From: Chryseobacterium sp. BGARF1
GTDB taxonomy: Bacteria; Bacteroidota; Bacteroidia; Flavobacteriales; Weeksellaceae
DNA: 64,000 nucleotides
Reading direction: 5' to 3'
Assembly: GCF_001677955.1 (NCBI RefSeq)
Contig: NZ_LELA01000002.1
Span: 1 to 64,000 of the forward strand
In this document: positions 1-64,000 of the stretch, one piece after another
How the letters are laid out: every line of letters starts with the position of its first letter
Position numbering within the stretch: the first letter of the stretch is position 1
The notes under the pieces: generated by a model
Database searches by the model: none
Seen by the model: the letters and a program-made list of their open reading frames with translations, nothing else
Told to the model about the DNA's origin: nothing
Made by a program: the position numbers and the translations under genes

Positions 1-7
1 TAAATTT

Positions 8-173
8 AAACGCAAAGCGCGCAAAGTTTAATTTTTAAAATATTGAAAACATTTCCGTTCGCAAAGGCACTTCGTTCAGCAAATGATAGCAGATTATCGT
101 AGCTGAGTGAAACGCCTTTGCGAACGAAAAATATGTAGTAGAATATCAAAAAATCTTTGCGCTCTTTGCGTTT
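8..173. repeat. Nested palindromic intergenic repeat
   Basis: Outer arms at 8-26 and 155-173 are inverted copies differing at one base (core CGCAAAG). Inside them a second pair at 56-80 and 102-126 pairs perfectly over 13 bases and loosely over 12 more. Transcribed, this would fold into one long interrupted hairpin. It is non-coding, and CGCAAAG-rich repeats of this kind are common between genes in Chryseobacterium and Flavobacterium. It may end the preceding gene's transcript, which lies outside the window. Confidence 0.7.
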
Positions 174-194
174 ATAAATAATAATTAATAAAAT

Positions 195-2645
195 TTGAGC
201 AACTTCGAAAATACCAACGGCTTTAAGATCATTCAAAACTGGATGATGGAAAAATCGATTTCTCCATTCAAATTTCAAATAGATACTTGGAAAAAATTCG
301 GAAATGGTTACAGCGGAATGGTCGTTGCACCTACAGGTTTTGGGAAAACCTATTCCGTTTTTTTAGCTTTAATTTCTGATTTTCTAAATCATCCTGAAAA
401 ATATAAGAAAGGATTAAAAATGATCTGGATCACACCGCTTCGATCTCTTTCAAAAGATATTGCGAAAGCAATGCAGGAAGCTATTGACGAAATTGGTTTA
501 GATTGGCTGGTTGGGGTAAGAAACGGCGATACAGACCCAAAAGTACGACAGAAACAGGTCAAAAATATGCCGGAAATTTTAGTGGCAACACCTGAAAGCT
601 TACATCTGCTTCTCGGACAAAAAGATCATCAGAGATTCTTCCAAAACCTGCAAAGTATTGTTATCGATGAATGGCACGAATTATTGGGCTCGAAACGTGG
701 AGTAATTGTTGAATTAGGGATCTCTCAATTGAGGAAATACGTTCCGAAATTAAAAATTTGGGGGATCACTGCGACAATTGGAAATCTTGATGAAGCAATG
801 GAAGTGTTGATCCCTTACGATATAAAGAAAACAAAGATCACTGCTAAACAGCATAAAAAGATCGATATTATTTCGGTTTTTCCAGATGAAGTAGAGATTT
901 TGCCGTGGGCAGGACATCTCGGTCATAAATTGGCAGATAAAGTGGTTCCGATTATTTTAGGATCTAAATCGACAATTGTTTTTACCAATACAAGGAGTCA
1001 GAGTGAGATGTGGTATCAATTATTGCTCGATGCTTATCCAGATTTTGCCGGACAAATAGCTATTCATCACAGCTCGATCGATGCACATTTGCGAATTTGG
1101 ATTGAAGAAAATTTAAGTTCAGGAAAATTAAAAGCAGTTGTTTCTACCTCATCTTTAGATCTAGGGATTGATTTTAAACCTGTTGATACTGTAATACAAA
1201 TCGGTTCTGCGAAAGGTGTTGCAAGGTTTCTGCAACGCGCTGGACGAAGCGGTCACTCCCCTTTCGAAACGTCAAAAATTTATTGTGTTCCTACGCATTC
1301 TTTAGAATTGATAGAAGTTTCCGCTTTGAAAGAAGCCGTTAAACAAAATGTAATTGAACCTCGTGAACCGCAGGTTTTATGCTTTGATGTTTTGGTTCAG
1401 TTTCTAATGACTTTAGCAATTGGTGACGGATTTTTTCCTGAAGAAACATACGAAAGAATCAAACAGGTTTATACTTTTCAGGAAATAAGAGACGAAGAAT
1501 GGAAAGAGATCATCGATTTTCTCACGATTGGCGGAAGTGCGCTGAAAAACTATGAAGAATATCATAAAGTTGTGGTAATGGAAGATGGTTTGCATAAAGT
1601 CATTTTAAGAAAAATTGCAATGCTTCACAGGATGAATATGGGTGCGATTGTAAGTGATGCCATGCTGAAAGTGAAATTTATCTCCGGCGGATATATCGGA
1701 ATGGTTGAAGAATATTTTATTTCAAGGCTGAAAAAAGAAGAAAAATTTATTTTGGCTGGAAGAGTTCTGGAAGTGGCGATGGTAAAAGATATGACGGTCT
1801 TTGTGCGTGCTTCTAAAGGAAAAGCAATGGCTCCAAGTTATCTGGGCGGAAGATTACCTTTAAGTTCAAATTTAGGCCGTTTTCTAAGAGAAAAATTATC
1901 CGGAGCATTAAATCCGAAAGCTACAGAAAAAGAACTTAAATTTTTACATCCCTTATTGATCGATCAGGAAGAGCGGTCGCACATTCCGAAAGAAGATGAA
2001 TTTTTGGTGGAAATGATTAAAAACCGAGAAGGTTATCATTTGTTTATGTACCCTTTTGAAGGTCGTTTGGTTCACGAAGTGATGGCTGCTTTAATTGCTT
2101 ACAGGATTTCAAAATTAGCTCCGATTTCCTTTTCTATGGCAATGAATGATTATGGTTTTGAATTATTTAGCGATAAAGAAATTCCTGTAAATGAAGAGGG
2201 TCTGGAGAAAATCTTAACCCGGGATAATCTGATGACTGATGTAATTTCTAGCATTAATTCGGCTGAAATGGCAAGAAGGAAATTCAGGGATATTGCAGTA
2301 ATTTCGGGAATGGTTGTACAGAATTTTCCGGGACAGCAACGGTCGAATAAAGCTTTACAAAGCTCGGCAGGATTAATTTTTAAAGTATTGGAGGATCATA
2401 ATCCGAATCATTTTCTTGTGAGACAAGCCTATACCGAAGTTTTCAATATGCAATTGCAGGAACAACGTTTGGTAGAAGCTTTTAAACGGATTGAAAGATC
2501 TAAGCTTATTTTAAAATATTCCAATAAATTTACGCCTTTGAGTTTCCCGATAAAAGTAGATAGTTTACGACAAACTTTAACAAGTGAAAGCTTGGATGCG
2601 AGAATTCAGAAGCTGATCAAACAATCGGGAAGAAATATAAAATGA
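195..2645 (+). CDS. Ligase-associated DNA damage response DEXH-box helicase (Lhr-like)
   Basis: A superfamily 2 helicase of 816 residues. Motif I (APTGFGKT) is at residues 45-52 and the Walker B variant DEWH at 158-161. A SAT-like ITATIG follows, then a second RecA lobe with QRAGRSGH near residue 350, and the long C-terminal region typical of Lhr-type helicases. In this family the gene sits with an ATP-dependent DNA ligase, an exonuclease and the PdeM nuclease as a DNA-repair cassette, and pdeM follows here after a 148-bp gap. The chosen start is TTG: it keeps the conserved N-terminal Q-motif region (PFKFQIDTW), most of which would still be present from the ATG at 243. The start is therefore uncertain by 16 codons. 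Confidence 0.9.
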   Translation: MSNFENTNGFKIIQNWMMEKSISPFKFQIDTWKKFGNGYSGMVVAPTGFGKTYSVFLALISDFLNHPEKYKKGLKMIWITPLRSLSKDIAKAMQEAIDEIGLDWLVGVRNGDTDPKVRQKQVKNMPEILVATPESLHLLLGQKDHQRFFQNLQSIVIDEWHELLGSKRGVIVELGISQLRKYVPKLKIWGITATIGNLDEAMEVLIPYDIKKTKITAKQHKKIDIISVFPDEVEILPWAGHLGHKLADKVVPIILGSKSTIVFTNTRSQSEMWYQLLLDAYPDFAGQIAIHHSSIDAHLRIWIEENLSSGKLKAVVSTSSLDLGIDFKPVDTVIQIGSAKGVARFLQRAGRSGHSPFETSKIYCVPTHSLELIEVSALKEAVKQNVIEPREPQVLCFDVLVQFLMTLAIGDGFFPEETYERIKQVYTFQEIRDEEWKEIIDFLTIGGSALKNYEEYHKVVVMEDGLHKVILRKIAMLHRMNMGAIVSDAMLKVKFISGGYIGMVEEYFISRLKKEEKFILAGRVLEVAMVKDMTVFVRASKGKAMAPSYLGGRLPLSSNLGRFLREKLSGALNPKATEKELKFLHPLLIDQEERSHIPKEDEFLVEMIKNREGYHLFMYPFEGRLVHEVMAALIAYRISKLAPISFSMAMNDYGFELFSDKEIPVNEEGLEKILTRDNLMTDVISSINSAEMARRKFRDIAVISGMVVQNFPGQQRSNKALQSSAGLIFKVLEDHNPNHFLVRQAYTEVFNMQLQEQRLVEAFKRIERSKLILKYSNKFTPLSFPIKVDSLRQTLTSESLDARIQKLIKQSGRNIK

Positions 2646-2655
2646 TCTTTAATTT

Positions 2656-2772
2656 ATTTGGGCAGCTTATCCGCCCTCCGTTCCCGCTTTTTTGTTTCGC
2701 TTTGCTGCACAAAAAGAGCTTCACTCAGGTCGGGCTGCGAAGTTTGTTATCAAACAAAATGGGTCAATAGAA
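2656..2772. repeat. Dispersed intergenic repeat (GGCAGC...CCGCCCTCCGTTCC type)
   Basis: The gap between the helicase and pdeM carries a relatively G+C-rich segment starting GGCAGCTTATCCGCCCTCCG and ending near GGGTCAATAG. A diverged copy of the left part (GGCAGCAATTTCCGCCCTCT) lies at 28656-28675. The unit has no plausible reading frame and resembles short dispersed repeats seen between Chryseobacterium genes. Confidence 0.55.
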
Positions 2773-2793
2773 ACATAATTTAACCCTTTCAAA

Positions 2794-3438
2794 ATGAAAA
2801 TAGCAACTAAAAATATAAATATTCAAAACCAAACTTTTACTTTGACCAATCAGCGTGCTCTGTTTTGGGAAAAAGAAAAAGCATTGATTTTTTCGGATTT
2901 GCATGTAGGTAAAACGGCACATTTCCGTAAAAACGGAATTGCTTTGGCCAACCAGATCATGAAAAATGATTTGGAAAGATTATCAATTTTAATTGAGTAT
3001 TTTCAGCCCGATAAATTTATTATTGTCGGTGATTTATTGCATGCAGGAGATAATTCTGATGTTGATCAGTTTTGTGAGTGGAAAGATCAACATCCAAACA
3101 TTAAATTCTGTTTGATAGAAGGTAATCACGACAGAATTTCAAAAACTTTAGATAAAAAATTGTGTTTAAATTCAAGATCTAATTTTTTAGAAATTGATAA
3201 AATTTCTTTTGTTCACGATTTCGATAAAAATAGAAATGAATTTCAGATTACAGGTCATATTCATCCGGGTTTTGTTATCAATTCTATGGTTAAAAAAATA
3301 AAACTTCCCTGTTTTGTAATTACAGAAGATCAATTATTGCTTCCGGCTTTCAGCGAATTTACAGGATTAGATACAAAAAATCTCCCTAAAAAAGGAAGAT
3401 TTTATGTTTTTACAGATTCAGAGATCTATGAGATATAA
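2794..3438 (+). CDS. pdeM: Ligase-associated DNA damage response endonuclease PdeM
   Basis: A calcineurin-like metallophosphoesterase of 214 residues. Metal-binding motifs in order are SDLH (34-37), GDLLH (79-83), GNHD (110-113) and GHIHPG (154-159). The stretch SDLHVGKTAHFRKNGI is diagnostic of the PdeM subfamily, which travels with the ligase-associated helicase encoded just upstream. Proposed activity is nucleolytic DNA end processing in a repair pathway separate from the main ligase. There is no signal peptide, so it acts in the cytoplasm. The ligase and exonuclease partners are not in this window. The gene ends 3 bp from a convergent gene. Confidence 0.92.
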   Translation: MKIATKNINIQNQTFTLTNQRALFWEKEKALIFSDLHVGKTAHFRKNGIALANQIMKNDLERLSILIEYFQPDKFIIVGDLLHAGDNSDVDQFCEWKDQHPNIKFCLIEGNHDRISKTLDKKLCLNSRSNFLEIDKISFVHDFDKNRNEFQITGHIHPGFVINSMVKKIKLPCFVITEDQLLLPAFSEFTGLDTKNLPKKGRFYVFTDSEIYEI

Positions 3439-3441
3439 TAT

Positions 3442-3792
3442 TTACAATTGATCAAACCATTTATAAATATCAGTATCGGAAGATATTGTAAGCTTTTTTC
3501 TTAATCTGTTTTTTCTATTCTGAATGGCTTTTGGTGTTACAAAGGTATAAATGGCGATTTCTTTTGTACTCAATCTCAACTTGAGATAAATACAAAAAAT
3601 AATTTCTGAATTTTGAAGATTTGCATTAATTGCAGACAAATTTTCAAAAAACTCAGGGTATGCAGATTTAAATTTACTTAAAAGACGTGGCGAATTTTGT
3701 TTTGCAAGTCTAATGATCTCTTCGTCGTCCAAGATTTTTGCGCTGTAGTTTTCTGCGTTAAAGTTTTGTGTAGTTTCTATATTTCTATTCAT
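3442..3792 (-). CDS. Small HTH protein, LuxR/sigma-4-like
   Basis: A 116-residue protein whose C-terminal half (about 60-112) resembles the helix-turn-helix found at the end of flavobacterial TPR-type regulators: LRLSTKEIAIYTFVTPKAIQ followed by NRKNRLRKKL. The N-terminal half is acidic and has no recognised domain. No TPRs or membrane segment are present, so it looks like a stand-alone DNA-binding domain. It ends tail-to-tail with pdeM. Its target is unknown. The HTH assignment is by pattern only. Confidence 0.7.
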   Translation of the reverse strand: MNRNIETTQNFNAENYSAKILDDEEIIRLAKQNSPRLLSKFKSAYPEFFENLSAINANLQNSEIIFCIYLKLRLSTKEIAIYTFVTPKAIQNRKNRLRKKLTISSDTDIYKWFDQL

Positions 3793-4109
3793 AATGTGGC
3801 AGAATTTTTCTCTATCATTATCAAAAACTTCGGGTAAAGGTCTGATTTGATTAACGTTCTTATTATCAGTTTTTTTTATTCTTAATCAAGAATCATCGTT
3901 TTTAAGATTCCAGATTCAAATGTATCAGAATTTTCATATTGCTTTTTATGATTCTAATCAACATTTATATTTTTAAGATAAGTAAAATATTATCTGTTTA
4001 ATATCTAATGTGGTATCTGTGTGGTATGTAAATAATTCACTTTTGCATAAAATTATTCTTTCTTTACACCTCTAAAAATCTGAACATTTGGATGTTTTTT
4101 AACATTTGA
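3793..4109. other. AT-rich divergent intergenic region
   Basis: This 317-bp gap separates the small HTH gene from a Crp/Fnr gene, which are divergent. It holds a direct repeat TGTGGTAT at 4009-4016 and 4020-4027, spaced by one helical turn, about 90 bp before the Crp/Fnr start. A TTTG followed by A+T-rich sequence lies near 4043. No reading frame is convincing. Confidence 0.5.
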
Positions 4110-4736
4110 ATGGGATTTTTAGATAGAATTAATCCCAATAATATGATAAATGAAGAAGAATTATTTTCTTTTGGAGCAGATCTGAAAACTTACGATCCTG
4201 ATGATCTTATATTTTCTGAAGGTGAAGTTCCCTGCTTTTTTTTCCTGATCTCAAAAGGAAAAATTAAATTAAATAATTATAATGAAGAAGGTAAAGAGTT
4301 TATTCAAGGAATATTCTCACGAGGTCAAAGTGTTGGTCTATCGTCACTTTTTACAGAAAAAACATATCCTGTAAATGCGGTTGCAGTAGAAGGGTCTGAA
4401 ATTATAAGATTATCGAAAGCGCAATATTTTCAATTTTTGAAACAGCATCCTGAAAAATATTTTAGAATCATACAGTGTCTTTCTGAGCATATGCATTACA
4501 AGTTTTTGATGATGCAGAGTATGGCTTTTCAAAAACCTGCCCAAAAACTTTTAACTTTGATGACTTATCTTAAAGACCATCACCATGACAAATCAGAAGA
4601 TGCAATACAAATCCTTTTAACCAGACAACAGCTCGCTTCTCTTACCGGATTGAGCGTAGAAACCGTAATCAGAGTAATAAAAAGCATGGAAAAAGAAGGG
4701 ATCTTGAAGATCCAAAACAGAAAGATTTTTTATTAA
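4110..4736 (+). CDS. Crp/Fnr family transcriptional regulator
   Basis: A 208-residue protein with an N-terminal cyclic-nucleotide-binding-type beta barrel (about 25-140) and a C-terminal winged helix whose recognition region reads LTRQQLASLTGLSVETVIRV. The barrel lacks a cluster of cysteines, so an Fnr-type iron-sulfur sensor is not evident, and the effector is unknown. It is clearly paralogous to the gene at 5834-6448: both share the turn VNAxA in the barrel, ETxIRxIKxMEKE in the HTH, and end with RKI(F/Y)Y. It is transcribed alone. Confidence 0.88.
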   Translation: MGFLDRINPNNMINEEELFSFGADLKTYDPDDLIFSEGEVPCFFFLISKGKIKLNNYNEEGKEFIQGIFSRGQSVGLSSLFTEKTYPVNAVAVEGSEIIRLSKAQYFQFLKQHPEKYFRIIQCLSEHMHYKFLMMQSMAFQKPAQKLLTLMTYLKDHHHDKSEDAIQILLTRQQLASLTGLSVETVIRVIKSMEKEGILKIQNRKIFY

Positions 4737-4810
4737 GAGCGTGTTTAAAACTTATTCAATATTTTTATTATAACCTTTTTCTAAATTAAAATAAACTTTG
4801 TTTATTCTTG

Positions 4811-4870
4811 TTTTAACATTAAGAATTTTAGTTATTTAAGCTAATAGGTCTTAATTCCTTAATGTTAAAA
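4811..4870. repeat. Inverted repeat between convergent genes
   Basis: Arms at about 4811-4826 (TTTTAACATTAAGAATT-like) and 4854-4870 are near-perfect inverted copies around a 27-nt loop, in the gap between the Crp/Fnr gene and the convergent cinA-like gene. Its position suits a bidirectional terminator, but both arms are A+T-rich and the stem is weak. Confidence 0.45.
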
Positions 4871-4955
4871 ATAAACTTAATTTTTAAACAGGTTCTAAGT
4901 TTAAAAATATTCTTTATTTGGATTTTGTTTAATCTTAAAATACAAAGATCGTCCT

Positions 4956-5522
4956 TTATTTTAAAATTAAAAGCTTATTGATTTCACTTTTAAAGCAGCC
5001 TAAAATAAATTCGGTATAATATTCCTGCGCTCCCAAAGCCTGTGTTTTCGGGTGAAGTTCTAATTTTTTAGATAAAATGATCTCACCTTTGTAGGCAAAA
5101 GAATAGTATGAAAATATTTTATACGTTGAACTTCTAATTGGGTTGGCGTAGCCTGTAACCGCTATAGACCAGTCGGTTTCGAATAGTTTTGCTACACTGA
5201 GGGCCATGGTTTCCGCAATTTTATCAGAGACACAGTCGCAAAGATCGGCTTCATTTTCATCAACATTTAAAAGTTTAACTTTTTGATCTAAGGTATAAGC
5301 GGTAATTCCGCCTTTATAGAACAATGATGCATTCGGCATTTGGGAAAAAGCGAGCTGAAAAAGCCCTGAAGTTACACTTTCAGCGATAGAAATCGTTTCA
5401 TTGGTTGTAATTAATGATTCGCTGATATAGTTAAGTAAGTTTTGTTGAAATTCCATAAGATTTGGTTTAAGTTGCGAGATATTCCTGTATTTTTCAAGGT
5501 AATGGAGACCATCAGTTTTCAA
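4956..5522 (-). CDS. CinA family protein (nicotinamide-nucleotide amidohydrolase-like)
   Basis: The protein corresponds to the C-terminal amidase domain of CinA, without the N-terminal MoCF-like domain. Recognisable parts are SIAESVTSGLFQLAFSQMP and FYKGGITAYTLDQKVKLLNV, then AVTGYANP. Family members hydrolyse nicotinamide mononucleotide in pyridine-nucleotide salvage. The longest frame starts at 5522, but homologues usually begin at the internal methionine MEFQQN (start at 5456), so the first 22 residues may not be translated. The gene is flanked by two Crp/Fnr regulator genes. Confidence 0.82.
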   Translation of the reverse strand: MKTDGLHYLEKYRNISQLKPNLMEFQQNLLNYISESLITTNETISIAESVTSGLFQLAFSQMPNASLFYKGGITAYTLDQKVKLLNVDENEADLCDCVSDKIAETMALSVAKLFETDWSIAVTGYANPIRSSTYKIFSYYSFAYKGEIILSKKLELHPKTQALGAQEYYTEFILGCFKSEINKLLILK

Positions 5523-5833
5523 GCGCAGGTAAAAACTTTTGTGAATTTATCTACTCTAAAATATTCTGTAAAAAATTACCTCTTCCTCCACAAAAGAGGT
5601 AATAATGAAAGAAGTTATGAATAAAAGACTGTGGTTACTGTTGGAATCTGAGATTAAAAAACTGCAAATTTTAAAATCTTATTCTGTGAAATATGATGTT
5701 TCTGTTTTTCATATGAGGATTAATTTAGGTGGTTGATGTTGGTGTAATTGCTCAATTTTTATTCTATGGTAGAATATTTCAAATTTACTTTGCGCATGAC
5801 CAATTAATTTATGATTTGAGTCATGTCATTTTT
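5523..5833. other. Intergenic region with one possible tiny gene
   Basis: Between the cinA-like gene and the Crp/Fnr gene there is only A+T-rich sequence and one 43-codon frame (5605-5736, plus strand), listed separately. No hairpin terminator is evident. Confidence 0.4.
5605..5736 (+). CDS. Possible small protein of 43 residues
   Basis: An ATG preceded by AGAGGT six bases upstream opens a 43-codon frame with a basic, leucine-rich N-terminus (MKEVMNKRLWLLLESEIKKL). No homologue is recognised and the composition could arise by chance. The Shine-Dalgarno-like sequence is the only positive sign, and that is weak evidence in Bacteroidota. Confidence 0.2.
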   Translation: MKEVMNKRLWLLLESEIKKLQILKSYSVKYDVSVFHMRINLGG

Positions 5834-6448
5834 TTAATAATATATTTTTCTGTCTTCAATCTTCAGCAGATTTTCTTTTTCCATTTTTTTGATGGTCCTA
5901 ATGATCGTCTCTACACGTAGACCTGTAAGATCGGCAATTTGTTGCCTAGTAAGCTTTATATTAAATGCATGCTGATCTTCACAATCCGTATAACTTCTCA
6001 GATAATTAAAAAGACCAAGAATTCTTGCCGCAGGCTGTTGTGAAACCATGTCATGAATCATTTTCATTTTAAAATAAAGGCGATGTGATAAACAGGCATT
6101 CATTTCCAAAGAAACATGAGGATGTTCTTCTACCAGATTAATGAAGTTTTTTCTTGGCAGTATTATAACTGTTGAAGGCTTCAGAGCATAAGCATTCACC
6201 GTATATTTTTTTTCTATGAATAAATGCGCATCCCCAAAGCTCTGCCCATTTCCTAAAATATTATGAATAAATTCTTTTCCATCGTCATTAAAATTGTTCA
6301 CTTTTACAACGCCTTCTATGATTTGATAGTAAAAATTCGGCGAATCTCCTTCTCTGAAAATAAGTTCTTTTTCTTTGTAGATTTTAATTTCAGCATTGTA
6401 AGATCGCAGCAATTGCTCATCAATCTTCATACAGCTTATTGTTTTCAT
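5834..6448 (-). CDS. Crp/Fnr family transcriptional regulator
   Basis: A 204-residue regulator with an N-terminal cyclic-nucleotide-binding barrel (about 20-135) and a C-terminal winged HTH (LTRQQIADLTGLRVETIIRT). It is a close paralogue of the gene at 4110-4736. No iron-sulfur cysteine cluster is visible. Upstream, at 6510-6521, is the interrupted palindrome TGTGT-CA-ACACA, which resembles Crp/Fnr-type half-sites and could be an autoregulatory operator. It is transcribed away from a 618-bp intergenic region. Confidence 0.88.
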   Translation of the reverse strand: MKTISCMKIDEQLLRSYNAEIKIYKEKELIFREGDSPNFYYQIIEGVVKVNNFNDDGKEFIHNILGNGQSFGDAHLFIEKKYTVNAYALKPSTVIILPRKNFINLVEEHPHVSLEMNACLSHRLYFKMKMIHDMVSQQPAARILGLFNYLRSYTDCEDQHAFNIKLTRQQIADLTGLRVETIIRTIKKMEKENLLKIEDRKIYY

Positions 6449-7066
6449 GGCATAAAAATTTTTATCATTTACTACAGTATTTTTTCTATATGTTTTTACT
6501 GTTCAAAATTGTGTCAACACATATTTTATGCCATAATCATGGCTTTAGAGATTTAAAATACAATTTAGGTTTTACTGCATTAAATTTAAAAATAGAGCTT
6601 ATAAGACTCAAATCTAACTTTAAGATGAGCTGTGATGGTAATCTTCACAAAAGATATAAGTAAATATTAGGGAAGTAACAAGGTTTAAATGAGCTATTGC
6701 CTACATTCAAAATAATGTCAACACTTAAATATTTTACTGAATTTCAGTACTTTTTAATAGAGAAATCTTTTCAGAGGTTTTTATGCTGTGAATGATGATA
6801 AGCTTACAAAATCAATAAATGTAATCTATCAAATAAAGCTTAACAATCAAATATACAATAAAGTAATTGGTTTGTTTATGATTTCAATCATAAATTTTAG
6901 TTAATGTTATTTGATTTTTCTTTATAATCTTTATATTTCATCTTTTTTACATGTAAATTAATTTTTTATTACAGATTTTATATTTTTGGTTAGGTTTTTG
7001 AAGAGACCAATAACCGAAGGATTATTGATCCTAAAATACACACCACAATTACAAAATATAATTATT
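6449..7066. other. Long regulatory intergenic region
   Basis: These 618 bp separate two divergent genes. The interrupted palindrome TGTGTCAACACA is at 6510-6521, and the partial copy GTCAACAC recurs at 6717-6724. A flavobacterial promoter-like pair, TTTG (6910-6913) and TATATTTC (6932-6939), spaced by 18, points at the downstream oxidase-like gene. No convincing coding sequence was found on either strand. Confidence 0.5.
6910..6939 (+). promoter_or_regulatory. Probable promoter of the oxidase-like gene
   Basis: TTTG at 6910-6913 and TATATTTC at 6932-6939, spaced by 18 bp, match the flavobacterial consensus TTTG/TAnnTTTG with one mismatch in the last base. It would give a 5' leader of about 120 nt before the ATG at 7067. 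Confidence 0.45.
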
Positions 7067-7573
7067 ATGTCAACAGAAAATTTGAATAACACAGAAGCTG
7101 TAAAAAAAATCAAGGAACTTTCAGAAAGAGCTAAGATCTGTATGTTTTGCACCAACCTTGAAAGTTTGCCTATCAATACCCGACCGATGGGTCTTCAGGA
7201 AACTGATGAAAGCGGAAATCTATGGTTTATCAGCAGTGAAGCCAGCAACAAAAATTTTGAAATAAAAGATGATAAAAGAGTGCAACTTTTATTCATGAAC
7301 AACTCAGATTCAGAATATCTTTCTATATTTGGTGAAGCTGTTATTTATAAAGACAGATCGACCATTGAAGAAAAATGGTCTGCAATGGCAAATGCTTGGT
7401 TTGACGGAAAAGATGATCCGAATGTTTCAATTATCCGTGTAACGCCGAAAGACACTTATTATTGGGATACTAAAGCTGGAAAACTCGTAAGTCTTCTAAG
7501 TTTTGTAGCTGCTGCAGTTACAGGAAATAAAACCGATAATTCAGACGGTGTAGAAGGTAACGCTACTGTTTGA
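7067..7573 (+). CDS. Pyridoxamine 5'-phosphate oxidase family / general stress protein
   Basis: A 168-residue split-barrel flavin-binding-type protein. The segments MFCTNLESLPINTRPMGLQ and LWFISSEASNKNFEIKDDKRVQLLF match the general stress protein 26 subgroup of the PNPOx-like fold, which binds FMN or FAD. The substrate is unknown. An upstream in-frame extension to 6986 exists, but the ATG at 7067 gives the family's usual N-terminus (MSTENLNN...). The gene behind it follows in the same direction and may be cotranscribed. Confidence 0.85.
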   Translation: MSTENLNNTEAVKKIKELSERAKICMFCTNLESLPINTRPMGLQETDESGNLWFISSEASNKNFEIKDDKRVQLLFMNNSDSEYLSIFGEAVIYKDRSTIEEKWSAMANAWFDGKDDPNVSIIRVTPKDTYYWDTKAGKLVSLLSFVAAAVTGNKTDNSDGVEGNATV

Positions 7574-7611
7574 TTTTAATATATTCCTTTACTTTTAAAA
7601 ACTATAAGATC

Positions 7612-7962
7612 ATGATATTCGAAGATGACCCGCACGCTGTTGTAAATGAAAAGAGTAACAAACCTTTGAGTAATTTTGCAATGATTACTCAGGTAATTCA
7701 ATTTACCGGAGATAAGTCTTTTATTTTAAATTCTTTACAAAAAATAAAGAATAATACAATTTGTGAAATCAAAAAGAAGGTAATTGATAAATTTATCCAT
7801 GAATATACGGTGAATTTTACGGGATATGTTGAGAACGACAGTTATCATCTTCATTCTGATGGTTATCAGCTGTCACCTTCTTATGCGAAACAATCTTATG
7901 AAAAAGTTTTACGGGAACAGGAATACCTAAATAGAATAATCACCACACTCAACAATGATTAG
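7612..7962 (+). CDS. Hypothetical protein
   Basis: A 116-residue protein that I do not recognise. It is hydrophilic, with no signal peptide or membrane segment. It begins MIFEDDPHAVVNEK and has a mixed-charge C-terminal half. The frame opens upstream at a TTG at 7570 overlapping the previous stop, but the ATG at 7612 is the more natural start. It lies 38 bp after the oxidase-like gene and ends inside the first arm of a strong terminator hairpin, which suggests the two form a two-gene unit. Confidence 0.65.
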   Translation: MIFEDDPHAVVNEKSNKPLSNFAMITQVIQFTGDKSFILNSLQKIKNNTICEIKKKVIDKFIHEYTVNFTGYVENDSYHLHSDGYQLSPSYAKQSYEKVLREQEYLNRIITTLNND

Positions 7963-7990
7963 TTGTTTGGTGTGGTGATTATATTTTCAT
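7936..7990. terminator. Bidirectional terminator hairpin
   Basis: Arms 7936-7955 and 7963-7982 are inverted copies of 20 bases with two mismatches (core AATCACCACAC), followed by T-rich sequence. The first arm includes the end of the upstream coding region. It separates two convergent transcription units. Confidence 0.8.
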
Positions 7991-8003
7991 CTTAAACTAA
8001 AGA

Positions 8004-8597
8004 TTATTTATCAGTAACAAAATTCTTTTTTGCCAGTTCTTTTCTCACACGGCTTAAGCTTTCAGGAGTAATTCCCAGATAAGAAGCGATCATCCATTGC
8101 GGAACTCTCAGTAAAAGATCTGGATACATTTTGATGAATTTTAAATAGCGTTCTTCCGCTGTTTCTCCCAACAAAGAATTGATTCTATCCTGCAAACTTT
8201 TTACATGTTTCTGAATAATCAAATCATTTTTTTCAATTGTATTGGGGAATTCTTCCAAAAGTTTGCTAAAAAAATCCGGCTGCAAAAATAATACTTCAGA
8301 ATCTTCCACAGCTTCAATATAGTATCGGGATTTTTCATTAAAATAAAGACTGCTTCGGTCACCAATCAGCCAATTTTCAGGAGCAAACTGTATCACGTGC
8401 TCTTTCCCGTTTTTATCGATAGAATACATTCTTAGAAGTCCTTTTTCAACAAAAAAAGTATTTCGACACACTTGGCCTTCTTGTAAAAGCATTTCGTGCT
8501 TCCCTACTTTTTTCATTTCATACTGAATGCTGCATAAATTTACTTTTTCAGCAGGAACTTCAAAAACTTTTGCTAAATATTCGTTTATATTGCTCAT
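8004..8597 (-). CDS. Crp/Fnr family regulator at the end of a bacillithiol-linked operon
   Basis: A 197-residue protein with a cyclic-nucleotide-binding barrel (about 20-130) and a C-terminal HTH (WMIASYLGITPESLSRVRKE). This HTH belongs to the subgroup common in Bacteroidota near redox and stress genes and differs from the two Crp/Fnr proteins at 4110 and 5834. Its start overlaps the stop of the upstream YtxJ-like gene by 4 bp, so it is translationally coupled as the last gene of a five-gene minus-strand operon. I infer that it controls a thiol-stress response. No effector can be read from the sequence. Confidence 0.88.
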   Translation of the reverse strand: MSNINEYLAKVFEVPAEKVNLCSIQYEMKKVGKHEMLLQEGQVCRNTFFVEKGLLRMYSIDKNGKEHVIQFAPENWLIGDRSSLYFNEKSRYYIEAVEDSEVLFLQPDFFSKLLEEFPNTIEKNDLIIQKHVKSLQDRINSLLGETAEERYLKFIKMYPDLLLRVPQWMIASYLGITPESLSRVRKELAKKNFVTDK

Positions 8598-8974
8598 ACA
8601 ATCTGGCTTAAAGAAATATCCTGATGTGATGCGTTGTTGATGGCTTTTCCATCTTCTATAACAATCAATTGCGGGCTTTCGTGACGAATCCCAAAATCTT
8701 CAGCAATCTTGTTAGAAATCGGTCTGAATGCCAAAAGATCCAGGAAATAAAAACTTACATTTTGTTCGTCTGAATTTTCTATTTCTTTTTCAAAATTTTT
8801 CAAAACCGTTTTACTGATAAAACAGCTTGTAGAATGTTTGAAGACCGCTACTCTATTTTCGTAAGATTGCTTGATTGCTTTTTCTAAATCTTCTTCAGAC
8901 TTTATCGTTTTCCAGAAAGATTTTGTTTCTCCCTGTTCCTGTTTTCCGCCAAATATTTTATCTAAAAAACTCAT
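8594..8974 (-). CDS. ytxJ: YtxJ-like bacillithiol-system monothiol protein (DUF2847)
   Basis: A 126-residue thioredoxin-fold protein whose N-terminus (MSFLDKIFGG) and core (VAVFKHSTSCFISKTVLKNFE, then YFLDLLAFRPISNKIAEDFG and HESPQLIVI) match the YtxJ family, proposed monothiol bacilliredoxins. The single active-site cysteine lies in TSCFIS; the family more often has a proline after it. It overlaps the neighbouring genes by 4 bp on both sides. Next to a BstA-type transferase gene, a role in bacillithiol-dependent redox repair is a reasonable inference. Confidence 0.87.
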   Translation of the reverse strand: MSFLDKIFGGKQEQGETKSFWKTIKSEEDLEKAIKQSYENRVAVFKHSTSCFISKTVLKNFEKEIENSDEQNVSFYFLDLLAFRPISNKIAEDFGIRHESPQLIVIEDGKAINNASHQDISLSQIV

Positions 8975-9426
8975 ACATTAAATTGTTTTAAATGGTGATT
9001 GAGATGTTTATATTCCATAAATCCCCAATCTTTCTCTTTCATTTCACCAAAAAGCTCATGTCGATTTGGCAAATGATGATTTTTGTAAGCAAGATAATAC
9101 TCGTCTAACCTTTTTAAAAGATTGTTTCTTGCTTCTTCAAAGTTACATTCAAAATTAACGATTACTTTTTTAAAAGTAGGCATATTTCTGGGAATTCCGT
9201 TATTGAAAATCTGCATTTCCCTTTTCACAAAAATCCCAATCGATTTGAATAGAAAATTAATGGTTGGAAGAGTGATTTTCTTTAAGGCAATCTGTAAGAT
9301 CAAGTCGCAATGAACCAGCATTTGAGAAACATTCATACTTCCCCATTTTCTCTCAGAAGTTTCTGAAAGCTGGGCAATTCGCTGCTTTATTTCATTAAAA
9401 TCACTCTCGTTATGAAGACTTTTCAC
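8971..9426 (-). CDS. DUF1569 family protein
   Basis: A 151-residue DinB-like four-helix protein with the N-terminal signature of DUF1569: SETSERKWGSMNVSQMLVHC and, near the C-terminus, a histidine pair (KHLNHHLKQF) typical of DinB metal sites. The fold is shared with bacillithiol S-transferases, but the activity of DUF1569 proteins is not established. It is coupled by 4-bp overlaps to the genes on both sides, so it probably works in the same thiol pathway. Confidence 0.82.
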   Translation of the reverse strand: MKSLHNESDFNEIKQRIAQLSETSERKWGSMNVSQMLVHCDLILQIALKKITLPTINFLFKSIGIFVKREMQIFNNGIPRNMPTFKKVIVNFECNFEEARNNLLKRLDEYYLAYKNHHLPNRHELFGEMKEKDWGFMEYKHLNHHLKQFNV

Positions 9427-9962
9427 AACCAGTTTTTTTCTTTCCTAAGATTTTCAATATGTGCAAAATGATGATTGCAGTGCCAAACATAATTCGCAAG
9501 GTAAACTCTCAGATTATAACTTTCATTGTGTTCAGGATGATGAAAAGTTCTTTCAAACTGTTTATTGGTCATAGCTTTTAATAGAACAGTCCATCTTTGA
9601 TGAGTTCCTTTTATAGTTCTCATCGCAGGTTTTATCGGCATATTCACACTATCCTGAAGTTCTGCAAATTTTGCTTCGTCGTAAGGTTTTATTATAGGAT
9701 TGTCTTCCGTAAGCGCCAATTTTAAACGGATAAGACTGTTCATATGGCTGTCTGCAATGTGATTAACAAGCTGTCTTACTGTCCAACCACCTTCTCTGTA
9801 TTGCGTATCTAATTGGTCATCGCTAAAATCTTCAATAAGATTTTTTAATTTGTCTGGAAAATCTTTGATGACTTTAATATATTCATTGAGTTTAATGTCG
9901 CAGATATTTTCAGGAATTTCAAAGCGACCTATCGGGAATCTTTTCTGTTCTAAATTGTCCAT
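9423..9962 (-). CDS. YfiT/BstA-family bacillithiol transferase
   Basis: A 179-residue DinB-superfamily protein. Diagnostic segments are RFPIGRFEIP at the N-terminus, GWTVRQLVNHIADSHMN (first metal-ligand histidine) and YVWHCNHHFAHIENL (the C-terminal histidine pair). Family members conjugate bacillithiol to electrophiles in detoxification, usually with a divalent metal. The start lies inside the upstream gene (44-bp overlap), and the end overlaps the DUF1569 gene by 4 bp. Cytoplasmic. Confidence 0.88.
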   Translation of the reverse strand: MDNLEQKRFPIGRFEIPENICDIKLNEYIKVIKDFPDKLKNLIEDFSDDQLDTQYREGGWTVRQLVNHIADSHMNSLIRLKLALTEDNPIIKPYDEAKFAELQDSVNMPIKPAMRTIKGTHQRWTVLLKAMTNKQFERTFHHPEHNESYNLRVYLANYVWHCNHHFAHIENLRKEKNWL

Positions 9963-10542
9963 TTTTAATGATAATATTTAATAATTCGATCAAAATTACT
10001 GCGTTGTTATCTTTAAGATAATACAGCATTTTATTTTTGTACTGATTTTCTTCTGAATAAATCATAAAATAATGGCTGTACTTTTTTATAGCTAAATCAT
10101 GGTATGATATTTCTTTCTTATCAAATTGTATGCAAGTATCTTTGAAAACAACTCCGCAAAGATTGAACTCTTCACTATTACTGAATTGCTGAATATAATT
10201 ATTCAGGATTTCATCAAAATATTGATTCCATAATTCATTCACAATATCAAAAAATAACTGATGCTTTTCATTTAATTTTCTTCTATAGAATAGCTTGAAA
10301 AATATTTTTAATTCTTTCCCTGATTTAGTTTTAATAAAGATTTGATATTCTCTTCCGATATAAAATTCTAAACCTTTAATGAAATGAATTCCATAACGAA
10401 TTCCTATAATTTCGTTTTTAGAAATAATCGTAAATAAATCTTCATTATGATCTTTATTTTCAAATTTTAAAAAATACTCATCAATAGTCAATTGACGTTT
10501 TCTGGTATCAAATAAGCCTCTAACGATTGTAAATTCTTTCAT
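9919..10542 (-). CDS. Hypothetical protein, first gene of the bacillithiol-linked operon
   Basis: A 207-residue protein that I do not recognise. It is rich in Phe, Tyr, Lys and Ile and has no signal peptide or membrane helix. The central part (IKTKSGKELKIFFKLFYRRKL) is strongly basic. Its 3' end overlaps the BstA-like gene by 44 bp, an unusually long overlap that suggests tight coupling. A promoter-like pair lies 16 bp before its ATG. Function cannot be assigned. Confidence 0.7.
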   Translation of the reverse strand: MKEFTIVRGLFDTRKRQLTIDEYFLKFENKDHNEDLFTIISKNEIIGIRYGIHFIKGLEFYIGREYQIFIKTKSGKELKIFFKLFYRRKLNEKHQLFFDIVNELWNQYFDEILNNYIQQFSNSEEFNLCGVVFKDTCIQFDKKEISYHDLAIKKYSHYFMIYSEENQYKNKMLYYLKDNNAVILIELLNIIIKNGQFRTEKIPDRSL

Positions 10543-10557
10543 AAATACAGGTTAGTT

Positions 10558-10586
10558 CAAAAATAATTGAAAAAAATCCGCTCAAT
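10558..10586 (-). promoter_or_regulatory. Promoter of the five-gene thiol operon
   Basis: On the minus strand, ATTG (10586-10583) and TATTTTTG (10565-10558) are separated by 17 bp, close to the flavobacterial TTTG/TAnnTTTG pattern. The -7 box ends 15 bp before the ATG at 10542, so the leader would be very short. Confidence 0.55.
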
Positions 10587-10607
10587 CTGCGAGAAAATAT
10601 TTAAACT

Positions 10608-11750
10608 TTAATAACCATGAAGATTAATATCCTCCGTTCTTTGTAAAGTCACTTTCTTACCCATTTTCTTTTGTATCACTCTGAAATGTTGCAATTCATC
10701 ATCAGTTAAAATTGAAATGGCAGTTCCTTTTTCTCCCGCACGGCCGGTTCTACCAATACGGTGAATATAATCTAAAGGCGAACGTGGCAATTCGTAATTG
10801 ATTACACAAGGTAAAGATTCGATGTGAATTCCACGACCGATCAAGTCTGTAGCAACCAAAATTTGAGCTCCGTTTACTTTAAATTCTTCCAAATTATTTC
10901 TACGTGCACCTTGCGACTTTTGACTGTGGATTGCAACGGCTTTTATTTTATTTTTCTTTAATTTTTCAACCAAATTATCAGCAGATCTTGTAGAAGAAAC
11001 GAATATTAAAGCTTTCTCAACCTTCTTTTCTTTAATTAAATATCTTAAGAATGGACCTTTATTTTCAGGAGAAACATGATAAGCCAACTGTTCAATATTA
11101 TCAATTTCTACTTCCTCTTTTTTTATTTCAATAATGGTAGGATTGATTGATAAACGTTCTTTCATTTCAGCAACTTTATCATTTAAAGTCGCTGAAAACA
11201 GAGTCGTTTGTTTTGCAACGGGCATCATGGCAAAAAGTTTATCCATTTCTTCGCCAAAACCTAACTGAAACATTTTATCTGCTTCATCGATCACCAAATG
11301 CTGTATTCCGGAAATACTTAAAGCATTATGATCAATTAAATCTAACAAACGACCAGGCGTTGCAATAAGAATTTCTACACCAAACATTCCTTTCATCTGC
11401 GGATTGATAGAAACACCGCCATAAACTGCCATTGTACGGACTTCACGTTTCAAATTGTCTGTAAACGCTCTGAAAACCTCATCAATCTGAATGGCCAATT
11501 CTCTTGTAGGAACCAATATTAAAACCTGTACATTACGATCTTTTTTAACCTCCGCATTTTGTAACTTTTCTAAAATCGGCATCACAAAACAAGCTGTTTT
11601 TCCGGAACCTGTCTGTGCAATTCCCATCAAATCTTTTCCCTCTAAAATAACCGGTACAGCTTGCTCCTGAATTGGAAAAGGCTTCAGATAACCCAATTTT
11701 TTAACAGAATGAATGATATTGTGTGATAGACCTAAAGATTCGAATGACAT
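10608..11750 (-). CDS. DEAD-box ATP-dependent RNA helicase (RhlE-like)
   Basis: A 380-residue core helicase with all classical motifs: Q motif (KPFPIQEQAVP), motif I AQTGSGKT, PTRELA, TPGRLLD, DEAD in VIDEADKMF, SAT, and HRIGRTGR near the C-terminus. It has almost no C-terminal extension, unlike larger RhlE or CsdA proteins. The likely role is RNA remodelling in ribosome assembly or decay. A -7 box TATCTTTG (minus strand, 11775-11768) lies 17 bp before the ATG. Confidence 0.92.
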   Translation of the reverse strand: MSFESLGLSHNIIHSVKKLGYLKPFPIQEQAVPVILEGKDLMGIAQTGSGKTACFVMPILEKLQNAEVKKDRNVQVLILVPTRELAIQIDEVFRAFTDNLKREVRTMAVYGGVSINPQMKGMFGVEILIATPGRLLDLIDHNALSISGIQHLVIDEADKMFQLGFGEEMDKLFAMMPVAKQTTLFSATLNDKVAEMKERLSINPTIIEIKKEEVEIDNIEQLAYHVSPENKGPFLRYLIKEKKVEKALIFVSSTRSADNLVEKLKKNKIKAVAIHSQKSQGARRNNLEEFKVNGAQILVATDLIGRGIHIESLPCVINYELPRSPLDYIHRIGRTGRAGEKGTAISILTDDELQHFRVIQKKMGKKVTLQRTEDINLHGY

Positions 11751-11861
11751 ATAGTAATTATTTAATGCAAAGATAAACTATTACAGTTTGTTTTTTCTTT
11801 CTAAATGCCTTTCAGATTGCAATTTTATTTTTTAAAATGCCGTTTTGTCAGATAATCATGT

Positions 11862-11890
11862 TTTGGACAAATTTTTGAATGCTAACTTTC
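11862..11890 (+). promoter_or_regulatory. Probable promoter of pncA
   Basis: TTTG at 11862-11865 and TAACTTTC at 11883-11890, spaced by 17 bp, match the flavobacterial pattern with one mismatch. The start codon follows at 11921. Confidence 0.4.
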
Positions 11891-11920
11891 ATCAATTAAT
11901 AAGAAATTAGAAAGCTATAT

Positions 11921-12526
11921 ATGAAAAAAGCATTAATAATAGTAGACGTACAAAACGATTTTTGTGAAGGTGGAGCTTTGGCTGTTCCAGGAGCAAACGA
12001 AGTGATTCCCTACATCAATCTTCTGATGGAAGAAAACCAATACGATCAAATTATTCTTACCCAAGATTGGCATCCTGCAAATCACAAAAGTTTTGCAAGC
12101 AATAACAACAGAAAAATTGGTGAAAGCATTATCTTAAATGGTGTTCCGCAGTTTATGTGGCCAGATCATTGTGTAGAAAATACTTTTGGTGCAGAATTTC
12201 ATAAAGATTTGAACAGAGAAAAAGTAACTCACATTATTCAGAAAGGAAAAAATACTGAAATTGATGCTTACAGCGGTTTTCAAGACAATAATCATTTTAT
12301 GAAAACCGGATTAGATGATTTCTTGAAATATCACGAAATTCAATTGGTGGAAATCGTAGGTTTAGCACTAGATTACTGTGTGAAATTTACTTGTACTGAT
12401 GCAGCAGCCAATGGATATGTGACATGTCTGCATTTCAACGGAACCCGCGCTGTCAATGTAAAACCTGATAACGGAAAAAATGCTATCTTTGAAATGTTGC
12501 AAAAAGGAGTGACTATTTTGGGATAA
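11921..12526 (+). CDS. pncA: Nicotinamidase/pyrazinamidase
   Basis: A 201-residue isochorismatase-fold amidase that converts nicotinamide to nicotinate for NAD salvage. The catalytic triad is visible: Asp9 in IIVDVQNDF, Lys108 in IIQKGKN, and Cys153 in GLALDYCVKFTCTDA. The metal-binding DWHP motif is at 49-52. Length matches the family. It is transcribed alone, ending 80 bp before a bidirectional terminator. Confidence 0.94.
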   Translation: MKKALIIVDVQNDFCEGGALAVPGANEVIPYINLLMEENQYDQIILTQDWHPANHKSFASNNNRKIGESIILNGVPQFMWPDHCVENTFGAEFHKDLNREKVTHIIQKGKNTEIDAYSGFQDNNHFMKTGLDDFLKYHEIQLVEIVGLALDYCVKFTCTDAAANGYVTCLHFNGTRAVNVKPDNGKNAIFEMLQKGVTILG

Positions 12527-12607
12527 TTTTTTTGAGTTATAAATTTTAAATTATGAGTTATAAGTTGTGAAACTTAAAAAAATCACTCATTTTCTTAATT
12601 ATAAAAA

Positions 12608-12640
12608 AAGACGTTGAATTTCTTCAACGTCTTTATATTT
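12608..12640. terminator. Bidirectional terminator
   Basis: AAGACGTTGAA (12608-12618) and its exact inverted copy (12623-12633) enclose a 4-nt loop, with an A-run before and T-rich sequence after. It serves both pncA and the convergent pseudouridine synthase gene. Confidence 0.85.
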
Positions 12641-12678
12641 TAAATTAAAAACCCGAAACTTTTAATCTCGTATCTCGA

Positions 12679-13830
12679 CTAAAGCATTTTCAGGTTATTC
12701 ACTTCCTGTTCAGATAAGATTCTCCAGTGTCCTCTTTTGATGTTTTTCTTGGTTAATCCTGCAAACATTACTCTGTCTAGAGCTTCCACTTCGTACCCTA
12801 ATCTTTGGAAAATTCTTCTAATCACACGGTTCCAGCCGATGTGAATTTCGATTCCGATTTCATTTTTAGGTTTTCCTTCGATAAATGAAATCTGATCAAC
12901 TTCTGCAATACCTTCATCCAAACGGATTCCTTCTGCAATAAGTTTCATATCTTCATTCGTTAACTTTTTATCTAAGGTAACATGATAAATTTTCTTAGCA
13001 TCAAAAGATGGATGCGTTAGCTTTTTAGTCATGTGCCCGTCATTCGTCAAAAGAATAACTCCGGTTGTAGAACGGTCTAATCTTCCTACCGGGAAAACTC
13101 TGTATGGAGAAGCATTCGCAACCAAATCCATTACCGTTTTTCTTGCTTTGTCGTCTTTTGTAGTAGAGATATAACCTTTTGGCTTATTCAATAATACATA
13201 AACAGGCTTTTCAGGAGTAATGTTTTGTCCGTCGAAAACTACTTTGTCAGTTTTTTCAACTTGGTAACCCATTTCAGTCACTACTTTCCCATTTACTTCT
13301 ACCAAACCTTGAGTAATTAACTCATCAGCTTCTCTCCTACTGCAAATTCCTGAATTGGCGATATATTTGTTTAGACGAATAGTATCCTTATGAACGTCTT
13401 GTTCTACTTTTTTGAATCTTCTTTTCTGTACAAAAGATTTTGCTTTGTCTTGATCTCTTTCGTTACCTTCAGTTCCGGGTCTTCTTCCATATTTCAGGCT
13501 GCCTCTTTCGTATTTATCTCTAACGTCAAAACTACCGGGTCTGCTACCACCTCTACTTGGAGTTGATTTACTGAAAGGCTTCTTGTCTTCACCTTGGCTG
13601 GTAATAAAAGGTTCTTGTTCAGTTTTTGAATATTTCTTATTCATTCGAGCCTGATAACTGGTATCATCACTTCTTTTGGAATCAGAATTTCTTTCTCCTG
13701 CTTTAGGGAATGACTTTTTGAAAGGTTTTGATCCGGAATCTCCAGATTTAAGAGAACGAGGACTGTCTGAATTTCTAGTTGAAGATCTAGGTTTTTTAGG
13801 TCTCCCTGAATTATTATTGTCTCTGCTCAT
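12679..13830 (-). CDS. rRNA pseudouridine synthase, RsuA/RluB/RluF family, with long N-terminal tail
   Basis: A 383-residue protein. Residues 1 to about 150 are low complexity, rich in Ser, Lys, Arg, Gly and Asp, and probably disordered. An S4 RNA-binding domain follows (RLNKYIANSGICSRREADEL) and then the catalytic domain with the GRLDRSTTGVILLTNDG motif containing the catalytic Asp. It isomerises uridine in rRNA. Extended basic tails are common in flavobacterial members. A -7 box TATCTTTG lies at 13852-13845 on the minus strand, 15 bp before the ATG. Confidence 0.9.
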   Translation of the reverse strand: MSRDNNNSGRPKKPRSSTRNSDSPRSLKSGDSGSKPFKKSFPKAGERNSDSKRSDDTSYQARMNKKYSKTEQEPFITSQGEDKKPFSKSTPSRGGSRPGSFDVRDKYERGSLKYGRRPGTEGNERDQDKAKSFVQKRRFKKVEQDVHKDTIRLNKYIANSGICSRREADELITQGLVEVNGKVVTEMGYQVEKTDKVVFDGQNITPEKPVYVLLNKPKGYISTTKDDKARKTVMDLVANASPYRVFPVGRLDRSTTGVILLTNDGHMTKKLTHPSFDAKKIYHVTLDKKLTNEDMKLIAEGIRLDEGIAEVDQISFIEGKPKNEIGIEIHIGWNRVIRRIFQRLGYEVEALDRVMFAGLTKKNIKRGHWRILSEQEVNNLKML

Positions 13831-13885
13831 TCTAAATATTTTTGCAAAGATAGTAATTTAGTTACGAGTTAGAAATTAAGAATCA

Positions 13886-13893
13886 TAACTTTG
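13886..13893 (+). promoter_or_regulatory. -7 box of aroB
   Basis: TAACTTTG matches TAnnTTTG and lies 38 bp before the aroB ATG. A -33 element is not clear. It faces away from the -7 box of the pseudouridine synthase gene at 13845-13852, giving divergent promoters. Confidence 0.45.
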
Positions 13894-13930
13894 TAGCTTA
13901 GTATAGCTTTAATTATAAAAAAATCATACG

Positions 13931-14977
13931 ATGATTACCTTATTAGACGAAAATTTTTCGCAACTCAATCAATTTCTGACCGAAAAATCATTCAGTAAAA
14001 TTTTTATTTTAGTGGATGAAAATACTCATGAATATTGTCTTCCTATATTTTTAGGTAATTTAGAAACCGATATTTCTTTTGAAATTCTGGAGATTGAAGC
14101 GGGTGAAGAGATGAAAAACATTCAAACCGCCAATCAGCTTTGGGAAATTCTTACAGAAATGAAAGCCGACCGAAAAGCTTTAATGATTAATCTTGGTGGC
14201 GGTGTGATCACGGACATGGGAGGTTTTGTGGCTTCTACTTATAAAAGAGGAATTCAGTTTATTAATATTCCAACAACACTTCTTTCGATGTGTGATGCGT
14301 CTATCGGTGGTAAAACAGGAATTGACCTGATGCATTATAAAAATATGGTGGGAACATTTTCTTTTCCTGAACAAATATATGCTTACACCCGATTTTTAGA
14401 TACTCTTCCCGCAAAAGAACTGAAAAGCGGATTTGCTGAAATGCTAAAACACGGGCTAATTGCTGATAAAAAGCACTGGGAAGCTTTAATAAAGCTGCAA
14501 CATTTAGATCCTACAGGAATTGAGCCTCTCATTCCGCAGTCAATGGAAATTAAGCAGGAAGTTGTGAATGCAGATTTTCATGAGAAAAATGTGAGAAAAA
14601 CTTTAAACTTCGGTCATACCATCGGTCATGCTATCGAAAGTTTATGTCTGCAGAGTGAAAATCCTATTCTTCACGGTGAAGCGGTTGCTTTGGGGATGAT
14701 TTGCGAAAGCCATCTTTCTTATCTTGAAGGTTTAATTTCTAAAGAAGATGCAGATTTAATTATAGAAAATATTCAGAGATATTTCAGCTTTATTGATTTG
14801 GGGGATTTTAAAGATGAAGATATTTTCAATTTATTATTGAATGATAAGAAAAATACAGATGCAAAAATCAATTTTTCTTTGCTTTCGGGGATTGGTTCTT
14901 GTATTTATGATCATGAATGCAGCACCGAAAATATTCAAAGATCAATCAATTATTACAAAAAACTGAGTGAATTTTAA
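13931..14977 (+). CDS. aroB: 3-dehydroquinate synthase
   Basis: A 348-residue enzyme for the second step of the shikimate pathway, converting DAHP to 3-dehydroquinate with NAD and a divalent metal. The NAD-binding stretch NLGGGVITDMGGFVASTYKRGI and the metal ligands in GFAEMLKHGLI and LNFGHTIGHAIE are all present. Length is normal. It is monocistronic, with a terminator downstream at about 15078-15108. Confidence 0.94.
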   Translation: MITLLDENFSQLNQFLTEKSFSKIFILVDENTHEYCLPIFLGNLETDISFEILEIEAGEEMKNIQTANQLWEILTEMKADRKALMINLGGGVITDMGGFVASTYKRGIQFINIPTTLLSMCDASIGGKTGIDLMHYKNMVGTFSFPEQIYAYTRFLDTLPAKELKSGFAEMLKHGLIADKKHWEALIKLQHLDPTGIEPLIPQSMEIKQEVVNADFHEKNVRKTLNFGHTIGHAIESLCLQSENPILHGEAVALGMICESHLSYLEGLISKEDADLIIENIQRYFSFIDLGDFKDEDIFNLLLNDKKNTDAKINFSLLSGIGSCIYDHECSTENIQRSINYYKKLSEF

Positions 14978-15077
14978 GTTTTAAACTAAATTTTTAGATT
15001 TAAATTTAAATAATTATTATTCGAAGCATATAAATTAAGTAAAATTTAATTATCTAATATTCATAATGTTATGATTT

Positions 15078-15109
15078 AAACCATTTGCTATTGTGAATGG
15101 TTTTTTTAT
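15078..15109 (+). terminator. Terminator downstream of aroB
   Basis: AAACCATT (15078-15085) and AATGGTTT (15096-15103) form a stem followed by a run of seven T. Confidence 0.65.
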
Positions 15110-15227
15110 GTTTTTAGTTTTCTTTGAGTTTTGGCAAACAATTTGAAAGATACGACTCGTCAAACTGAAAAGCTTGACAAGTAAAATTTAAAAATTAGAA
15201 TTAGTAAAATATTAAAAAATTTAAGTT

Positions 15228-15872
15228 ATGAAAAAGTTAATTTTAGGAATCGCAGTTTTGTCAACATCTTTGGCATTTGCTCAAACGACAACCACTACAA
15301 CTAAAACAACATCATCATCTGACGTAAGATTTGGTATCAAAGGAGGGATGAACGTTTCTTCATTATCAAAAGACGGATCATTAGATGATCAAAAATCAAA
15401 AATAGGATTTAATGCAGGTGTGTTTGCAACGATTCCGGTAGCAGAATCTTTTAGCATTCAACCAGAGGTTTTATATACTCAATACGGAAGTAAAGCAGAT
15501 TATACTGTATTAGGTACTAAATATTCTTCTTCTGCGAAATTAGATTATGTTGCAGTACCAGTAATGTTCCAGTATAATTTTGTACCAAACTTCTATGTAG
15601 AAGCAGGTCCGGAATTTGGATTGATGGTAAGTGCTAAAAATAAAGTTAAAAACGAATCTAACGGTGCTTCATCAACAACTGATAACTATAAAGATGATTT
15701 AAATTCATTCAACTTAGGTATTGGTCTTGGTGCAGGTTATTATTTCACAGATAACATTGGTATTACTGCAAGATATGTTGCTGGTGTAACTGATGTTGCT
15801 AAAGACAGACCAAATGGTTCTGATGCTGTAAGAAACAATACTTTCCAAGTAGGTTTAGCTTACAAATTTTAA
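15228..15872 (+). CDS. Outer-membrane beta-barrel protein, PorT-like
   Basis: A 214-residue protein with a clean signal peptide (MKKLILGIAVLSTSLAFAQ) followed by a Thr/Ser linker and then an eight-strand-type barrel: FGIKGGMNVSSL at the start, repeated alternating strands, and a terminal strand ending in aromatic FQVGLAYKF. This is the outer-membrane beta-barrel domain widespread in Bacteroidota. Specific function is unknown. It is monocistronic, with a perfect terminator behind it. Confidence 0.85.
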   Translation: MKKLILGIAVLSTSLAFAQTTTTTTKTTSSSDVRFGIKGGMNVSSLSKDGSLDDQKSKIGFNAGVFATIPVAESFSIQPEVLYTQYGSKADYTVLGTKYSSSAKLDYVAVPVMFQYNFVPNFYVEAGPEFGLMVSAKNKVKNESNGASSTTDNYKDDLNSFNLGIGLGAGYYFTDNIGITARYVAGVTDVAKDRPNGSDAVRNNTFQVGLAYKF

Positions 15873-15898
15873 GAAAAGAAAAAATCTTATTTCAATAA

Positions 15899-15937
15899 TA
15901 AAGGTCAGACTTACTAGTAAGTCTGACCTTTTTATAT
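15899..15937. terminator. Strong terminator hairpin
   Basis: AAGGTCAGACTTAC and its inverted copy form a perfect stem around a 4-nt loop at 15901-15932, followed by T-rich sequence. It separates the barrel gene from convergent purF. Confidence 0.88.
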
Positions 15938-15950
15938 TTAGAAATTAATC

Positions 15951-17450
15951 TTAATTAAATAATTCTACTTCTTCTCCTTTCGCTACCGGATATTCTTCAG
16001 TGAAGCATCCGAAACAATGGTTTGAAGAACCTAAAATTTCTTTTAAGTTATCTGTACTTAAAAATTCTAAAGAATCTACTCCTAAATAAGCTCTAAGCTC
16101 TTCTGTCGTCATATTTGCAGAAATCAAATCGTCTTTTGATGGGGTATCAATTCCTAAATAGCAAGGTGCAATGATTGGCGGAGAAACACTTCTGAAGTGA
16201 ATTTCCTTTACACCTGCTTCTTTTAAAATTTTAACCAATCTCTTAGAAGTTGTTCCACGTACGATTGAGTCGTCGATGATCACTACTCTTTTGTCTTTAA
16301 TCTCAGAAATAATCGGGTTTAGTTTCAGATTTACGATTCTTTCTCTCATTTCCTGAGTTGGAACGATGAAACTTCTTCCGATATATCTGTTTTTAATCAA
16401 AACCGGACGGAAAGGTATTCCCGAAGCTTTAGAAAAACCGATTGCAGCTGGAACTCCTGAATCAGGAACTCCAATAACGATATCGGCATCTACTGGAGCC
16501 TGTTCCCAGATTTTCTCGCCAGATTTTTCTCTGATTTCGTAAACGTTGATGTTTTCTAAGGTAGAATCGGGTCTTGCAAAATAAATGTATTCAAACGAAC
16601 AGATTCTTTGCTTCGCTTTTGCTTCATCCACCATGATTGAGTGAAGTTTTCCAGGCTCATTTTCATTGGTATAAATGATTTCACCAGGTAAAATATCACG
16701 AACATATTGAGCTCCAACAGCGTCTAAAGCTACAGATTCAGAAGCGACAACGTAAGAATTTTCGTTGATTGCTCCTAAAACTAAAGGTCTAATTCCGTTG
16801 AAATCTCTGAATGCAAAAAACTTATTTCTTGTCATTCCCACCACCGAATAAGCTCCTTCAATTTTCTCCATTGTTGCCTTAATAGCACCACGAAGTCCAA
16901 GGTCAAGATTTTTTTGAATTAATCTTAAGATAACCTCAGAATCTGAAGTAGCTCTGAAAACTACACCTTCAGCTTCCAGTTCATGCTTTAGTTCTTTCGC
17001 ATTGGTTAAGTTACCATTGTGAGCGATAGAAAGTATAATTTGGTCATATTCGTTTTTGGCAAAAAATGGCTGGAAATTATATTTCTTTTTATCTCCTGCA
17101 GTCGTATAACGGGTGTGCCCGATTGCAGAATTTCCCATAAAAGTCTCAGGATTTTGAATCTCTTTATAAACATCCAAAACCAAACCTTCATCTTTCATGT
17201 TGGTGATTTTTCCGTCTTTAAGAACAGAAATACCACACGCTTCCTGGCCTCTGTGCTGAAGCGCAAAAAGCCCGAACTGTGAAAGAGAGAACGTATCCAG
17301 ATCGTTATCAGAATACATTCCAAAGATTCCACACTCTTCATTCGGAGCATCCAGTCTTTCTTCTTCCTGCGTTCTGAAGAGATTTCTTCCGTAGGTTTGA
17401 GTTTCAAACTGTTTTAAATATTCACTTTTATGAATGTCTAAACTTTTCAT
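15951..17450 (-). CDS. purF: Amidophosphoribosyltransferase
   Basis: A 499-residue enzyme catalysing the first committed step of purine synthesis, PRPP plus glutamine to phosphoribosylamine. An N-terminal propeptide of 39 residues precedes Cys40 (CGIFGMY), the glutaminase nucleophile exposed by cleavage. The PRPP loop VVIIDDSIVRGTTSKR is in the C-terminal half. Near the C-terminus the cysteine pair NHCFGCF resembles iron-sulfur ligands of the Bacillus-type enzyme. purC lies upstream on the same strand, separated by a small mobile-looking cassette. Confidence 0.94.
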   Translation of the reverse strand: MKSLDIHKSEYLKQFETQTYGRNLFRTQEEERLDAPNEECGIFGMYSDNDLDTFSLSQFGLFALQHRGQEACGISVLKDGKITNMKDEGLVLDVYKEIQNPETFMGNSAIGHTRYTTAGDKKKYNFQPFFAKNEYDQIILSIAHNGNLTNAKELKHELEAEGVVFRATSDSEVILRLIQKNLDLGLRGAIKATMEKIEGAYSVVGMTRNKFFAFRDFNGIRPLVLGAINENSYVVASESVALDAVGAQYVRDILPGEIIYTNENEPGKLHSIMVDEAKAKQRICSFEYIYFARPDSTLENINVYEIREKSGEKIWEQAPVDADIVIGVPDSGVPAAIGFSKASGIPFRPVLIKNRYIGRSFIVPTQEMRERIVNLKLNPIISEIKDKRVVIIDDSIVRGTTSKRLVKILKEAGVKEIHFRSVSPPIIAPCYLGIDTPSKDDLISANMTTEELRAYLGVDSLEFLSTDNLKEILGSSNHCFGCFTEEYPVAKGEEVELFN

Positions 17451-17466
17451 TTCTATTTTTTCTAAA

Positions 17467-17886
17467 TTAGAAGTTAGATATTAGAAATTAGTCTAAGTTA
17501 ACTTCAATTATAATTTTAAACTTGTCTTCAATGAATAAATCATTTTCTGTATCTCAGTTAAAAGTTCTTTTAAAGGGATTATTTTAGCCTCGGAAATAAA
17601 ATTTAAATCTATTAATAATTGTAACTGAGTTTGTACGTAGAACCAAACGCAATCCCAAGAAATTGATAAAATTCGTTTTTGTTATTTCTTCCTGCTCCTT
17701 CTGCAATATTGGAAGGTATTGAAACTGCACATCTTCTGTTCTGAGAAAGTAAGCCAAACCTTTCTTCATTTGGCAATTCAGCAGTAGCCAGATAAACTTC
17801 TTTTACTAAAGCCATTGATTTACTCCAAACTTTCAAATCTTCAATTCGGTGCGATTTCATACTAAATTCTAATATCTAACTTCTAA
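17467..17886. mobile_element. 420-bp cassette bounded by perfect 20-bp inverted repeats
   Basis: The left end TTAGAAGTTAGATATTAGAA (17467-17486) and the right end at 17867-17886 are exact inverted copies. Between them is only a four-helix-bundle (23S rRNA IVP-type) gene. The arrangement looks like a mobilised cassette placed between purC and purF. Related TCTAATATCTAA sequence also lies at about 26697-26713. No transposase is present. Confidence 0.6.
17508..17860 (-). pseudogene. Frameshifted four-helix-bundle protein (23S rRNA IVP family)
   Basis: The frame from 17860 encodes the family's N-terminal two thirds (SHRIEDLKVWSKSMALVKEV, then CAVSIPSNIAEGAGRNNKNE) but stops at 17612 after 82 codons with a non-family end. 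A second frame read from about 17640 to the stop at 17508 continues the family pattern (QTQLQLLIDLNFISEAKI, then LKELLTEIQKMIYSLKT). A frameshift just after the FGS motif therefore splits a protein of about 117 residues. Such proteins are encoded by insertions in rRNA genes and by dispersed copies in Bacteroidota. Confidence 0.75.
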
Positions 17887-17897
17887 CTTCTCAAACT

Positions 17898-18620
17898 TTA
17901 CTTATTAAGTAAAGTTTTCAATCTATTGTAGATCTCAACATAAGCTTCAGTAACTTCTCCAAGATCTCTTCTAAATCTGTCTTTGTCTAATTTCTTCATC
18001 GTATCTTTGTCCCAAAGTCTGCAAGTATCAGGAGAAATTTCGTCAGCAAGAATGATTTCGCCGTCTGAAGTTTTTCCTAATTCGATTTTGAAATCTACCA
18101 AGATGATATTCATTTTATCGAAAAGATCGATTAAAATTTCGTTGATGTCTGAAGTTAATTCATACATCTCATCAAGCTCTTCATACGTTGCTGCTCCTAA
18201 GAAAACAGCGTGGTGATCGTTGATAAGCGGATCTCCCAATTCGTCTTTTTTGTAGCAGATATCGAAGATGGTAACCGGAGATTTAATTCCTTCCTCAACT
18301 CCTAATCTCTGAGCCATGCTTCCTGCAGAATAGTTTCTTACGACCATTTCCAAAGGAATAATTGATACTTTCTTTACCAATTGCTCTCTTTCGTCTAGTT
18401 GTTTGATGAAATGAGTTTTAATTCCTTTTTCATTTAAATATTCAAAAATAAGAGTAGTGATGGCGTTATTCATTTCACCTTTCAAATCTACAGATCCTCT
18501 TTTTTGAGCATTAAATGCAGTTGCATCGTCTTTGAAACGTACTACAACTTCGTCAGGATTTTCGGTTGCAAATACTTGTTTTGCTTTACCTTCATACAGC
18601 ATTTCTAGCTTTTGACTCAT
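17898..18620 (-). CDS. purC: Phosphoribosylaminoimidazole-succinocarboxamide synthase
   Basis: A 240-residue enzyme that joins aspartate to CAIR in purine synthesis, using ATP. Conserved parts are [13 protein letters not shown] (ATP-grasp-like start), [10 protein letters not shown] and the C-terminal [11 protein letters not shown]. Length matches the bacterial SAICAR synthetase. It precedes purF on the same strand. The intervening 447 bp hold the inverted-repeat cassette. Confidence 0.95.
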
Positions 18621-18693
18621 AATTTTTACTTTTTTTTACTTTAGAAAACCTCGAATCAAAGGTTTTCAGTTATAGTTAGATTTATATTACTTT

Positions 18694-19389
18694 TTACTTA
18701 ATTAAAATTCCTGCTAAAACAGCGATTCCAAAACTTAACAATGTACCAATTAGTACATATTCTGTTAATTTTCTCTGTTTTGCCTGTGCCAAATCACTGA
18801 ATCTGAAAACAGATTTTGCCGCAATCATAAAACCTACTCCTTCCCAATGATTGACTACAATAAAAGTGAAGACCAATAAGCGTTCTAAGATTCCGATATA
18901 TTTTCCGGCATTCGATAAAGATTCTGTTTGTATATTTCCTTCTTCTTCCGTTACAGGAGTCCAAGATGATAATAATAGTTTGATGAAAATCGAAGCAGGA
19001 GTTGTTAAAAATAAAGCTCCCATTAAGATTTTCAAAAAGTCCTGGTCTTTAAGGAAATCAAATTCAAATTCACTAAAGTAAAGAGAAGTCCCACCAATCA
19101 CTGCTACATGAAGAGCCTGATCAATAAAAAACCATCTTTTTTTAGTTTGATTGTTCTGAAAACTTAATTTACAGGCATCAATAATAAAATGAGAAATTCC
19201 TACCAAAACAGCTACCCACCAAAGTTTTAGGTCCCAAAGGAAAATAAAACTTAAAACAGTGTGAATAAGAACATGAAAATATAAATATGAACTTTTCAGT
19301 TTACAGTGCTCTTTATCTGCAACCCAAGAATTTGGCTGAAGAATAAAATCTCCGAGTAAATGTGCCAATATGAGTTGAGTAAAAATCAT
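18694..19389 (-). CDS. DUF3307 integral membrane protein
   Basis: A 231-residue membrane protein with about six hydrophobic segments. The N-terminus (LILAHLLGDFILQPNSWVAD) and the histidine/aspartate-bearing helices (YFHVLIHTVLSF, GISHFIIDACKL) identify DUF3307. It starts 2 bp after the stop of satD, so the two are coupled. The same pair occurs in other bacteria, where the SatD name comes from a streptococcal acid-tolerance locus. Biochemical function is unknown. Confidence 0.85.
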   Translation of the reverse strand: MIFTQLILAHLLGDFILQPNSWVADKEHCKLKSSYLYFHVLIHTVLSFIFLWDLKLWWVAVLVGISHFIIDACKLSFQNNQTKKRWFFIDQALHVAVIGGTSLYFSEFEFDFLKDQDFLKILMGALFLTTPASIFIKLLLSSWTPVTEEEGNIQTESLSNAGKYIGILERLLVFTFIVVNHWEGVGFMIAAKSVFRFSDLAQAKQRKLTEYVLIGTLLSFGIAVLAGILIK

Positions 19390-19391
19390 GT

Positions 19392-19997
19392 TTATAGTTC
19401 TGAAATTTTCTTTCTAAAATATTGATTGGTTTCTACGATAAGCTCGTAGTTTGCCCGTTTCAGTCTTTGGCTGATTGAAGATTGAGAAATTGCAAATTTC
19501 TTCGCCAGATCTTCCTGGGTAATGTCTTTGTTCATGATCATTTCGTGAATAATCTCAGAAGTTGCCATCGTCCATTTATCAAAATCTTTGGATGCCCATT
19601 TTAATAAAATATTAAGATCTCGGTCTATAGAATCATTAGAAGTTTTAATGGAAACTGTATCACCATCACTCTTCAGGTCATTTAATAATCTTCCAGAATT
19701 CACGTAGGCTGAACCATTGGATTCTGTGATCTTTTCAGATGAAAAATTCTCTTCACCAATGCCAATTGCAATTCTTACGTCTAAATTTTCCTGACTTTTT
19801 ATAAGAGATTTGATAGCTAAGAAATGCCAAAAGACATCATCGATATTACATTTAAACTGAAATTCGTCTCCTCTGTATATTTCCCATACTTGTGGAGCAT
19901 TCCCCCAATTTTCTAGGAGATTTTTAAGTTTGGTAATCCAAACTTCAGTGTCTGCATGTTGCGAATTAATAATATCACCAGTGATGACCGCTATCAT
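19392..19997 (-). CDS. satD: SatD family protein with C-terminal HTH
   Basis: A 201-residue cytoplasmic protein. The N-terminal domain (MIAVITGDIINSQ, then EIYRGDEFQF and VRIAIGIG) resembles a nucleotidyl-cyclase-like fold described for SatD, and the C-terminus carries a helix-turn-helix (TQEDLAKKFAISQSSISQRL). The N-terminal motif fixes the start at 19997. The -7 box TATATTTG ends only 4 bp before this ATG, so the mRNA may be leaderless. Four CTTATAAG-type boxes cover the promoter, consistent with autoregulation. Confidence 0.83.
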   Translation of the reverse strand: MIAVITGDIINSQHADTEVWITKLKNLLENWGNAPQVWEIYRGDEFQFKCNIDDVFWHFLAIKSLIKSQENLDVRIAIGIGEENFSSEKITESNGSAYVNSGRLLNDLKSDGDTVSIKTSNDSIDRDLNILLKWASKDFDKWTMATSEIIHEMIMNKDITQEDLAKKFAISQSSISQRLKRANYELIVETNQYFRKKISEL

Positions 19998-20001
19998 TTT
20001 G

Positions 20002-20085
20002 CAAATATAATCATTATTACTTATAAATAAAACTTATAAGCAGATTTACTTATAAGTTTTATTTATTAGCTTTTAAGCTTATAAA
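20002..20085 (-). promoter_or_regulatory. satD promoter with four CTTATAA(G/A) boxes
   Basis: The -7 box TATATTTG is at 20009-20002. Boxes CTTATAAA or CTTATAAG begin at 20020, 20033, 20049 and 20078. The middle two form part of a perfect 16-bp inverted repeat (20025-20040 and 20049-20064) with an 8-nt spacer. Boxes 1 and 2 overlap the core promoter, fitting a repressor operator. Confidence 0.6.
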
Positions 20086-20091
20086 TTTTTC

Positions 20092-20127
20092 ACAAAAAAA
20101 CTTCGCTCAAAATTGAACGAAGTTGCA
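20092..20127 (-). terminator. Terminator of the secreted endonuclease gene
   Basis: On the minus strand the stem AACTTCG(T)TCAA/TTGAGCGAAGTT (arms 20118-20124 and 20099-20105, extended inward) is followed by a run of T. Confidence 0.75.
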
Positions 20128-20150
20128 AGGTTTTGTATTTGAATTTAATC

Positions 20151-22016
20151 TTATTTCTTAATAAACTGATAAGCTTTATCATCAAGTTTTAATAAGTAAG
20201 AACCTGTTTTTAAATTTTGTACAGAAATATTTTTCTTGTTTTTAAACGGATTTTTCTCGGTGTAAATTAACTGTCCTGAATAATCTACAATTTGAGCAGC
20301 TTGAATATTTTCAGTTTTTCCGCTTACAAAAATATAATCATGAACCGGATTTGGATAAATCTTAAACTCTTTTTCGGCTAATAATTCGGTTGCAGAAGTA
20401 GATAATGTTCCTAGATTCTGACAGTAATTGCTTGCATACGAATCCCATTCGCTGATATTAAAAGTTGAAGTGGGTTGTGTAACAATATCTTTTCTATAAA
20501 GTGAAACATCTGCATTGGTGTTGCTTATAAATTTACTTCCGATGGCATCTACTATTGTTGAATTGTAAGCTAGTTCTACATATTGTGTTCCTGCGAAAGC
20601 TAAGGCTTCACCTGCGGTAAGAAATAATGCATCATTGTTTGTAATACATGATAATGTTGATTTTGGATTAAGGATTATGAAACTTTGGTTATTCTGAATT
20701 TTTCCTTCAAGCTCAAAACTGCCTGTGAAGTAATAAGAGTTAGTTATGCTATTGTAATATTGGGTTCTTATACTGTAGTTATTTAAATTAACCTCATGTC
20801 CAGTTTTATTTATAATCTCCAAGGCCTTATTGTTGTTGGTTCCTTCAATGTATTTTGTAATGAATAGATCTTTAGAATTTGAATCTGCTGCAGAAGTAGA
20901 TGTAGTTGCGATATTACTGTCTGTAGATTGTAAATAACCTTGATCGTAAGCTCGTACAGTGAAGGAATATGATGTTGAAGGGTTTAAATGATCAATAATA
21001 AGTGATGTTAATTTTGTGGTGGTTAAAAAAACACCATTCTGATAAATGTTATACCCTATTACATCAGTACTTGCGCTTGGTGACCATGTCAGATTTGTAA
21101 AATAAGCCCCAGATTGTGTGGTGCTTAAATTGTTGGGTGCTTGTGGTGCAATGGCATCTGGAGCTTGTGTCCAAATTGTATTAACCCATTGAGGATTATC
21201 AATAAAAGGGTTTCTGTTGTTCTGGATGGCATATACTGCATTATTCCTATTAATTTCTCGCTGAGAAACAGGGTCTTGTGTATGCCACTGAATAAGCATT
21301 GAAATATAAGCGGGATCAAAAGCACGCTCTGCTGTACCATCAAATGGAGAGCGGTCTATCGCAGGGTTAATGTTGGTAGAATGGTTAAATACAGGTAGTT
21401 TGTCTTCATATCTTACCGCGAAATAAAGCAGCATTCTTGCAATATCTCCTTTGAATTCATTAATGGGTTCATATACTCTATTCGTATATATGTAATTAGG
21501 AATAGCGCTATTGGCAATTTTAGAGGTATTGCTAAAAGTGTAATGGACGGTAGAATTTCCAATGCCGTAAGGATAATTATTTCTTAATTGGTTGATTCTT
21601 GCATCTGTAGGAATTACAAAATGTAAATCTGAATACATAGGGTAATTGCTATTAAATGTACTTTGTGGTACCGCATGCTCTCTGTTGTAGCCTAATCCTT
21701 CGGCTCCTGAGGTGCTGATAAGATTTGCAGAAGTATATTCGTAAGCGTCAGGCCCTGCAGGAATCTCAGAATACATATCTAGTAAAATTGTTGTATTGCT
21801 TGATCCGTGATCATAATATTGGTCTAAATCAGTTTGGTTGTAAAAGTTAGGCAAGTCACCATAGCCCCAATTTACATTTTTGATTGCAGTAATTTCATGC
21901 AGCTTAGTCTTCAAAGCATACCCAGTCAATCCTATTGTTCCATTATAATACCCTGATGGAATCTGGGCTGAAATAGAAGCGGATATTAAAAGTATAGGAA
22001 GTAGAAGTTTTTTCAT
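20151..22016 (-). CDS. Secreted endonuclease I family protein with FN3, lamin-tail and T9SS tail
   Basis: A 621-residue exported protein. A signal peptide (ends ASISAQ) is followed by an endonuclease I (EndA/NucM-type) domain containing the catalytic REHAVPQS motif. Next come a fibronectin type III domain (about 293-370), a lamin-tail-like domain (about 378-520, DLFITKYIEGTNNNKALEI) and a C-terminal type A T9SS sorting domain (FKIYPNPVHDYIFVSG, ending YQFIKK). The role is probably extracellular DNA degradation for nutrient or biofilm turnover. It is transcribed alone, with its own terminator. Confidence 0.9.
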   Translation of the reverse strand: MKKLLLPILLISASISAQIPSGYYNGTIGLTGYALKTKLHEITAIKNVNWGYGDLPNFYNQTDLDQYYDHGSSNTTILLDMYSEIPAGPDAYEYTSANLISTSGAEGLGYNREHAVPQSTFNSNYPMYSDLHFVIPTDARINQLRNNYPYGIGNSTVHYTFSNTSKIANSAIPNYIYTNRVYEPINEFKGDIARMLLYFAVRYEDKLPVFNHSTNINPAIDRSPFDGTAERAFDPAYISMLIQWHTQDPVSQREINRNNAVYAIQNNRNPFIDNPQWVNTIWTQAPDAIAPQAPNNLSTTQSGAYFTNLTWSPSASTDVIGYNIYQNGVFLTTTKLTSLIIDHLNPSTSYSFTVRAYDQGYLQSTDSNIATTSTSAADSNSKDLFITKYIEGTNNNKALEIINKTGHEVNLNNYSIRTQYYNSITNSYYFTGSFELEGKIQNNQSFIILNPKSTLSCITNNDALFLTAGEALAFAGTQYVELAYNSTIVDAIGSKFISNTNADVSLYRKDIVTQPTSTFNISEWDSYASNYCQNLGTLSTSATELLAEKEFKIYPNPVHDYIFVSGKTENIQAAQIVDYSGQLIYTEKNPFKNKKNISVQNLKTGSYLLKLDDKAYQFIKK

Positions 22017-22179
22017 GTCTAAAAAATTGGACAGCTAAAGTAAGAAATAAACACATTTAAAATTAATTAAGATGATTAATATATTGTTAATAATTTAAAA
22101 TTAATTTACTGAAAACGAATTACTTATTTACTCTAATTTATCTTCAAAACAAATTATTTTAGTATTTCAGCAATTTAAG

Positions 22180-22187
22180 TATCTTTG
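22180..22187 (+). promoter_or_regulatory. -7 box of the acyl-CoA dehydrogenase gene
   Basis: TATCTTTG matches TAnnTTTG and lies 21 bp before the ATG at 22209. It also shows that the in-frame TTG at 22185 lies inside the promoter and cannot be the start. Confidence 0.55.
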
Positions 22188-22208
22188 GGACATAACTATA
22201 CAAGTAAT

Positions 22209-23348
22209 ATGAACACAGAAACGATTAACAACATCAAAATGATCGCGGAAACAGCAAAGGAATTTGCTGAAAAGAATATCAGACCAAATATTATGGAGTG
22301 GGACGAAAGTCAGACTTTTCCTAAAGAGCTATTTCACCAGTTAGGAGATATGGGTTTTATGGGGATTGTAATTCCTGAAGAATATGGCGGTTCTGGTCTT
22401 GGCTATCACGAATATGTTGCTATTCTAGATGAAATTTCTCAGGTTGATCCTTCAATTGGATTATCAGTTGCGGCACACAATTCATTGTGCACCAATCATA
22501 TTTATGAATTTGGAAATGAAGAACAGAGAAACAAATGGCTTCCACAGTTAGCTACGGGTAAAGTAATCGGAGCTTGGGGATTGACAGAGCACAATACAGG
22601 ATCTGATTCTGGAGGGATGTCTACTACTGCTGTGAAAGACGGTGACGAGTGGGTAATCAATGGAGCTAAAAACTTTATCACGCATGCAATTTCTGGTGAC
22701 ATCGCTGTTGTAATGACTAGAACTGGAGAAATTGGAGCTAAAAATAATTCTACAGCGTTTGTTTTAGAAAAAGGAATGGCTGGTTTCACTTCAGGTAAAA
22801 AAGAAAACAAACTTGGAATGAGAGCTTCAGAAACTGCAGAACTTATTTTTGATAACGTTCGTGTTTCAGATGCGAATCGTTTAGGTGAAGTTGGTGAAGG
22901 TTTCAAGCAGGCGATGAAAATTCTTGACGGTGGTAGAATTTCTATTGCTGCATTAAGTTTAGGAACTGCAAGAGGAGCTTATAAAGCGGCTTTAAAATAC
23001 GCTAAAGAAAGAAAACAGTTCGGAAAATCTATTTCAGAATTCCAAGCAATCAACTTTATGTTGGCAGATATGGCAACAGAAATTGATGCTGCAGAATTAT
23101 TGATCCAAAGAGCTTCTACGCTGAAAAATGCAAAACAGAAAATGACAAAAGAAGGGGCAATGGCAAAATTGTATGCTTCTGAAGCTTGTGTAAGAATTTC
23201 TAACAATGCAGTTCAGATTTTTGGAGGTTACGGATATACAAAAGATTTCCCGGCTGAAAAATATTACAGAGATTCTAAACTTTGTACAATTGGTGAAGGT
23301 ACTTCAGAAATTCAGAGAATGGTTATCGGTAGAGATATCACAAAATAA
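22209..23348 (+). CDS. Acyl-CoA dehydrogenase
   Basis: A 379-residue FAD enzyme catalysing alpha,beta-dehydrogenation of acyl-CoA esters in fatty-acid or branched-chain amino-acid breakdown. Landmarks are GAWGLTEHNTGSDSGGMSTT (flavin site), the middle beta domain, and the C-terminal helices ending GGYGYTKDFPAEKYYRDSKL and IGEGTSEIQRMVIGRDI, where the GEGTSE glutamate region holds the usual catalytic base. Substrate length cannot be told from sequence alone. Monocistronic. Confidence 0.93.
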   Translation: MNTETINNIKMIAETAKEFAEKNIRPNIMEWDESQTFPKELFHQLGDMGFMGIVIPEEYGGSGLGYHEYVAILDEISQVDPSIGLSVAAHNSLCTNHIYEFGNEEQRNKWLPQLATGKVIGAWGLTEHNTGSDSGGMSTTAVKDGDEWVINGAKNFITHAISGDIAVVMTRTGEIGAKNNSTAFVLEKGMAGFTSGKKENKLGMRASETAELIFDNVRVSDANRLGEVGEGFKQAMKILDGGRISIAALSLGTARGAYKAALKYAKERKQFGKSISEFQAINFMLADMATEIDAAELLIQRASTLKNAKQKMTKEGAMAKLYASEACVRISNNAVQIFGGYGYTKDFPAEKYYRDSKLCTIGEGTSEIQRMVIGRDITK

Positions 23349-23390
23349 TTTTTTGGGTTAATTTACCTTAAAATTAATATAAAGAAATAG

Positions 23391-23420
23391 CATACGTAAT
23401 TTACGTATGTTATTTTTGTT
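23391..23420 (+). terminator. Terminator after acyl-CoA dehydrogenase
   Basis: CATACGT (23391-23397) and ACGTATG (23403-23409) form a short stem followed by T-rich sequence. Confidence 0.6.
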
Positions 23421-23508
23421 TTATGTAAGTATTTTTATAATGTTGTATTGTTTGTTTAATGCATTGCATAATTTATTAAATTAAATATCTAAAATTTTCT
23501 TAAATAAT

Positions 23509-23542
23509 TTTGTTTTTCATAATATAATTTTTATTAGCTTTG
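23509..23542 (+). promoter_or_regulatory. Promoter of the secreted metalloprotease gene
   Basis: TTTG (23509-23512) and TAGCTTTG (23535-23542) with a 22-bp spacer match the flavobacterial promoter exactly. The ATG is at 23570, which rules out the in-frame start at 23540 inside the -7 box. Confidence 0.7.
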
Positions 23543-23569
23543 ATATTCCAAAATCAAAATAGATACTAT

Positions 23570-26500
23570 ATGAAAAAACAACTATTGGTGATTGGAATGC
23601 TGGTTTCAGGCATTTCATTCGCTCAGACAGACCGTCTTTGGTCTGAAAGTTCTAGAAAAACAAATTCAGAAATTTTTGAAAACAAATCAACAATCAACAA
23701 TCCGAAGATCTATAGTTTAGATATTGACGGATTGAAAAACGCTTTGGCAAAAGCACCAAAAAGATTGGCTGTTGGTGAAAAATCAGAAATTATTATTTCT
23801 TTTCCAAATTCTGATGGAAAATTGGAGCATTTCAAAGTAAGGGAAAATTCCAATTTCGACCCCCAATTGGCTGCGAAGTATCCGGATATCAAATCTTATG
23901 TTGGTGAAGGAATGGGAGATTCAAATTCTACAGTGTATTTCAGTATTTCTCCATTGGGTTTATCCTCTATGGAAATTTACGGTGATAAGTCTGCTGTTTT
24001 TATTGAGCCTTACACAAAAGATCTTTCAACGTATGTCGTTTACAGAAAATCAGACAAAAAAGATGATTTAAACAAATTTGAATGTACCGTAATTGATGTG
24101 GCTCAAAAAGGAGTCTCAGGTTTAGGTAATCTTCAGGCAAGACCTAATGCGGATGATGCCAAATTAAGAACATTCAGATTAGCTTTGTCTTCCACGGGAG
24201 AATATACCGCGTATTTTGGAGGGACAAAAGCTCTTGCTTTAGCAGCAATGAATAATACAATGACCCGTGTAAACGGAGTTTTTGAAAAAGATTTTTCGGC
24301 GAGAATGGTTTTAATTGCCAATAATGACGCTGTAATTTATACCAGTGCTTCTACGGATCCTTATTCTGCAGCTTCAGGAATGAGCAGCTGGAATTCTCAG
24401 CTTCAATCGACCTTAACTTCGGTAATTGGTGAAGCTAATTACGATGTAGGACATTTATTCGGAGCTTCCGGAGGTGGCGGAAATGCAGGTTGCATCGGTT
24501 GTGTTTGTGTGAACGGATCAAAAGGAAGTGGTTATACTTCTCCGGCAGATGCAATCCCTTCGGGAGATAATTTTGATATCGATTATGTAGCTCACGAATT
24601 GGGTCACCAGTTTGGCGGGAATCATACGTTCTCAATGAGTAATGAAGGAACCGGAGTTAATATGGAACCTGGTTCCGGATCGACTATTATGGGATATGCA
24701 GGAATTACAAGTCAGGATATTCAGGCGCATTCAGATTCTTTCTTTCATGCGGTGAGTATTCAGCAGATTACAGATAATATTAAGGCTAAAACCTGTCCTA
24801 CAAGTACGAGTACAGGAAACTCAGTACCAACAGCAAATGCAGGTGCAGATTATACTATTCCAAAAGGAACTCCATTTATGCTAACCGGTGCTGGAACTGA
24901 TGCAAACGGAGATGCTCTTACTTATATCTGGGAGCAGATGAATAATGCATCTTCTTCTCAAACCGGAGCGAGTTCAGCGGCAAGTGCTACAAAAGCAACA
25001 GGACCAACCTTTAGATCTTGGACTCCGCAAACGACTCCTACAAGATATTTTCCGAGAATGGCTTCTGTTTTAACGGGTGCGACAACAACGGCTGGCTCAG
25101 AAATTACTGTTGAAGCATTATCAAACGTTGCAAGAACATATAATTTTAGATTTACCGTTCGTGATAACAGAGCTGGAGGTTCTGGAAATAATTCTGATGA
25201 TGCGGTAATTACTGTTAACGGAACTGCAGGCCCATTCAGTGTAAGTTCTCAAAATACAGCAACAACTTATTCGGGAGGAACTTCTCAAACAATAACATGG
25301 AATGTTGCCGGAACTACAGCAAACGGCGTGAATGCTGCAAACGTAGATATTCTTTGGTCTACAGACAGCGGAAATACCTGGACTACTCTACTTTCAGGAA
25401 CTCCAAACGATGGTTCTCAGGCGGTGACGATTCCAAATGCTTCTACAACTACGGGAAGAATTATGGTAAAAGGTTCAAATCACATTTTCTTTGATGTCAA
25501 TAATGCAAATATTACGGTAAATGTAGGTTCGGGAACTTCTGATACTACTCCACCGACAGCTCCAACTTTAGCGGCTTCAGGAACAACTTCTACAAGTACA
25601 AATCTTTCTTGGTCGGGCGCTACAGATAATGTTGCTGTGACGGGTTATGATGTTTATCAAGGGGCTTCATTGGTAGGCTCTACGACTTCTACTTCTTATA
25701 CCGTAACAAGTTTAACGCCTTCTACGACGTACAGTTTTACGGTTAAAGCTAAAGATGCGGCAGGAAATAATTCTGTTTCAAGCAATACGGTTTCTGTGAC
25801 CACTCTTGCTGGAAGCACAGTTACTTATTGTTCTGCAACATCAACCAATACAGCGGATGAAAGAATCGGAAATGTAAGCTTCGGAACGATTAATAATACA
25901 TCCACAGGAACTGCAGGTTACGAAAACTTTACCGCAGTTTCTACGAATGTAACGAGAGGTTCAGCGTATACGATTTCTGTAACTCCGGTTTGGACTTCAA
26001 CTAAATATAATGAAGTTTATGCAGTTTACATTGATTACAATAAAGATGGAGACTTTACAGACAGTGGAGAATTGGCTTGGACGAAAACGGGTTCACAGAC
26101 AAGTCCGGTAACAGGATCTATCACAATACCGTCAACTGCAACTCTTGGAACAACAAGAATGAGAGTAATGATGCAATATAGTTCTGTTCCGTCATCTTCT
26201 TGCGGTTCTTATACTTACGGACAGGTTGAGGATTATACTTTAAATATTGTGTCATCGGGAAGGGGTGACGATTTTGATACAAAAGATTTAATGACAGATA
26301 TTAAGTTATATCCAAATCCTGCGAGAGACATTTTAAATGTTTCAAATACGACTAATGAAGATTATAAAATCTTCGATATGGGTGGGAAGCTAATCAATTC
26401 AGGAAAACTCAAAGGAGGCTCAGTGAATGTAAGTGGTCTTGTAAAAGGAGCTTATGTAATTCAGGTGGGCGAAGTTTCTAAACGATTTATTAAAAACTAA
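23570..26500 (+). CDS. Secreted reprolysin-like zinc metalloprotease with T9SS tail
   Basis: A 976-residue exported protease. A signal peptide (ends GISFAQ) and a propeptide of roughly 190 residues precede a catalytic domain with the zinc site HELGHQFGGNH at 342-352. Downstream are a PKD/cadherin-like region (TANAGADYTIPKG), a fibronectin type III domain (about 665-745), a GEVED domain (IDYNKDGDFTDSGELAWT) and a type A T9SS sorting domain (IKLYPNPARDILNVSN, ending KRFIKN). It probably degrades extracellular protein. Monocistronic. Confidence 0.9.
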   Translation: MKKQLLVIGMLVSGISFAQTDRLWSESSRKTNSEIFENKSTINNPKIYSLDIDGLKNALAKAPKRLAVGEKSEIIISFPNSDGKLEHFKVRENSNFDPQLAAKYPDIKSYVGEGMGDSNSTVYFSISPLGLSSMEIYGDKSAVFIEPYTKDLSTYVVYRKSDKKDDLNKFECTVIDVAQKGVSGLGNLQARPNADDAKLRTFRLALSSTGEYTAYFGGTKALALAAMNNTMTRVNGVFEKDFSARMVLIANNDAVIYTSASTDPYSAASGMSSWNSQLQSTLTSVIGEANYDVGHLFGASGGGGNAGCIGCVCVNGSKGSGYTSPADAIPSGDNFDIDYVAHELGHQFGGNHTFSMSNEGTGVNMEPGSGSTIMGYAGITSQDIQAHSDSFFHAVSIQQITDNIKAKTCPTSTSTGNSVPTANAGADYTIPKGTPFMLTGAGTDANGDALTYIWEQMNNASSSQTGASSAASATKATGPTFRSWTPQTTPTRYFPRMASVLTGATTTAGSEITVEALSNVARTYNFRFTVRDNRAGGSGNNSDDAVITVNGTAGPFSVSSQNTATTYSGGTSQTITWNVAGTTANGVNAANVDILWSTDSGNTWTTLLSGTPNDGSQAVTIPNASTTTGRIMVKGSNHIFFDVNNANITVNVGSGTSDTTPPTAPTLAASGTTSTSTNLSWSGATDNVAVTGYDVYQGASLVGSTTSTSYTVTSLTPSTTYSFTVKAKDAAGNNSVSSNTVSVTTLAGSTVTYCSATSTNTADERIGNVSFGTINNTSTGTAGYENFTAVSTNVTRGSAYTISVTPVWTSTKYNEVYAVYIDYNKDGDFTDSGELAWTKTGSQTSPVTGSITIPSTATLGTTRMRVMMQYSSVPSSSCGSYTYGQVEDYTLNIVSSGRGDDFDTKDLMTDIKLYPNPARDILNVSNTTNEDYKIFDMGGKLINSGKLKGGSVNVSGLVKGAYVIQVGEVSKRFIKN

Positions 26501-26527
26501 ATATCCTTTCAATTAAACCTTAATCTT

Positions 26528-26560
26528 TAGGCTGCTCAGAAATGGGCAGTCTTTTTTTAT
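26528..26560 (+). terminator. Terminator after the metalloprotease gene
   Basis: AGGCTGCTC (26529-26537) and GGGCAGTCT (26544-26552) pair with two G-U wobbles and are followed by seven T. Confidence 0.7.
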
Positions 26561-26751
26561 AATTGATGAATGGTAATTAATGATCGATTTATTAATGGTA
26601 GTTTAAAAACAAATAGTATTTGTTAATCAATTTTTATATAAATAATGAATGTGTTTTTTTTGCTGGAATTGTAAAACCTATTAAAAACCTAACATCTGAT
26701 ATCTAATATCTAATATCTAATTTTTATATTTGCCTTAAATAATAAAATTTC

Positions 26752-27219
26752 ATGGATAAAATTGACAGCCTGAACCAAGTAGCAGAATTCCACACCACTT
26801 TTAAAGCACCTATTTTAGATACTCCACAAATTCCTTCTCAGGAAAGATGTGACTTGAGAGTTGAGCTTTTACAGGAAGAATTAAATGAATTGAAACAGGC
26901 TATTGCAGATAATAATATTGTAGAAATTGCTGATGCATTGTGTGATTTGCAGTATGTTTTGAGCGGTGCGGTTTTAGAATTTGGATTGGGGAATAAATTT
27001 GTAGAATTATTCAACGAAGTGCAGCGTTCTAATATGTCTAAAGCTTGCGATAACGAAGAGCAGGCAAACGAAACAGTTGAGTTTTATAAAGAAAAAGAAG
27101 TTGAATCTTTCTATGAGAAATCAGGAGAAAAATTCAATGTCTACAGAAAAGCAGATCATAAAGTATTGAAAAATAAATACTACTCTCCTGCCGATTTAAA
27201 AACAATTATTGAAAATTAA
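26752..27219 (+). CDS. MazG-like nucleoside triphosphate pyrophosphohydrolase family protein
   Basis: A 155-residue all-alpha NTP pyrophosphohydrolase. The metal-binding EExxE/ExxD pattern is visible as ELLQEELNELKQAI followed by VEIADALCDLQYVLSG. Family members hydrolyse NTPs, often non-canonical ones, to NMP and pyrophosphate. A -7 box TATATTTG is at 26718-26725, preceded by tandem TCTAATATC repeats. The envelope operon behind it follows after 24 bp and may be cotranscribed. Confidence 0.85.
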   Translation: MDKIDSLNQVAEFHTTFKAPILDTPQIPSQERCDLRVELLQEELNELKQAIADNNIVEIADALCDLQYVLSGAVLEFGLGNKFVELFNEVQRSNMSKACDNEEQANETVEFYKEKEVESFYEKSGEKFNVYRKADHKVLKNKYYSPADLKTIIEN

Positions 27220-27243
27220 TATGAAATCAAAGATTCACAAATA

Positions 27244-27840
27244 ATGAAAAATAATAGAAATATGATTTGTAAAAAGATCATCACCAATATTTTTACTTTT
27301 TCAGTTCTTACTTTGGCTATGCAGCAGTTTAGTGCTCAAAAAGTCGTGGTAAACAGAGAGGTAGAAACGAACAATGACGGAAAAATGCTTTTAGGGCACC
27401 AGCTTAAAGAGCAGTTTGCGAAAGAACCTTATTCGGAATGGTACACAAAAGAATTTAACGAATATGCTTTAGATCAAAAAGCAGTTACAGAACTAAGAAA
27501 AAATAATATTAACTCTTATAATCTGATTGTTTTTGTGGGAACTTGGTGTGAAGATAGTCATAGAGATTTTCCTAGATTGATGAAAATTCTGGAAGAAGTA
27601 AAATATCCGGATAGCAGATTGACGATTATTGCGGTGAACCGTAAAAAAGAATCTCCTACTGGTGATGAAGTAAAATATAATGTTTCTAAGGTTCCTACAA
27701 TCATTGTCGAAAAATATGGCAAGGAAATTGGAAGAATGATAGAAATGCCGACTACGGGGTATGTAGAAAGAGATCTTGTAGAGATCTTAAAAAAAGATGA
27801 CGGGTCGGTATTGAAAGAAATATTTAAAAAAGAAAATTGA
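27244..27840 (+). CDS. Exported thioredoxin-like protein with a single active-site cysteine
   Basis: A 198-residue protein with an N-terminal signal or anchor (hydrophobic to about residue 30, ending QQFSAQ) and a thioredoxin fold. The active site reads VGTWCEDSHRDF, so a CxxS-type monothiol replaces CxxC, and the cis-proline lies in SKVPTIIVE. A monothiol site suggests trapping of mixed disulfides rather than full oxidoreduction. It shares 4 bp with the next gene. An alternative start is the ATG at 27262. Confidence 0.8.
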   Translation: MKNNRNMICKKIITNIFTFSVLTLAMQQFSAQKVVVNREVETNNDGKMLLGHQLKEQFAKEPYSEWYTKEFNEYALDQKAVTELRKNNINSYNLIVFVGTWCEDSHRDFPRLMKILEEVKYPDSRLTIIAVNRKKESPTGDEVKYNVSKVPTIIVEKYGKEIGRMIEMPTTGYVERDLVEILKKDDGSVLKEIFKKEN

Positions 27841-28442
27841 AAAATTTAAAATTAATTCTTCCGTTTATTGCCGGGATTCTTTTGATGCTGATTCTGTTTT
27901 TTAGTTTTAAATCTTGTTTTAAAATGAGTGAAAAAACTGAAAAATCCGATTATTACATTCTGACCAATCAGATTTCAAAAATGAACAAAATGGTTGTTCT
28001 GGAGCAGGATTTTTCTGCCATGCAGAAAACCAAATTTGGATATGAATTTCTCGGAAAAGAAATGACGAGTAATAGCATTATTACTTACACCAAAACCAAT
28101 GCGCAGGTTTCGTATGATTTGAATAAAATGAAAATAGAAGTTGATTCTATTAATAAAAAACTGATCATTAAAGAGCTTCCCAATGCAGATATAAGAATTA
28201 CACCAAGTGTAGAAATTCAGTCATTAGACGATTCTTTCATCAATAGAATTTCTGAGCAGGATATCAAAAATGTACAGCAAAAAGCTAAACAAACTGCTAT
28301 AAAATCTGTAGATCAGAATAAATTGAGAAGCGAAGGTCATCAGCAATTAATGGAAAATCTTAATAATATTTTCGTTTTGGCAAAGGCTTTGAATTATAAG
28401 ATAGAAGATCAAACCGGTAAAATCGGTGTTCTTGGACTCTAA
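27837..28442 (+). CDS. DUF4230 domain protein, membrane anchored
   Basis: A 201-residue protein with one N-terminal membrane helix (LILPFIAGILLMLILFFSF) and a periplasmic DUF4230 domain (EQDFSAMQKTKFGYEFLG, then VSYDLNKMKIEVDSINKKL). The function of DUF4230 is unknown. The start is a TTG overlapping the previous stop by 4 bp, which suggests translational coupling. The next ATG in frame lies beyond the membrane helix, so TTG is preferred. Confidence 0.8.
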   Translation: MKNLKLILPFIAGILLMLILFFSFKSCFKMSEKTEKSDYYILTNQISKMNKMVVLEQDFSAMQKTKFGYEFLGKEMTSNSIITYTKTNAQVSYDLNKMKIEVDSINKKLIIKELPNADIRITPSVEIQSLDDSFINRISEQDIKNVQQKAKQTAIKSVDQNKLRSEGHQQLMENLNNIFVLAKALNYKIEDQTGKIGVLGL

Positions 28443-28454
28443 AAATTCAAAACT

Positions 28455-28637
28455 ATGGATTCAAAAGATGATAACAAAAAGAAAGAATCTGCCAATTCCG
28501 CAGAAACGAAAAAACAAAACGAAGACTTCCGTGATATTCCGGCTTCTTCAGAGAAACAAAATCCACCCGATGTTGATAAAGAAGACGTTCAAAAATCTTC
28601 CAAAAACAAGTCAGGAAAAACAGATAATACCAAGTGA
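28455..28637 (+). CDS. Small highly charged protein
   Basis: A 60-residue protein made almost entirely of Lys, Asp, Glu, Ser, Asn and Gln, with no hydrophobic core, probably disordered. It starts 12 bp after the DUF4230 gene, and its stop lies in a terminator hairpin, so it looks like the last gene of the operon. No family is recognised. Confidence 0.5.
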   Translation: MDSKDDNKKKESANSAETKKQNEDFRDIPASSEKQNPPDVDKEDVQKSSKNKSGKTDNTK

Positions 28638-28655
28638 AAGCTTGGTATTTTTTAT
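28626..28655 (+). terminator. Terminator of the DUF4230 operon
   Basis: AATACCAAG (28626-28634) and CTTGGTATT (28641-28649) form a 9-bp stem with a 6-nt loop, followed by T-rich sequence. Confidence 0.82.
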
Positions 28656-28956
28656 GGCAGCAATTTCCGCCCTCTGTTCCTCTTATTTTTCTAATGAAGT
28701 GTGTTCGATCATCTAATGAAAACTAATTGACCCGTTTGAAATACTTCGTAGGCTGAAGAAGGTGTTTTGTGAAATGATACACAATAATTTCTATATAAAC
28801 AATTATTATTTAATTCTTATTAAGTATAAATAAAATTGTCTTGAGGATAATTAATTTTAAAATATTATGTTTGTTAAATGATGAAATTGCACTAATTTTG
28901 AGGCGGAATGCGGCTTTCAGTATAGACGTATGTGTTGAAATTAACTAATAAAACCT
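28638..28956. other. Intergenic region with a repeat remnant and a strong promoter
   Basis: After the terminator, 28656-28735 carries a diverged copy of the GGCAGC/CCGCCCTC repeat seen at 2656. The remainder is A+T-rich and contains the promoter at 28870-28900 for the hybrid-kinase operon. No gene was found. Confidence 0.5.
28870..28900 (+). promoter_or_regulatory. Promoter of the kinase-glycan operon
   Basis: TTTG (28870-28873) and TAATTTTG (28893-28900) with a 19-bp spacer match the flavobacterial consensus exactly. The leader to the ATG at 28957 would be about 50 nt. Confidence 0.75.
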
Positions 28957-31900
28957 ATGAAGCTTTCTCACGAGCAAAATAACGAAAAAACCAGAATCGA
29001 TCGCCTTATCCATTACGACCTTCTCGATCTTAGGAAAATTCCCGAATTAGATATTTATGCAGAAAGCGTTTGCCTTATAACGGGCTGCCCCGCATCATTG
29101 GTTGCAGTAATGGAAGAAGATATGCAGACAATACAGAGTTGTGTTGGTTTGGAACTCGACACTGTAGATCGTAATGATACCATTTGTCAACACGTTATCA
29201 GAAGCAAAGACGTTACCGTAATTAACGATACCTTGTTGGATGAGCGTTCTAAGCACAACCAATTAATGGTGGCTGGTGGTGTACGCTTCTATGCTGGTGT
29301 TCCGCTAATAGATGATGAAGGTTTTGTTTTGGGAACCATCTGTGCTGTAGATTTCAAACCAAATCATTGTACGCCCAGACAGATAGAGCTGCTTCAAAAA
29401 GTTGCAGCGGCGGTCACTAAAATACTTACGCTCAAAAAACGAAATTTATATGCAGAGTTCTTTAAAGATACCTTTAAAATTACCAATAATTTTATATGTG
29501 TTCTAGACTCAAAGTTAAATTTCAAGGAGCTTAATCCTATTTTTGAAAAAACATTCTCTAATCAAAACATCGATCTTTTACAGACGTCTTTCCTTGAATT
29601 ATTTGATATTGCTCCTACGGAACTTGTCAAGATCGATAACTTTATAAAGACTCAAGAAACAGTAGATTTTATAGCTAAACATTATTCTGAATCTGGTCAT
29701 GAAAGCATTGTGGAATGGCAGCTGAAATTCAATTCTGCGAAAACTGAGATCTTCTGTTTCGGAAGAAATGTTACAGAAGAAATGCTAGAGAAAGCAAAGC
29801 TAGAAAGTTCTGAACGCAAGTTTCGCAAATTTTTTGAAAATGCACTTGGTCTAATGAGCATGCATGATCTGGATGGAAACATTTTAGAAGTTAATCAACA
29901 AGGAAGAGAGTTGCTGCAATTTTCTGAAGAAGAAGTAGAGCATCTTAATTTAAAAGATCTATTGATCGATAAACATAAAAAATATTTTTCTGATTATCTA
30001 GCAAGAGTTGTAGAAAATCAAGAAGACATTGGCGTTATGGGGCTTAAGGCCAAAGATGGACAAGAGTTCTTGTGGATGTATCATAATATGCTGGTGTATA
30101 ATGATGCTGGAGAGCCTTACGTGGTGAGTACTTCTCTCAATATGACCGAAAGAATTAAGCTCGAAAATGATCTGCTGCAAACCAAGCAACTTTTAGAAGA
30201 AATTAATACCGTTGCGCAAGTTGGTGGTTGGGAGCTTAATCTAGATCAAAATACATTAATGTGGTCAGATTATACTAAAAAGATCCATGGTGTTTCTTCA
30301 GATTTTATTCCAGATTTTGATACGGCAATTAATTTTTATGAAAAAAATAGCCAACCTATTATTCAGAAGCTTTTTAAAGATGCTGTAGAAAAAGGCATTT
30401 CTTATGATAGAGAGCTTCAGATCGTAAAAGCTGATGGATCTGTAAAATGGGTTCGTGCAAAAGGTATTCCGCAGTTTGAGAACGGTACTTGCAAAAGAAT
30501 TTTCGGAATTATGCAAGATATAGAAGACACTAAAAAAACATATCTGGAGCTTGAAACCCGAAAGTCGATGCTTCAGGCGTTTGTAAGCAATGTACCTGCA
30601 GCTGTAGCTATGTTGGATACAGATTTAAATCATTTATCTGTTAGCAATCGTTGGTTGGAAGAGTTTAACCTAAATGCTTCCTCTATTTCCGAAAAAAACT
30701 TGTATAGTATTTTCCCAAATATTCCTGATGAACGAAAAAGAATTTATGAAAATGCTTTAAAAGGAATTCCTTACAAAAATGAAAATCAATTATTTCAGAT
30801 CGCTGGTCGTGAGGAGATGCAGAATTATAGTTGGGAAGTTTTCCCATGGAGATTGGCAGATCAGTCCATCGGAGGAATTATTATTTCTACACAAAATATT
30901 ACTTCAGATGTTAAAGCTCACAAAGAACTTATAGAAGCTAAAGAATTGGCAGATTTGGCGAGCAAAGCAAAATCTGAGTTCTTAGCCAACATGAGTCATG
31001 AAATCAGAACGCCTCTTAATGGTGTCATTGGTTTCTCAGATTTGTTGCTTCAGACACCGCTCAACGATATTCAGATACAATATCTTAATTACATCAATGA
31101 ATCTGGAACTACCTTGCTTAATGTGATTAACGATATTCTTGATTTTTCTAAAATTGAATCAGGAAAATTAGAACTTTTAATAGATCAGCATGATGTTTAC
31201 GATGTTTCTAATCAGGTTATCAATGTGATATTGTATCAAGCTCAGCAAAAAAACATCGAATTATTATTGAATATCGAACAAGGCTTGCCAAAAACGATGT
31301 TTCTCGATGAAATAAGAATGAAGCAAGTACTCATCAATTTGCTAGGAAACGCCATTAAATTTACAGATGAAGGCGAAATAGAGCTTAAGGTAGAAAAGAT
31401 ACATTCTAATGAAGACCATATCCGTTTAAGATTTTCGGTAAGCGATACCGGAATTGGTATTCCATTAGAAAAACAAAAAAGAATTTTTGATGCTTTCACT
31501 CAGGAAGACAGCTCGGTGAGTAAACGTTATGGTGGTACAGGTCTGGGGCTTACCATTTCTAACCGTATTCTTAATTATATGGGTAGCAATCTTTCATTGA
31601 CCAGCGAAATAGGAAAAGGCTCTACATTCTTTTTCGAAATTGATTTTAAATATTTAGATTATGAAGTAGAACAAGAAGAAATGCCGATAAACAGAGTTTT
31701 AATAATCGATGATAATGAAAAAAACCGAATTATTTTGCAAGATATGCTGCGGTATAAAAACATCGATTCGGTTCAGGCTTCTAATGGTTTTGAAGCTTTG
31801 CATTTGTTGGTAGAAGGAGAGCAATTTGATATGATCTTGGTAGATTACCACATGCCGGTTCTCTCTGGTGTAGAGACTTTAAGCAAAATTAAAGAGCTCT

Positions 31901-32844
31901 TTGAAAGTCAGGGTAAAGAAGCCCCTTTTATATTGCTACACACCTCTTCTCAGGAACATGAAGTTTTGGAGAAAATTAATTCGTACAATAATACATACTG
32001 TCTGCTGAAGCCTGTTACAGCCTCGCAACTGTACAAAACGATTCAAAGGGTTTTATTTAAAAATACAAATGAAAACCTACATTCTAACTCGTCTACACAA
32101 CAGAATGCAGAAGTGTTTTATCAAAAACTAAATGTCTTGGTTGCTGATGACAACGTTGTGAATCGTGCACTGAATAAACGGATTATGAACAAGCTGGCAC
32201 CTAATGCTGTCTTGGTAGAAGTTATCGATGGGCAAGATGCGGTTAGTGAATGTGAAAATCAACATTTCGATTTGATATTAATGGATGTTCAGATGCCCAA
32301 TATGGATGGTTTGCAGGCTACTAAATTGATACGCGAAATGCAGGATTTTAAAAAAGTACCTATTATTGGGGTAACGGCAGGAAATATTATTGGCGAAAAA
32401 GAAAAATGTCTGGATGCAGGTATGGACGATTTCCTTGCAAAACCAATAAAGCAAAGTGATGTTTTGGAGATGCTAAAAAAATACTTGAATTCTACACCCC
32501 AAATAGTTGTTGAGGATTACTTTGATGAATCTATGCTGAAGGAACAGGTAGGTGATGATAACAGTTTTAGAACCTACTTTTTAGAATTGGTAGTTCAGGA
32601 ACTTACTCATTCTAACGAAATAATTGCGGAAGATAAAACAAAACTTACTTCCGAAGAAACGAGAGCCTTTTTACATAAACTAAAAGGTACAGCAGGTACG
32701 GCTGGCTTGCATAAGCTGGCCTCTGTAGCAGCTGAGTATGAATATAAAACCATGGACATGTTATTGTATGATGATATGATTCGGGATATAAAAAAGCATA
32801 TCGATATTTCTTTAAATATTGTAAAAGAGTTAATTAGTAAATAA
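28957..32844 (+). CDS. Hybrid sensor histidine kinase (GAF-PAS-HisKA-HATPase-REC-REC-HPt)
   Basis: A 1295-residue cytoplasmic sensor with no membrane helix. Order: a GAF domain (about 20-160), four PAS-like segments (about 165-275, 285-400, 415-530, 545-660), and HisKA with phospho-acceptor His681 in NMSHEIRTPLNG. The ATPase domain (NLLGNAIKFT, SDTGIGIP, GGTGLGL) follows, then receiver 1 (Asp963), receiver 2 (Asp1110) and an HPt domain with His1240 in FLHKLKGTAGTAG. A full internal phosphorelay is thus encoded. It is the first gene of an operon with a stand-alone receiver 12 bp downstream, its likely phosphorylation target. The GAF and PAS ligands are unknown. Confidence 0.92.
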   Translation: MKLSHEQNNEKTRIDRLIHYDLLDLRKIPELDIYAESVCLITGCPASLVAVMEEDMQTIQSCVGLELDTVDRNDTICQHVIRSKDVTVINDTLLDERSKHNQLMVAGGVRFYAGVPLIDDEGFVLGTICAVDFKPNHCTPRQIELLQKVAAAVTKILTLKKRNLYAEFFKDTFKITNNFICVLDSKLNFKELNPIFEKTFSNQNIDLLQTSFLELFDIAPTELVKIDNFIKTQETVDFIAKHYSESGHESIVEWQLKFNSAKTEIFCFGRNVTEEMLEKAKLESSERKFRKFFENALGLMSMHDLDGNILEVNQQGRELLQFSEEEVEHLNLKDLLIDKHKKYFSDYLARVVENQEDIGVMGLKAKDGQEFLWMYHNMLVYNDAGEPYVVSTSLNMTERIKLENDLLQTKQLLEEINTVAQVGGWELNLDQNTLMWSDYTKKIHGVSSDFIPDFDTAINFYEKNSQPIIQKLFKDAVEKGISYDRELQIVKADGSVKWVRAKGIPQFENGTCKRIFGIMQDIEDTKKTYLELETRKSMLQAFVSNVPAAVAMLDTDLNHLSVSNRWLEEFNLNASSISEKNLYSIFPNIPDERKRIYENALKGIPYKNENQLFQIAGREEMQNYSWEVFPWRLADQSIGGIIISTQNITSDVKAHKELIEAKELADLASKAKSEFLANMSHEIRTPLNGVIGFSDLLLQTPLNDIQIQYLNYINESGTTLLNVINDILDFSKIESGKLELLIDQHDVYDVSNQVINVILYQAQQKNIELLLNIEQGLPKTMFLDEIRMKQVLINLLGNAIKFTDEGEIELKVEKIHSNEDHIRLRFSVSDTGIGIPLEKQKRIFDAFTQEDSSVSKRYGGTGLGLTISNRILNYMGSNLSLTSEIGKGSTFFFEIDFKYLDYEVEQEEMPINRVLIIDDNEKNRIILQDMLRYKNIDSVQASNGFEALHLLVEGEQFDMILVDYHMPVLSGVETLSKIKELFESQGKEAPFILLHTSSQEHEVLEKINSYNNTYCLLKPVTASQLYKTIQRVLFKNTNENLHSNSSTQQNAEVFYQKLNVLVADDNVVNRALNKRIMNKLAPNAVLVEVIDGQDAVSECENQHFDLILMDVQMPNMDGLQATKLIREMQDFKKVPIIGVTAGNIIGEKEKCLDAGMDDFLAKPIKQSDVLEMLKKYLNSTPQIVVEDYFDESMLKEQVGDDNSFRTYFLELVVQELTHSNEIIAEDKTKLTSEETRAFLHKLKGTAGTAGLHKLASVAAEYEYKTMDMLLYDDMIRDIKKHIDISLNIVKELISK

Positions 32845-32856
32845 AAAATAAAATTT

Positions 32857-33213
32857 ATGTTGATTTTAATAGCTGACGATGACGAGCTGATTTTAAAAAC
32901 AGTAGAACACAAGTTGTTAAAAGAGGGTTTTGAAGTTATTCTCTCAAGAAACGGAAAAGAGGCAATAGAAGTTTTAAAAACCACAGATGTTGATCTTATT
33001 ATCACCGATATCATGATGCCTTTTGCCTCTGGGACAGAGATCTTAGCTGCTTCCAAAGCGTTGGGTAAAGAAACCCCGACCATTATTTTGTCTAGTTTAG
33101 GGCAAGAAGAAGTGGTATTGGAGGCTTTTGATCTCGGCGCATTAGATTTTATGGTAAAACCTTTCAGTCCTAATGAGTTATTACTCCGTATCAAGAGATT
33201 AAGGCTTAATTAG
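32857..33213 (+). CDS. Stand-alone response-regulator receiver
   Basis: A 118-residue receiver without an output domain. Acidic pocket Asp7-Asp9, phospho-acceptor Asp51 (ITDIMMP) and the conserved Lys101 (VKPF) are present. With no DNA-binding or enzymatic domain, its output must be through protein contact. It lies between the hybrid kinase and the HEAT-repeat gene (6-bp gap), so the most economical inference is that it carries phosphate from the kinase HPt to control the HEAT protein or the glycosyltransferase. Confidence 0.9.
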   Translation: MLILIADDDELILKTVEHKLLKEGFEVILSRNGKEAIEVLKTTDVDLIITDIMMPFASGTEILAASKALGKETPTIILSSLGQEEVVLEAFDLGALDFMVKPFSPNELLLRIKRLRLN

Positions 33214-33219
33214 ATTCTG

Positions 33220-34290
33220 ATGCATTATTTATCGATCAATTTACATGAATTATTTCTTTCGCTGGTAGGGATTTGTCTACTGTTAGTGGCATTGATCTTA
33301 GTCGTGATCATTATTAGTTTTGTAAAATACCGAGATATTATTCGACACAATTTTTGGGGAAGCATTATCGATCAGAAAGTTACCGATGCTATCATTCATG
33401 AAGCTATTGACGATACACAGAAAGGCGCTTTTGAGAAGTTTTTGAACGTCCAGGCCTTTAGAGATCTATGTATCCAAAAAATGATTGAAGCCGAAAAGAA
33501 ATTTTCTGGCAGCATCCATGCGGTTATTCAAGCTTTTTATACCAAGTATGATTTCAAGGCAGATTCTCTAAAAAAGATGACTGTCAGGAAAGCTTTTACG
33601 GTGGCTCGTGGCATCCAGGAGTCTACAGCAATGCACGCTGATGAAGCCTTACCGAGTATAGAACAGTTTTTAAAACACAAAGATCCTAACGTCTACGAAG
33701 AAGCTCAATATGCAATGGTAACCTTCAAGGGTTTTGAAGGGTTACAGTTTTTATCCAATTTTAAAAATATTTTGTCAGACTGGCAACAGTTAAGGCTGCT
33801 TCGTTGCATTGATGAATTACCCGAAGACAAAAGAGATCTAGTTTCAGAATGGATGTCATCAGAAAATTATTCTGTGGCATTGTTTGCGCTTCGTTTGGTA
33901 GGACAATTTCAAGCAATTGGCTTGTACCCAGAAGTTGTAAGTCTTCTGGCGCACCCGGAAGATGAAGTGAGAATTCAGGCTTTAAAAACGCTTCAGGTTT
34001 TAGAAAACGAAAATACATTAGACGATATTATTCAGAATTTTGAAGATAACAATATTGAAGTTCAGATGGAGGTCATAAGGCTAATCAAGTCGCTCAATGA
34101 CCCCAAAAGTTTAACATTTCTTAAAGACCAGCTGCTTAATTCTAAATCAGTATCTCTAAAAATTGCGGTTGCTGAACTTCTTTATACATTTCGAGAACAG
34201 GCTTACCTTAGAGAAGCTGCGCTTTTTGACTCTTCCGATGAAGAGCTGGCTCTTATCATTAATCATGCTTTACAAGAAAAAATATGTTAG
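33220..34290 (+). CDS. Membrane-anchored HEAT-repeat protein
   Basis: A 356-residue protein with one N-terminal membrane helix (about 8-36) and a cytoplasmic-type helical region. HEAT-like repeats are clearest from about 185 onward: SVALFALRLVGQFQ, DEVRIQALKTLQVLENE, VQMEVIRLIKSLND, VSLKIAVAELLYTF. HEAT arrays are protein-binding scaffolds. The gene overlaps the glycosyltransferase gene by 7 bp, so coupled synthesis and physical association with that enzyme are likely. It could be an adaptor through which the receiver acts. No enzymatic motif is visible. Confidence 0.8.
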   Translation: MHYLSINLHELFLSLVGICLLLVALILVVIIISFVKYRDIIRHNFWGSIIDQKVTDAIIHEAIDDTQKGAFEKFLNVQAFRDLCIQKMIEAEKKFSGSIHAVIQAFYTKYDFKADSLKKMTVRKAFTVARGIQESTAMHADEALPSIEQFLKHKDPNVYEEAQYAMVTFKGFEGLQFLSNFKNILSDWQQLRLLRCIDELPEDKRDLVSEWMSSENYSVALFALRLVGQFQAIGLYPEVVSLLAHPEDEVRIQALKTLQVLENENTLDDIIQNFEDNNIEVQMEVIRLIKSLNDPKSLTFLKDQLLNSKSVSLKIAVAELLYTFREQAYLREAALFDSSDEELALIINHALQEKIC

Positions 34291-37200
34291 AATTTGCAGA
34301 GTGGATTTTCCCGTTTTTTTTATGGACATTTTTAGCATATTCTGTATTAGTTGCATTAATTTACATCTGGATAGGCTTCTATTCATTTGGAGCTGTTACA
34401 GCATATAATAAAAAAAATACTTTTACAGATTATAGTCTGGTGTTATCTAATCCTAATGCACCAACCTTCAGTCTTATTGCGCCTGCTTATAATGAGGGCG
34501 TTACTATTGTAGAAAATGTACGGTCTTTATTGTCTTTGTATTATCATAAACTCGAAATTATTATTGTAAATGATGGAAGTAAGGATGATTCTATAGAGAA
34601 ATTAATTCTGGCCTATGACTTAGAAAAAGTATCGTTCTTTATTCAAGGTAATATTGAAACCAAACCTATACGAGGTATTTATAAAAGTAAAAACCCGGCT
34701 TTCAAAAAATTAATCGTTGTAGATAAAGAAAATGGCGGAAAAGCTGATGCTTTAAACGTAGGTGTGAATATATCTACAGGTGACAAGGTTGTTTGTATAG
34801 ATGTAGACTGTATTTTAGAGCAAGATGCGATTGCAAAACTGGCAAAACCTTTCTTAGAACAAACCGACAAAAAGGTGATTGCCTGCGGTGGTGTTATTCG
34901 TCTCGCAAATAATTGCACCATTGAAAATGGAAAGGTCACTCAGGTTAATCTTCCTAAAACATGGTTGGGGCGCGCACAGGCTTTAGAATATATTCGGGCA
35001 TTTGTTCTTGGGAGAATGGCTTGGTCGCGAGCTTCAGGGTTAATTCTTATTTCTGGAGCCTTTGGTGCTTTTGATAGGAAAATTGTTATTGAATGTGGTG
35101 GTTATGATATCAAAACTGTTGGTGAAGATATGGAACTGGTGGTACGTATGCGCCGCTTTATGGAAGAGCAAAAACGTCCTTACGCAGTAATCAATATTCC
35201 AGATTCGTTATGCTGGACAGAAGCTCCGGAGTCTAAAGCAATCCTAAAAAAACAACGTAACCGCTGGATGCGTGGTACGATGGAAACACTATGGAAACAT
35301 CGGAAATTAATGTTCAACCCCAAATACGGAAAACTTGGGATGATCAGCCTACCCTATTGGTTTTTCTTTGAATTCCTTAGCCCGTTGATAGAGTTTTCTG
35401 GTTATTTTATATTGCTGGCTTATCTGATCTTAGGGATCATTAATTTACCTCTTTTTTTGACCATTACGGCAATGGTTATTACTGGATGCATGCTGTTTTC
35501 TATTTATGCCATTTTGGTAGATTTGGTAAGTTGCCGTGTTTATACCAAACGAAAAGATTTTATTAATCTTATCAGGACAGCTTTGGTAGAGCCACTCTAT
35601 TTTCATACCATGGTAACCAAAGCTACTGTGAGCGGTTTTTTTGATTATTTCAAGAAAGGTCATACTTGGGGAGAGATGACACGTCAAGGATTTCAGCAGA
35701 ACGCAGAGGGTATGTCTTTTAAGCAAAAACTGCCGCTTTATTTCAAAGAAAGTACATTGTTTTGGGCTAAGACATCACTTGTTTTCTTGTCGGTTTTTAT
35801 TTTATGCACTATTGTAGAATCCCAATGGTATATTTATAAACTTCCTGAGCTGTCGCAAATATCAATTTTGTTCCCATTATTGGTGAATAATCTATTTTTT
35901 GTATCGCTATTTATTTTAGGCATTGGCTTGGTGTATTCAGTAGTACAATTATTTTGGCCAAAAATGAGTAATCAGTTATTGATGCTTGTTTACACTCTTA
36001 GTTTGCTTATGCATTTCATTTTCTTTATTTATTTTGCGGAGTCTCGTAATATTTTGGGTGCAGATTTATTTTATTATTCAAAAGATGAATTAATTCATAT
36101 TCTTAAAACCAGCGGACTGCTAAGTATTCAGAATGTTATAGCTCTAGTAGTGCTGATTATCTTGTTGTATCTACCAATTTATTTTTCCACTAAAATTAAA
36201 TTTAAATCAAAACAATTTTCTTTGATCTTTATAACTGGAACTGTTGTATTAGCAGGAATTTTATTTTTTGTAAAAGCGCAGATTAGTCGTAAAACAAATA
36301 ATGAATTTATAAGTAATGCTATCCAAAGCAAATGGTCTTATTTTTTCAGAGATAGTGAAGAAGAGTTTGTAGAAAGTACACTCGATTATCTGTCATTTAT
36401 GCAGAATGATGATGATACTGCAAACACCGAATTTCCGTTTCTGAAACAAGAAAACACTCCAGATGTTTTAGGAGCTTATTTTAATACGTCACCTAAAACA
36501 CCCAATTTGGTCTTCATTATTGTAGAAGGTTTGGGGCATGCTTATAGTTCGAATGATGGTTACGTCGGGAATTTTACACCTTTTATCAATGAGTTGTCTA
36601 AACAAAGTTTATATTGGCCCAATTGTATTAGTTCTTCAGGTAGAACCTTTGGTGTGTTACCGTCTATGACGGGTTCTTTGCCATTTGGTAAAAACGGGAT
36701 TTTAGAGGAAGAAAAAATCCCTGAAAATTTTAATCTTTTTAATGTTTTAAAGAAAAATGGTTTCGAAACTGGTTTCTATTACGGTGGTGACGCGTCTTTT
36801 GATGGGATGAAAAAACTGTTGGATTATAGCCATGTAGACCGTATTGTGGATGAATCAAAATTCGACGAAAAAAAATATAAAAAATTACCAAAAGGACAAA
36901 GTGAAAGTTGGGGTTACGACGATCAATCGGTATTTTCTAAAATGTTGAATACTCAGAAAGAAAATACTCAGCCTTACTTTAATGTCGCATTGACCTTGAG
37001 CACACACAGCCCATTTTTAATTAATAATCAAAGTTATTATGAAAAAAAGTACGACGAAGTGATTAAAAGTGGGAACTTGTCTGAAAATCAGATGAAATGG
37101 GCGCTTCAAAGCAAAGCTCAATTATCTACTGTTCTTAATCTTGACGATGCTGTTAAAAATTTTATAGAAAGCTACCGCAAAAGAACAGATTTTAGTAATA

Positions 37201-37697
37201 CAATATTTGTAATAACAGGCGATCACAGTATGCCTGAAATATCAATGATGAGTAAGATAGACCGCTATCATGTACCATTAATTATCTATTCACCGATGTT
37301 GAAAGAGTCTAAAGAGTTCCGGAAACTCGTAAGTCATTTTGATGTTGCTCCCTCTTTTTTAGCGTATTATCATAAGAATTATGGTCTATCAACCCCTAGA
37401 TCTGTTGCTTGGGTGGGCGGTGCCTTGAATACGAACAGCTCCAAGAGCATTCATGCTTATCCCATGATGAAAAGTAAAGACAAACTGAATGATTTTGTTT
37501 TTGATAACTATCATTTGGCGGATGGAGAACTTTGGGAAATGGATAAGAAATTATTAGAAGATCGCTCTGATAACCAATTGGGGCTAAGCAATGCGAAGCG
37601 ACATTTTGGTTTATTTCAAAAACATAATGCTATTTTTTCAAAAACAAAAAAGCTTATGCCTGATAGTATTGTTGTGAATTTTATGAAAAAGAAATAA
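34284..37697 (+). CDS. Fusion of processive GT2 glycosyltransferase and LtaS/OpgB-like phosphotransferase domain
   Basis: A 1137-residue membrane protein. The first half is a GT2 synthase with two N-terminal hydrophobic helices, NDGSKDD, the DxD pair Asp173/Asp175, GEDMEL, and QRNRW (324-328), the acceptor-site signature of processive synthases, followed by several helices. From about 490 come around five further membrane helices, and then an alkaline-phosphatase-superfamily domain with Glu748 (IIVEGLGH), Thr788 (SSSGRTFG) and Asp980-His981 (TGDHS). A threonine at the nucleophile position matches LtaS, OpgB and pEtN transferases, not sulfatases. Inferred role: polymerise a glycan and add a phospho-group to it. 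Confidence 0.85.
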   Translation: MLEFAEWIFPFFLWTFLAYSVLVALIYIWIGFYSFGAVTAYNKKNTFTDYSLVLSNPNAPTFSLIAPAYNEGVTIVENVRSLLSLYYHKLEIIIVNDGSKDDSIEKLILAYDLEKVSFFIQGNIETKPIRGIYKSKNPAFKKLIVVDKENGGKADALNVGVNISTGDKVVCIDVDCILEQDAIAKLAKPFLEQTDKKVIACGGVIRLANNCTIENGKVTQVNLPKTWLGRAQALEYIRAFVLGRMAWSRASGLILISGAFGAFDRKIVIECGGYDIKTVGEDMELVVRMRRFMEEQKRPYAVINIPDSLCWTEAPESKAILKKQRNRWMRGTMETLWKHRKLMFNPKYGKLGMISLPYWFFFEFLSPLIEFSGYFILLAYLILGIINLPLFLTITAMVITGCMLFSIYAILVDLVSCRVYTKRKDFINLIRTALVEPLYFHTMVTKATVSGFFDYFKKGHTWGEMTRQGFQQNAEGMSFKQKLPLYFKESTLFWAKTSLVFLSVFILCTIVESQWYIYKLPELSQISILFPLLVNNLFFVSLFILGIGLVYSVVQLFWPKMSNQLLMLVYTLSLLMHFIFFIYFAESRNILGADLFYYSKDELIHILKTSGLLSIQNVIALVVLIILLYLPIYFSTKIKFKSKQFSLIFITGTVVLAGILFFVKAQISRKTNNEFISNAIQSKWSYFFRDSEEEFVESTLDYLSFMQNDDDTANTEFPFLKQENTPDVLGAYFNTSPKTPNLVFIIVEGLGHAYSSNDGYVGNFTPFINELSKQSLYWPNCISSSGRTFGVLPSMTGSLPFGKNGILEEEKIPENFNLFNVLKKNGFETGFYYGGDASFDGMKKLLDYSHVDRIVDESKFDEKKYKKLPKGQSESWGYDDQSVFSKMLNTQKENTQPYFNVALTLSTHSPFLINNQSYYEKKYDEVIKSGNLSENQMKWALQSKAQLSTVLNLDDAVKNFIESYRKRTDFSNTIFVITGDHSMPEISMMSKIDRYHVPLIIYSPMLKESKEFRKLVSHFDVAPSFLAYYHKNYGLSTPRSVAWVGGALNTNSSKSIHAYPMMKSKDKLNDFVFDNYHLADGELWEMDKKLLEDRSDNQLGLSNAKRHFGLFQKHNAIFSKTKKLMPDSIVVNFMKKK

Positions 37698-37849
37698 TGA
37701 TCATTTGTAATTTATCATCATTGAAGTTCCTTCACAAGCATTGTTGAAAAACGACTTTGTACAGTCTAAAAACATAAGCTGATAAAAAATTAGTTTGAAC
37801 TTTTCCGTAAGCTATATGCTTATAATTTAAAACAGATATGCATAAAAAA

Positions 37850-37883
37850 ATACACCAAAACCTTAAAAAGTTTTGGTGTATCC
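37850..37883 (-). terminator. Terminator of the YaiO-like gene
   Basis: ATACACCAAAAC (37850-37861) and its exact inverted copy (37870-37881) enclose the stop codon of the minus-strand gene. Read on the minus strand, the stem is followed by seven T. Confidence 0.82.
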
Positions 37884-39098
37884 TATAGAGAGGTCATATT
37901 GATTTCCTGTAGTATTTGGCAGATATTCTTGGTTAAAATAAGTCGCAGAAACTGAGAATTGATTGGTCTTTGCCACCGAAAAATTATAATTGGCACCTAC
38001 TTTAAAAGTTTTCAATTTGTAGGTTTCGTACGTTAACAAATTATTCATGTATCCCTCTGGGCTTATCCCTGTACCAACTTGAATCCCGAAATAATCATTA
38101 GCACCTTTCGTGTAATAGCGTACTGTTGCGGTGTAAGAATGTGAAATATTCTTTTTATCTGGCGTTAAATAGGTTTTGAAATTAAACCAATAATTTTTAT
38201 AATATTTCCCTACAGAAGCTGTGTACATCCAGATATCATTAGAAAAATGAAGTTGTCTGTAACCAATTTCAGCTTCGAAACTTTTAGGCAAATTAGCATA
38301 TAACGACGCGCCGGTTCTGTATTTTGGAAAGATTCCGACATTGTTAGAAAATCCTGCTGCAACGTACATATAGAACATTTTTGAAATTTTAGGATAAGCT
38401 TCAATTTCTAATTGTGTGCCATCAGATGCAAATTTATTAGCATAATTACCTTTTACAATAACAGAGCCGTATTTTGTGGCGCGCCTATAACTAAGGCTCA
38501 CGATGTGCCAGTCATCAGAAAATTGTTTGTCAAAGTGGGTGTAGTTGTATGAGATACCTACAGCATTTTTTGAACTATATTCTTTTATTCTTGACGACAG
38601 TTCTCTAGCTTCAGTGTTTTTCGGATTAATTAATAATAAAATGGCAAGGGTTTCTTCTGCTGCTTCATAATCATTGTTACTGAATAATATTTTGGCTTTT
38701 AACAATAGAAAGTCTTCTGCTTTTGGATGATGCATTAACCCTTTTTCTATTACAGATAAGGCTTTTGTAGAATTATCATTCCAATATTCTAATGAAGCAT
38801 AAGCAAGAAAAAAGTCTTGATCTTGCACATTTTTGTCATCCATCTTTTGGAAGACCGTACGGGCTTTTTCGGTCTCATTATTCCATGTATAAAGTCTTCC
38901 TAAAAAGACTGAAATATCGGTGTAATCGGGTGACTGTTCTAATGCTTTTTGGGCTATTGTAATGGCTTGATGGTAGTCTTTCTGTTCGAAAGCGACGCTT
39001 CTGGCTTTTAAGAATAACTCATCTGAACTTAGGTTGTCTTGCGCTAAAAAAAGGCTGGAAGATGCTAAAAACAACAAAAGTGTTGCGTATTTTTTCAT
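37863..39098 (-). CDS. YaiO-family outer-membrane beta-barrel protein with N-terminal TPRs
   Basis: A 411-residue exported protein. A signal peptide (ends SSLFLAQ) precedes about four TPR-like helical repeats (25-180), then a barrel from about 190 of the YaiO family: VGISYNYTHFDKQFSDDWH, YRRATKYGSVIVKGNYA, ending in an aromatic strand. TPR-plus-barrel proteins such as PgaA and BcsC export polysaccharides, so this could be the outer-membrane exit for the glycan of the convergent GT2 fusion. It has its own promoter region and terminator. Confidence 0.85.
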   Translation of the reverse strand: MKKYATLLLFLASSSLFLAQDNLSSDELFLKARSVAFEQKDYHQAITIAQKALEQSPDYTDISVFLGRLYTWNNETEKARTVFQKMDDKNVQDQDFFLAYASLEYWNDNSTKALSVIEKGLMHHPKAEDFLLLKAKILFSNNDYEAAEETLAILLLINPKNTEARELSSRIKEYSSKNAVGISYNYTHFDKQFSDDWHIVSLSYRRATKYGSVIVKGNYANKFASDGTQLEIEAYPKISKMFYMYVAAGFSNNVGIFPKYRTGASLYANLPKSFEAEIGYRQLHFSNDIWMYTASVGKYYKNYWFNFKTYLTPDKKNISHSYTATVRYYTKGANDYFGIQVGTGISPEGYMNNLLTYETYKLKTFKVGANYNFSVAKTNQFSVSATYFNQEYLPNTTGNQYDLSIGYTKTF

Positions 39099-39656
39099 GA
39101 ATTAAAAACGTAAAAATTTCAATTATCGAAGATATAAAAATTATCGATTACTATTGTTATAAGGTTCATTATAAGTAAAGTTTTCATAATTTCAATTAGA
39201 TGATCTTTCTAAATATTGTGAAAACGTATTTAAGGATTTTTTTTAAATTATACGACAAAAAGAATAAAATGTGGGCTTAAAACCTTTTAAAGCTAAAGAA
39301 AAATACCTTGTAAAAGCAAAATAGTTAAATCATGTAATGATTTTGTCGCAAGATGATTATTTAGATTTAATATTTCTCTGAGGAGAGCGGTTTATTTTTT
39401 ACTATCTTGATTTTAAAAAGTTTGTAAGAAGAAAGATAGGGATTTGAAAATAGTACTTAAACATTGTTGTGCTGCAAGTTTTAGCAAGTTCTTAAGATTT
39501 GTAACTATCTCACAATAACATCAATGTTTAATTGTCGAAAGGAACCGTAAACGTAAAAACATAAAATAAATTGTATTTTTTGTGAATTATCGCGTTACAA
39601 TTTCTTAAAGACGTAAAAAAAGCGTATTTTTGCATCTTATAATTTCTTAGTAAACA
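39099..39656. other. Divergent intergenic region between the yaiO-like gene and thrS
   Basis: These 558 bp hold the promoters of both genes. For thrS, TATTTTTG is at 39625-39632, with a weak TTTC 20 bp upstream. No T-box, threonine-rich leader peptide or terminator-antiterminator pair was found. An overlapping minus-strand frame running into thrS is a shadow. Confidence 0.5.
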
Positions 39657-41594
39657 ATGATAAAAATTACACTTCCAGACAATAGCGTCAGAGAATTTGA
39701 AGGAGCGACGACTCCTTTGGATGTGGCAAAATCTATAAGCGAGGGATTGGCTAGAAACACCATTTCCGCAGTTGTAAACGGCACACAAGTCGAAATTACC
39801 ACGCCTATAACCACAGATTCTACAATACAGCTTTTGACCTGGAATGATGATCTTGGTAAAAAAGCCTTTTGGCACTCTTCTGCTCACCTTTTAGCGCAGG
39901 CTATCCTTGAATTTTATCCAAATGCTAAGTTAACGATTGGTCCTGCTATTGAAAGCGGTTTCTATTATGATGTAGATTTTGGTGATGAAACGTTATCTGA
40001 AAAAGATTTCGAAAAAATCGAAAAGAAAGTTTTAGAAAATGCTAAAAAAGGATCAACCTTCTCATTATATCCGGTTTCTAAAGAAGAAGCTTTAAAGACG
40101 TATGCAGACAATCCTTACAAAGTAGAATTAATCTCTAATCTTAATGATGGAGAAATCACTTTTGTAACACACGATAATTTTACAGATCTTTGTCGTGGCG
40201 GTCACATTCCAAACACTGGAATTGTGAAAGCAATGAAAATTTTAAATGCTGCAGGAGCATATTGGAGAGGTAATGAGAAAAACCCTCAATTAACAAGAGT
40301 ATACGGTATTTCTTTCCCAAAACAGAAAGAATTGACTGAGTATCTTGAGTTATTAGAAGAAGCTAAAAGAAGAGATCACAGAAAATTAGGTAAAGAATTA
40401 GGGATTTTTGCTTTTTCAGAAAAAGTAGGTGCAGGTTTACCACTTTGGTTACCAAAAGGTACTGCTTTGAGAAAAAAATTAGAAAATTTCCTTTCTGATG
40501 CTCAGAAAAAAGGAGGTTACGAATTTGTAATGTCTCCTCACATCGGATCTAAAGAATTATATGTAACTTCTGGGCACTGGGATAAATATGGAGCAGACAG
40601 CTTTCAGCCAATCAAAACTCCGAATGAAGGAGAAGAATTTATGCTGAAGCCAATGAACTGTCCGCATCACTGTGAGATTTATAAAACTTCACAGTGGAGC
40701 TACAGAGATTTACCAAAAAGATATGCAGAATTCGGTACTGTTTACAGATACGAGCAAAGTGGTGAGCTTCACGGCTTAACAAGAGTTCGTGGGTTTACTC
40801 AGGATGATGCTCACTTGTTCTGTACTCCAGATCAGTTGATGGATGAGTTTAAGAAAACAATTGATTTGGTTCTTTACGTTTTCGGTTCTTTAGGTTTTGC
40901 AGACTTTACCGCTCAAATCTCTTTGAGAGATCCTGAGAATAAAGAAAAGTACATTGGAACTGACGAAAACTGGGAGAAAGCAGAAAACGCGATTGTAACT
41001 GCTGCCAAAGAAAAAGGCTTGAATACCGTTACAGAATATGGCGAAGCTGCATTCTACGGCCCTAAATTAGACTTCATGGTAAAAGATGCTTTAGGAAGAA
41101 AATGGCAGTTAGGAACAATCCAAGTAGATTATAATTTACCTGAAAGATTTGACCTTACTTACATCGGAAGCGATAACGAAAAGCACAGACCAGTGATGAT
41201 CCACAGAGCGCCGTTTGGTTCTATGGAGCGTTTCATCGCAATCTTATTAGAAAATACTGCCGGAGATTTCCCATTATGGTTGGCTCCTGATCAGTTTACG
41301 ATATTACCAATCAGTGAAAAATATGTAGATTATGCTAAAAAAGTTTCACAACTTTTAGAAAATCACGATATTAGCGGTCTGATTGACGACAGAAATGAGA
41401 AAACGGGTAAAAAAATTCGTGATGCCGAATTGAAGAAGATCCCATTCATGCTTGTTGTGGGAGAAAATGAAGAAAAGGATGGCACAATTTCTGTAAGAAG
41501 ACGTGGCGAAGGTGACCTTGGAGCGATGAGTCTTGAAGATTTTATTGCTTATTTTAAAGAATCTTCAAAAACAGGATTAGAATTTGGCGGATAG
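39657..41594 (+). CDS. thrS: Threonyl-tRNA synthetase
   Basis: A 645-residue class II synthetase. Order: an N-terminal TGS domain (1-60, [18 protein letters not shown]), the editing domain with [11 protein letters not shown], the catalytic core with the zinc-ligand [10 protein letters not shown] and motif 2 [12 protein letters not shown], motif 3 ([12 protein letters not shown]), and the anticodon-binding domain at the C-terminus. Length is normal. infC follows after 161 bp, the ancient thrS-infC arrangement. Confidence 0.97.
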
Positions 41595-41755
41595 CTTTTA
41601 GCTTTGACCTCCAATAAATAATAAATAGACCGTAATTAGTTATAAGAAAACAGCTAATTACAATGAACAAAGATTAACCAATAAAATTTAATACAATAGC
41701 ACAGCGATTTAACAACAGAGGCCCACAAAGACGTCCTGTACAAGAGGACTTACAC

Positions 41756-42256
41756 ATGATAAACGATAAGATTCGCGTAAGAGAACTTCGTTTAGTGGGC
41801 GATAACGTAGAGCCAGGAATTTTCCCTATCGATAAAGCAAGACAAATTGCTAAAGAACAGGAACTTGATTTGGTTGTAATTTCAGATAAAGCTGAGCCTT
41901 TTATTGCAAGAATATTAGACTATAAAAAGTTTTTATACGAGCAAAAGAAAAAGCAGAAAGAGCTTAAAGCAAAACAAATCAAAGTTGTCGTAAAAGAGAT
42001 TCGTTTCGGACCTCAGACTGACGAACATGATTATGAGTTTAAGAAAAAACATGCTGAAAAGTTCTTGGAAGAAGGTTCTAAACTGAAAACATACGTATTT
42101 TTCAAAGGACGTTCTATTATCTTTAAAGATCAAGGTGAAATTTTACTTTTAAAACTGGCTCAGGAATTAGAGCACGTTGGTAAAGTAGATCAGTTGCCTA
42201 AACTTGAAGGTAAGAGAATGATTATGATGATGAGTCCTAAGAAACCAGCTAAATAA
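41756..42256 (+). CDS. infC: Translation initiation factor IF-3
   Basis: The ATG at 41756 gives 166 residues beginning [15 protein letters not shown], the conserved N-domain, and ending [12 protein letters not shown], the conserved C-domain. IF-3 proteins normally have 10-20 residues before this point. The same frame extends upstream without a stop to 41678 and encodes [18 protein letters not shown], a plausible basic N-terminus. No ATG, GTG or TTG precedes it, so a rare start such as the ATA at 41696 is likely, as with the AUU start of E. coli infC. IF-3 prevents premature subunit joining. Confidence 0.93.
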
Positions 42257-42291
42257 TTCAGTAAATTCCTTTTTTGGAATGAAGATTATAT

Positions 42292-42320
42292 AACCTCAAA
42301 GTAATTTGAGGTTTTTGTTG
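42292..42320 (+). terminator. Terminator downstream of infC
   Basis: AACCTCAAA (42292-42300) and TTTGAGGTT (42305-42313) form a stem with a 4-nt loop and a T-rich tail. It would cut infC off from rpmI and rplT. Confidence 0.75.
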
Positions 42321-42429
42321 TTTTCTGTAGTGAAAAATTAAACCTACTCGTTTTAAAATGTTTCTGTTATTTTTTGATTATTTTTTTTGAATCTTGAGGT
42401 AGATCAAGATGAGGGTAAAACTTTAGTTC

Positions 42430-42437
42430 TACCTTTG
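42430..42437 (+). promoter_or_regulatory. -7 box of the alpha/beta hydrolase gene
   Basis: TACCTTTG matches TAnnTTTG, 63 bp before the ATG. No clear -33 element was found. Confidence 0.4.
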
Positions 42438-42500
42438 TTTTAGAAATAAGAAACAATAATCCTTATTCTCTTTAATATTAATACCAAAAAAAATTAAACA

Positions 42501-43322
42501 ATGAGTACACTTAAATTACAGGACGGAACAGAAATTTTTTACAAAGACTGGGGAAAAGGTCAGTCGTTATTTTTTCACCACGGATGGCCATTATCAAGTG
42601 ATGATTGGGATGCACAAATGTTTTTCTTTCTTGAGCAAGGTTACAGAGTAATCGCTCATGACAGAAGAGGTCATGGAAGATCTGAGCAGACTCCTTATGG
42701 ACATGATATGGATACTTATGCTTCTGATGTTGCCGAAATTGTAAAAGCTTTAGATTTAAAAGATGTCATTCATATCGGTCATTCTACCGGAGGTGGTGAA
42801 GTGATAAGATATGTTGCTAAACATGGTGAAGGCAGAGTGGCAAAAGCCGTTTTGGTAAGTGCTGTTACGCCGATTATGGTTCAGAACGAAAATAATCCTA
42901 ATGGTGTACCGATGTCGGTTTTTGATGATATCAGAAATAATACGGCAAAGCACAGACAGCAGTTTTATATTGACCTAACTTTCCCTTTTTACGGATACAA
43001 CAGAGAAGGAGCCAATGTTTCTGAAGGTATTCAGAGAAACTGGTGGAGACAGGGAATGAATGGCTCGATTAAAGCACATTTCGACTGTATTAAAGCTTTT
43101 TCTGAAACCGATTTTACTGAAGATTTGAAAAGTGTGAATGTTCCGGTTTTGGTAATGCACGGTGAAGACGATCAGATTGTTCCTTTTGAAACAACAGGTA
43201 AAATTGCTGCAACTCTATTGAAAAACGGAAAACTTATTTCTTATCCCGGTTTCCCACATGGAATGCCGACAACAGAAGCAGAAACAATCAACAAAGATTT
43301 ACTGGAGTTTATCAAATCTTAA
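42501..43322 (+). CDS. Alpha/beta hydrolase, non-heme chloroperoxidase-like
   Basis: A 273-residue cytoplasmic hydrolase. The nucleophile is Ser95 in GHSTGGGE. The oxyanion-side motif HHGWPLSSDDWD, the acid in HGEDDQIVP and the histidine in PGFPHGMP complete the triad. The closest named group is the cofactor-free haloperoxidase/arylesterase family, whose natural substrates are usually uncertain. It interrupts the normally contiguous infC-rpmI-rplT block and has its own promoter-like box and terminator, so it is an insertion into that locus. Confidence 0.9.
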   Translation: MSTLKLQDGTEIFYKDWGKGQSLFFHHGWPLSSDDWDAQMFFFLEQGYRVIAHDRRGHGRSEQTPYGHDMDTYASDVAEIVKALDLKDVIHIGHSTGGGEVIRYVAKHGEGRVAKAVLVSAVTPIMVQNENNPNGVPMSVFDDIRNNTAKHRQQFYIDLTFPFYGYNREGANVSEGIQRNWWRQGMNGSIKAHFDCIKAFSETDFTEDLKSVNVPVLVMHGEDDQIVPFETTGKIAATLLKNGKLISYPGFPHGMPTTEAETINKDLLEFIKS

Positions 43323-43344
43323 TTTTAAAAAAACTTATATATTT

Positions 43345-43380
43345 AAACCACGATTATTCAATGAATCGTGGTTTTTAATT
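43345..43380 (+). terminator. Terminator after the alpha/beta hydrolase gene
   Basis: AAACCACGATT (43345-43355) and its exact inverted copy (43364-43374) form a strong stem followed by T. Confidence 0.82.
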
Positions 43381-43464
43381 TTTATAAATCAACTAAAATG
43401 TGGATTTTAAATAGAAGCCTTCCCTATTCTCTATAAAATCTTTTTTCATCTCGAAAATTTTTCG

Positions 43465-43472
43465 TAATTTTG
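43465..43472 (+). promoter_or_regulatory. -7 box upstream of the structured repeat and rpmI
   Basis: TAATTTTG followed by C matches the flavobacterial -7 box well. Transcription would begin about 8-14 bp before the GCGTGAGGG element and run on to rpmI. Confidence 0.5.
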
Positions 43473-43486
43473 CACACCAATTATCT

Positions 43487-43619
43487 GCGTGAGGGATAGT
43501 AATGAAAAGCCCACAGCAAGCGACAGAATATGCGGATGAGCGAGGACTTGCAATGTATAGCCCGACCCGAATGAGTGAATGAAGCGAAGCGGAATGAACG
43601 AGTAAGGGACACGCCCAAT
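43487..43619 (+). ncRNA. Candidate structured RNA / dispersed repeat in the rpmI leader
   Basis: This non-coding segment is clearly richer in G+C than its surroundings. GCGTG at its start (43487-43491) pairs with CACGC near its end (43610-43614), and an internal stem GCAAG/CTTGC (43516-43520 with 43547-43551) is possible. It sits directly behind a -7 box and about 100 nt before rpmI. It resembles elements I associate with many flavobacterial genomes, possibly related to the Rfam Flavo-1 motif, but that link is untested. Confidence 0.45.
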
Positions 43620-43722
43620 CAATGTAATAATCTACCAATGTAACAATTATTGGTAAATTGATAAACTGCTACATTGGTACATTTGAAACGATATTGATAA
43701 CAAAAACATAAAAAAGCAAACA

Positions 43723-43920
43723 ATGCCAAAATTAAAAACGAAATCAGGTGCTAAGAAACGTTTTGCTCTTACCGGAACTGGTAAAATCAAAAGAAAAAAC
43801 GCTTACAAAAGCCACATCTTAACTAAAAAAGAAACTAAGCAGAAGAGAAATCTTACTACTACTTCTTATGTAGCTAAAGTGGATACTAAAAGCGTTCAAC
43901 GTCAATTAGCAATTAAGTAG
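43723..43920 (+). CDS. rpmI: 50S ribosomal protein L35
   Basis: A 65-residue, strongly basic protein with the L35 signature [20 protein letters not shown] followed by [11 protein letters not shown]. It is part of the large ribosomal subunit. rplT follows after 118 bp, the usual order. Confidence 0.97.
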
Positions 43921-44038
43921 TTTTTATAAATCATTATTCGGTTTATAAGAATTCAAACAAATTCAATATTTTAACCCTGAAACGGTGCACCAAAGAGCAA
44001 CATGTGTTGCCGCCCTTTTCAAAAAAACAATTTAAATT

Positions 44039-44383
44039 ATGCCAAGATCAGTAAATGCAGTAGCTTCTAGAGCTCGCAGAAAAAAATTAATGAAACAAGC
44101 TAAAGGTTTTTTCGGTAGAAGAAAGAACGTTTGGACTGTTGCTAAAAACGCGGTACAAAAAGCAATGCAATATGCTTACCGTGGAAGAAAAGAGAAAAAG
44201 AGAAACTTCAGATCACTTTGGATCATGCGTATCAACGCAGGAGCTAGAGAGCACGGAATGTCTTACTCTCAGTTTATGGGAGCTCTTAAAAAGAACAACA
44301 TTGAGCTTAACAGAAAAGTTTTAGCTGATTTAGCAATGAATCACCCTGAAGCTTTCAAAGCAGTTGTAGATCAAGTAAAATAA
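44039..44383 (+). CDS. rplT: 50S ribosomal protein L20
   Basis: A 114-residue basic protein starting [20 protein letters not shown] and containing KGFFGRRKN, typical of L20, which nucleates 50S assembly. In several bacteria L20 represses its own operon through an mRNA site upstream of rpmI. The structured leader here could serve that role, but its shape has not been compared. Confidence 0.97.
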
Positions 44384-44408
44384 TGTAAAATTTTTTGTTA
44401 TCAATATA

Positions 44409-44440
44409 AATCCTGAGTTTTTTGCTCGGGATTTTTTTAT
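44409..44440 (+). terminator. Terminator after rplT
   Basis: AATCCTGAG (44409-44417) and CTCGGGATT (44425-44433) pair with one wobble and are followed by seven T. Its loop and 3' half overlap the -33 box of the next gene. Confidence 0.75.
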
Positions 44441-44452
44441 TATTTACATTTG
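44421..44452 (+). promoter_or_regulatory. Promoter of the M28 peptidase gene
   Basis: TTTG (44421-44424) and TACATTTG (44445-44452) with a 20-bp spacer match the flavobacterial pattern exactly. The -33 box lies in the loop of the rplT terminator. Confidence 0.65.
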
Positions 44453-44479
44453 CGTATTATTAAAGTACCATCATTTAAA

Positions 44480-45649
44480 GTGAAAAAATTAACAGGTCTT
44501 CTACTTCTTTCTTTAGCATCCTACAATTTGAATGCGCAGAGTTTTATCCAGGCTTATCAAACCAGAGCCAATGAGGTAACGCAAACTAACATTACATCAT
44601 TGCTACAAGAATTCGAATCATATGGTGTAAAAACATCAGGTTCAGCTGCAAATAACAATACCTTGAACTGGCTTAAAGCTAAATATCAAACTTACGGTTA
44701 TTCACCAAGCCAAATTACTGAAGATAGTTTTACTGTAAATGGAAATGCGACCAAAAATTTAATTATTACAAAAACAGGAACTGTTTATCCCAATACCTAC
44801 ATCATTATTTGTGGTCACTACGATACAATAGTAGGCCCAGGAGTTAGTGACAACGGAAGCGGAACATCTATTTTACTGGAAGCTGCCAGAATTTTAAAAG
44901 ATGTTCCGACTGAATATTCTATAAAGTTCATTCATTTTTCGGGAGAAGAGCAAGGGCTTGTGGGTAGTTATCACTATGTAAATAATGTGGTTTTTCAAAA
45001 TGGCACACGTCAAATGGATATTAGGTTAGTTTTCAATATTGATCAGGTTGGTGGCAAATTCTCTGCACCGAGTAATTCTGTGAAATGTGAAAGCGATCAG
45101 TCTGGTTTACCAGGAAATAATGCCACTTCCTTGTCTTTTACACAACAGTTGGCAGCGTGTACCACCCTATATTCTCCTCTACAGACTGTAATGTCTAATG
45201 CATATTCATCAGATTATGTACCTTTTGAAGGTAAGGGAGATATTATTACCGGTTTTTATGAGACTCCACAGAGCCAGAATGAGCATACTGCTAATGATAC
45301 TTTTGCCAATGTAGACCCAACCTATGTTTTCAAAGTAGGAAAAGCTGCAGTAGGAGCTTTACAACATTTTGCAATTGCATCTTCTGTTTTAGCAACGCAT
45401 GAAACGAATTCAAATTTATTAGAAGATATAAAGATCTATCCAAACCCTGCGAAAGATATTCTAAATCTTGATATTCCGAAAGAAATTAAAAAATTCAGTT
45501 TTGAAATAAAAGACATGAGTGGCAGATTACTTTCGGTTCACGAAAATGAAAAGACTATAAATGTTTCAAAATTATCAAGCGGAGTATATTTATGTACTGT
45601 AAAATCTGATGGTGAAACGGTTACGAAAAAAGTAATTATTGAAAAATAA
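44480..45649 (+). CDS. Secreted M28 family zinc aminopeptidase with T9SS tail
   Basis: A 389-residue exported peptidase. A signal peptide (MKKLTGLLLLSLASYNLNAQ) is followed by the M28 catalytic domain with metal-binding HYDT, DNGSG, GEEQG and IDQVGG. The C-terminal type A sorting domain is IKIYPNPAKDILNLDI, ending in VIIEK. The frame opens at a TTG at 44450, but that triplet lies inside the -7 box, so the GTG at 44480, which gives a canonical signal peptide, is preferred. It probably trims extracellular peptides. Confidence 0.88.
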   Translation: MKKLTGLLLLSLASYNLNAQSFIQAYQTRANEVTQTNITSLLQEFESYGVKTSGSAANNNTLNWLKAKYQTYGYSPSQITEDSFTVNGNATKNLIITKTGTVYPNTYIIICGHYDTIVGPGVSDNGSGTSILLEAARILKDVPTEYSIKFIHFSGEEQGLVGSYHYVNNVVFQNGTRQMDIRLVFNIDQVGGKFSAPSNSVKCESDQSGLPGNNATSLSFTQQLAACTTLYSPLQTVMSNAYSSDYVPFEGKGDIITGFYETPQSQNEHTANDTFANVDPTYVFKVGKAAVGALQHFAIASSVLATHETNSNLLEDIKIYPNPAKDILNLDIPKEIKKFSFEIKDMSGRLLSVHENEKTINVSKLSSGVYLCTVKSDGETVTKKVIIEK

Positions 45650-45660
45650 AATAATTTATA

Positions 45661-45718
45661 AGCCACGAATGCACAAATATTAATATCTTTTTTTGATAAT
45701 ATTTGTGCACTCGTGGCA
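45661..45718. terminator. Long hairpin between convergent genes
   Basis: GCCACGAATGCACAAATATT (from 45662) and its inverted copy ending at 45717 differ at one or two positions, with a T-rich loop. It lies between the convergent M28 peptidase and hisIE genes. It probably ends both transcripts, and its sequence resembles a dispersed CCACGAATGCAC repeat family. Confidence 0.65.
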
Positions 45719-45775
45719 AAATAGATAGTCTAGATGGTCTGCAATCAAAACAATAAACTTTTAGCTGGTAACAGG

Positions 45776-46366
45776 TTATTTGTTTCTATCCAAAAGTATT
45801 TTTTCAATATTTTCTAGCTGTAAATTTTTAGCTTTCAGTAAAATTAAAAAGTGATATAATAGATCTGCTGCCTCATTTTTAAACAGATCATCGTTGTTAT
45901 CTTTGGCTTCGATTACCAATTCTACAGCCTCCTCTCCTACTTTTTGAGCCATTTTATTAATTCCTCTTTGGTATAAAGAATAGGTGTAAGAATTTTCGAC
46001 CTTATCATCAATTCTTTGGCGGATTTTTTCTTCCAATTCATACAAAAAACCTTTAGGAGCTTTCTCTCTAAAACAACTGAAACTTCCGGTGTGGCAAACG
46101 GTATTTGTGGGAATCGCCTTAATTAAAATGGTATCGTTATCGCAATCTGTATCAATACTTTTTACCTTTAAAAAGTTTCCTGACTCCTCGCCTTTTGTCC
46201 AAAGTCTGTTTTTTGAGCGACTGAAAAAAGTAACACTCCCTTCTTCTTTTGTTTTATTAAAAGCCTCTTCATTCATATAACCCAACATTAAAACCTGTAA
46301 ATTTCTATCGTCCTGAATAATAACAGGAACTAAATTGTCGTTATTTTTATTAAAATTGATGTTCAT
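45776..46366 (-). CDS. hisIE: Bifunctional phosphoribosyl-AMP cyclohydrolase / phosphoribosyl-ATP pyrophosphatase
   Basis: A 196-residue fusion catalysing steps 2 and 3 of histidine synthesis. The HisI half holds [28 protein letters not shown] and the zinc-ligand cysteines in DTDCDND and TNTVCHTG. The HisE half starts near 110 and has the helical motif [14 protein letters not shown]. Last gene of the his operon, overlapping hisF by 4 bp. Confidence 0.95.
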
Positions 46367-47115
46367 CGTATGTCTATTTTCTTAAATTTTAATTCGTTTT
46401 TTAAATCATTGATTTTAATTTCTCCAAAGTGAAAAATACTTGCTGCTAAAGCTCCTGTTGCTTTGGTTTGATTAAAAATAGTTTCAAAATCTTCAGTTTT
46501 CCCTGCACCACCTGATGCAATTACTGGAATATTCACATTTTCAGAAATTAATTTTGTGATCCGTAAATCGAAACCATTTTTGGTTCCGTCTCCATCCATT
46601 GAAGTTAAAAGGATTTCTCCAGCGCCTAATTCTTCTACTTTTTTTGCCCAATCTAATGTTTTTAGATCTGTCATTTCTCTTCCTCCTTTTACAAAAACGC
46701 AATCGGTGCCGTTAATCAATTTTGTATCTATGGCAACAACAACGCACTGACTACCAAATTCTTTAGCCAAATCAGAAATAAGTTCTGGATCTTTTACTGC
46801 AGAAGAATTAATGCTGATCTTATCTGCTCCGGCTTCCAAGAGTTTTCTTACATCTTCCACAGAAGAAATACCACCTCCAACGGTGAAAGGAATACTCAGT
46901 TTTTTGGCGATGTTTTTTACCAATTCAGCGAATGTTTTTCGTTCTTCGATGGTTGCAGTAATATCAAGGAAAACCAATTCATCTGCTCCTTCATTCTCGT
47001 ATTTTTTTGCCAATTCTATTGGATCTCCGGCATTTCTCAATCCTTCAAAGTTGGTTCCTTTTACGGTAGTTCCGTCTTTTATATCCAGACATGGAATGAT
47101 TCTTTTTTTAAGCAT
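46363..47115 (-). CDS. hisF: Imidazole glycerol phosphate synthase, cyclase subunit
   Basis: A 250-residue TIM barrel starting [15 protein letters not shown]. The N-terminal catalytic Asp is in CLDIKDG and the second in [13 protein letters not shown]. The phosphate-binding loops IPFTVGGGI and [10 protein letters not shown] are present. It pairs with HisH to make the imidazole ring. It is separated from hisA by a 244-bp non-coding gap, the only large gap in the operon. Confidence 0.96.
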
Positions 47116-47359
47116 TTTATTTAATGGGTTACGCAGTTACGCAGTGGCGCAAATTTTTTAATTATTTTTTGATAGGATTTTATCCTATCCTTTATTAAAT
47201 CGTCCCTTTGGGACTTTATTGATTTTTTATTTTGCCCAAAATCTTTAATTGATATTTAAAGAAATCAGCAAACCTCTTGAGGTTTCTAAAACTTATGTGC
47301 TCTTTTATATACAAAAAATTAAAACTCTTCTGTGACTTATGTGTTAAAAGCTTTTGTGG
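47116..47359. other. Non-coding gap inside the his operon
   Basis: Between hisA and hisF are three short hairpins: GATAGGAT/ATCCTATC (about 47170-47188), GTCCC/GGGAC (about 47203-47215) and AAACCTC/GAGGTTT (about 47271-47286). Fragments like TTCTGTGACTTATGTG and TTACGCAG resemble dispersed flavobacterial repeats. No reading frame is credible. A processing or attenuation role is possible. Confidence 0.5.
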
Positions 47360-48073
47360 TTAAACAAAACTCTCCAGTTGTTTCAATGAAATTCTCCCTT
47401 CGTAAATCGCTTTGCCGATAATCGTTCCGTCACATCCAATTTCTTTCATTTTGTAAACATCTTCAATGCAGGAAATTCCGCCGCTTGCCACCAGTTTTAC
47501 TGAAGTTTTACTTATAATTTCTTTGTACAAATCTTCTGAAGCTCCTTCCAACATTCCGTCTTTGGAAATATCGGTACAGATTACATTTTTAATTCCCTTT
47601 TTCTGATAGTAAAGAATAAAATCGATTACATCTCGATCGCTTTCCTCCAGCCAACCTGAAGTTTTTATTTTTCTATTCTCACAATCAGCTCCTAAAATAA
47701 TTTTTTCAGAACCATATTTTTCAATTAAATCAAAACAAAATTCAGGATCTTGAACGGCAATACTTCCAATTGTAATTTGCTTTGCTCCTGAATTAAAAGC
47801 AATTTCTATATCTTCAATAGTTTTCAAACCGCCACCAAAATCGATTTCTAAAGAGGTTTCATTGGCAATGCTTTCTAATATTTTTTGGTTGACAATATGT
47901 TTAGATCTTGCGCCATCCAGATCCACTAAATGAAGAAATTTTATACCAAAACTTTCAAATTCTTTGGCAACTTCTACGGGATTTTCGTTGTATATTTTTT
48001 TAGTTCCATAATCACCTTTCGAAAGGCGCACACATTTTCCGTCGATAATATCAATAGCAGGAATAATTCGCAT
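47360..48073 (-). CDS. hisA: ProFAR isomerase
   Basis: A 237-residue TIM barrel related to HisF, starting [21 protein letters not shown]. The catalytic Asp in PAIDIIDG and the C-terminal half Asp in [10 protein letters not shown] are present. It converts ProFAR to PRFAR. It is 2 bp from hisH. Confidence 0.96.
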
Positions 48074-48075
48074 AT

Positions 48076-48654
48076 CTAAAGTTTTAAAAAGTTTTGTAAT
48101 AATTGGCTTCCAATTTCTCCTGATTTTTCAGGGTGAAACTGCATCGCATAAAAGTTATCTTTCTGCAAAGACGCACTGAAAGGTAAAATATAATCACAAA
48201 CAGCAGTCGTATTTTCTGACAATTCACAATAAAAACTGTGCACAAAATAGGCATCACTTTCTTCTTTAATTCCGGAATAAATGGTTGAATTAAAACCTGA
48301 AATTGTATTCCATCCCATGTGCGGAATGATATTTTCTGCAGAAAACTTTTTTACATGAATATCAAAAATTCCCATTCCAACCGTATTTCCTTCTTCGGTA
48401 TTTTTGCACATCAACTGCATTCCGAGACAAATTCCTAAAACAGGTTGCTTCAAAGTTGGAATTAACTGATCTAATCCTTTTTCATTTAAGGTTTTCATCG
48501 TTGAAGATGCTTCCCCAACTCCGGGAAAAATTACTTTATCGACATTTTTTATTAACTCAAAATCATCCGTAATAATCGATTCTGCTCCTAATCTGTTCAA
48601 TGCATTTTGTACAGAATTGACGTTTCCGCCGTTGTATTTTATAATTGCAATCAT
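48076..48654 (-). CDS. hisH: Imidazole glycerol phosphate synthase, glutaminase subunit
   Basis: A 192-residue class I glutamine amidotransferase. The nucleophilic cysteine is in [11 protein letters not shown] and the His-Glu pair in MQFHPEKSG. It supplies ammonia to HisF. It directly abuts hisB with no gap. Confidence 0.96.
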
Positions 48655-49749
48655 CTATAAACTTCCTTTTGTTGACGGTACATTAAAATTCTGATCGGTT
48701 TGGTTTACAGCCATTTTTATCGCTTTTGCAAAGGCTTTAAAAATAGATTCTATTTTATGATGTTCGTTTTCTCCTTCCGCTTTGATATTAAGATTACATC
48801 TAGCAGAATCGGTGAAAGATTTGAAAAAATGCTCAAACATTTCCGTAGGAACATCTCCAATTTTTTCACGTTTAAAATCAGCTTCCCAAACCAACCACGA
48901 ACGACCTCCAAAATCAAGCGCAACCTGTGCCAAACAGTCGTCCATCGGAAGCAGAAAACCATATCTTTCAATTCCTTTTTTCTTTCCTAAAGCTTTTAAA
49001 ATGGCTTCGCCTAAAACAATTCCTGTGTCTTCAATGGTGTGATGTTCATCAACTAGTAAGTCTCCGTTAACTTTAATTTTTAAATCTAAATTGCCGTGTT
49101 TTGATATCTGTTCAAGCATATGATCGAAAAAATGTAAACCTGTTGAGATTTCAGACTTTCCACTTCCATCAAGATTGATTTCTATTTGAATATCTGTTTC
49201 ATTGGTTTTTCTTGAAACTTTGGCTTTTCGTGGAATCTGCTTTAAATATTGATAGATTTCATTCCAGCTTTCAGTCGTCAAATTCGCATCTTCATTTTGA
49301 ATTTTATTAATGAATATTGATTTTGAATCTAAATTTTTTGCTAATTGAATATCTGTCAATCGGTCTCCAATTACAAAAGAATTTTCTAAATCATAATTTC
49401 CGTAAATGTATTTACCCAACATCCCTATTCCAGGTTTTCTTGTCGGTAGATTTTCACTTTCAAAGCTTTTATCAATCAAAATATCATTGAAAATAATTCC
49501 TTCATTTTCAAAAGCTTTCAGCATTTTTTCTTGAGGTTTTATAAAATCTTCATAAGGAAAACTTGCGGTTCCCAGACCATCCTGATTGGTCACTATAACC
49601 AATTCAAAATCAAGTTCTTTTGTAATTTTTGAAAGGTTTTGAAAAATGCCAGGATAGAATTCCAGTTTTTCTAAAGAATCAACCTGAAAATCTGTTAGCG
49701 GTTCTTTAATTAATGTTCCGTCACGGTCTATTAATAATACTTTTTTCAT
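48655..49749 (-). CDS. hisB: Bifunctional histidinol-phosphatase / imidazoleglycerol-phosphate dehydratase
   Basis: A 364-residue fusion. The N-terminal HAD-type phosphatase (to about 170) carries LIDRDGTLI with the nucleophile Asp. The C-terminal IGPD domain carries [16 protein letters not shown] and [10 protein letters not shown], the metal-binding histidine clusters. It performs steps 6 and 8 of the pathway, so no separate histidinol-phosphatase is needed. Confidence 0.96.
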
Positions 49750-49775
49750 TTTTAAATAATTTTATTTTCAGCTAA

Positions 49776-50816
49776 TTAAACCTTATAGGTTTCGCACTGA
49801 TTTAAAACGTTAATCAATTGAATGTTTTCTTCTCTATTCCCCACATTAATTCTGATACAATTGGGAATTTGAGGGCTTCTCTTACTTGTTAAAATTTCTT
49901 TTTCCAACAATTTTTCGTAAACCTTTTCTAGATCTTCAAACTCAATCAAGAAAAAATTTGCATCAGTTGGATACACTTTTTTAATACAGTTAACTAATTG
50001 AAATTCATTTTCCAACCATGAAATTTCATTTAAAATACTTTCTATGTTTTGCTTTACATTTTCCTGTTTATCGATGAGCTCAATTACTTTATTTGAGCTT
50101 AAAGAATTCACATTGTAAGGCGCTTTTACCGTATTGATTAACTTAATAATTTCTGCAGAAGAATAAGCCATTCCTACTCTTGCTCCAGCCATTCCCCAAG
50201 CTTTTGAGAAAGTCTGAAGGACAATAAGATTTGGATATTTTTCTAATAAGTCAATACAGGATTTTTCCCCTGAAAACTCAATATAAGCTTCATCCACAAC
50301 TACAATTCCATTGAAATTTTTAATATAAAACTCAATATCTTTTACAGAATTTCCTGTAGGATTATTCGGTGAACACAAGAAAAAAACTTTAGATTTAAAA
50401 TCTTTTGAAATTTTCAGAAAATCATCTTTTACTATTTCAAAATCTGCATTTAAATCTAGTTTTATGACTTTATTTTCATTGATTGAAGCATAAAAACCAT
50501 ACATCGCAAACGACGGATTCATCATTAAAATTGAATCTTTTTTGGGATCACAGAAAACTTTTATAATTAAATCAATTAACTCATCACTTCCATTTCCGAC
50601 TGCAATTTGATTGGCAGAAATATTTTTTATTTCAGAGAGTTTTTGCTTTACTATTTTTTGAGTAGAATCAGGATAACGACTCAATTCTCCAAACGGACTT
50701 TCATTAGCATCCAGCAAAACCGCATTTTCAAATTCATTATGATCCCTAAAACTAATGTAAGGCTGTAATTCTAAGATATTTTTTCTTACTAAACTATTGA
50801 TATTAAATTCTTTCAT
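49776..50816 (-). CDS. hisC: Histidinol-phosphate aminotransferase
   Basis: A 346-residue fold-type I PLP enzyme. The PLP lysine is in LQTFSKAWGMAGARVG. The N-terminal LDANESPFG and the PNNPTGN motif are conserved. It converts imidazole acetol phosphate to histidinol phosphate. It ends 26 bp before hisB and starts 4 bp after hisD. Confidence 0.96.
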   Translation of the reverse strand: MKEFNINSLVRKNILELQPYISFRDHNEFENAVLLDANESPFGELSRYPDSTQKIVKQKLSEIKNISANQIAVGNGSDELIDLIIKVFCDPKKDSILMMNPSFAMYGFYASINENKVIKLDLNADFEIVKDDFLKISKDFKSKVFFLCSPNNPTGNSVKDIEFYIKNFNGIVVVDEAYIEFSGEKSCIDLLEKYPNLIVLQTFSKAWGMAGARVGMAYSSAEIIKLINTVKAPYNVNSLSSNKVIELIDKQENVKQNIESILNEISWLENEFQLVNCIKKVYPTDANFFLIEFEDLEKVYEKLLEKEILTSKRSPQIPNCIRINVGNREENIQLINVLNQCETYKV

Positions 50817-50820
50817 TTTC

Positions 50821-52095
50821 TTATTTTAATCTGATTGATACGGCGTTTTTGTGAGCAAATAATCCTTCTGCTTCTGCCATGAGTTCTATTGTTTTTCCTA
50901 AATTTTGGAGTCCTTCTTTTGATAAATTCTGAAACGTAATTTTCTTTACAAAACTGTCTAAAGAAACTCCGCTGTAATTTTTTGCAAATCCGTTGGTTGG
51001 AAGCGTATGATTGGTTCCACTTGCATAATCTCCCGCGCTTTCACAAGAATAGTTTCCAAGAAAAACCGAACCTGCATTTTGAATTTTTGGAATATACTTT
51101 TCATAATCTTCCAAACCTAAAATCAAATGTTCCGGAGCATACAGATTGCTGAATTCAAGGGCTTTATCTAAAGAATCTAACAAAATGAAATGACTGTTTT
51201 TCAAAGCTTCTTTTGCAAATTTATTTCTTGGAAGTTTTTTAAGCTGTTTTTCTGTTTCTTCAATGGTTTGGTTAAAAATTTTCTCATCAGTTGAAAGAAA
51301 AATCACCTGACTGTCACTTCCGTGTTCTGCCTGAGAAAGTAAATCTGCGGCGCAATATTCTGGAATTGCCTGTTCATCAGCAATGACCAAAACTTCACTT
51401 GGTCCTGCAGGCATATCTATTGCGACATTATAATTTTGAGCAAACTCTTTTGCCGCGACTACATATTGATTTCCCGGTCCGAAAATTTTGTAAACATTCG
51501 GAATACTTTCTGTTCCTAAAGTCATTGCTGCAATAGCCTGAGCTCCGCCGATTTTAAATATTTTTGTAACTTCACAAAGCTTTGCGGTATATAAAATGGC
51601 TGGATTAATATTCCCTTTTTTATCAGGCGGTGTACACAAAATAATTTCTTTACAACCAGCCAATTGAGCAGGAATTGCCAACATTAAAACTGTAGAAAAT
51701 AAAGGTGCTGTTCCACCGGGAATATAGATTCCTACTTTTTCGATGGCTCTGTTTTCTCGCCAACAAATGACTCCTTTTGTCGTTTCAATTTTTTCAATTC
51801 CGGGAATTTGAGAGCTGTGGAATTTCGTAATATTTTCTTTTGCCTGCTGAATGGCTTTTTTTAATTCCTTACTTATTAAATTTTCTGAAATTTCTATTTC
51901 TTCTTCAGAAACTTTAATATTTTTAATTTCAGCCTTATCAAATTTTTCATTGAAATTAATTAAAGCCTGATCGCCATTTTTATCAACTTCATTAAAAATA
52001 CCGGCTATTAATTCTGTCAATTCTTCTCTTTTGATGACCGGTCTTTTCACCAATTCTGGCCAGATTTCTCTTTGAGGATATTTATTGATTTTCAT
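50821..52095 (-). CDS. hisD: Histidinol dehydrogenase
   Basis: A 424-residue zinc enzyme performing the last two oxidations to histidine with NAD. Typical segments are YIPGGTAPLFSTVLMLAIPA, IFGPGNQYVVAAKEFA, PAGPSEVLVIAD, LLSQAEHGSDSQ and ASGTNHTLPTNGFA, with the zinc and substrate histidines. It starts 1 bp after hisG. Confidence 0.97.
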   Translation of the reverse strand: MKINKYPQREIWPELVKRPVIKREELTELIAGIFNEVDKNGDQALINFNEKFDKAEIKNIKVSEEEIEISENLISKELKKAIQQAKENITKFHSSQIPGIEKIETTKGVICWRENRAIEKVGIYIPGGTAPLFSTVLMLAIPAQLAGCKEIILCTPPDKKGNINPAILYTAKLCEVTKIFKIGGAQAIAAMTLGTESIPNVYKIFGPGNQYVVAAKEFAQNYNVAIDMPAGPSEVLVIADEQAIPEYCAADLLSQAEHGSDSQVIFLSTDEKIFNQTIEETEKQLKKLPRNKFAKEALKNSHFILLDSLDKALEFSNLYAPEHLILGLEDYEKYIPKIQNAGSVFLGNYSCESAGDYASGTNHTLPTNGFAKNYSGVSLDSFVKKITFQNLSKEGLQNLGKTIELMAEAEGLFAHKNAVSIRLK

Positions 52096-52096
52096 G

Positions 52097-52954
52097 TTAA
52101 ATCACCATTTTATCGATTGGAATGATTAAAATATCTTGTGCTCCTTTTTCTTTCAATTCGTCTATGACTTCCCAAAAACGTTCTTCATCAATGACTGAAT
52201 GAATGCTGCTCCAACCCTCTTCAGCTAAAGGAATTACCGTTGGACTTTTTAAAACCGGGAGAATGTTTGAGACTTCTGAGATCTTTTCATTCGGAACATT
52301 CATCAAAATGTATTTCGAGTTTTTTGCTCTTAAAACAGATTGAATTCTGAACAGAAATTTTTCTAGATTTTTTTGCTTATCACTATTTAACTGAAACGTT
52401 TTTGCAAGGACAGCCTCAGACTTTAAAATGGTAACTGTTTCCCTCAAACCATTTTTGAATAAAGTGCTTCCGGAACTTACAATATCACAAATTCCATCGG
52501 CAAGACCAATGTTGGGAGCAATTTCTACCGAGCCAGAAATGACGTGTATATCTGCTGAAATATTATTTTTCAAGAGAAAATTCTTCAGTGTATTAGGGTA
52601 AGAAGTAGCAATTTTTTTGCCTTGAAAGTAAGTGATATCGTCTGTTTCAATTTCTTTTGGAATGGCTAAAGAAACTCTGCATTTTGAAAATCCTAAACTT
52701 TGGATAATTTCAATATTTTTTTGTTTTTCGACCAAGAGGTTTTCGCCGACAATCGCGATGTCAACTACACCATCTTCCAAATATTGAGGGATGTCAGAAT
52801 TTCGCAGATACATAATTTCCATTGGGAAATTATCTACAGAAACTTTCAGTTGGTCTTTCCCGTTGTTGACGAAAATTCCGCAATCTTTGAGAAGCTGAAG
52901 AGATTCTTCATAAAGCCGTCCGCTTTTTTGTATGGCAATTTTTAATGTACTCAT
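52097..52954 (-). CDS. hisG: ATP phosphoribosyltransferase (long form)
   Basis: A 285-residue enzyme for the first, feedback-controlled step of histidine synthesis. The N-terminal LKIAIQKSGRLYEESLQLL, the phosphate loop ADGICDIVSSGSTL and a C-terminal ACT-like regulatory domain (from about 210) mark the long, HisZ-independent form. It is the first gene of the operon, read through an attenuator leader of about 210 nt. Confidence 0.96.
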   Translation of the reverse strand: MSTLKIAIQKSGRLYEESLQLLKDCGIFVNNGKDQLKVSVDNFPMEIMYLRNSDIPQYLEDGVVDIAIVGENLLVEKQKNIEIIQSLGFSKCRVSLAIPKEIETDDITYFQGKKIATSYPNTLKNFLLKNNISADIHVISGSVEIAPNIGLADGICDIVSSGSTLFKNGLRETVTILKSEAVLAKTFQLNSDKQKNLEKFLFRIQSVLRAKNSKYILMNVPNEKISEVSNILPVLKSPTVIPLAEEGWSSIHSVIDEERFWEVIDELKEKGAQDILIIPIDKMVI

Positions 52955-53019
52955 TTCAATTGTATTGAGTCTGAGTAAATAAAAACTGATTGTTTGAAAT
53001 AAATTGCCGCGGAAGAATT

Positions 53020-53060
53020 TAGAAACAAAAAACCGTCTGTTTACTCAGACGGTTTTTAAT
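53020..53060 (-). terminator. his attenuator terminator hairpin
   Basis: On the minus strand, AACCGTCTG (53054-53046) and CAGACGGTT (53039-53031) form a 9-bp stem with loop AGTAAA and then a run of T. It lies between the leader peptide and hisG. The 5' arm CCGTCT can instead pair with AGACGG just after the leader stop codon (53102-53097), giving an antiterminator. Confidence 0.82.
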
Positions 53061-53100
53061 TATTTTGATTTCTAACATAGTCATATATCAACAATTCCGT

Positions 53101-53151
53101 CTAGCAGAGATGATGATAATAATGATGTACTGTTAAAAAATTCGGTTTCAT
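53101..53151 (-). CDS. hisL: his operon leader peptide
   Basis: An ATG at 53151 opens a 16-codon frame: MKPNFLTVHHYYHHLC, then TAG. Four of six consecutive codons are His and the other two Tyr. The start lies about 15 nt after the predicted transcription start. The peptide ends just before the antiterminator segment, with the terminator hairpin 40-70 nt further on and hisG behind it. This is the classical attenuator order: a ribosome stalled at the His codons would leave AGACGG free to block the terminator. Such leader peptides are well known in Gammaproteobacteria. Confidence 0.85.
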   Translation of the reverse strand: MKPNFLTVHHYYHHLC

Positions 53152-53172
53152 ATTTCTTTGAATATTGTGGTA

Positions 53173-53203
53173 CAAATGTAGGACTAATTTTTAATCCCGC
53201 AAG
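53173..53203 (-). promoter_or_regulatory. his operon promoter
   Basis: On the minus strand, CTTG (53203-53200) and TACATTTG (53180-53173) with a 19-bp spacer match the flavobacterial consensus with one mismatch. It lies directly behind the stop of the glycosyltransferase gene and before the leader peptide. Confidence 0.7.
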
Positions 53204-53207
53204 AATT

Positions 53208-54308
53208 TTACGAAATAATTTTTTGATAGAGATTCATCAGTTGATGTGCAATGGGTTCGTCATTGAACTTCTGAACGAACTCAAAACCCTTATCAGAACG
53301 GCGTTTTCTTTCAGATTCGCTATCCCATAAAAATTTTATTTTTGATTGAATATCCAGATGATTTTCGGGATTGATGTAAACAGAATCCGGGCCTCCTGCT
53401 TCTGGAAGACAACTGGTATTGCTTGTAATCGTAACCGTTTTTGAAAAAAGAGCTTCAATTACAGGAATTCCAAAGCCTTCAAAAAAACTTGGATAAACAA
53501 AAATGTCTGCTGATTTGTAAATGACAGCCAACTCATCCATAGAAACTCCTTCCAAAAAATGAACCTGTTTTTCCATTTTGTTTTTCTGAATAAAATTTGC
53601 TATTTCCTGATGATACTTTGTCTTTTTTCCGACTACAACTAAAGGGATTTCAGTGTCTTTTATAGCTTTAACAATATTCAAAAGATTCTTACGGTCTTCG
53701 ATTGTTCCCACATTTAAAATGAACCTTTCGGGAAGATTAAATTTATGCTTTGTTTGCTGAATAAATTCTTCAGATTGTTGCTCTTTAAAAGCTTTGTGAC
53801 AACCTTGATAAATCACTTCAATTTTGCTTTCCGGAACTTTCAGATATTGAATAATATCCCTTTTGGTCTGCTCTGAAATGGCAATGATTTTGTCTGCTGT
53901 ATTTGCTGCTTTTTTGAATTTCCAAAGATGGATTTTTCTGTCAAAAAAAGAATAATATTGAGGATATCTTACGAATATTAAATCGTGAATAGTGACGATT
54001 TTTTTAATCGGTTTTTTGTCCCATTTTAAAGGTAATTCGCCAGATAATCCATGGAAAATGTCCGCATTTTTTTTTTGCGCATCTTTTCCCATTTTAAACT
54101 GTCGAGACATTGTTCCTTTGGAGGTTTCTACAAAGGTAACGTCGGAGTTTTCTAAAATATCAGAACCTCTTTCCGATTTGTTTTTATTAAGTAATAAATA
54201 CTGATTTTCAGGATAATATTTAGATAAAATTCTTACTAAATCTCTCGAATAGTTTCCTAATCCTGAAGTGTTATGAAAAAAACGTTTGGCATCAAATGCT
54301 ATCTTCAT
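53208..54308 (-). CDS. Glycosyltransferase family 4 (GT-B)
   Basis: A 366-residue GT-B enzyme. N-terminal AFDAKRFFHNTSGLGNYSRDL (glycine-rich donor loop) and C-terminal NVGTIEDRKNLLNIVKAI followed by VYPSFFEGFGIPVIEAL (the E-x7-E region) are typical of GT4. It probably adds a sugar to a lipid-linked glycan or LPS core. It overlaps the upstream glycosyltransferase gene by 17 bp, so the two are coupled. Confidence 0.9.
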   Translation of the reverse strand: MKIAFDAKRFFHNTSGLGNYSRDLVRILSKYYPENQYLLLNKNKSERGSDILENSDVTFVETSKGTMSRQFKMGKDAQKKNADIFHGLSGELPLKWDKKPIKKIVTIHDLIFVRYPQYYSFFDRKIHLWKFKKAANTADKIIAISEQTKRDIIQYLKVPESKIEVIYQGCHKAFKEQQSEEFIQQTKHKFNLPERFILNVGTIEDRKNLLNIVKAIKDTEIPLVVVGKKTKYHQEIANFIQKNKMEKQVHFLEGVSMDELAVIYKSADIFVYPSFFEGFGIPVIEALFSKTVTITSNTSCLPEAGGPDSVYINPENHLDIQSKIKFLWDSESERKRRSDKGFEFVQKFNDEPIAHQLMNLYQKIIS

Positions 54309-54966
54309 TCTCAGGTTTTATAATGTTTTGGGTAAGCTGTTTTCTCTTCCAGTGTTCAGATTTGTCACTGTAAAGGAAGAATTTACCGAGCTTATATTTA
54401 AACTGCATATTATTGTCATAATGTGGACCCATAAAACGATGTGGAATAGTTGGATCTTCTTTTAAACAGGCTTTAACTGCGTCTGTATAAACGGTTGGTC
54501 CTGTTGTTTTGTGTACATTATGAGGGTATGGATTGTTTTTGATATTATCTAAAATCATCTCCAAAGTTCTCTGTAAAAATGGGTGCCCTGCAGCATATGC
54601 AAGACCCCATTGTACATAATATGTGTGTGGAATTTCATCCGTCACCAAAGCGACATCGTCTTCACGAATAAACTTTTTGATCGGCTTGTTGATTCCGCTG
54701 TCTACGTCTAGGTAAACACCACCTTTTTTATAAAGAATGGCATATCTGAAAAAATCTGCTTTGGCAGCTCCTATCGTCAGTCTTTTGTAAGCTTTCAAAT
54801 ATTCCGGCGGAAATTCATCTTTAAAGAAAGTCTGAATCCTGTTATCATCGTAAAAATGATATTCGTACTCAGGGTTTTTTTTGAGCATTCTTTTGATATG
54901 AAACTTCGTAAGCCAAGGCAGCTTATCGGTTTTAAAAGTCTGAAAAATTTGTTTAGGAATTGCCAT
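54292..54966 (-). CDS. Glycosyltransferase with DXD motif (GT32/OCH1-like)
   Basis: A 224-residue protein starting IPKQIFQTFKTDKLP, with AAKADFFRYAILYKKGGVYLDVDSG carrying the DxD metal-binding motif of the capsular-polysaccharide/OCH1-like group. A late segment (CLKEDPTIPHRFMGPHYDNN) is also conserved. It probably transfers a hexose in surface glycan assembly together with the GT4 gene. It lies 11 bp after dapD. Confidence 0.87.
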   Translation of the reverse strand: MAIPKQIFQTFKTDKLPWLTKFHIKRMLKKNPEYEYHFYDDNRIQTFFKDEFPPEYLKAYKRLTIGAAKADFFRYAILYKKGGVYLDVDSGINKPIKKFIREDDVALVTDEIPHTYYVQWGLAYAAGHPFLQRTLEMILDNIKNNPYPHNVHKTTGPTVYTDAVKACLKEDPTIPHRFMGPHYDNNMQFKYKLGKFFLYSDKSEHWKRKQLTQNIIKPENEDSI

Positions 54967-54977
54967 TTTGCAAAGAT

Positions 54978-55790
54978 TTAAACAGCTACGTTATTTTCTC
55001 TTAAAGCATCGTTTAGCGATGTTTTTTTATCTGTAGATTCTTTTCTCTGACCGATGATCAAAGCACAAGGAACCTGATATTCTCCTGCAGGATACTGCTT
55101 CGTATAACTTCCCGGGATTACTACCGAACGAGCAGGAACTCTACCTTTAATTTCAATTGGAGTTTCACCTGTTACATCGATAATTTTTGTAGAAGCCGTC
55201 AATACAACATTTGCTCCCAAAACAGCTTCTTTTTCAACGTGAACTCCTTCTACAACGATACATCTTGAACCGATAAAACAGTCATCTTCAATAATTACCG
55301 GAGCAGCCTGAAGCGGTTCTAGAACACCACCGATACCAACACCACCGCTTAAGTGAACGTTTTTACCAATCTGTGCACAGCTTCCCACTGTTGCCCAAGT
55401 ATCAACCATTGTACCTGAATCTACGTAAGCACCAATATTTACATAAGAAGGCATCAAAATAACACCTGGAGCAATATAAGCTCCTTCTCTTGCAATTGCA
55501 TGAGGTACAACTCTTACCCCTTTTTCAGCATAGTTTCTCTTTAAAGGCATTTTATCATGAAATTCAAAAGGACCTACTTCAATCGTTTCCATCTTCTGGA
55601 TCGGGAAGTACATTACTACAGCTTTCTTTACCCATTCATTCACCTGCCATCCGTTTTCTGTAGGCTCTGCGGTACGAAGTTCACCTTTGTCAACCAAAGA
55701 AATAACCTCTCTGATCGCCTTTTGGCTGTCTTCATTCTGCAATAATTCTCTGTTGTCCCAGATATTTTCAATAGTTTTTTGTAACGACAT
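54978..55790 (-). CDS. dapD: 2,3,4,5-tetrahydropyridine-2,6-dicarboxylate N-succinyltransferase
   Basis: A 270-residue left-handed beta-helix acyltransferase of lysine/diaminopimelate synthesis. Hexapeptide repeats run through the centre (APGVILMPSYVNIGAYVDSG, NVHLSGGVGIGGVLEPLQ). The C-terminus holds VVIPGSYTKQYP. It uses succinyl-CoA. A -7 box TATATTTG lies at 55833-55826 on the minus strand. Two glycosyltransferase genes follow in the same direction. Confidence 0.95.
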   Translation of the reverse strand: MSLQKTIENIWDNRELLQNEDSQKAIREVISLVDKGELRTAEPTENGWQVNEWVKKAVVMYFPIQKMETIEVGPFEFHDKMPLKRNYAEKGVRVVPHAIAREGAYIAPGVILMPSYVNIGAYVDSGTMVDTWATVGSCAQIGKNVHLSGGVGIGGVLEPLQAAPVIIEDDCFIGSRCIVVEGVHVEKEAVLGANVVLTASTKIIDVTGETPIEIKGRVPARSVVIPGSYTKQYPAGEYQVPCALIIGQRKESTDKKTSLNDALRENNVAV

Positions 55791-55899
55791 AATGATGTTT
55801 ATAATTTGTTTTAAAAATTCGCTGCCAAATATACAAAAAAGTTGTGCAAAAGTGACGATTTAGAATAGGTGTAGATGATTAAAATTTCATTAAATCTTT

Positions 55900-56502
55900 C
55901 TATAAAAATCTTCTTACTTTGGCTTTGTACTGTAGATAAATTTCATCGTGTTGGTGTAATAGAAATTCTTCTTCCAATCTAATCTGGGTTTGAATAAGAA
56001 TGTAGGTAATCATTAAAAAACTTAATGAAATTAACGTTGGCAATGTGAAAAACAAACCTATTAAACTTACTAAAATACCAAGGAAAATAGGGTTTCTTGA
56101 ATAATTAAAAAGTCCGGTTGTGATTAATTCAGTTTTCAAATCTTCATCAATTCCTATTCGCCATGAGTTTTTCATCTGAAACTGAGCGATAAGGATCCAT
56201 ATTAAACTTAAAATTAACAAGGCGATTCCTATATATTTAAATATAATTTCTTTGGGTAAATTAATTTTAAAACTGCTAAAAATATTTTCAGGAAAAATGA
56301 AAAGTAAAACTGTATAAATAAAAATAAGAAACAAGGTATATTTAAAATATCTCCCAATAAATCCATAAGCTGAATCATCTTTTGGAAGCACGTTCGGGTT
56401 TTTCCCTATTTTTTTTGAAACGATAAAACTTGTTCCAAAAAATGCGGTCATAAAGAAAACGATAAAAAATAGAGGAATGAAAACTCTGATAAAATCTGTC
56501 AT
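55900..56502 (-). CDS. Isoprenylcysteine carboxylmethyltransferase family membrane protein
   Basis: A 200-residue membrane protein with about five helices. The C-terminal ICMT/PEMT-like signature is GLFNYSRNPIFLGILVSLIG and then EEEFLLHQHDEIYLQYKAKV. Family members are SAM-dependent methyltransferases, though bacterial substrates are mostly unknown. An in-frame ATG at 56544 would add 14 residues, but the start at 56502 places the first helix directly at the N-terminus. Confidence 0.83.
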   Translation of the reverse strand: MTDFIRVFIPLFFIVFFMTAFFGTSFIVSKKIGKNPNVLPKDDSAYGFIGRYFKYTLFLIFIYTVLLFIFPENIFSSFKINLPKEIIFKYIGIALLILSLIWILIAQFQMKNSWRIGIDEDLKTELITTGLFNYSRNPIFLGILVSLIGLFFTLPTLISLSFLMITYILIQTQIRLEEEFLLHQHDEIYLQYKAKVRRFL

Positions 56503-56568
56503 AATTATTAATTTTTGACAAATGTAGAGCTCTGTACAATGCAATTCTATTGCAAAGTTTGAATTTAA

Positions 56569-57144
56569 TTATAAAACTCTTTGAGCGTGAAGATATGCCT
56601 TGTTCCAGTATTTTTCGTTTAAAGAAGAAATGATTACTCCTTTTGAAGTCGATGCGTGAATGAATTTTATTTCACCATCAATTTCAATAGTATGAACAAT
56701 CCCAACATGAGAAACACGGCTTCCTCCTGCGGTTGCAAAAAATAATAAATCACCTGGCTTTACCGTTTTGATGTCGATTAGTTTACCTGCATCTGCCTGA
56801 TCAGCTGATCTTCTTGGCAGGCTGAAATTGTTTTCCTGAAAAACTTTCACAGTAAACCCGGAACAGTCAAATCCTGAAGAATTATTACCGCCAAATTTGT
56901 AAGGAGTTCCTAAATAAGTTTCGGCATCTTTTAAAAGACTTTTTATAGAACCTGAAACTTTTCCGTCAAAAGAAGAATCTAATTTTCTTAGATTTTCTGA
57001 CTTTGTAACAGTTTTTGACGGAGTTTTCTTTGACGAAGAAACGTTTTTAGAACTTCCACAAGAAATAATAATTGTGGTGGCTATCACTAAAACAACCCAT
57101 CTTTTACATAATTTAATTTCCGAAAAACGCAATTCCATATTCAT
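56569..57144 (-). CDS. NlpC/P60 family lipoprotein (C40 peptidase)
   Basis: A 191-residue lipoprotein. The N-terminal helix VVLVIATTIIISCG carries the lipobox cysteine. After a Ser/Lys-rich linker the NlpC/P60 domain holds the catalytic Cys in NNSSGFDCSGFTV, with His in SRVSHVGIVHT and a third polar residue in FIHAST. It cleaves peptidoglycan stem peptides. A -7 box TATATTTG lies at 57178-57171 on the minus strand. An alternative start two codons inside (MELRF) is possible. Confidence 0.9.
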   Translation of the reverse strand: MNMELRFSEIKLCKRWVVLVIATTIIISCGSSKNVSSSKKTPSKTVTKSENLRKLDSSFDGKVSGSIKSLLKDAETYLGTPYKFGGNNSSGFDCSGFTVKVFQENNFSLPRRSADQADAGKLIDIKTVKPGDLLFFATAGGSRVSHVGIVHTIEIDGEIKFIHASTSKGVIISSLNEKYWNKAYLHAQRVL

Positions 57145-57200
57145 TTGAAAATCAATTTATTAATACGAGACAAATATAGATTATTTTTTTATTTTATACA

Positions 57201-57263
57201 ATAACTATACTATAACTATACTTTAATCATAGTATAGAATCATTAAATTTATACTTATATTTG
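57201..57263 (+). promoter_or_regulatory. Promoter with tandem 11-bp repeats
   Basis: ATAACTATACT occurs twice head-to-tail at 57201-57211 and 57212-57222, followed by the inverted core AGTATAG at 57231-57237. The -7 box TATATTTG is at 57256-57263, just before the hypothetical gene at 57281. The repeats cover the upstream promoter region, as a regulator site would. Confidence 0.55.
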
Positions 57264-57280
57264 TAGGTTATTTTGAAATT

Positions 57281-57934
57281 ATGGCAACTTACGAAAGTTT
57301 TATTAAGCTCAACGGAGCGATTGATGATTTGGTTTTTTATAATCTAAATGGTAAAAATGTTGTACGTAAAAAAAGTGGATTCAATAAAACGGCTTATAAT
57401 AAAAGTCCGACTTATGAAAAAGTAAGACAAAACAGTTTTGAATTTGGTCATTGCTCAAAAATTGGAAAACTAATTCGTTTGTGTATTTCAAAATATATTG
57501 AGTTGGCAGATGAAGCTCTACTCTATCAGAGGTTTGCAAAGACAATGACCCGTATTAAAGATTTGGATATAGAAAATGTAAAAGGAAAAAGATCTGTAAA
57601 ATCGGGTTTAAAAACTATTGAAGGACGAAATATACTCCAGCAATTCGAGTTTGGAAGCATTCCGGGTTTTAATCAAAATACCTATATTTCATTAGGGTTT
57701 TGGGATAAAAGTTTACATTTGGATAAGACTCTTGTTGCAAATGAAGTCACTATTGTCAACATAAAAATAGATTTTGAAAACTATCTTACAGAATCTTTTG
57801 AAGAAGAAATAAAAGTACAAAATAATCAAACTGAATTGATTTTTAAAAATCATTTTTCCGAAGAAGATGATGTTCTTCATTTTATCGCAATGAAGAAAAA
57901 CTCTAGGATTGTACAAATGGGATTTGTTAAATAA
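57281..57934 (+). CDS. Hypothetical protein
   Basis: A 217-residue protein without a recognised family. The N-terminus (MATYESFIKLNGAIDDLVFY, then VVRKKSGFNKTAYNKSPTYE and RQNSFEFGHCSKIGKLIR) recalls a group of flavobacterial proteins of similar size with unknown function. There is no signal peptide or membrane segment. The upstream promoter carries repeated boxes, so expression is probably regulated. Confidence 0.65.
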   Translation: MATYESFIKLNGAIDDLVFYNLNGKNVVRKKSGFNKTAYNKSPTYEKVRQNSFEFGHCSKIGKLIRLCISKYIELADEALLYQRFAKTMTRIKDLDIENVKGKRSVKSGLKTIEGRNILQQFEFGSIPGFNQNTYISLGFWDKSLHLDKTLVANEVTIVNIKIDFENYLTESFEEEIKVQNNQTELIFKNHFSEEDDVLHFIAMKKNSRIVQMGFVK

Positions 57935-57937
57935 AAA

Positions 57938-57975
57938 AAAATAGGCTGCAAACAAAGTTTACAGCCTATTTTAAT
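57938..57975. terminator. Bidirectional terminator
   Basis: AATAGGCTG (57940-57948) and CAGCCTATT (57962-57970) form a stem with A-run and T-run flanks, between two convergent hypothetical genes. Confidence 0.8.
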
Positions 57976-57990
57976 TTATAATAGTTACAT

Positions 57991-58365
57991 CTATTTTTTA
58001 TCTTTCTCTCCGGTCCAAGACCCACTTCTTATAGGAGTTGGCGACTCATTTGTCCAGCTTCCATTTCCTTTTTTCTCTGTATTTAATGTTCCTGTAAACT
58101 GACCATCTGCGGGAACGACCAATTCTGCAGTAAGCTGCCCAGACCTGTCTAAGAACCCTGAAATATTATAATTTTCATTACTCGTTTCATTATACATTGT
58201 TCCAGTAACTTTTCCGTCACTGGCAACTACCAGCTTCCACAGGCCTTTTTCAGTACCTTGATAAGTTCCAGACCAGGTTCCTATGTAATCGTTTAGGGTT
58301 TCGTCGTCTGAAGTACAGCCAATTAATGAAAAAATGGTCAATAAAAGTAAAAAAAGTTTCTTCAT
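57991..58365 (-). CDS. Small lipoprotein of unknown function
   Basis: A 124-residue lipoprotein. The signal peptide ends LIGC, with the acidic segment TSDDE after the cysteine, a flavobacterial surface-export-like context. The rest repeats the pattern GTWSGTY, GKVTGTMY, GQFTGTL, GSWTNE and SGSWTGE, suggesting a small beta-barrel or lipocalin-like fold. No family name is certain. Confidence 0.72.
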   Translation of the reverse strand: MKKLFLLLLTIFSLIGCTSDDETLNDYIGTWSGTYQGTEKGLWKLVVASDGKVTGTMYNETSNENYNISGFLDRSGQLTAELVVPADGQFTGTLNTEKKGNGSWTNESPTPIRSGSWTGEKDKK

Positions 58366-58734
58366 AGGTTAGAATAGTTTATGAAATAAGTTTATTTATT
58401 CAATTAATTTTTAAAAAGCTATCCAATATTTCAATATAATTGTGAAAATATTAAAAAAAGGTATGCTTCTTTGAATTGGGCAAATATATTAATTTAATTT
58501 TATAGTTTAATATTTTACAGAAGATAATTTTTAACGGTTTTAAGGAAATTTATTTTCAAATAATATTTTTCGTCATTTAGGTTTTCTTCTGCTCAGTGAA
58601 GGGGGACTTCTAATGAAAAACAATTTTAAATTGAGAAGATTTTTGAAAATGTGATTAGAGTCATAAATAACTGACTAATAAATCATCTAGTTTTGAAAAA
58701 ATTAATAACCACAGAGATTTAGGTTTAAGTACAT
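58366..58734. other. A+T-rich intergenic region
   Basis: Between the small lipoprotein gene and the tRNA terminator there are about 370 bp of A+T-rich sequence without a convincing frame, strong hairpin or promoter pair. Confidence 0.4.
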
Positions 58735-58736
58735 AT

Positions 58737-58766
58737 AAAAACCTTCCAAATTTGGAAGGTTTTTGT
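58737..58766 (-). terminator. tRNA terminator
   Basis: ACCTTCCAAATTTGGAAGGT (58741-58760) is a perfect 20-bp palindrome followed on the minus strand by T. It lies directly downstream of tRNA-Ala. Confidence 0.85.
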
Positions 58767-58776
58767 TTTTACGAGG

Positions 58777-58850
58777 TGGAGAATACGGGGATCGAACCCG
58801 TCACCTTTAGACTGCCAGTCTAACGCTCTAGCCAGATGAGCTAATTCCCC
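58777..58850 (-). tRNA. tRNA-Ala (anticodon GGC)
   Basis: The minus strand folds into a 74-nt cloverleaf starting GGGGAATTAGCTC. The anticodon stem is TTAGA/TCTAA around the loop CTGGCAG, giving anticodon GGC, and the T-arm contains GGTTCGATCC. The acceptor stem has a G3-U70 pair, the alanine identity element. CCA is not fully encoded. Confidence 0.95.
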
Positions 58851-58995
58851 TTTTTCAGATTGTTATTTCTGAAGCCGTACAAAAGTAACTATTTAAAGTG
58901 CATACACAAACTTTTATTAAAATTTTCTTTCATTTTGCAAAATATTTTGAGTGAAAAATGAGAAAATTATTTAATAATCAATTAATTACCATTAT

Positions 58996-59475
58996 TTATT
59001 GATTGTTTTTTAACTGTAAAACTCTTTGTAAAAAAGACTGCTTAGCAATTTTTTCTTCTGCTTCATTAATCGCTTTCAGTAAATGGTTCTCATTATCAGC
59101 TATTTCTTCTAATACTTTGGAGATAATTTCCCAGGCAGGTTTCATTTTTTCTATCAATTCAATGCCTTTTGGTGCCAACTCGATCAAGCGTTTGCGTTCA
59201 TCTGTTTTATCTTTTTTGGATGTAATCATTTGTTGCCTTTCAAGTTCTTTTAAAAGGCTGATTGTTGAAGGGTGCGTATATCCTATTTCATTAGCAATTT
59301 CTACAACGCTGAGTGTATTTTTGTGATGAAGTGTAAAGATTACCGGAAACCATTTGGGTTCGAAATCTATTCCAAATTCTTTATAAACTAACGCTCCCTC
59401 TTTACGTAATTGCTCGCTAAGGCGTTGTAATCTTGTAGATAAAGCTAAAGTTCCAGATTCGTTGATGACATTCAT
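58996..59475 (-). CDS. MarR family transcriptional regulator
   Basis: A 159-residue winged-helix regulator. The recognition part is VVEIANEIGYTHPSTISLLKEL, and the wing is SKKDKTDERKRLIELAPKG, a typical MarR DxRxxxxxLTxxG pattern. It follows the GNAT gene after a 3-bp gap, so the two are cotranscribed from a promoter whose spacer holds a palindrome, the likely site for this protein. The ligand is unknown. Confidence 0.9.
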   Translation of the reverse strand: MNVINESGTLALSTRLQRLSEQLRKEGALVYKEFGIDFEPKWFPVIFTLHHKNTLSVVEIANEIGYTHPSTISLLKELERQQMITSKKDKTDERKRLIELAPKGIELIEKMKPAWEIISKVLEEIADNENHLLKAINEAEEKIAKQSFLQRVLQLKNNQ

Positions 59476-59478
59476 AAA

Positions 59479-59967
59479 CTATGATTTTAAACTAAGAAAA
59501 CAAAATACATTATCGGCATTCATTAAAGGGAATTTTGAAGGAAGTGATTCTTTTTCAATGATCTTAAAGTGATTTCGTTCGTAAAAACGTAATGCAGCCT
59601 GAAGTATTGATACGGTCCCTAAATATACTTCATTTATTCCGTTTTTCTGACAATAAGCAATCAGTATTTCTAATAGTTTCTGAGCAATACTGTGTTCTTT
59701 TCCTCTGAATTCTTTTTTCACAAACATTTTTCGAATTGCCGCCGCTTTTTCATCAAATTTAACCAAAGCAATGGTTCCTACAAGTTCACCGTTTATGAAA
59801 GCTCCCCAAAAACTCCCGCCATTGGCAAAATAAAAATCCTCGATTTGCATAAGGTCTGGCTGGTCTTCTATTGTAATGGGAACATTAAATTCTTTTTGCT
59901 GAATATTCAGAACCAAGTCTATGATTTCTTCTGAATGTGTATCGTTTACAAGATTAATTTCTAACAT
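59479..59967 (-). CDS. GNAT family N-acetyltransferase
   Basis: A 162-residue acetyltransferase with the acetyl-CoA loop around IRKMFVKKEFRGKEHSIAQKL and the C-terminal LRFYERNHFKII. The acceptor is unknown. It is the first gene of a two-gene unit with a MarR regulator. Confidence 0.87.
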   Translation of the reverse strand: MLEINLVNDTHSEEIIDLVLNIQQKEFNVPITIEDQPDLMQIEDFYFANGGSFWGAFINGELVGTIALVKFDEKAAAIRKMFVKKEFRGKEHSIAQKLLEILIAYCQKNGINEVYLGTVSILQAALRFYERNHFKIIEKESLPSKFPLMNADNVFCFLSLKS

Positions 59968-59984
59968 AATATTTAATTTACGTA

Positions 59985-60016
59985 CAAAACTACGTAGTTA
60001 ACTACATACATGCAAT
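59985..60016 (-). promoter_or_regulatory. GNAT-marR promoter with palindromic operator
   Basis: On the minus strand, ATTG (60016-60013) and TAGTTTTG (59992-59985) with a 20-bp spacer form a promoter. The spacer contains the perfect palindrome GTAGTTAACTAC (59994-60005). A MarR dimer bound there would block RNA polymerase. Confidence 0.6.
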
Positions 60017-60073
60017 AAAAAATTAAAATATATTTAAAAATAAAGAAATTCAGTTATTTTAAATTTTAGTTAA

Positions 60074-60104
60074 ATAAAAAACGTGCACTGTTTCCAGCAC
60101 ACGT
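60074..60104 (-). terminator. Terminator of the RND efflux operon
   Basis: On the minus strand, CGTGTGCTG and CAGTGCACG form a stem with a GAAA tetraloop, followed by six T. Confidence 0.82.
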
Positions 60105-60141
60105 CTTAACAAGATTTGAATATATAATAACTAACTTTTCG

Positions 60142-61557
60142 TTATTTCCATCCGCCGCCTAAAGCTTGGTATAAATCTACTGCAGCTTTCATTTTACTGT
60201 ATTCTGCATTTGAAATATTAAGCTCTGCGTTTAATGAGTTGACACTTGCATTTAAAACTTCAAGGTAATTTGCCATACCGTAGTTGACCAATTCCTGAGA
60301 ATAATCAACCGATTTTTTATAAGAATCCAGCTCTTTTTTCTTTAAATCTATAAAAGAATCCTGAACCGAGAATACTCTTATGGCATCAGAAACTTCTTTT
60401 CCGGCAGTCAAAATAGACTTTCTGAAATTCAGATATGCCGTTTCTTTGTTGGCTAAGCTTACATCGTAATTGGTTTTGATTTGTCTCTTGTTTAAAATTG
60501 GTTGTGCTAAACCAGTTACAACATTTGCAAAAAGAGAGTTTACACTAAACAAATGATCGATATCTACCGACTGTACTCCTCCACTTCCTGTTAGTTTTAA
60601 GGTTGGATAAAACTGAGCTTTGGCAACATTGGTTAACTCGAAAGCATTCATTAAATTAAACTCTGCCTGCATCACATCGGGACGATTTGACAGCAAACTT
60701 GCAGGATATCCTAAGGCTAAACTCTCAGGTAACGACTGCGATTTTAAAGAAGATCTTGCAATCGTCTGCGAAGAATCACCCATCAACAAACTCATCGTGT
60801 TTTCCAAAAGTTGAATTTGAGTATCAATATCGATCAGTAAAGATTTAGCATTATAAACCAACGCTTGACTTTGCTGAACTGCAACTTCTGTTACTGTTCC
60901 TGATTCTTTTAAAGCTTTCGTGGTTTCTAAATTAGTTTCTCTTACTTTAATCGTTTCCTGAATGATCCTTTTTTGATCATCATACGTCAACAACTGAAAA
61001 TAAGCAGAAGCGATTGATGCTACCAGGTCACTTTTTACTGCTTTATGTGCAGCTAAAGTTCCTAAATAAGTTGCCAACTGAGCTTTTTGCTGAGACTTCA
61101 TTTTTCCCCACAAATCTGCTTCCCAACTGATGGTTGCTGTAATATCAAACTGATTGACATAACGTCTCTCCCCGATGATTTGACCAAACTGTGTGTTGAT
61201 TGATTGGGTCTGGAAAGTGTAGTTTGGGCCAATTGATAAGGTAGGTTCGTAAGCTGCTTTCGCTTGTTTTAAATAAGCTTCTGCAGAAGTGATACTCTGT
61301 ACTGCGATTCTTACATCAAGATTGTTTTCTAAAGCTTTTGTGATGTGGCCCTGAAGAATAGGATCTGTGAAGATTTCTTTCCAGGAAACATTCGCAATAC
61401 TTGTACTGTCTTGAGGCAGCATATCGGTACGGAATAGTTTTTCGTCAACTGCAGTTGCAGGCCTTTCGTACTCTTTTCTTACCATACAAGATGATAAAAC
61501 AGCGAACGTGACCACTGAAAAAGCTGTTCCTTTTATTATTATTGATAAATTTTTCAT
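60142..61557 (-). CDS. RND efflux outer-membrane channel (OprM/NodT family lipoprotein)
   Basis: A 471-residue TolC-like protein. The signal peptide ends LSSCMVRKEYERP, with a lipobox cysteine and the family's typical downstream start. Two similar halves of coiled-coil and barrel strands follow, including SWEADLWGKMKSQQKAQLAT and the C-terminal AVDLYQALGGGWK. It forms the outer-membrane exit of a tripartite pump and lies 21 bp after the pump gene. Confidence 0.92.
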   Translation of the reverse strand: MKNLSIIIKGTAFSVVTFAVLSSCMVRKEYERPATAVDEKLFRTDMLPQDSTSIANVSWKEIFTDPILQGHITKALENNLDVRIAVQSITSAEAYLKQAKAAYEPTLSIGPNYTFQTQSINTQFGQIIGERRYVNQFDITATISWEADLWGKMKSQQKAQLATYLGTLAAHKAVKSDLVASIASAYFQLLTYDDQKRIIQETIKVRETNLETTKALKESGTVTEVAVQQSQALVYNAKSLLIDIDTQIQLLENTMSLLMGDSSQTIARSSLKSQSLPESLALGYPASLLSNRPDVMQAEFNLMNAFELTNVAKAQFYPTLKLTGSGGVQSVDIDHLFSVNSLFANVVTGLAQPILNKRQIKTNYDVSLANKETAYLNFRKSILTAGKEVSDAIRVFSVQDSFIDLKKKELDSYKKSVDYSQELVNYGMANYLEVLNASVNSLNAELNISNAEYSKMKAAVDLYQALGGGWK

Positions 61558-61578
61558 TATTTAAATCTTAAAGATTTC

Positions 61579-64000
61579 TTATTCAGCTAAGTTCATTTCT
61601 TCGTGCTTGATAGGTTTTATTTTTTCCTGTAAAGTCTGGAAAATAACATATAAAACCGGAATCACAAATACTCCCATAATTGTACCTATCAATAATCCAA
61701 TCGATGCACCTGTTGCAATTGATCGGTTACCAACCGCACCAATTCCACTTGCTAAAACCAATGGTAATAAACCGAAGATAAATGCCAATGATGTCATCAA
61801 AATTGGTCTCAATCTCGCTTTGGCTGCATTTACGGCAGACTCTACAATGGTTTCACCATGATGTCTTCTCTGAACAGCAAATTCGATAATCAAAATCGCA
61901 TTTTTCGCCAACAAACCTACCAACATGATTAATGCAATCTGGAAGTAAATATTGTTTTCCAAGCCCATTATTTTCTGTCCGAAATAAGCTCCCATTACCC
62001 CAAGAGGAAGTGAAATTACCACAACCAAAGGAAGAATATAACTTTCGTACTGAGCAGAAAGAATGAAATAAACAAAAACCAAACTCAAAGCAAAAATCAA
62101 TAAAGTCTGAGATCCTGAATTTAATTCTTCTCTTGTAAGACCTGTAAACTCAACATCGTAATTTTGATCAAGTGTTTCTTTAGCTACTGCCTGAACTGCC
62201 GTAATTGCATCCCCTGAACTGTAACCAGCCTTGTTTGCTCCTGTAATCTTTACTGATGTAAATAGGTTATAACGACCCACAGATTGAGGTCCATAAGATT
62301 TCGTCAACGTCACAAACTGTGAAATAGGCGACATCTCTCCAGAGCTTGTTTTAATAAAGTATTGATTAAGATCTTCAGCATTTATTCTGTTTTCAGGAAG
62401 CGACTGAATCATTACCCTGAACTGTTTTCCATATTTGGTAAAGTCAGCACTGTAAATTCCACCAACATATCCCTGCATTGTAGACAAGATATCATTTACA
62501 GAAACTCCTTTTTGTTTAGCTAACGGAACATTGATTTCCATTAAATACTGAGGATATTTTGTATTAAATGAGGTCTGAGCAAATTCAATTTCTGGTCTTT
62601 GCATTAGGTTTCCGATAAACTCATTGGTTTTAGCATCAAGCTGAGCAAAATCACCTCCAGATTTATCTAAAAGTACCATCTCAAAACCTGCACTACTACC
62701 AAATCCTGGTACACTCGGTGGTTGGAAAAATACAACTTTAGCATCAGGAACTTTTCCTGCAAGACCAAATAGCCTCTTTGTAATCTCGTCAGAAGATAAT
62801 CCATCTCCTTTTCTGTCGTTAAAAGGTTTAAGTTTAACAAAGGCAAGACCATTATTACTTCCATTTCCAGACAATAATCCTCTACCGGTGGAAATAGTTA
62901 CATTCTGAATTCCAGGGATCTGCATTGCATTTTTCTGCAAAGTTTTCAGAACATTATAGGTTCTTTCCATAGATGCTCCTGGAGGAAGCTGTACGTCTGT
63001 AAAGATAATTCCTCTATCTTCTGTCGGTACAAAACCTTTCTTCATCGTTCCATTTGCCCAATAAATAATACCACATGTAGCGACAAGAATTACTACAGTG
63101 ACCCATTTATGTTTGATCAGGAAATTAAATCCTCTTCCATAACGTTCAGTTGCTGTTTTGAAACCGATATTAAATTTATAAAAGAACTTCTGAATGAAAT
63201 TTTTATTCTTGTAATCTTCATGATGATCTTCATGAGGTTTTAAAAATAATGAACATAAAACCGGACTTAAAGTCAATGCATTAATTGCTGAGATAATAAT
63301 TGCAATAATTAAAGTAATCCCAAACTGCTGATAAAATACTCCGGTAGGACCTGTAATAAATGTAACAGGAATAAATACCGCCGCCATTACCAATGTAATT
63401 GAAATGATCGCACCTGTAATCTCGTCCATTGCCTCTACCGTTGCTTTTTTAGCATTGGAGATTCCATGTTCCATTTTAGCGTGAACTGCCTCGACGACGA
63501 CAATCGCATCATCTACCACAATACCAATTGCTAAAACTAAAGCGAAAAGCGTTAATAGGTTTAATGAATATCCAAAAAGATTCAGGAAGAAAAACGTACC
63601 CACAATTGAAACCGGAACCGCAATCGCCGGAATTAATGTTGATCTGAAATCTTGTAAGAAAATATATACTACAATAAATACAAGGATGAAAGCTTCAATC
63701 AAAGTATGAATTACTTTTTCGATAGATGCATCCAGGAATTCGTTGGTATCAAAGTTAAAGGTGTATTTTACACCTTCAGGGTAAGAACTTTCGTTTTCTT
63801 TCAGTTGTTTTTTAATGTTATCAATAATCTCCTGAGCATTAGATCCCGGAGTTTGAAATACCCCCATACTGATTGATGGGTAATCTCCGTTTTCACCAAC
63901 ACCACTGTAAGATAATCCGCCCAGTTCTACTTTGGCAACATCTTTCAACATTAAGTTTTGTCCGTCTGGAAGAGATTTGATGATAATGTCATCATATTGT
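61579..64000 (-). CDS. RND efflux pump permease (HAE1/AcrB family), 5' end outside the window
   Basis: At least 806 residues are encoded before the frame runs off the window, and the family length is about 1050. Visible parts are the TM4 region with the proton-relay Asp-Asp pair (AIGIVVDDAIVVVEAV), the pore and docking regions (FVPTEDRGIIFTDVQLPPGA) and the C-terminal bundle (QIALIMLVGLLAKNAILIIEFAV, then RPILMTSLAF). The M near 63951 is internal: codons upstream (IIIKSLPDGQNL) match the family. It exports drugs or other amphiphiles using the proton gradient. Confidence 0.95.
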   Translation of the reverse strand, partial: QYDDIIIKSLPDGQNLMLKDVAKVELGGLSYSGVGENGDYPSISMGVFQTPGSNAQEIIDNIKKQLKENESSYPEGVKYTFNFDTNEFLDASIEKVIHTLIEAFILVFIVVYIFLQDFRSTLIPAIAVPVSIVGTFFFLNLFGYSLNLLTLFALVLAIGIVVDDAIVVVEAVHAKMEHGISNAKKATVEAMDEITGAIISITLVMAAVFIPVTFITGPTGVFYQQFGITLIIAIIISAINALTLSPVLCSLFLKPHEDHHEDYKNKNFIQKFFYKFNIGFKTATERYGRGFNFLIKHKWVTVVILVATCGIIYWANGTMKKGFVPTEDRGIIFTDVQLPPGASMERTYNVLKTLQKNAMQIPGIQNVTISTGRGLLSGNGSNNGLAFVKLKPFNDRKGDGLSSDEITKRLFGLAGKVPDAKVVFFQPPSVPGFGSSAGFEMVLLDKSGGDFAQLDAKTNEFIGNLMQRPEIEFAQTSFNTKYPQYLMEINVPLAKQKGVSVNDILSTMQGYVGGIYSADFTKYGKQFRVMIQSLPENRINAEDLNQYFIKTSSGEMSPISQFVTLTKSYGPQSVGRYNLFTSVKITGANKAGYSSGDAITAVQAVAKETLDQNYDVEFTGLTREELNSGSQTLLIFALSLVFVYFILSAQYESYILPLVVVISLPLGVMGAYFGQKIMGLENNIYFQIALIMLVGLLAKNAILIIEFAVQRRHHGETIVESAVNAAKARLRPILMTSLAFIFGLLPLVLASGIGAVGNRSIATGASIGLLIGTIMGVFVIPVLYVIFQTLQEKIKPIKHEEMNLAE

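Follow-up and report, generated by a model that had tools for sequence, protein, structure and literature searches.

A histidine-sensing on/off switch, as judged from sequence, precedes the his genes of this Chryseobacterium and of most of the relatives examined, and an extra conserved RNA pairing may also control whether hisG can be translated; this proposed translational role is supported by folding predictions only in part. The switch lies in a window of 64 kb, the whole stretch of DNA analysed, from a Chryseobacterium-like genome with nearest HisG matches of 95-97%. On the minus strand a Bacteroidetes-type promoter is followed by a His-rich leader, a terminator hairpin with a T-run and then hisG, which opens an eight-gene his operon reaching down to 45776 (Table 1). 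The original prediction had described leader, antiterminator and terminator rightly, but it stopped at the terminator and missed a further strand, here called segment 5, with its two partners: the terminator apex (pairing 3L:5) and the hisG start (pairing 5:6).

Table 1. Features of the his leader region and other annotated genes in the 64-kb window
Feature	Position	Strand	Sequence or description	Basis
Promoter, Bacteroidetes type (TTG - 19 nt - TAnnTTTG)	53173..53202	-	TTG at 53202-53200, 19 nt spacing, TACATTTG at 53180-53173	sequence
Leader peptide	53101..53151	-	MKPNFLTVHHYYHHLC; 16 codons containing HHYYHH, ATG at 53151, TAG ending at 53101; His/Tyr codons 9-14 at 53127-53110	sequence and alignments
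Segment 2, antiterminator strand	53097..53103	-	TAGACGG, overlaps the leader stop codon	complements CCGTCTG of segment 3
Segment 3, terminator 5' arm	53046..53057	-	AAAAACCGTCTG	folding and alignment
Segment 3L, part of the 5' arm plus loop	53040..53050	-	GTCTGAGTAAA, partner of segment 5	alignment, swaps, covariation
Terminator loop	53040-53045	-	AGTAAA	sequence
Segment 4, terminator 3' arm	53028..53039	-	CAGACGGTTTTT, then T-run	sequence, folding, alignment
Segment 5, proposed switch strand	52969..52979	-	TTTACTCAGAC, hisG -25..-15	complements 3L and the hisG start
Segment 6, hisG start region	52948..52953	-	TGAGTA containing UG of AUG, pairs with TACTCA of segment 5	hairpin folding, complementarity
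hisG	52097..52954	-		Pfam PF01634, E 2.7e-48
hisD, hisC, hisB, hisH, hisA, hisF, hisIE	45776..52095	-		names by recognition of translations
tRNA gene	58777-58850	-		sole Rfam gathering match in the window

Leader peptide, terminator and antiterminator

The 16-codon leader with its HHYYHH run had been described correctly by the original prediction as lying between promoter and hisG, and its coordinates are refined here. In the window, four His within six residues occur in no other frame of 8-45 codons; ten shuffled windows, counted more laxly with no upper limit on frame length, yielded 4 His-rich frames. Promoters of Bacteroidetes follow the consensus TTG - 19 nt - TAnnTTTG, and a TAnnTTTG element is present at most 90 nt upstream of the leader in 92/92 records of the genus, 56/59 records of other members of the same family and 42/87 records of family f3. 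Rfam searches at gathering score matched nothing in the his leader region of the window, and at E 10 they gave 16 sub-threshold matches in the window, all to other families and none to a his leader; a T-box covariance-model match was absent from the window at both settings.

Upstream regions of hisG were compared in a non-random sample of loci, made up of the best-scoring HisG matches plus added regions and, for f3, of all 81 genomes with a HisG match, one per genus. Groups are named by family codes, with f1 for the family of the window and f3 for what is probably Flavobacteriaceae; the order is taken to be Flavobacteriales. This comparison, which the original prediction had proposed, revealed a His-rich leader together with a terminator in 270 of 305 distinct upstream regions, window included, leaving 35 misses. 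Among all fetched loci both were found in 92/93 of the genus, 59/60 of other f1 members, 87/91 of f3, 17/25 of other families of the order and 15/36 outside the order. For loci with enough upstream DNA the first three counts are 92/92, 59/60 and 87/90, the genus miss being a record with short upstream DNA and one f3 miss having only 118 nt. The His codons, whose absence from close relatives had been named as an argument against an attenuator, are retained in all genus loci with enough upstream DNA. Similarly, 79 of 80 named records carry the leader, and the exception has only 99 nt upstream. Other families of the order account for eight misses, seven of them in 0.6-Mb genomes, and several misses outside the order have a His-rich frame with no terminator detected. 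In these seven small genomes (L147, L149, L150, L153, L155, L157, L160), where a His leader was likewise undetected, a similar hairpin, AGCTTAC..GTAAGCT, lies 39-51 nt before hisG and is perhaps an attenuator relic. Within the genus, hisG is apparently broken or split in four genomes (G062, G064, G092, G127), and a HisG match is absent in 6 of 148.

Tyr stands inside the run in all 92 genus leaders. In the 79 of these with 16 codons (the codon counts omit the 13 of other length), CAT is used without exception at codons 9 and 10, Tyr is fixed at codon 11 (TAT 71, TAC 8), and codon 12 encodes Tyr in 45 leaders and His in 34. In the other groups the run includes a Tyr in 7/59 same-family leaders, 2/87 in f3, 0/17 in other families of the order and 1/15 outside the order. 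Since position 12 varies between Tyr and His and Tyr is rare outside the genus, His is the signal common to all leaders. The original prediction had suggested that the Tyr-Tyr pair could make the leader sense two amino acids, and a Tyr-11 fixed in 79/79 with use of both Tyr codons, as well as the Tyr in every genus run, would agree with such a sensor; the exchange of Tyr-12 for His in 34/79, the scarcity of Tyr in the runs of other groups and the assignment of the recognised operon genes to histidine synthesis make it very improbable. Dual His/Tyr sensing is therefore unsupported, and Tyr-11 may have a genus-specific reason. Phe breaks the His run in 43/87 f3 leaders, often as HHHHFH and at a similar place to the Chryseobacterium Tyr (e.g. 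L213, L254, L283).

The terminator of the window has a folding energy of -16 kcal/mol (z -5.2). Its stem is paired in 96.8% of cells of alignment A1 (43 rows of 117 references, picked by eye, mostly for the register of the 5' arm), with a covariation of 0.247. The region of segment 2, predicted earlier as AGACGG at the leader stop to pair with the 5' arm of the terminator, has a mean complementarity to this arm above that of shuffles in all five groups, and a score of at least 16 is reached by 91/92 genus records against 8% of shuffles. When own partners were compared with swapped partners in independent pairs, own partners of 2:3 were better in 22, worse in 10 and tied in 37 cases (p=0.025). 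By its position, segment 2 would be covered by a ribosome at the leader stop and would not be covered by a ribosome stalled on the first His codon. The locus combines three anatomical features of amino-acid attenuators, a short leader rich in the relevant codons, a terminator before the first gene and an antiterminator strand that lies near the leader stop and excludes the terminator. With all parts conserved and in the order originally claimed, it is by its anatomy a ribosome-mediated His attenuator.

Segment 5 and its two partners

Alignment of the 92 distinct genus leaders revealed that the terminator loop is conserved and that TTTACTCAGAC is conserved just before hisG, as the reverse complement of the loop and part of the 5' arm. 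These 11 nt are complementary both to the 5' arm and loop of the terminator and to the hisG start codon. Loop and downstream segment vary together (GTAAA/TTTAC, GACAA/TTGTT, GTACA/TGTAC and, with one G-U, GAACA/TGTTT), and another genus has the loop GAACA or GAGCA with TGTTC downstream. In some loci (e.g. L112, L113, L152) the pairing uses the loop and the 3' arm instead.

A 3L:5 complement score of at least 20 (the score cut-offs of 14, 16, 18 and 20 were fixed while the data were in view) was found in 92/92 genus records, 51/59 other same-family records, 61/87 f3 records, 7/17 records of other families of the order and 1/15 outside the order, and own shuffles reach this score in 3.8, 0.7, 1.4, 1.8 and 2.0%, respectively. 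Pairing of apex and segment 5 is thus present in several families of the order (f1, f3, f4, f7, f14, f15); the one match among 15 records outside it is loose and comes with a weak terminator. In f3, 26 of 87 records lack 3L:5; the pairing is present in 16/36 short-spacer loci vs 45/51 loci with longer spacers. Exchanging partners among 119 non-genus paired records lowered the mean 3L:5 score from 26.6 to 17.3 between different loops, compared with 28.1 between equal loops; within the genus, swaps do not discriminate (own 27.9, swapped 27.1), because the sequences are too alike.

Shared ancestry was allowed for in a test of independent pairs, in which 194 records with leader and terminator, including every third genus record and with rows not selected on outcome, were placed on a FastTree tree of about 150 HisG residues and divided into 70 disjoint pairs with different apices. 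Own partners of 3L:5 were better in 46, worse in 6 and tied in 18 (p=5.2e-9). On A1, 8 of 13 pairs of 3L:5 change on both sides, covariation is 0.410 compared with 0.247 for the terminator stem, 95.8% of cells are paired vs at most 45% when the strands are slid, and 56 cells show changes in both partners vs 13 in shuffles. Shuffles, swaps and independent pairs together reject chance complementarity of A+T-rich sequence as a source of 3L:5. Sequence comparison strongly supports this conserved pairing, which joins the apex of the terminator to the initiation region of hisG and is the most unusual part of the locus.

The second partner of segment 5 is the start of hisG, to which it is complementary mostly from the U of AUG onward. 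In the window the 5:6 hairpin at the start codon has -9.1 kcal/mol (z -3.5). In the clade with the GACAA loop the start-binding ACTCAT directly adjoins segment 5, and in L269 and L290 the start-side partner lies, by eye, around hisG codons 6-9. Own start regions were better than swapped ones in 30 independent pairs, worse in 14 and tied in 31 (p=0.011), a modest covariation that is weaker than for 3L:5; pairs differing in the first four hisG codons gave 29:13 (8 ties; p=0.0098). Mimicry between apex and start, which served as control, was not significant in independent pairs (23:16 to 24:18; p=0.17 for 23:16). On A1, 5:6 had 86.8% paired cells vs 81.9% in shuffles and a covariation of 0.218 vs 0.139, while its number of pair types lay within the shuffles (114/500).

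The start-region complement is linked to the presence of 3L:5. Scores of at least 18 were reached by 93% of the 92 genus records and 64% of the 119 non-genus records with 3L:5, but by 3% of those without it, where 38 of 44 records were testable, with shuffles at 3-11%; among long-spacer records without 3L:5 the count is 0/10. Part of this link is inherent, because one segment serves both partners, although terminator pairing by itself does not require segment 5 to match the start codon. The fold z of the region -40..+24 averages -3.33 in the genus, -1.81 in other records with 3L:5 and -0.13 in records without. In f3, 5:6 is weak (36/61), and the tie of segment 5 to the start codon is no tighter than its tie to the terminator. 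Overall, sequence comparisons lend moderate support to 5:6.

Predicted folding and modes of action

We propose a switch at two levels, in which histidine, when present, would cause termination and a hidden start, and its absence would cause read-through and an exposed start. If His-tRNA suffices, the ribosome would reach the leader stop and cover segment 2, so that 3:4 forms and transcription ends before hisG; when His-tRNA is short it would stall on the His codons, 2:3 would form and RNA polymerase would read through. In a transcript that passes with its terminator folded, segment 5 would fold back on the start codon (5:6) and close it. If the terminator is prevented, segment 5 may instead enter via the loop and pair with the freed apex (3L:5), which would open the start codon and keep the terminator from re-forming. 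A single stalling event would in this way set both read-through and translation. A ribosome-mediated His attenuator coupled to such a translational lock is the best explanation of the locus, and one we hold tentatively, at a little short of an even chance.

Folding predictions were compared in 17 of the 92 genus records, 51 f1 and 61 f3 records, and means are given in this order. When the terminator is folded, segment 5 is predicted to be mainly in 5:6 (0.54, 0.45, 0.29). With 3:4 penalised and a stalled leader ribosome, apex:5 rises to 0.18, 0.38 and 0.48 and 5:6 falls to 0.39, 0.20 and 0.12; with 3:4 penalised and the ribosome at the stop, the values are 0.48, 0.52 and 0.60 for apex:5 and 0.14, 0.10 and 0.04 for 5:6. 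Before the start region is transcribed, apex:5 already stands at 0.36, 0.28 and 0.18 if the terminator may form, and at 0.60-0.61 if it is penalised. The folding with 3:4 penalised fits a start that is closed when the terminator is folded and open when it is prevented.

In pseudoknot-free folding with the terminator allowed, 3L:5 is rare (means of no more than 0.06; 0-6% of loci, depending on the group, exceed 0.5). When segment 4 was kept unpaired (24/92 genus records) in the presence of a stalled ribosome, 5:6 hardly dropped, from 0.67, 0.55 and 0.38 to 0.62, 0.54 and 0.35, and 3L:5 reached only 0.07-0.14. For the RNA of the window the best stalled structure has 2:3 together with a closed start codon, and 3L:5 wins in just two settings, a ribosome at the stop combined with a penalty on 3:4, or an RNA cut before the start codon. 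Predicted exposure of the start codon changes little, with 0.32-0.37 in the replete, 0.38-0.46 in the stalled and 0.32-0.42 in the idle state. As 3L:5 seldom beats the terminator in full-RNA folding, a switch at equilibrium is unsupported. A working switch would have to be kinetic or of some other nature, and a kinetic one is assumed here.

These predictions bear on a simpler attenuator working by 2:3 vs 3:4 only, in which segment 5 has no translational role and serves, for example, to protect the 5' part of the mRNA or to block re-formation of the terminator. Folding that disfavours 3L:5 and leaves 5:6 in the stalled window RNA would suit it, as would the loci outside the order and the short-spacer f3 loci, where leader and terminator alone often suffice. 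It does not account for a segment 5 that also matches the start region, with complementarity at background where 3L:5 is lacking, nor for initiation regions unusually structured only in loci with 3L:5, and we consider it rather unlikely. The dual match may also be read as a three-way switch in which the apex imitates the hisG start, segment 5 binds either one, and a decision made during passage of RNA polymerase through the attenuator is kept as the translational state of the mRNA; this more specific reading is possible, if somewhat doubtful.

Conserved loops that nucleate pairing near an initiation region are typical of antisense RNAs, and the Sinorhizobium attenuator RNA rnTrpL acts in trans. 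The terminated leader RNA could accordingly work as a small RNA whose loop pairs with segment 5 of the his mRNA and alters its translation or stability, and complementarity alone does not separate cis from trans action. If 5:6 closes the start, however, such pairing would open the start codon when histidine is plentiful, which is the wrong direction and makes action in trans quite unlikely.

Relation to other attenuators

The same genome has a second candidate attenuator on the minus strand upstream of trpE (L228; G000:C224), with leader MIISNNKNWWWHSNSSSGLMLLSCC, a promoter-like TACATTTG and a terminator. Of 31 trpE loci from this family, 27 have Trp-rich leaders (WWW or WW), and a pairing of the 3L:5 type was found in 3 of the 26 with a terminator, all from genus g9. 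Because these Trp attenuators mostly lack it, the his pairing is no by-product of attenuators or of the method. In the three g9 loci (L340, L342, L343), a downstream stretch of 12-14 nt complements the loop and 3' arm of the trp terminator; this may be an analogue of the his pairing that arose independently. ilvD was not found in the genome of the window, and the region upstream of hom showed neither a leader rich in Thr or Ile nor a terminator.

The his and trp attenuators of enteric bacteria share with this locus a run of codons for the end product, an antiterminator masked by the ribosome at the leader stop, a terminator and a long biosynthetic operon. The present locus differs in its Bacteroidetes promoter, its His run broken by Tyr, the lack of an Rfam match to the window region and, above all, the extra segment 5 that links the terminator apex to the hisG start; to our knowledge, no link of this kind between terminator apex and first-gene start is established for enteric attenuators. 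Attenuator RNAs with a second, post-transcriptional effect are known from the Bacillus trp leader (TRAP) and Sinorhizobium rnTrpL, which differ in being protein-bound or trans-acting. No description of a pairing between terminator apex and hisG initiation region was found in the open literature searched, supplements apart.

Attenuation in Bacteroidetes/Chlorobi was reportedly predicted by Lopatovskaya in 2010. The original prediction knew of no described leader of this kind in the phylum; a 2021 study of Flavobacterium psychrophilum already reports leader-peptide attenuation before amino-acid operons (PMC9723704), and leader attenuation as a kind is not new to the phylum. That system shares with ours the phylum and the position before amino-acid biosynthesis operons, but the accessible part of the report describes it with no named operon, peptide or pairing (PMC9723704). 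Leader-like small frames have also been described in Bacteroides thetaiotaomicron (PMC7366714), and structure near the start codon tunes translation initiation in F. johnsoniae (PMC6847099), in line with the proposed lock. A close parallel for a dual effect is the tlrB (yxjB) leader of Bacillus subtilis, where a ribosome stalled on a leader peptide governs two structures, a terminator and a hairpin that masks the initiation site (PMC6851288). The tlrB leader senses an antibiotic and hides a Shine-Dalgarno site; an overlapping antiterminator was not identified in it, and it is the stalled ribosome that blocks both structures (PMC6851288). Here, in contrast, the terminator apex is a partner of the proposed sequestering strand. 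What is new here is segment 5 and its pairings with the terminator apex and the hisG start, a covarying RNA element that has no Rfam match in the window.

Bacteroidetes mRNAs are translated with initiation that does without Shine-Dalgarno sites. If the proposed switch is true, attenuation timed by the ribosome, which needs coupled transcription and translation, would be a common control of his genes in a phylum with this mode of initiation. The order would then have added a conserved second layer to his attenuation, and the purpose of this layer can be tested by comparison, because few trp attenuators of the family have it.
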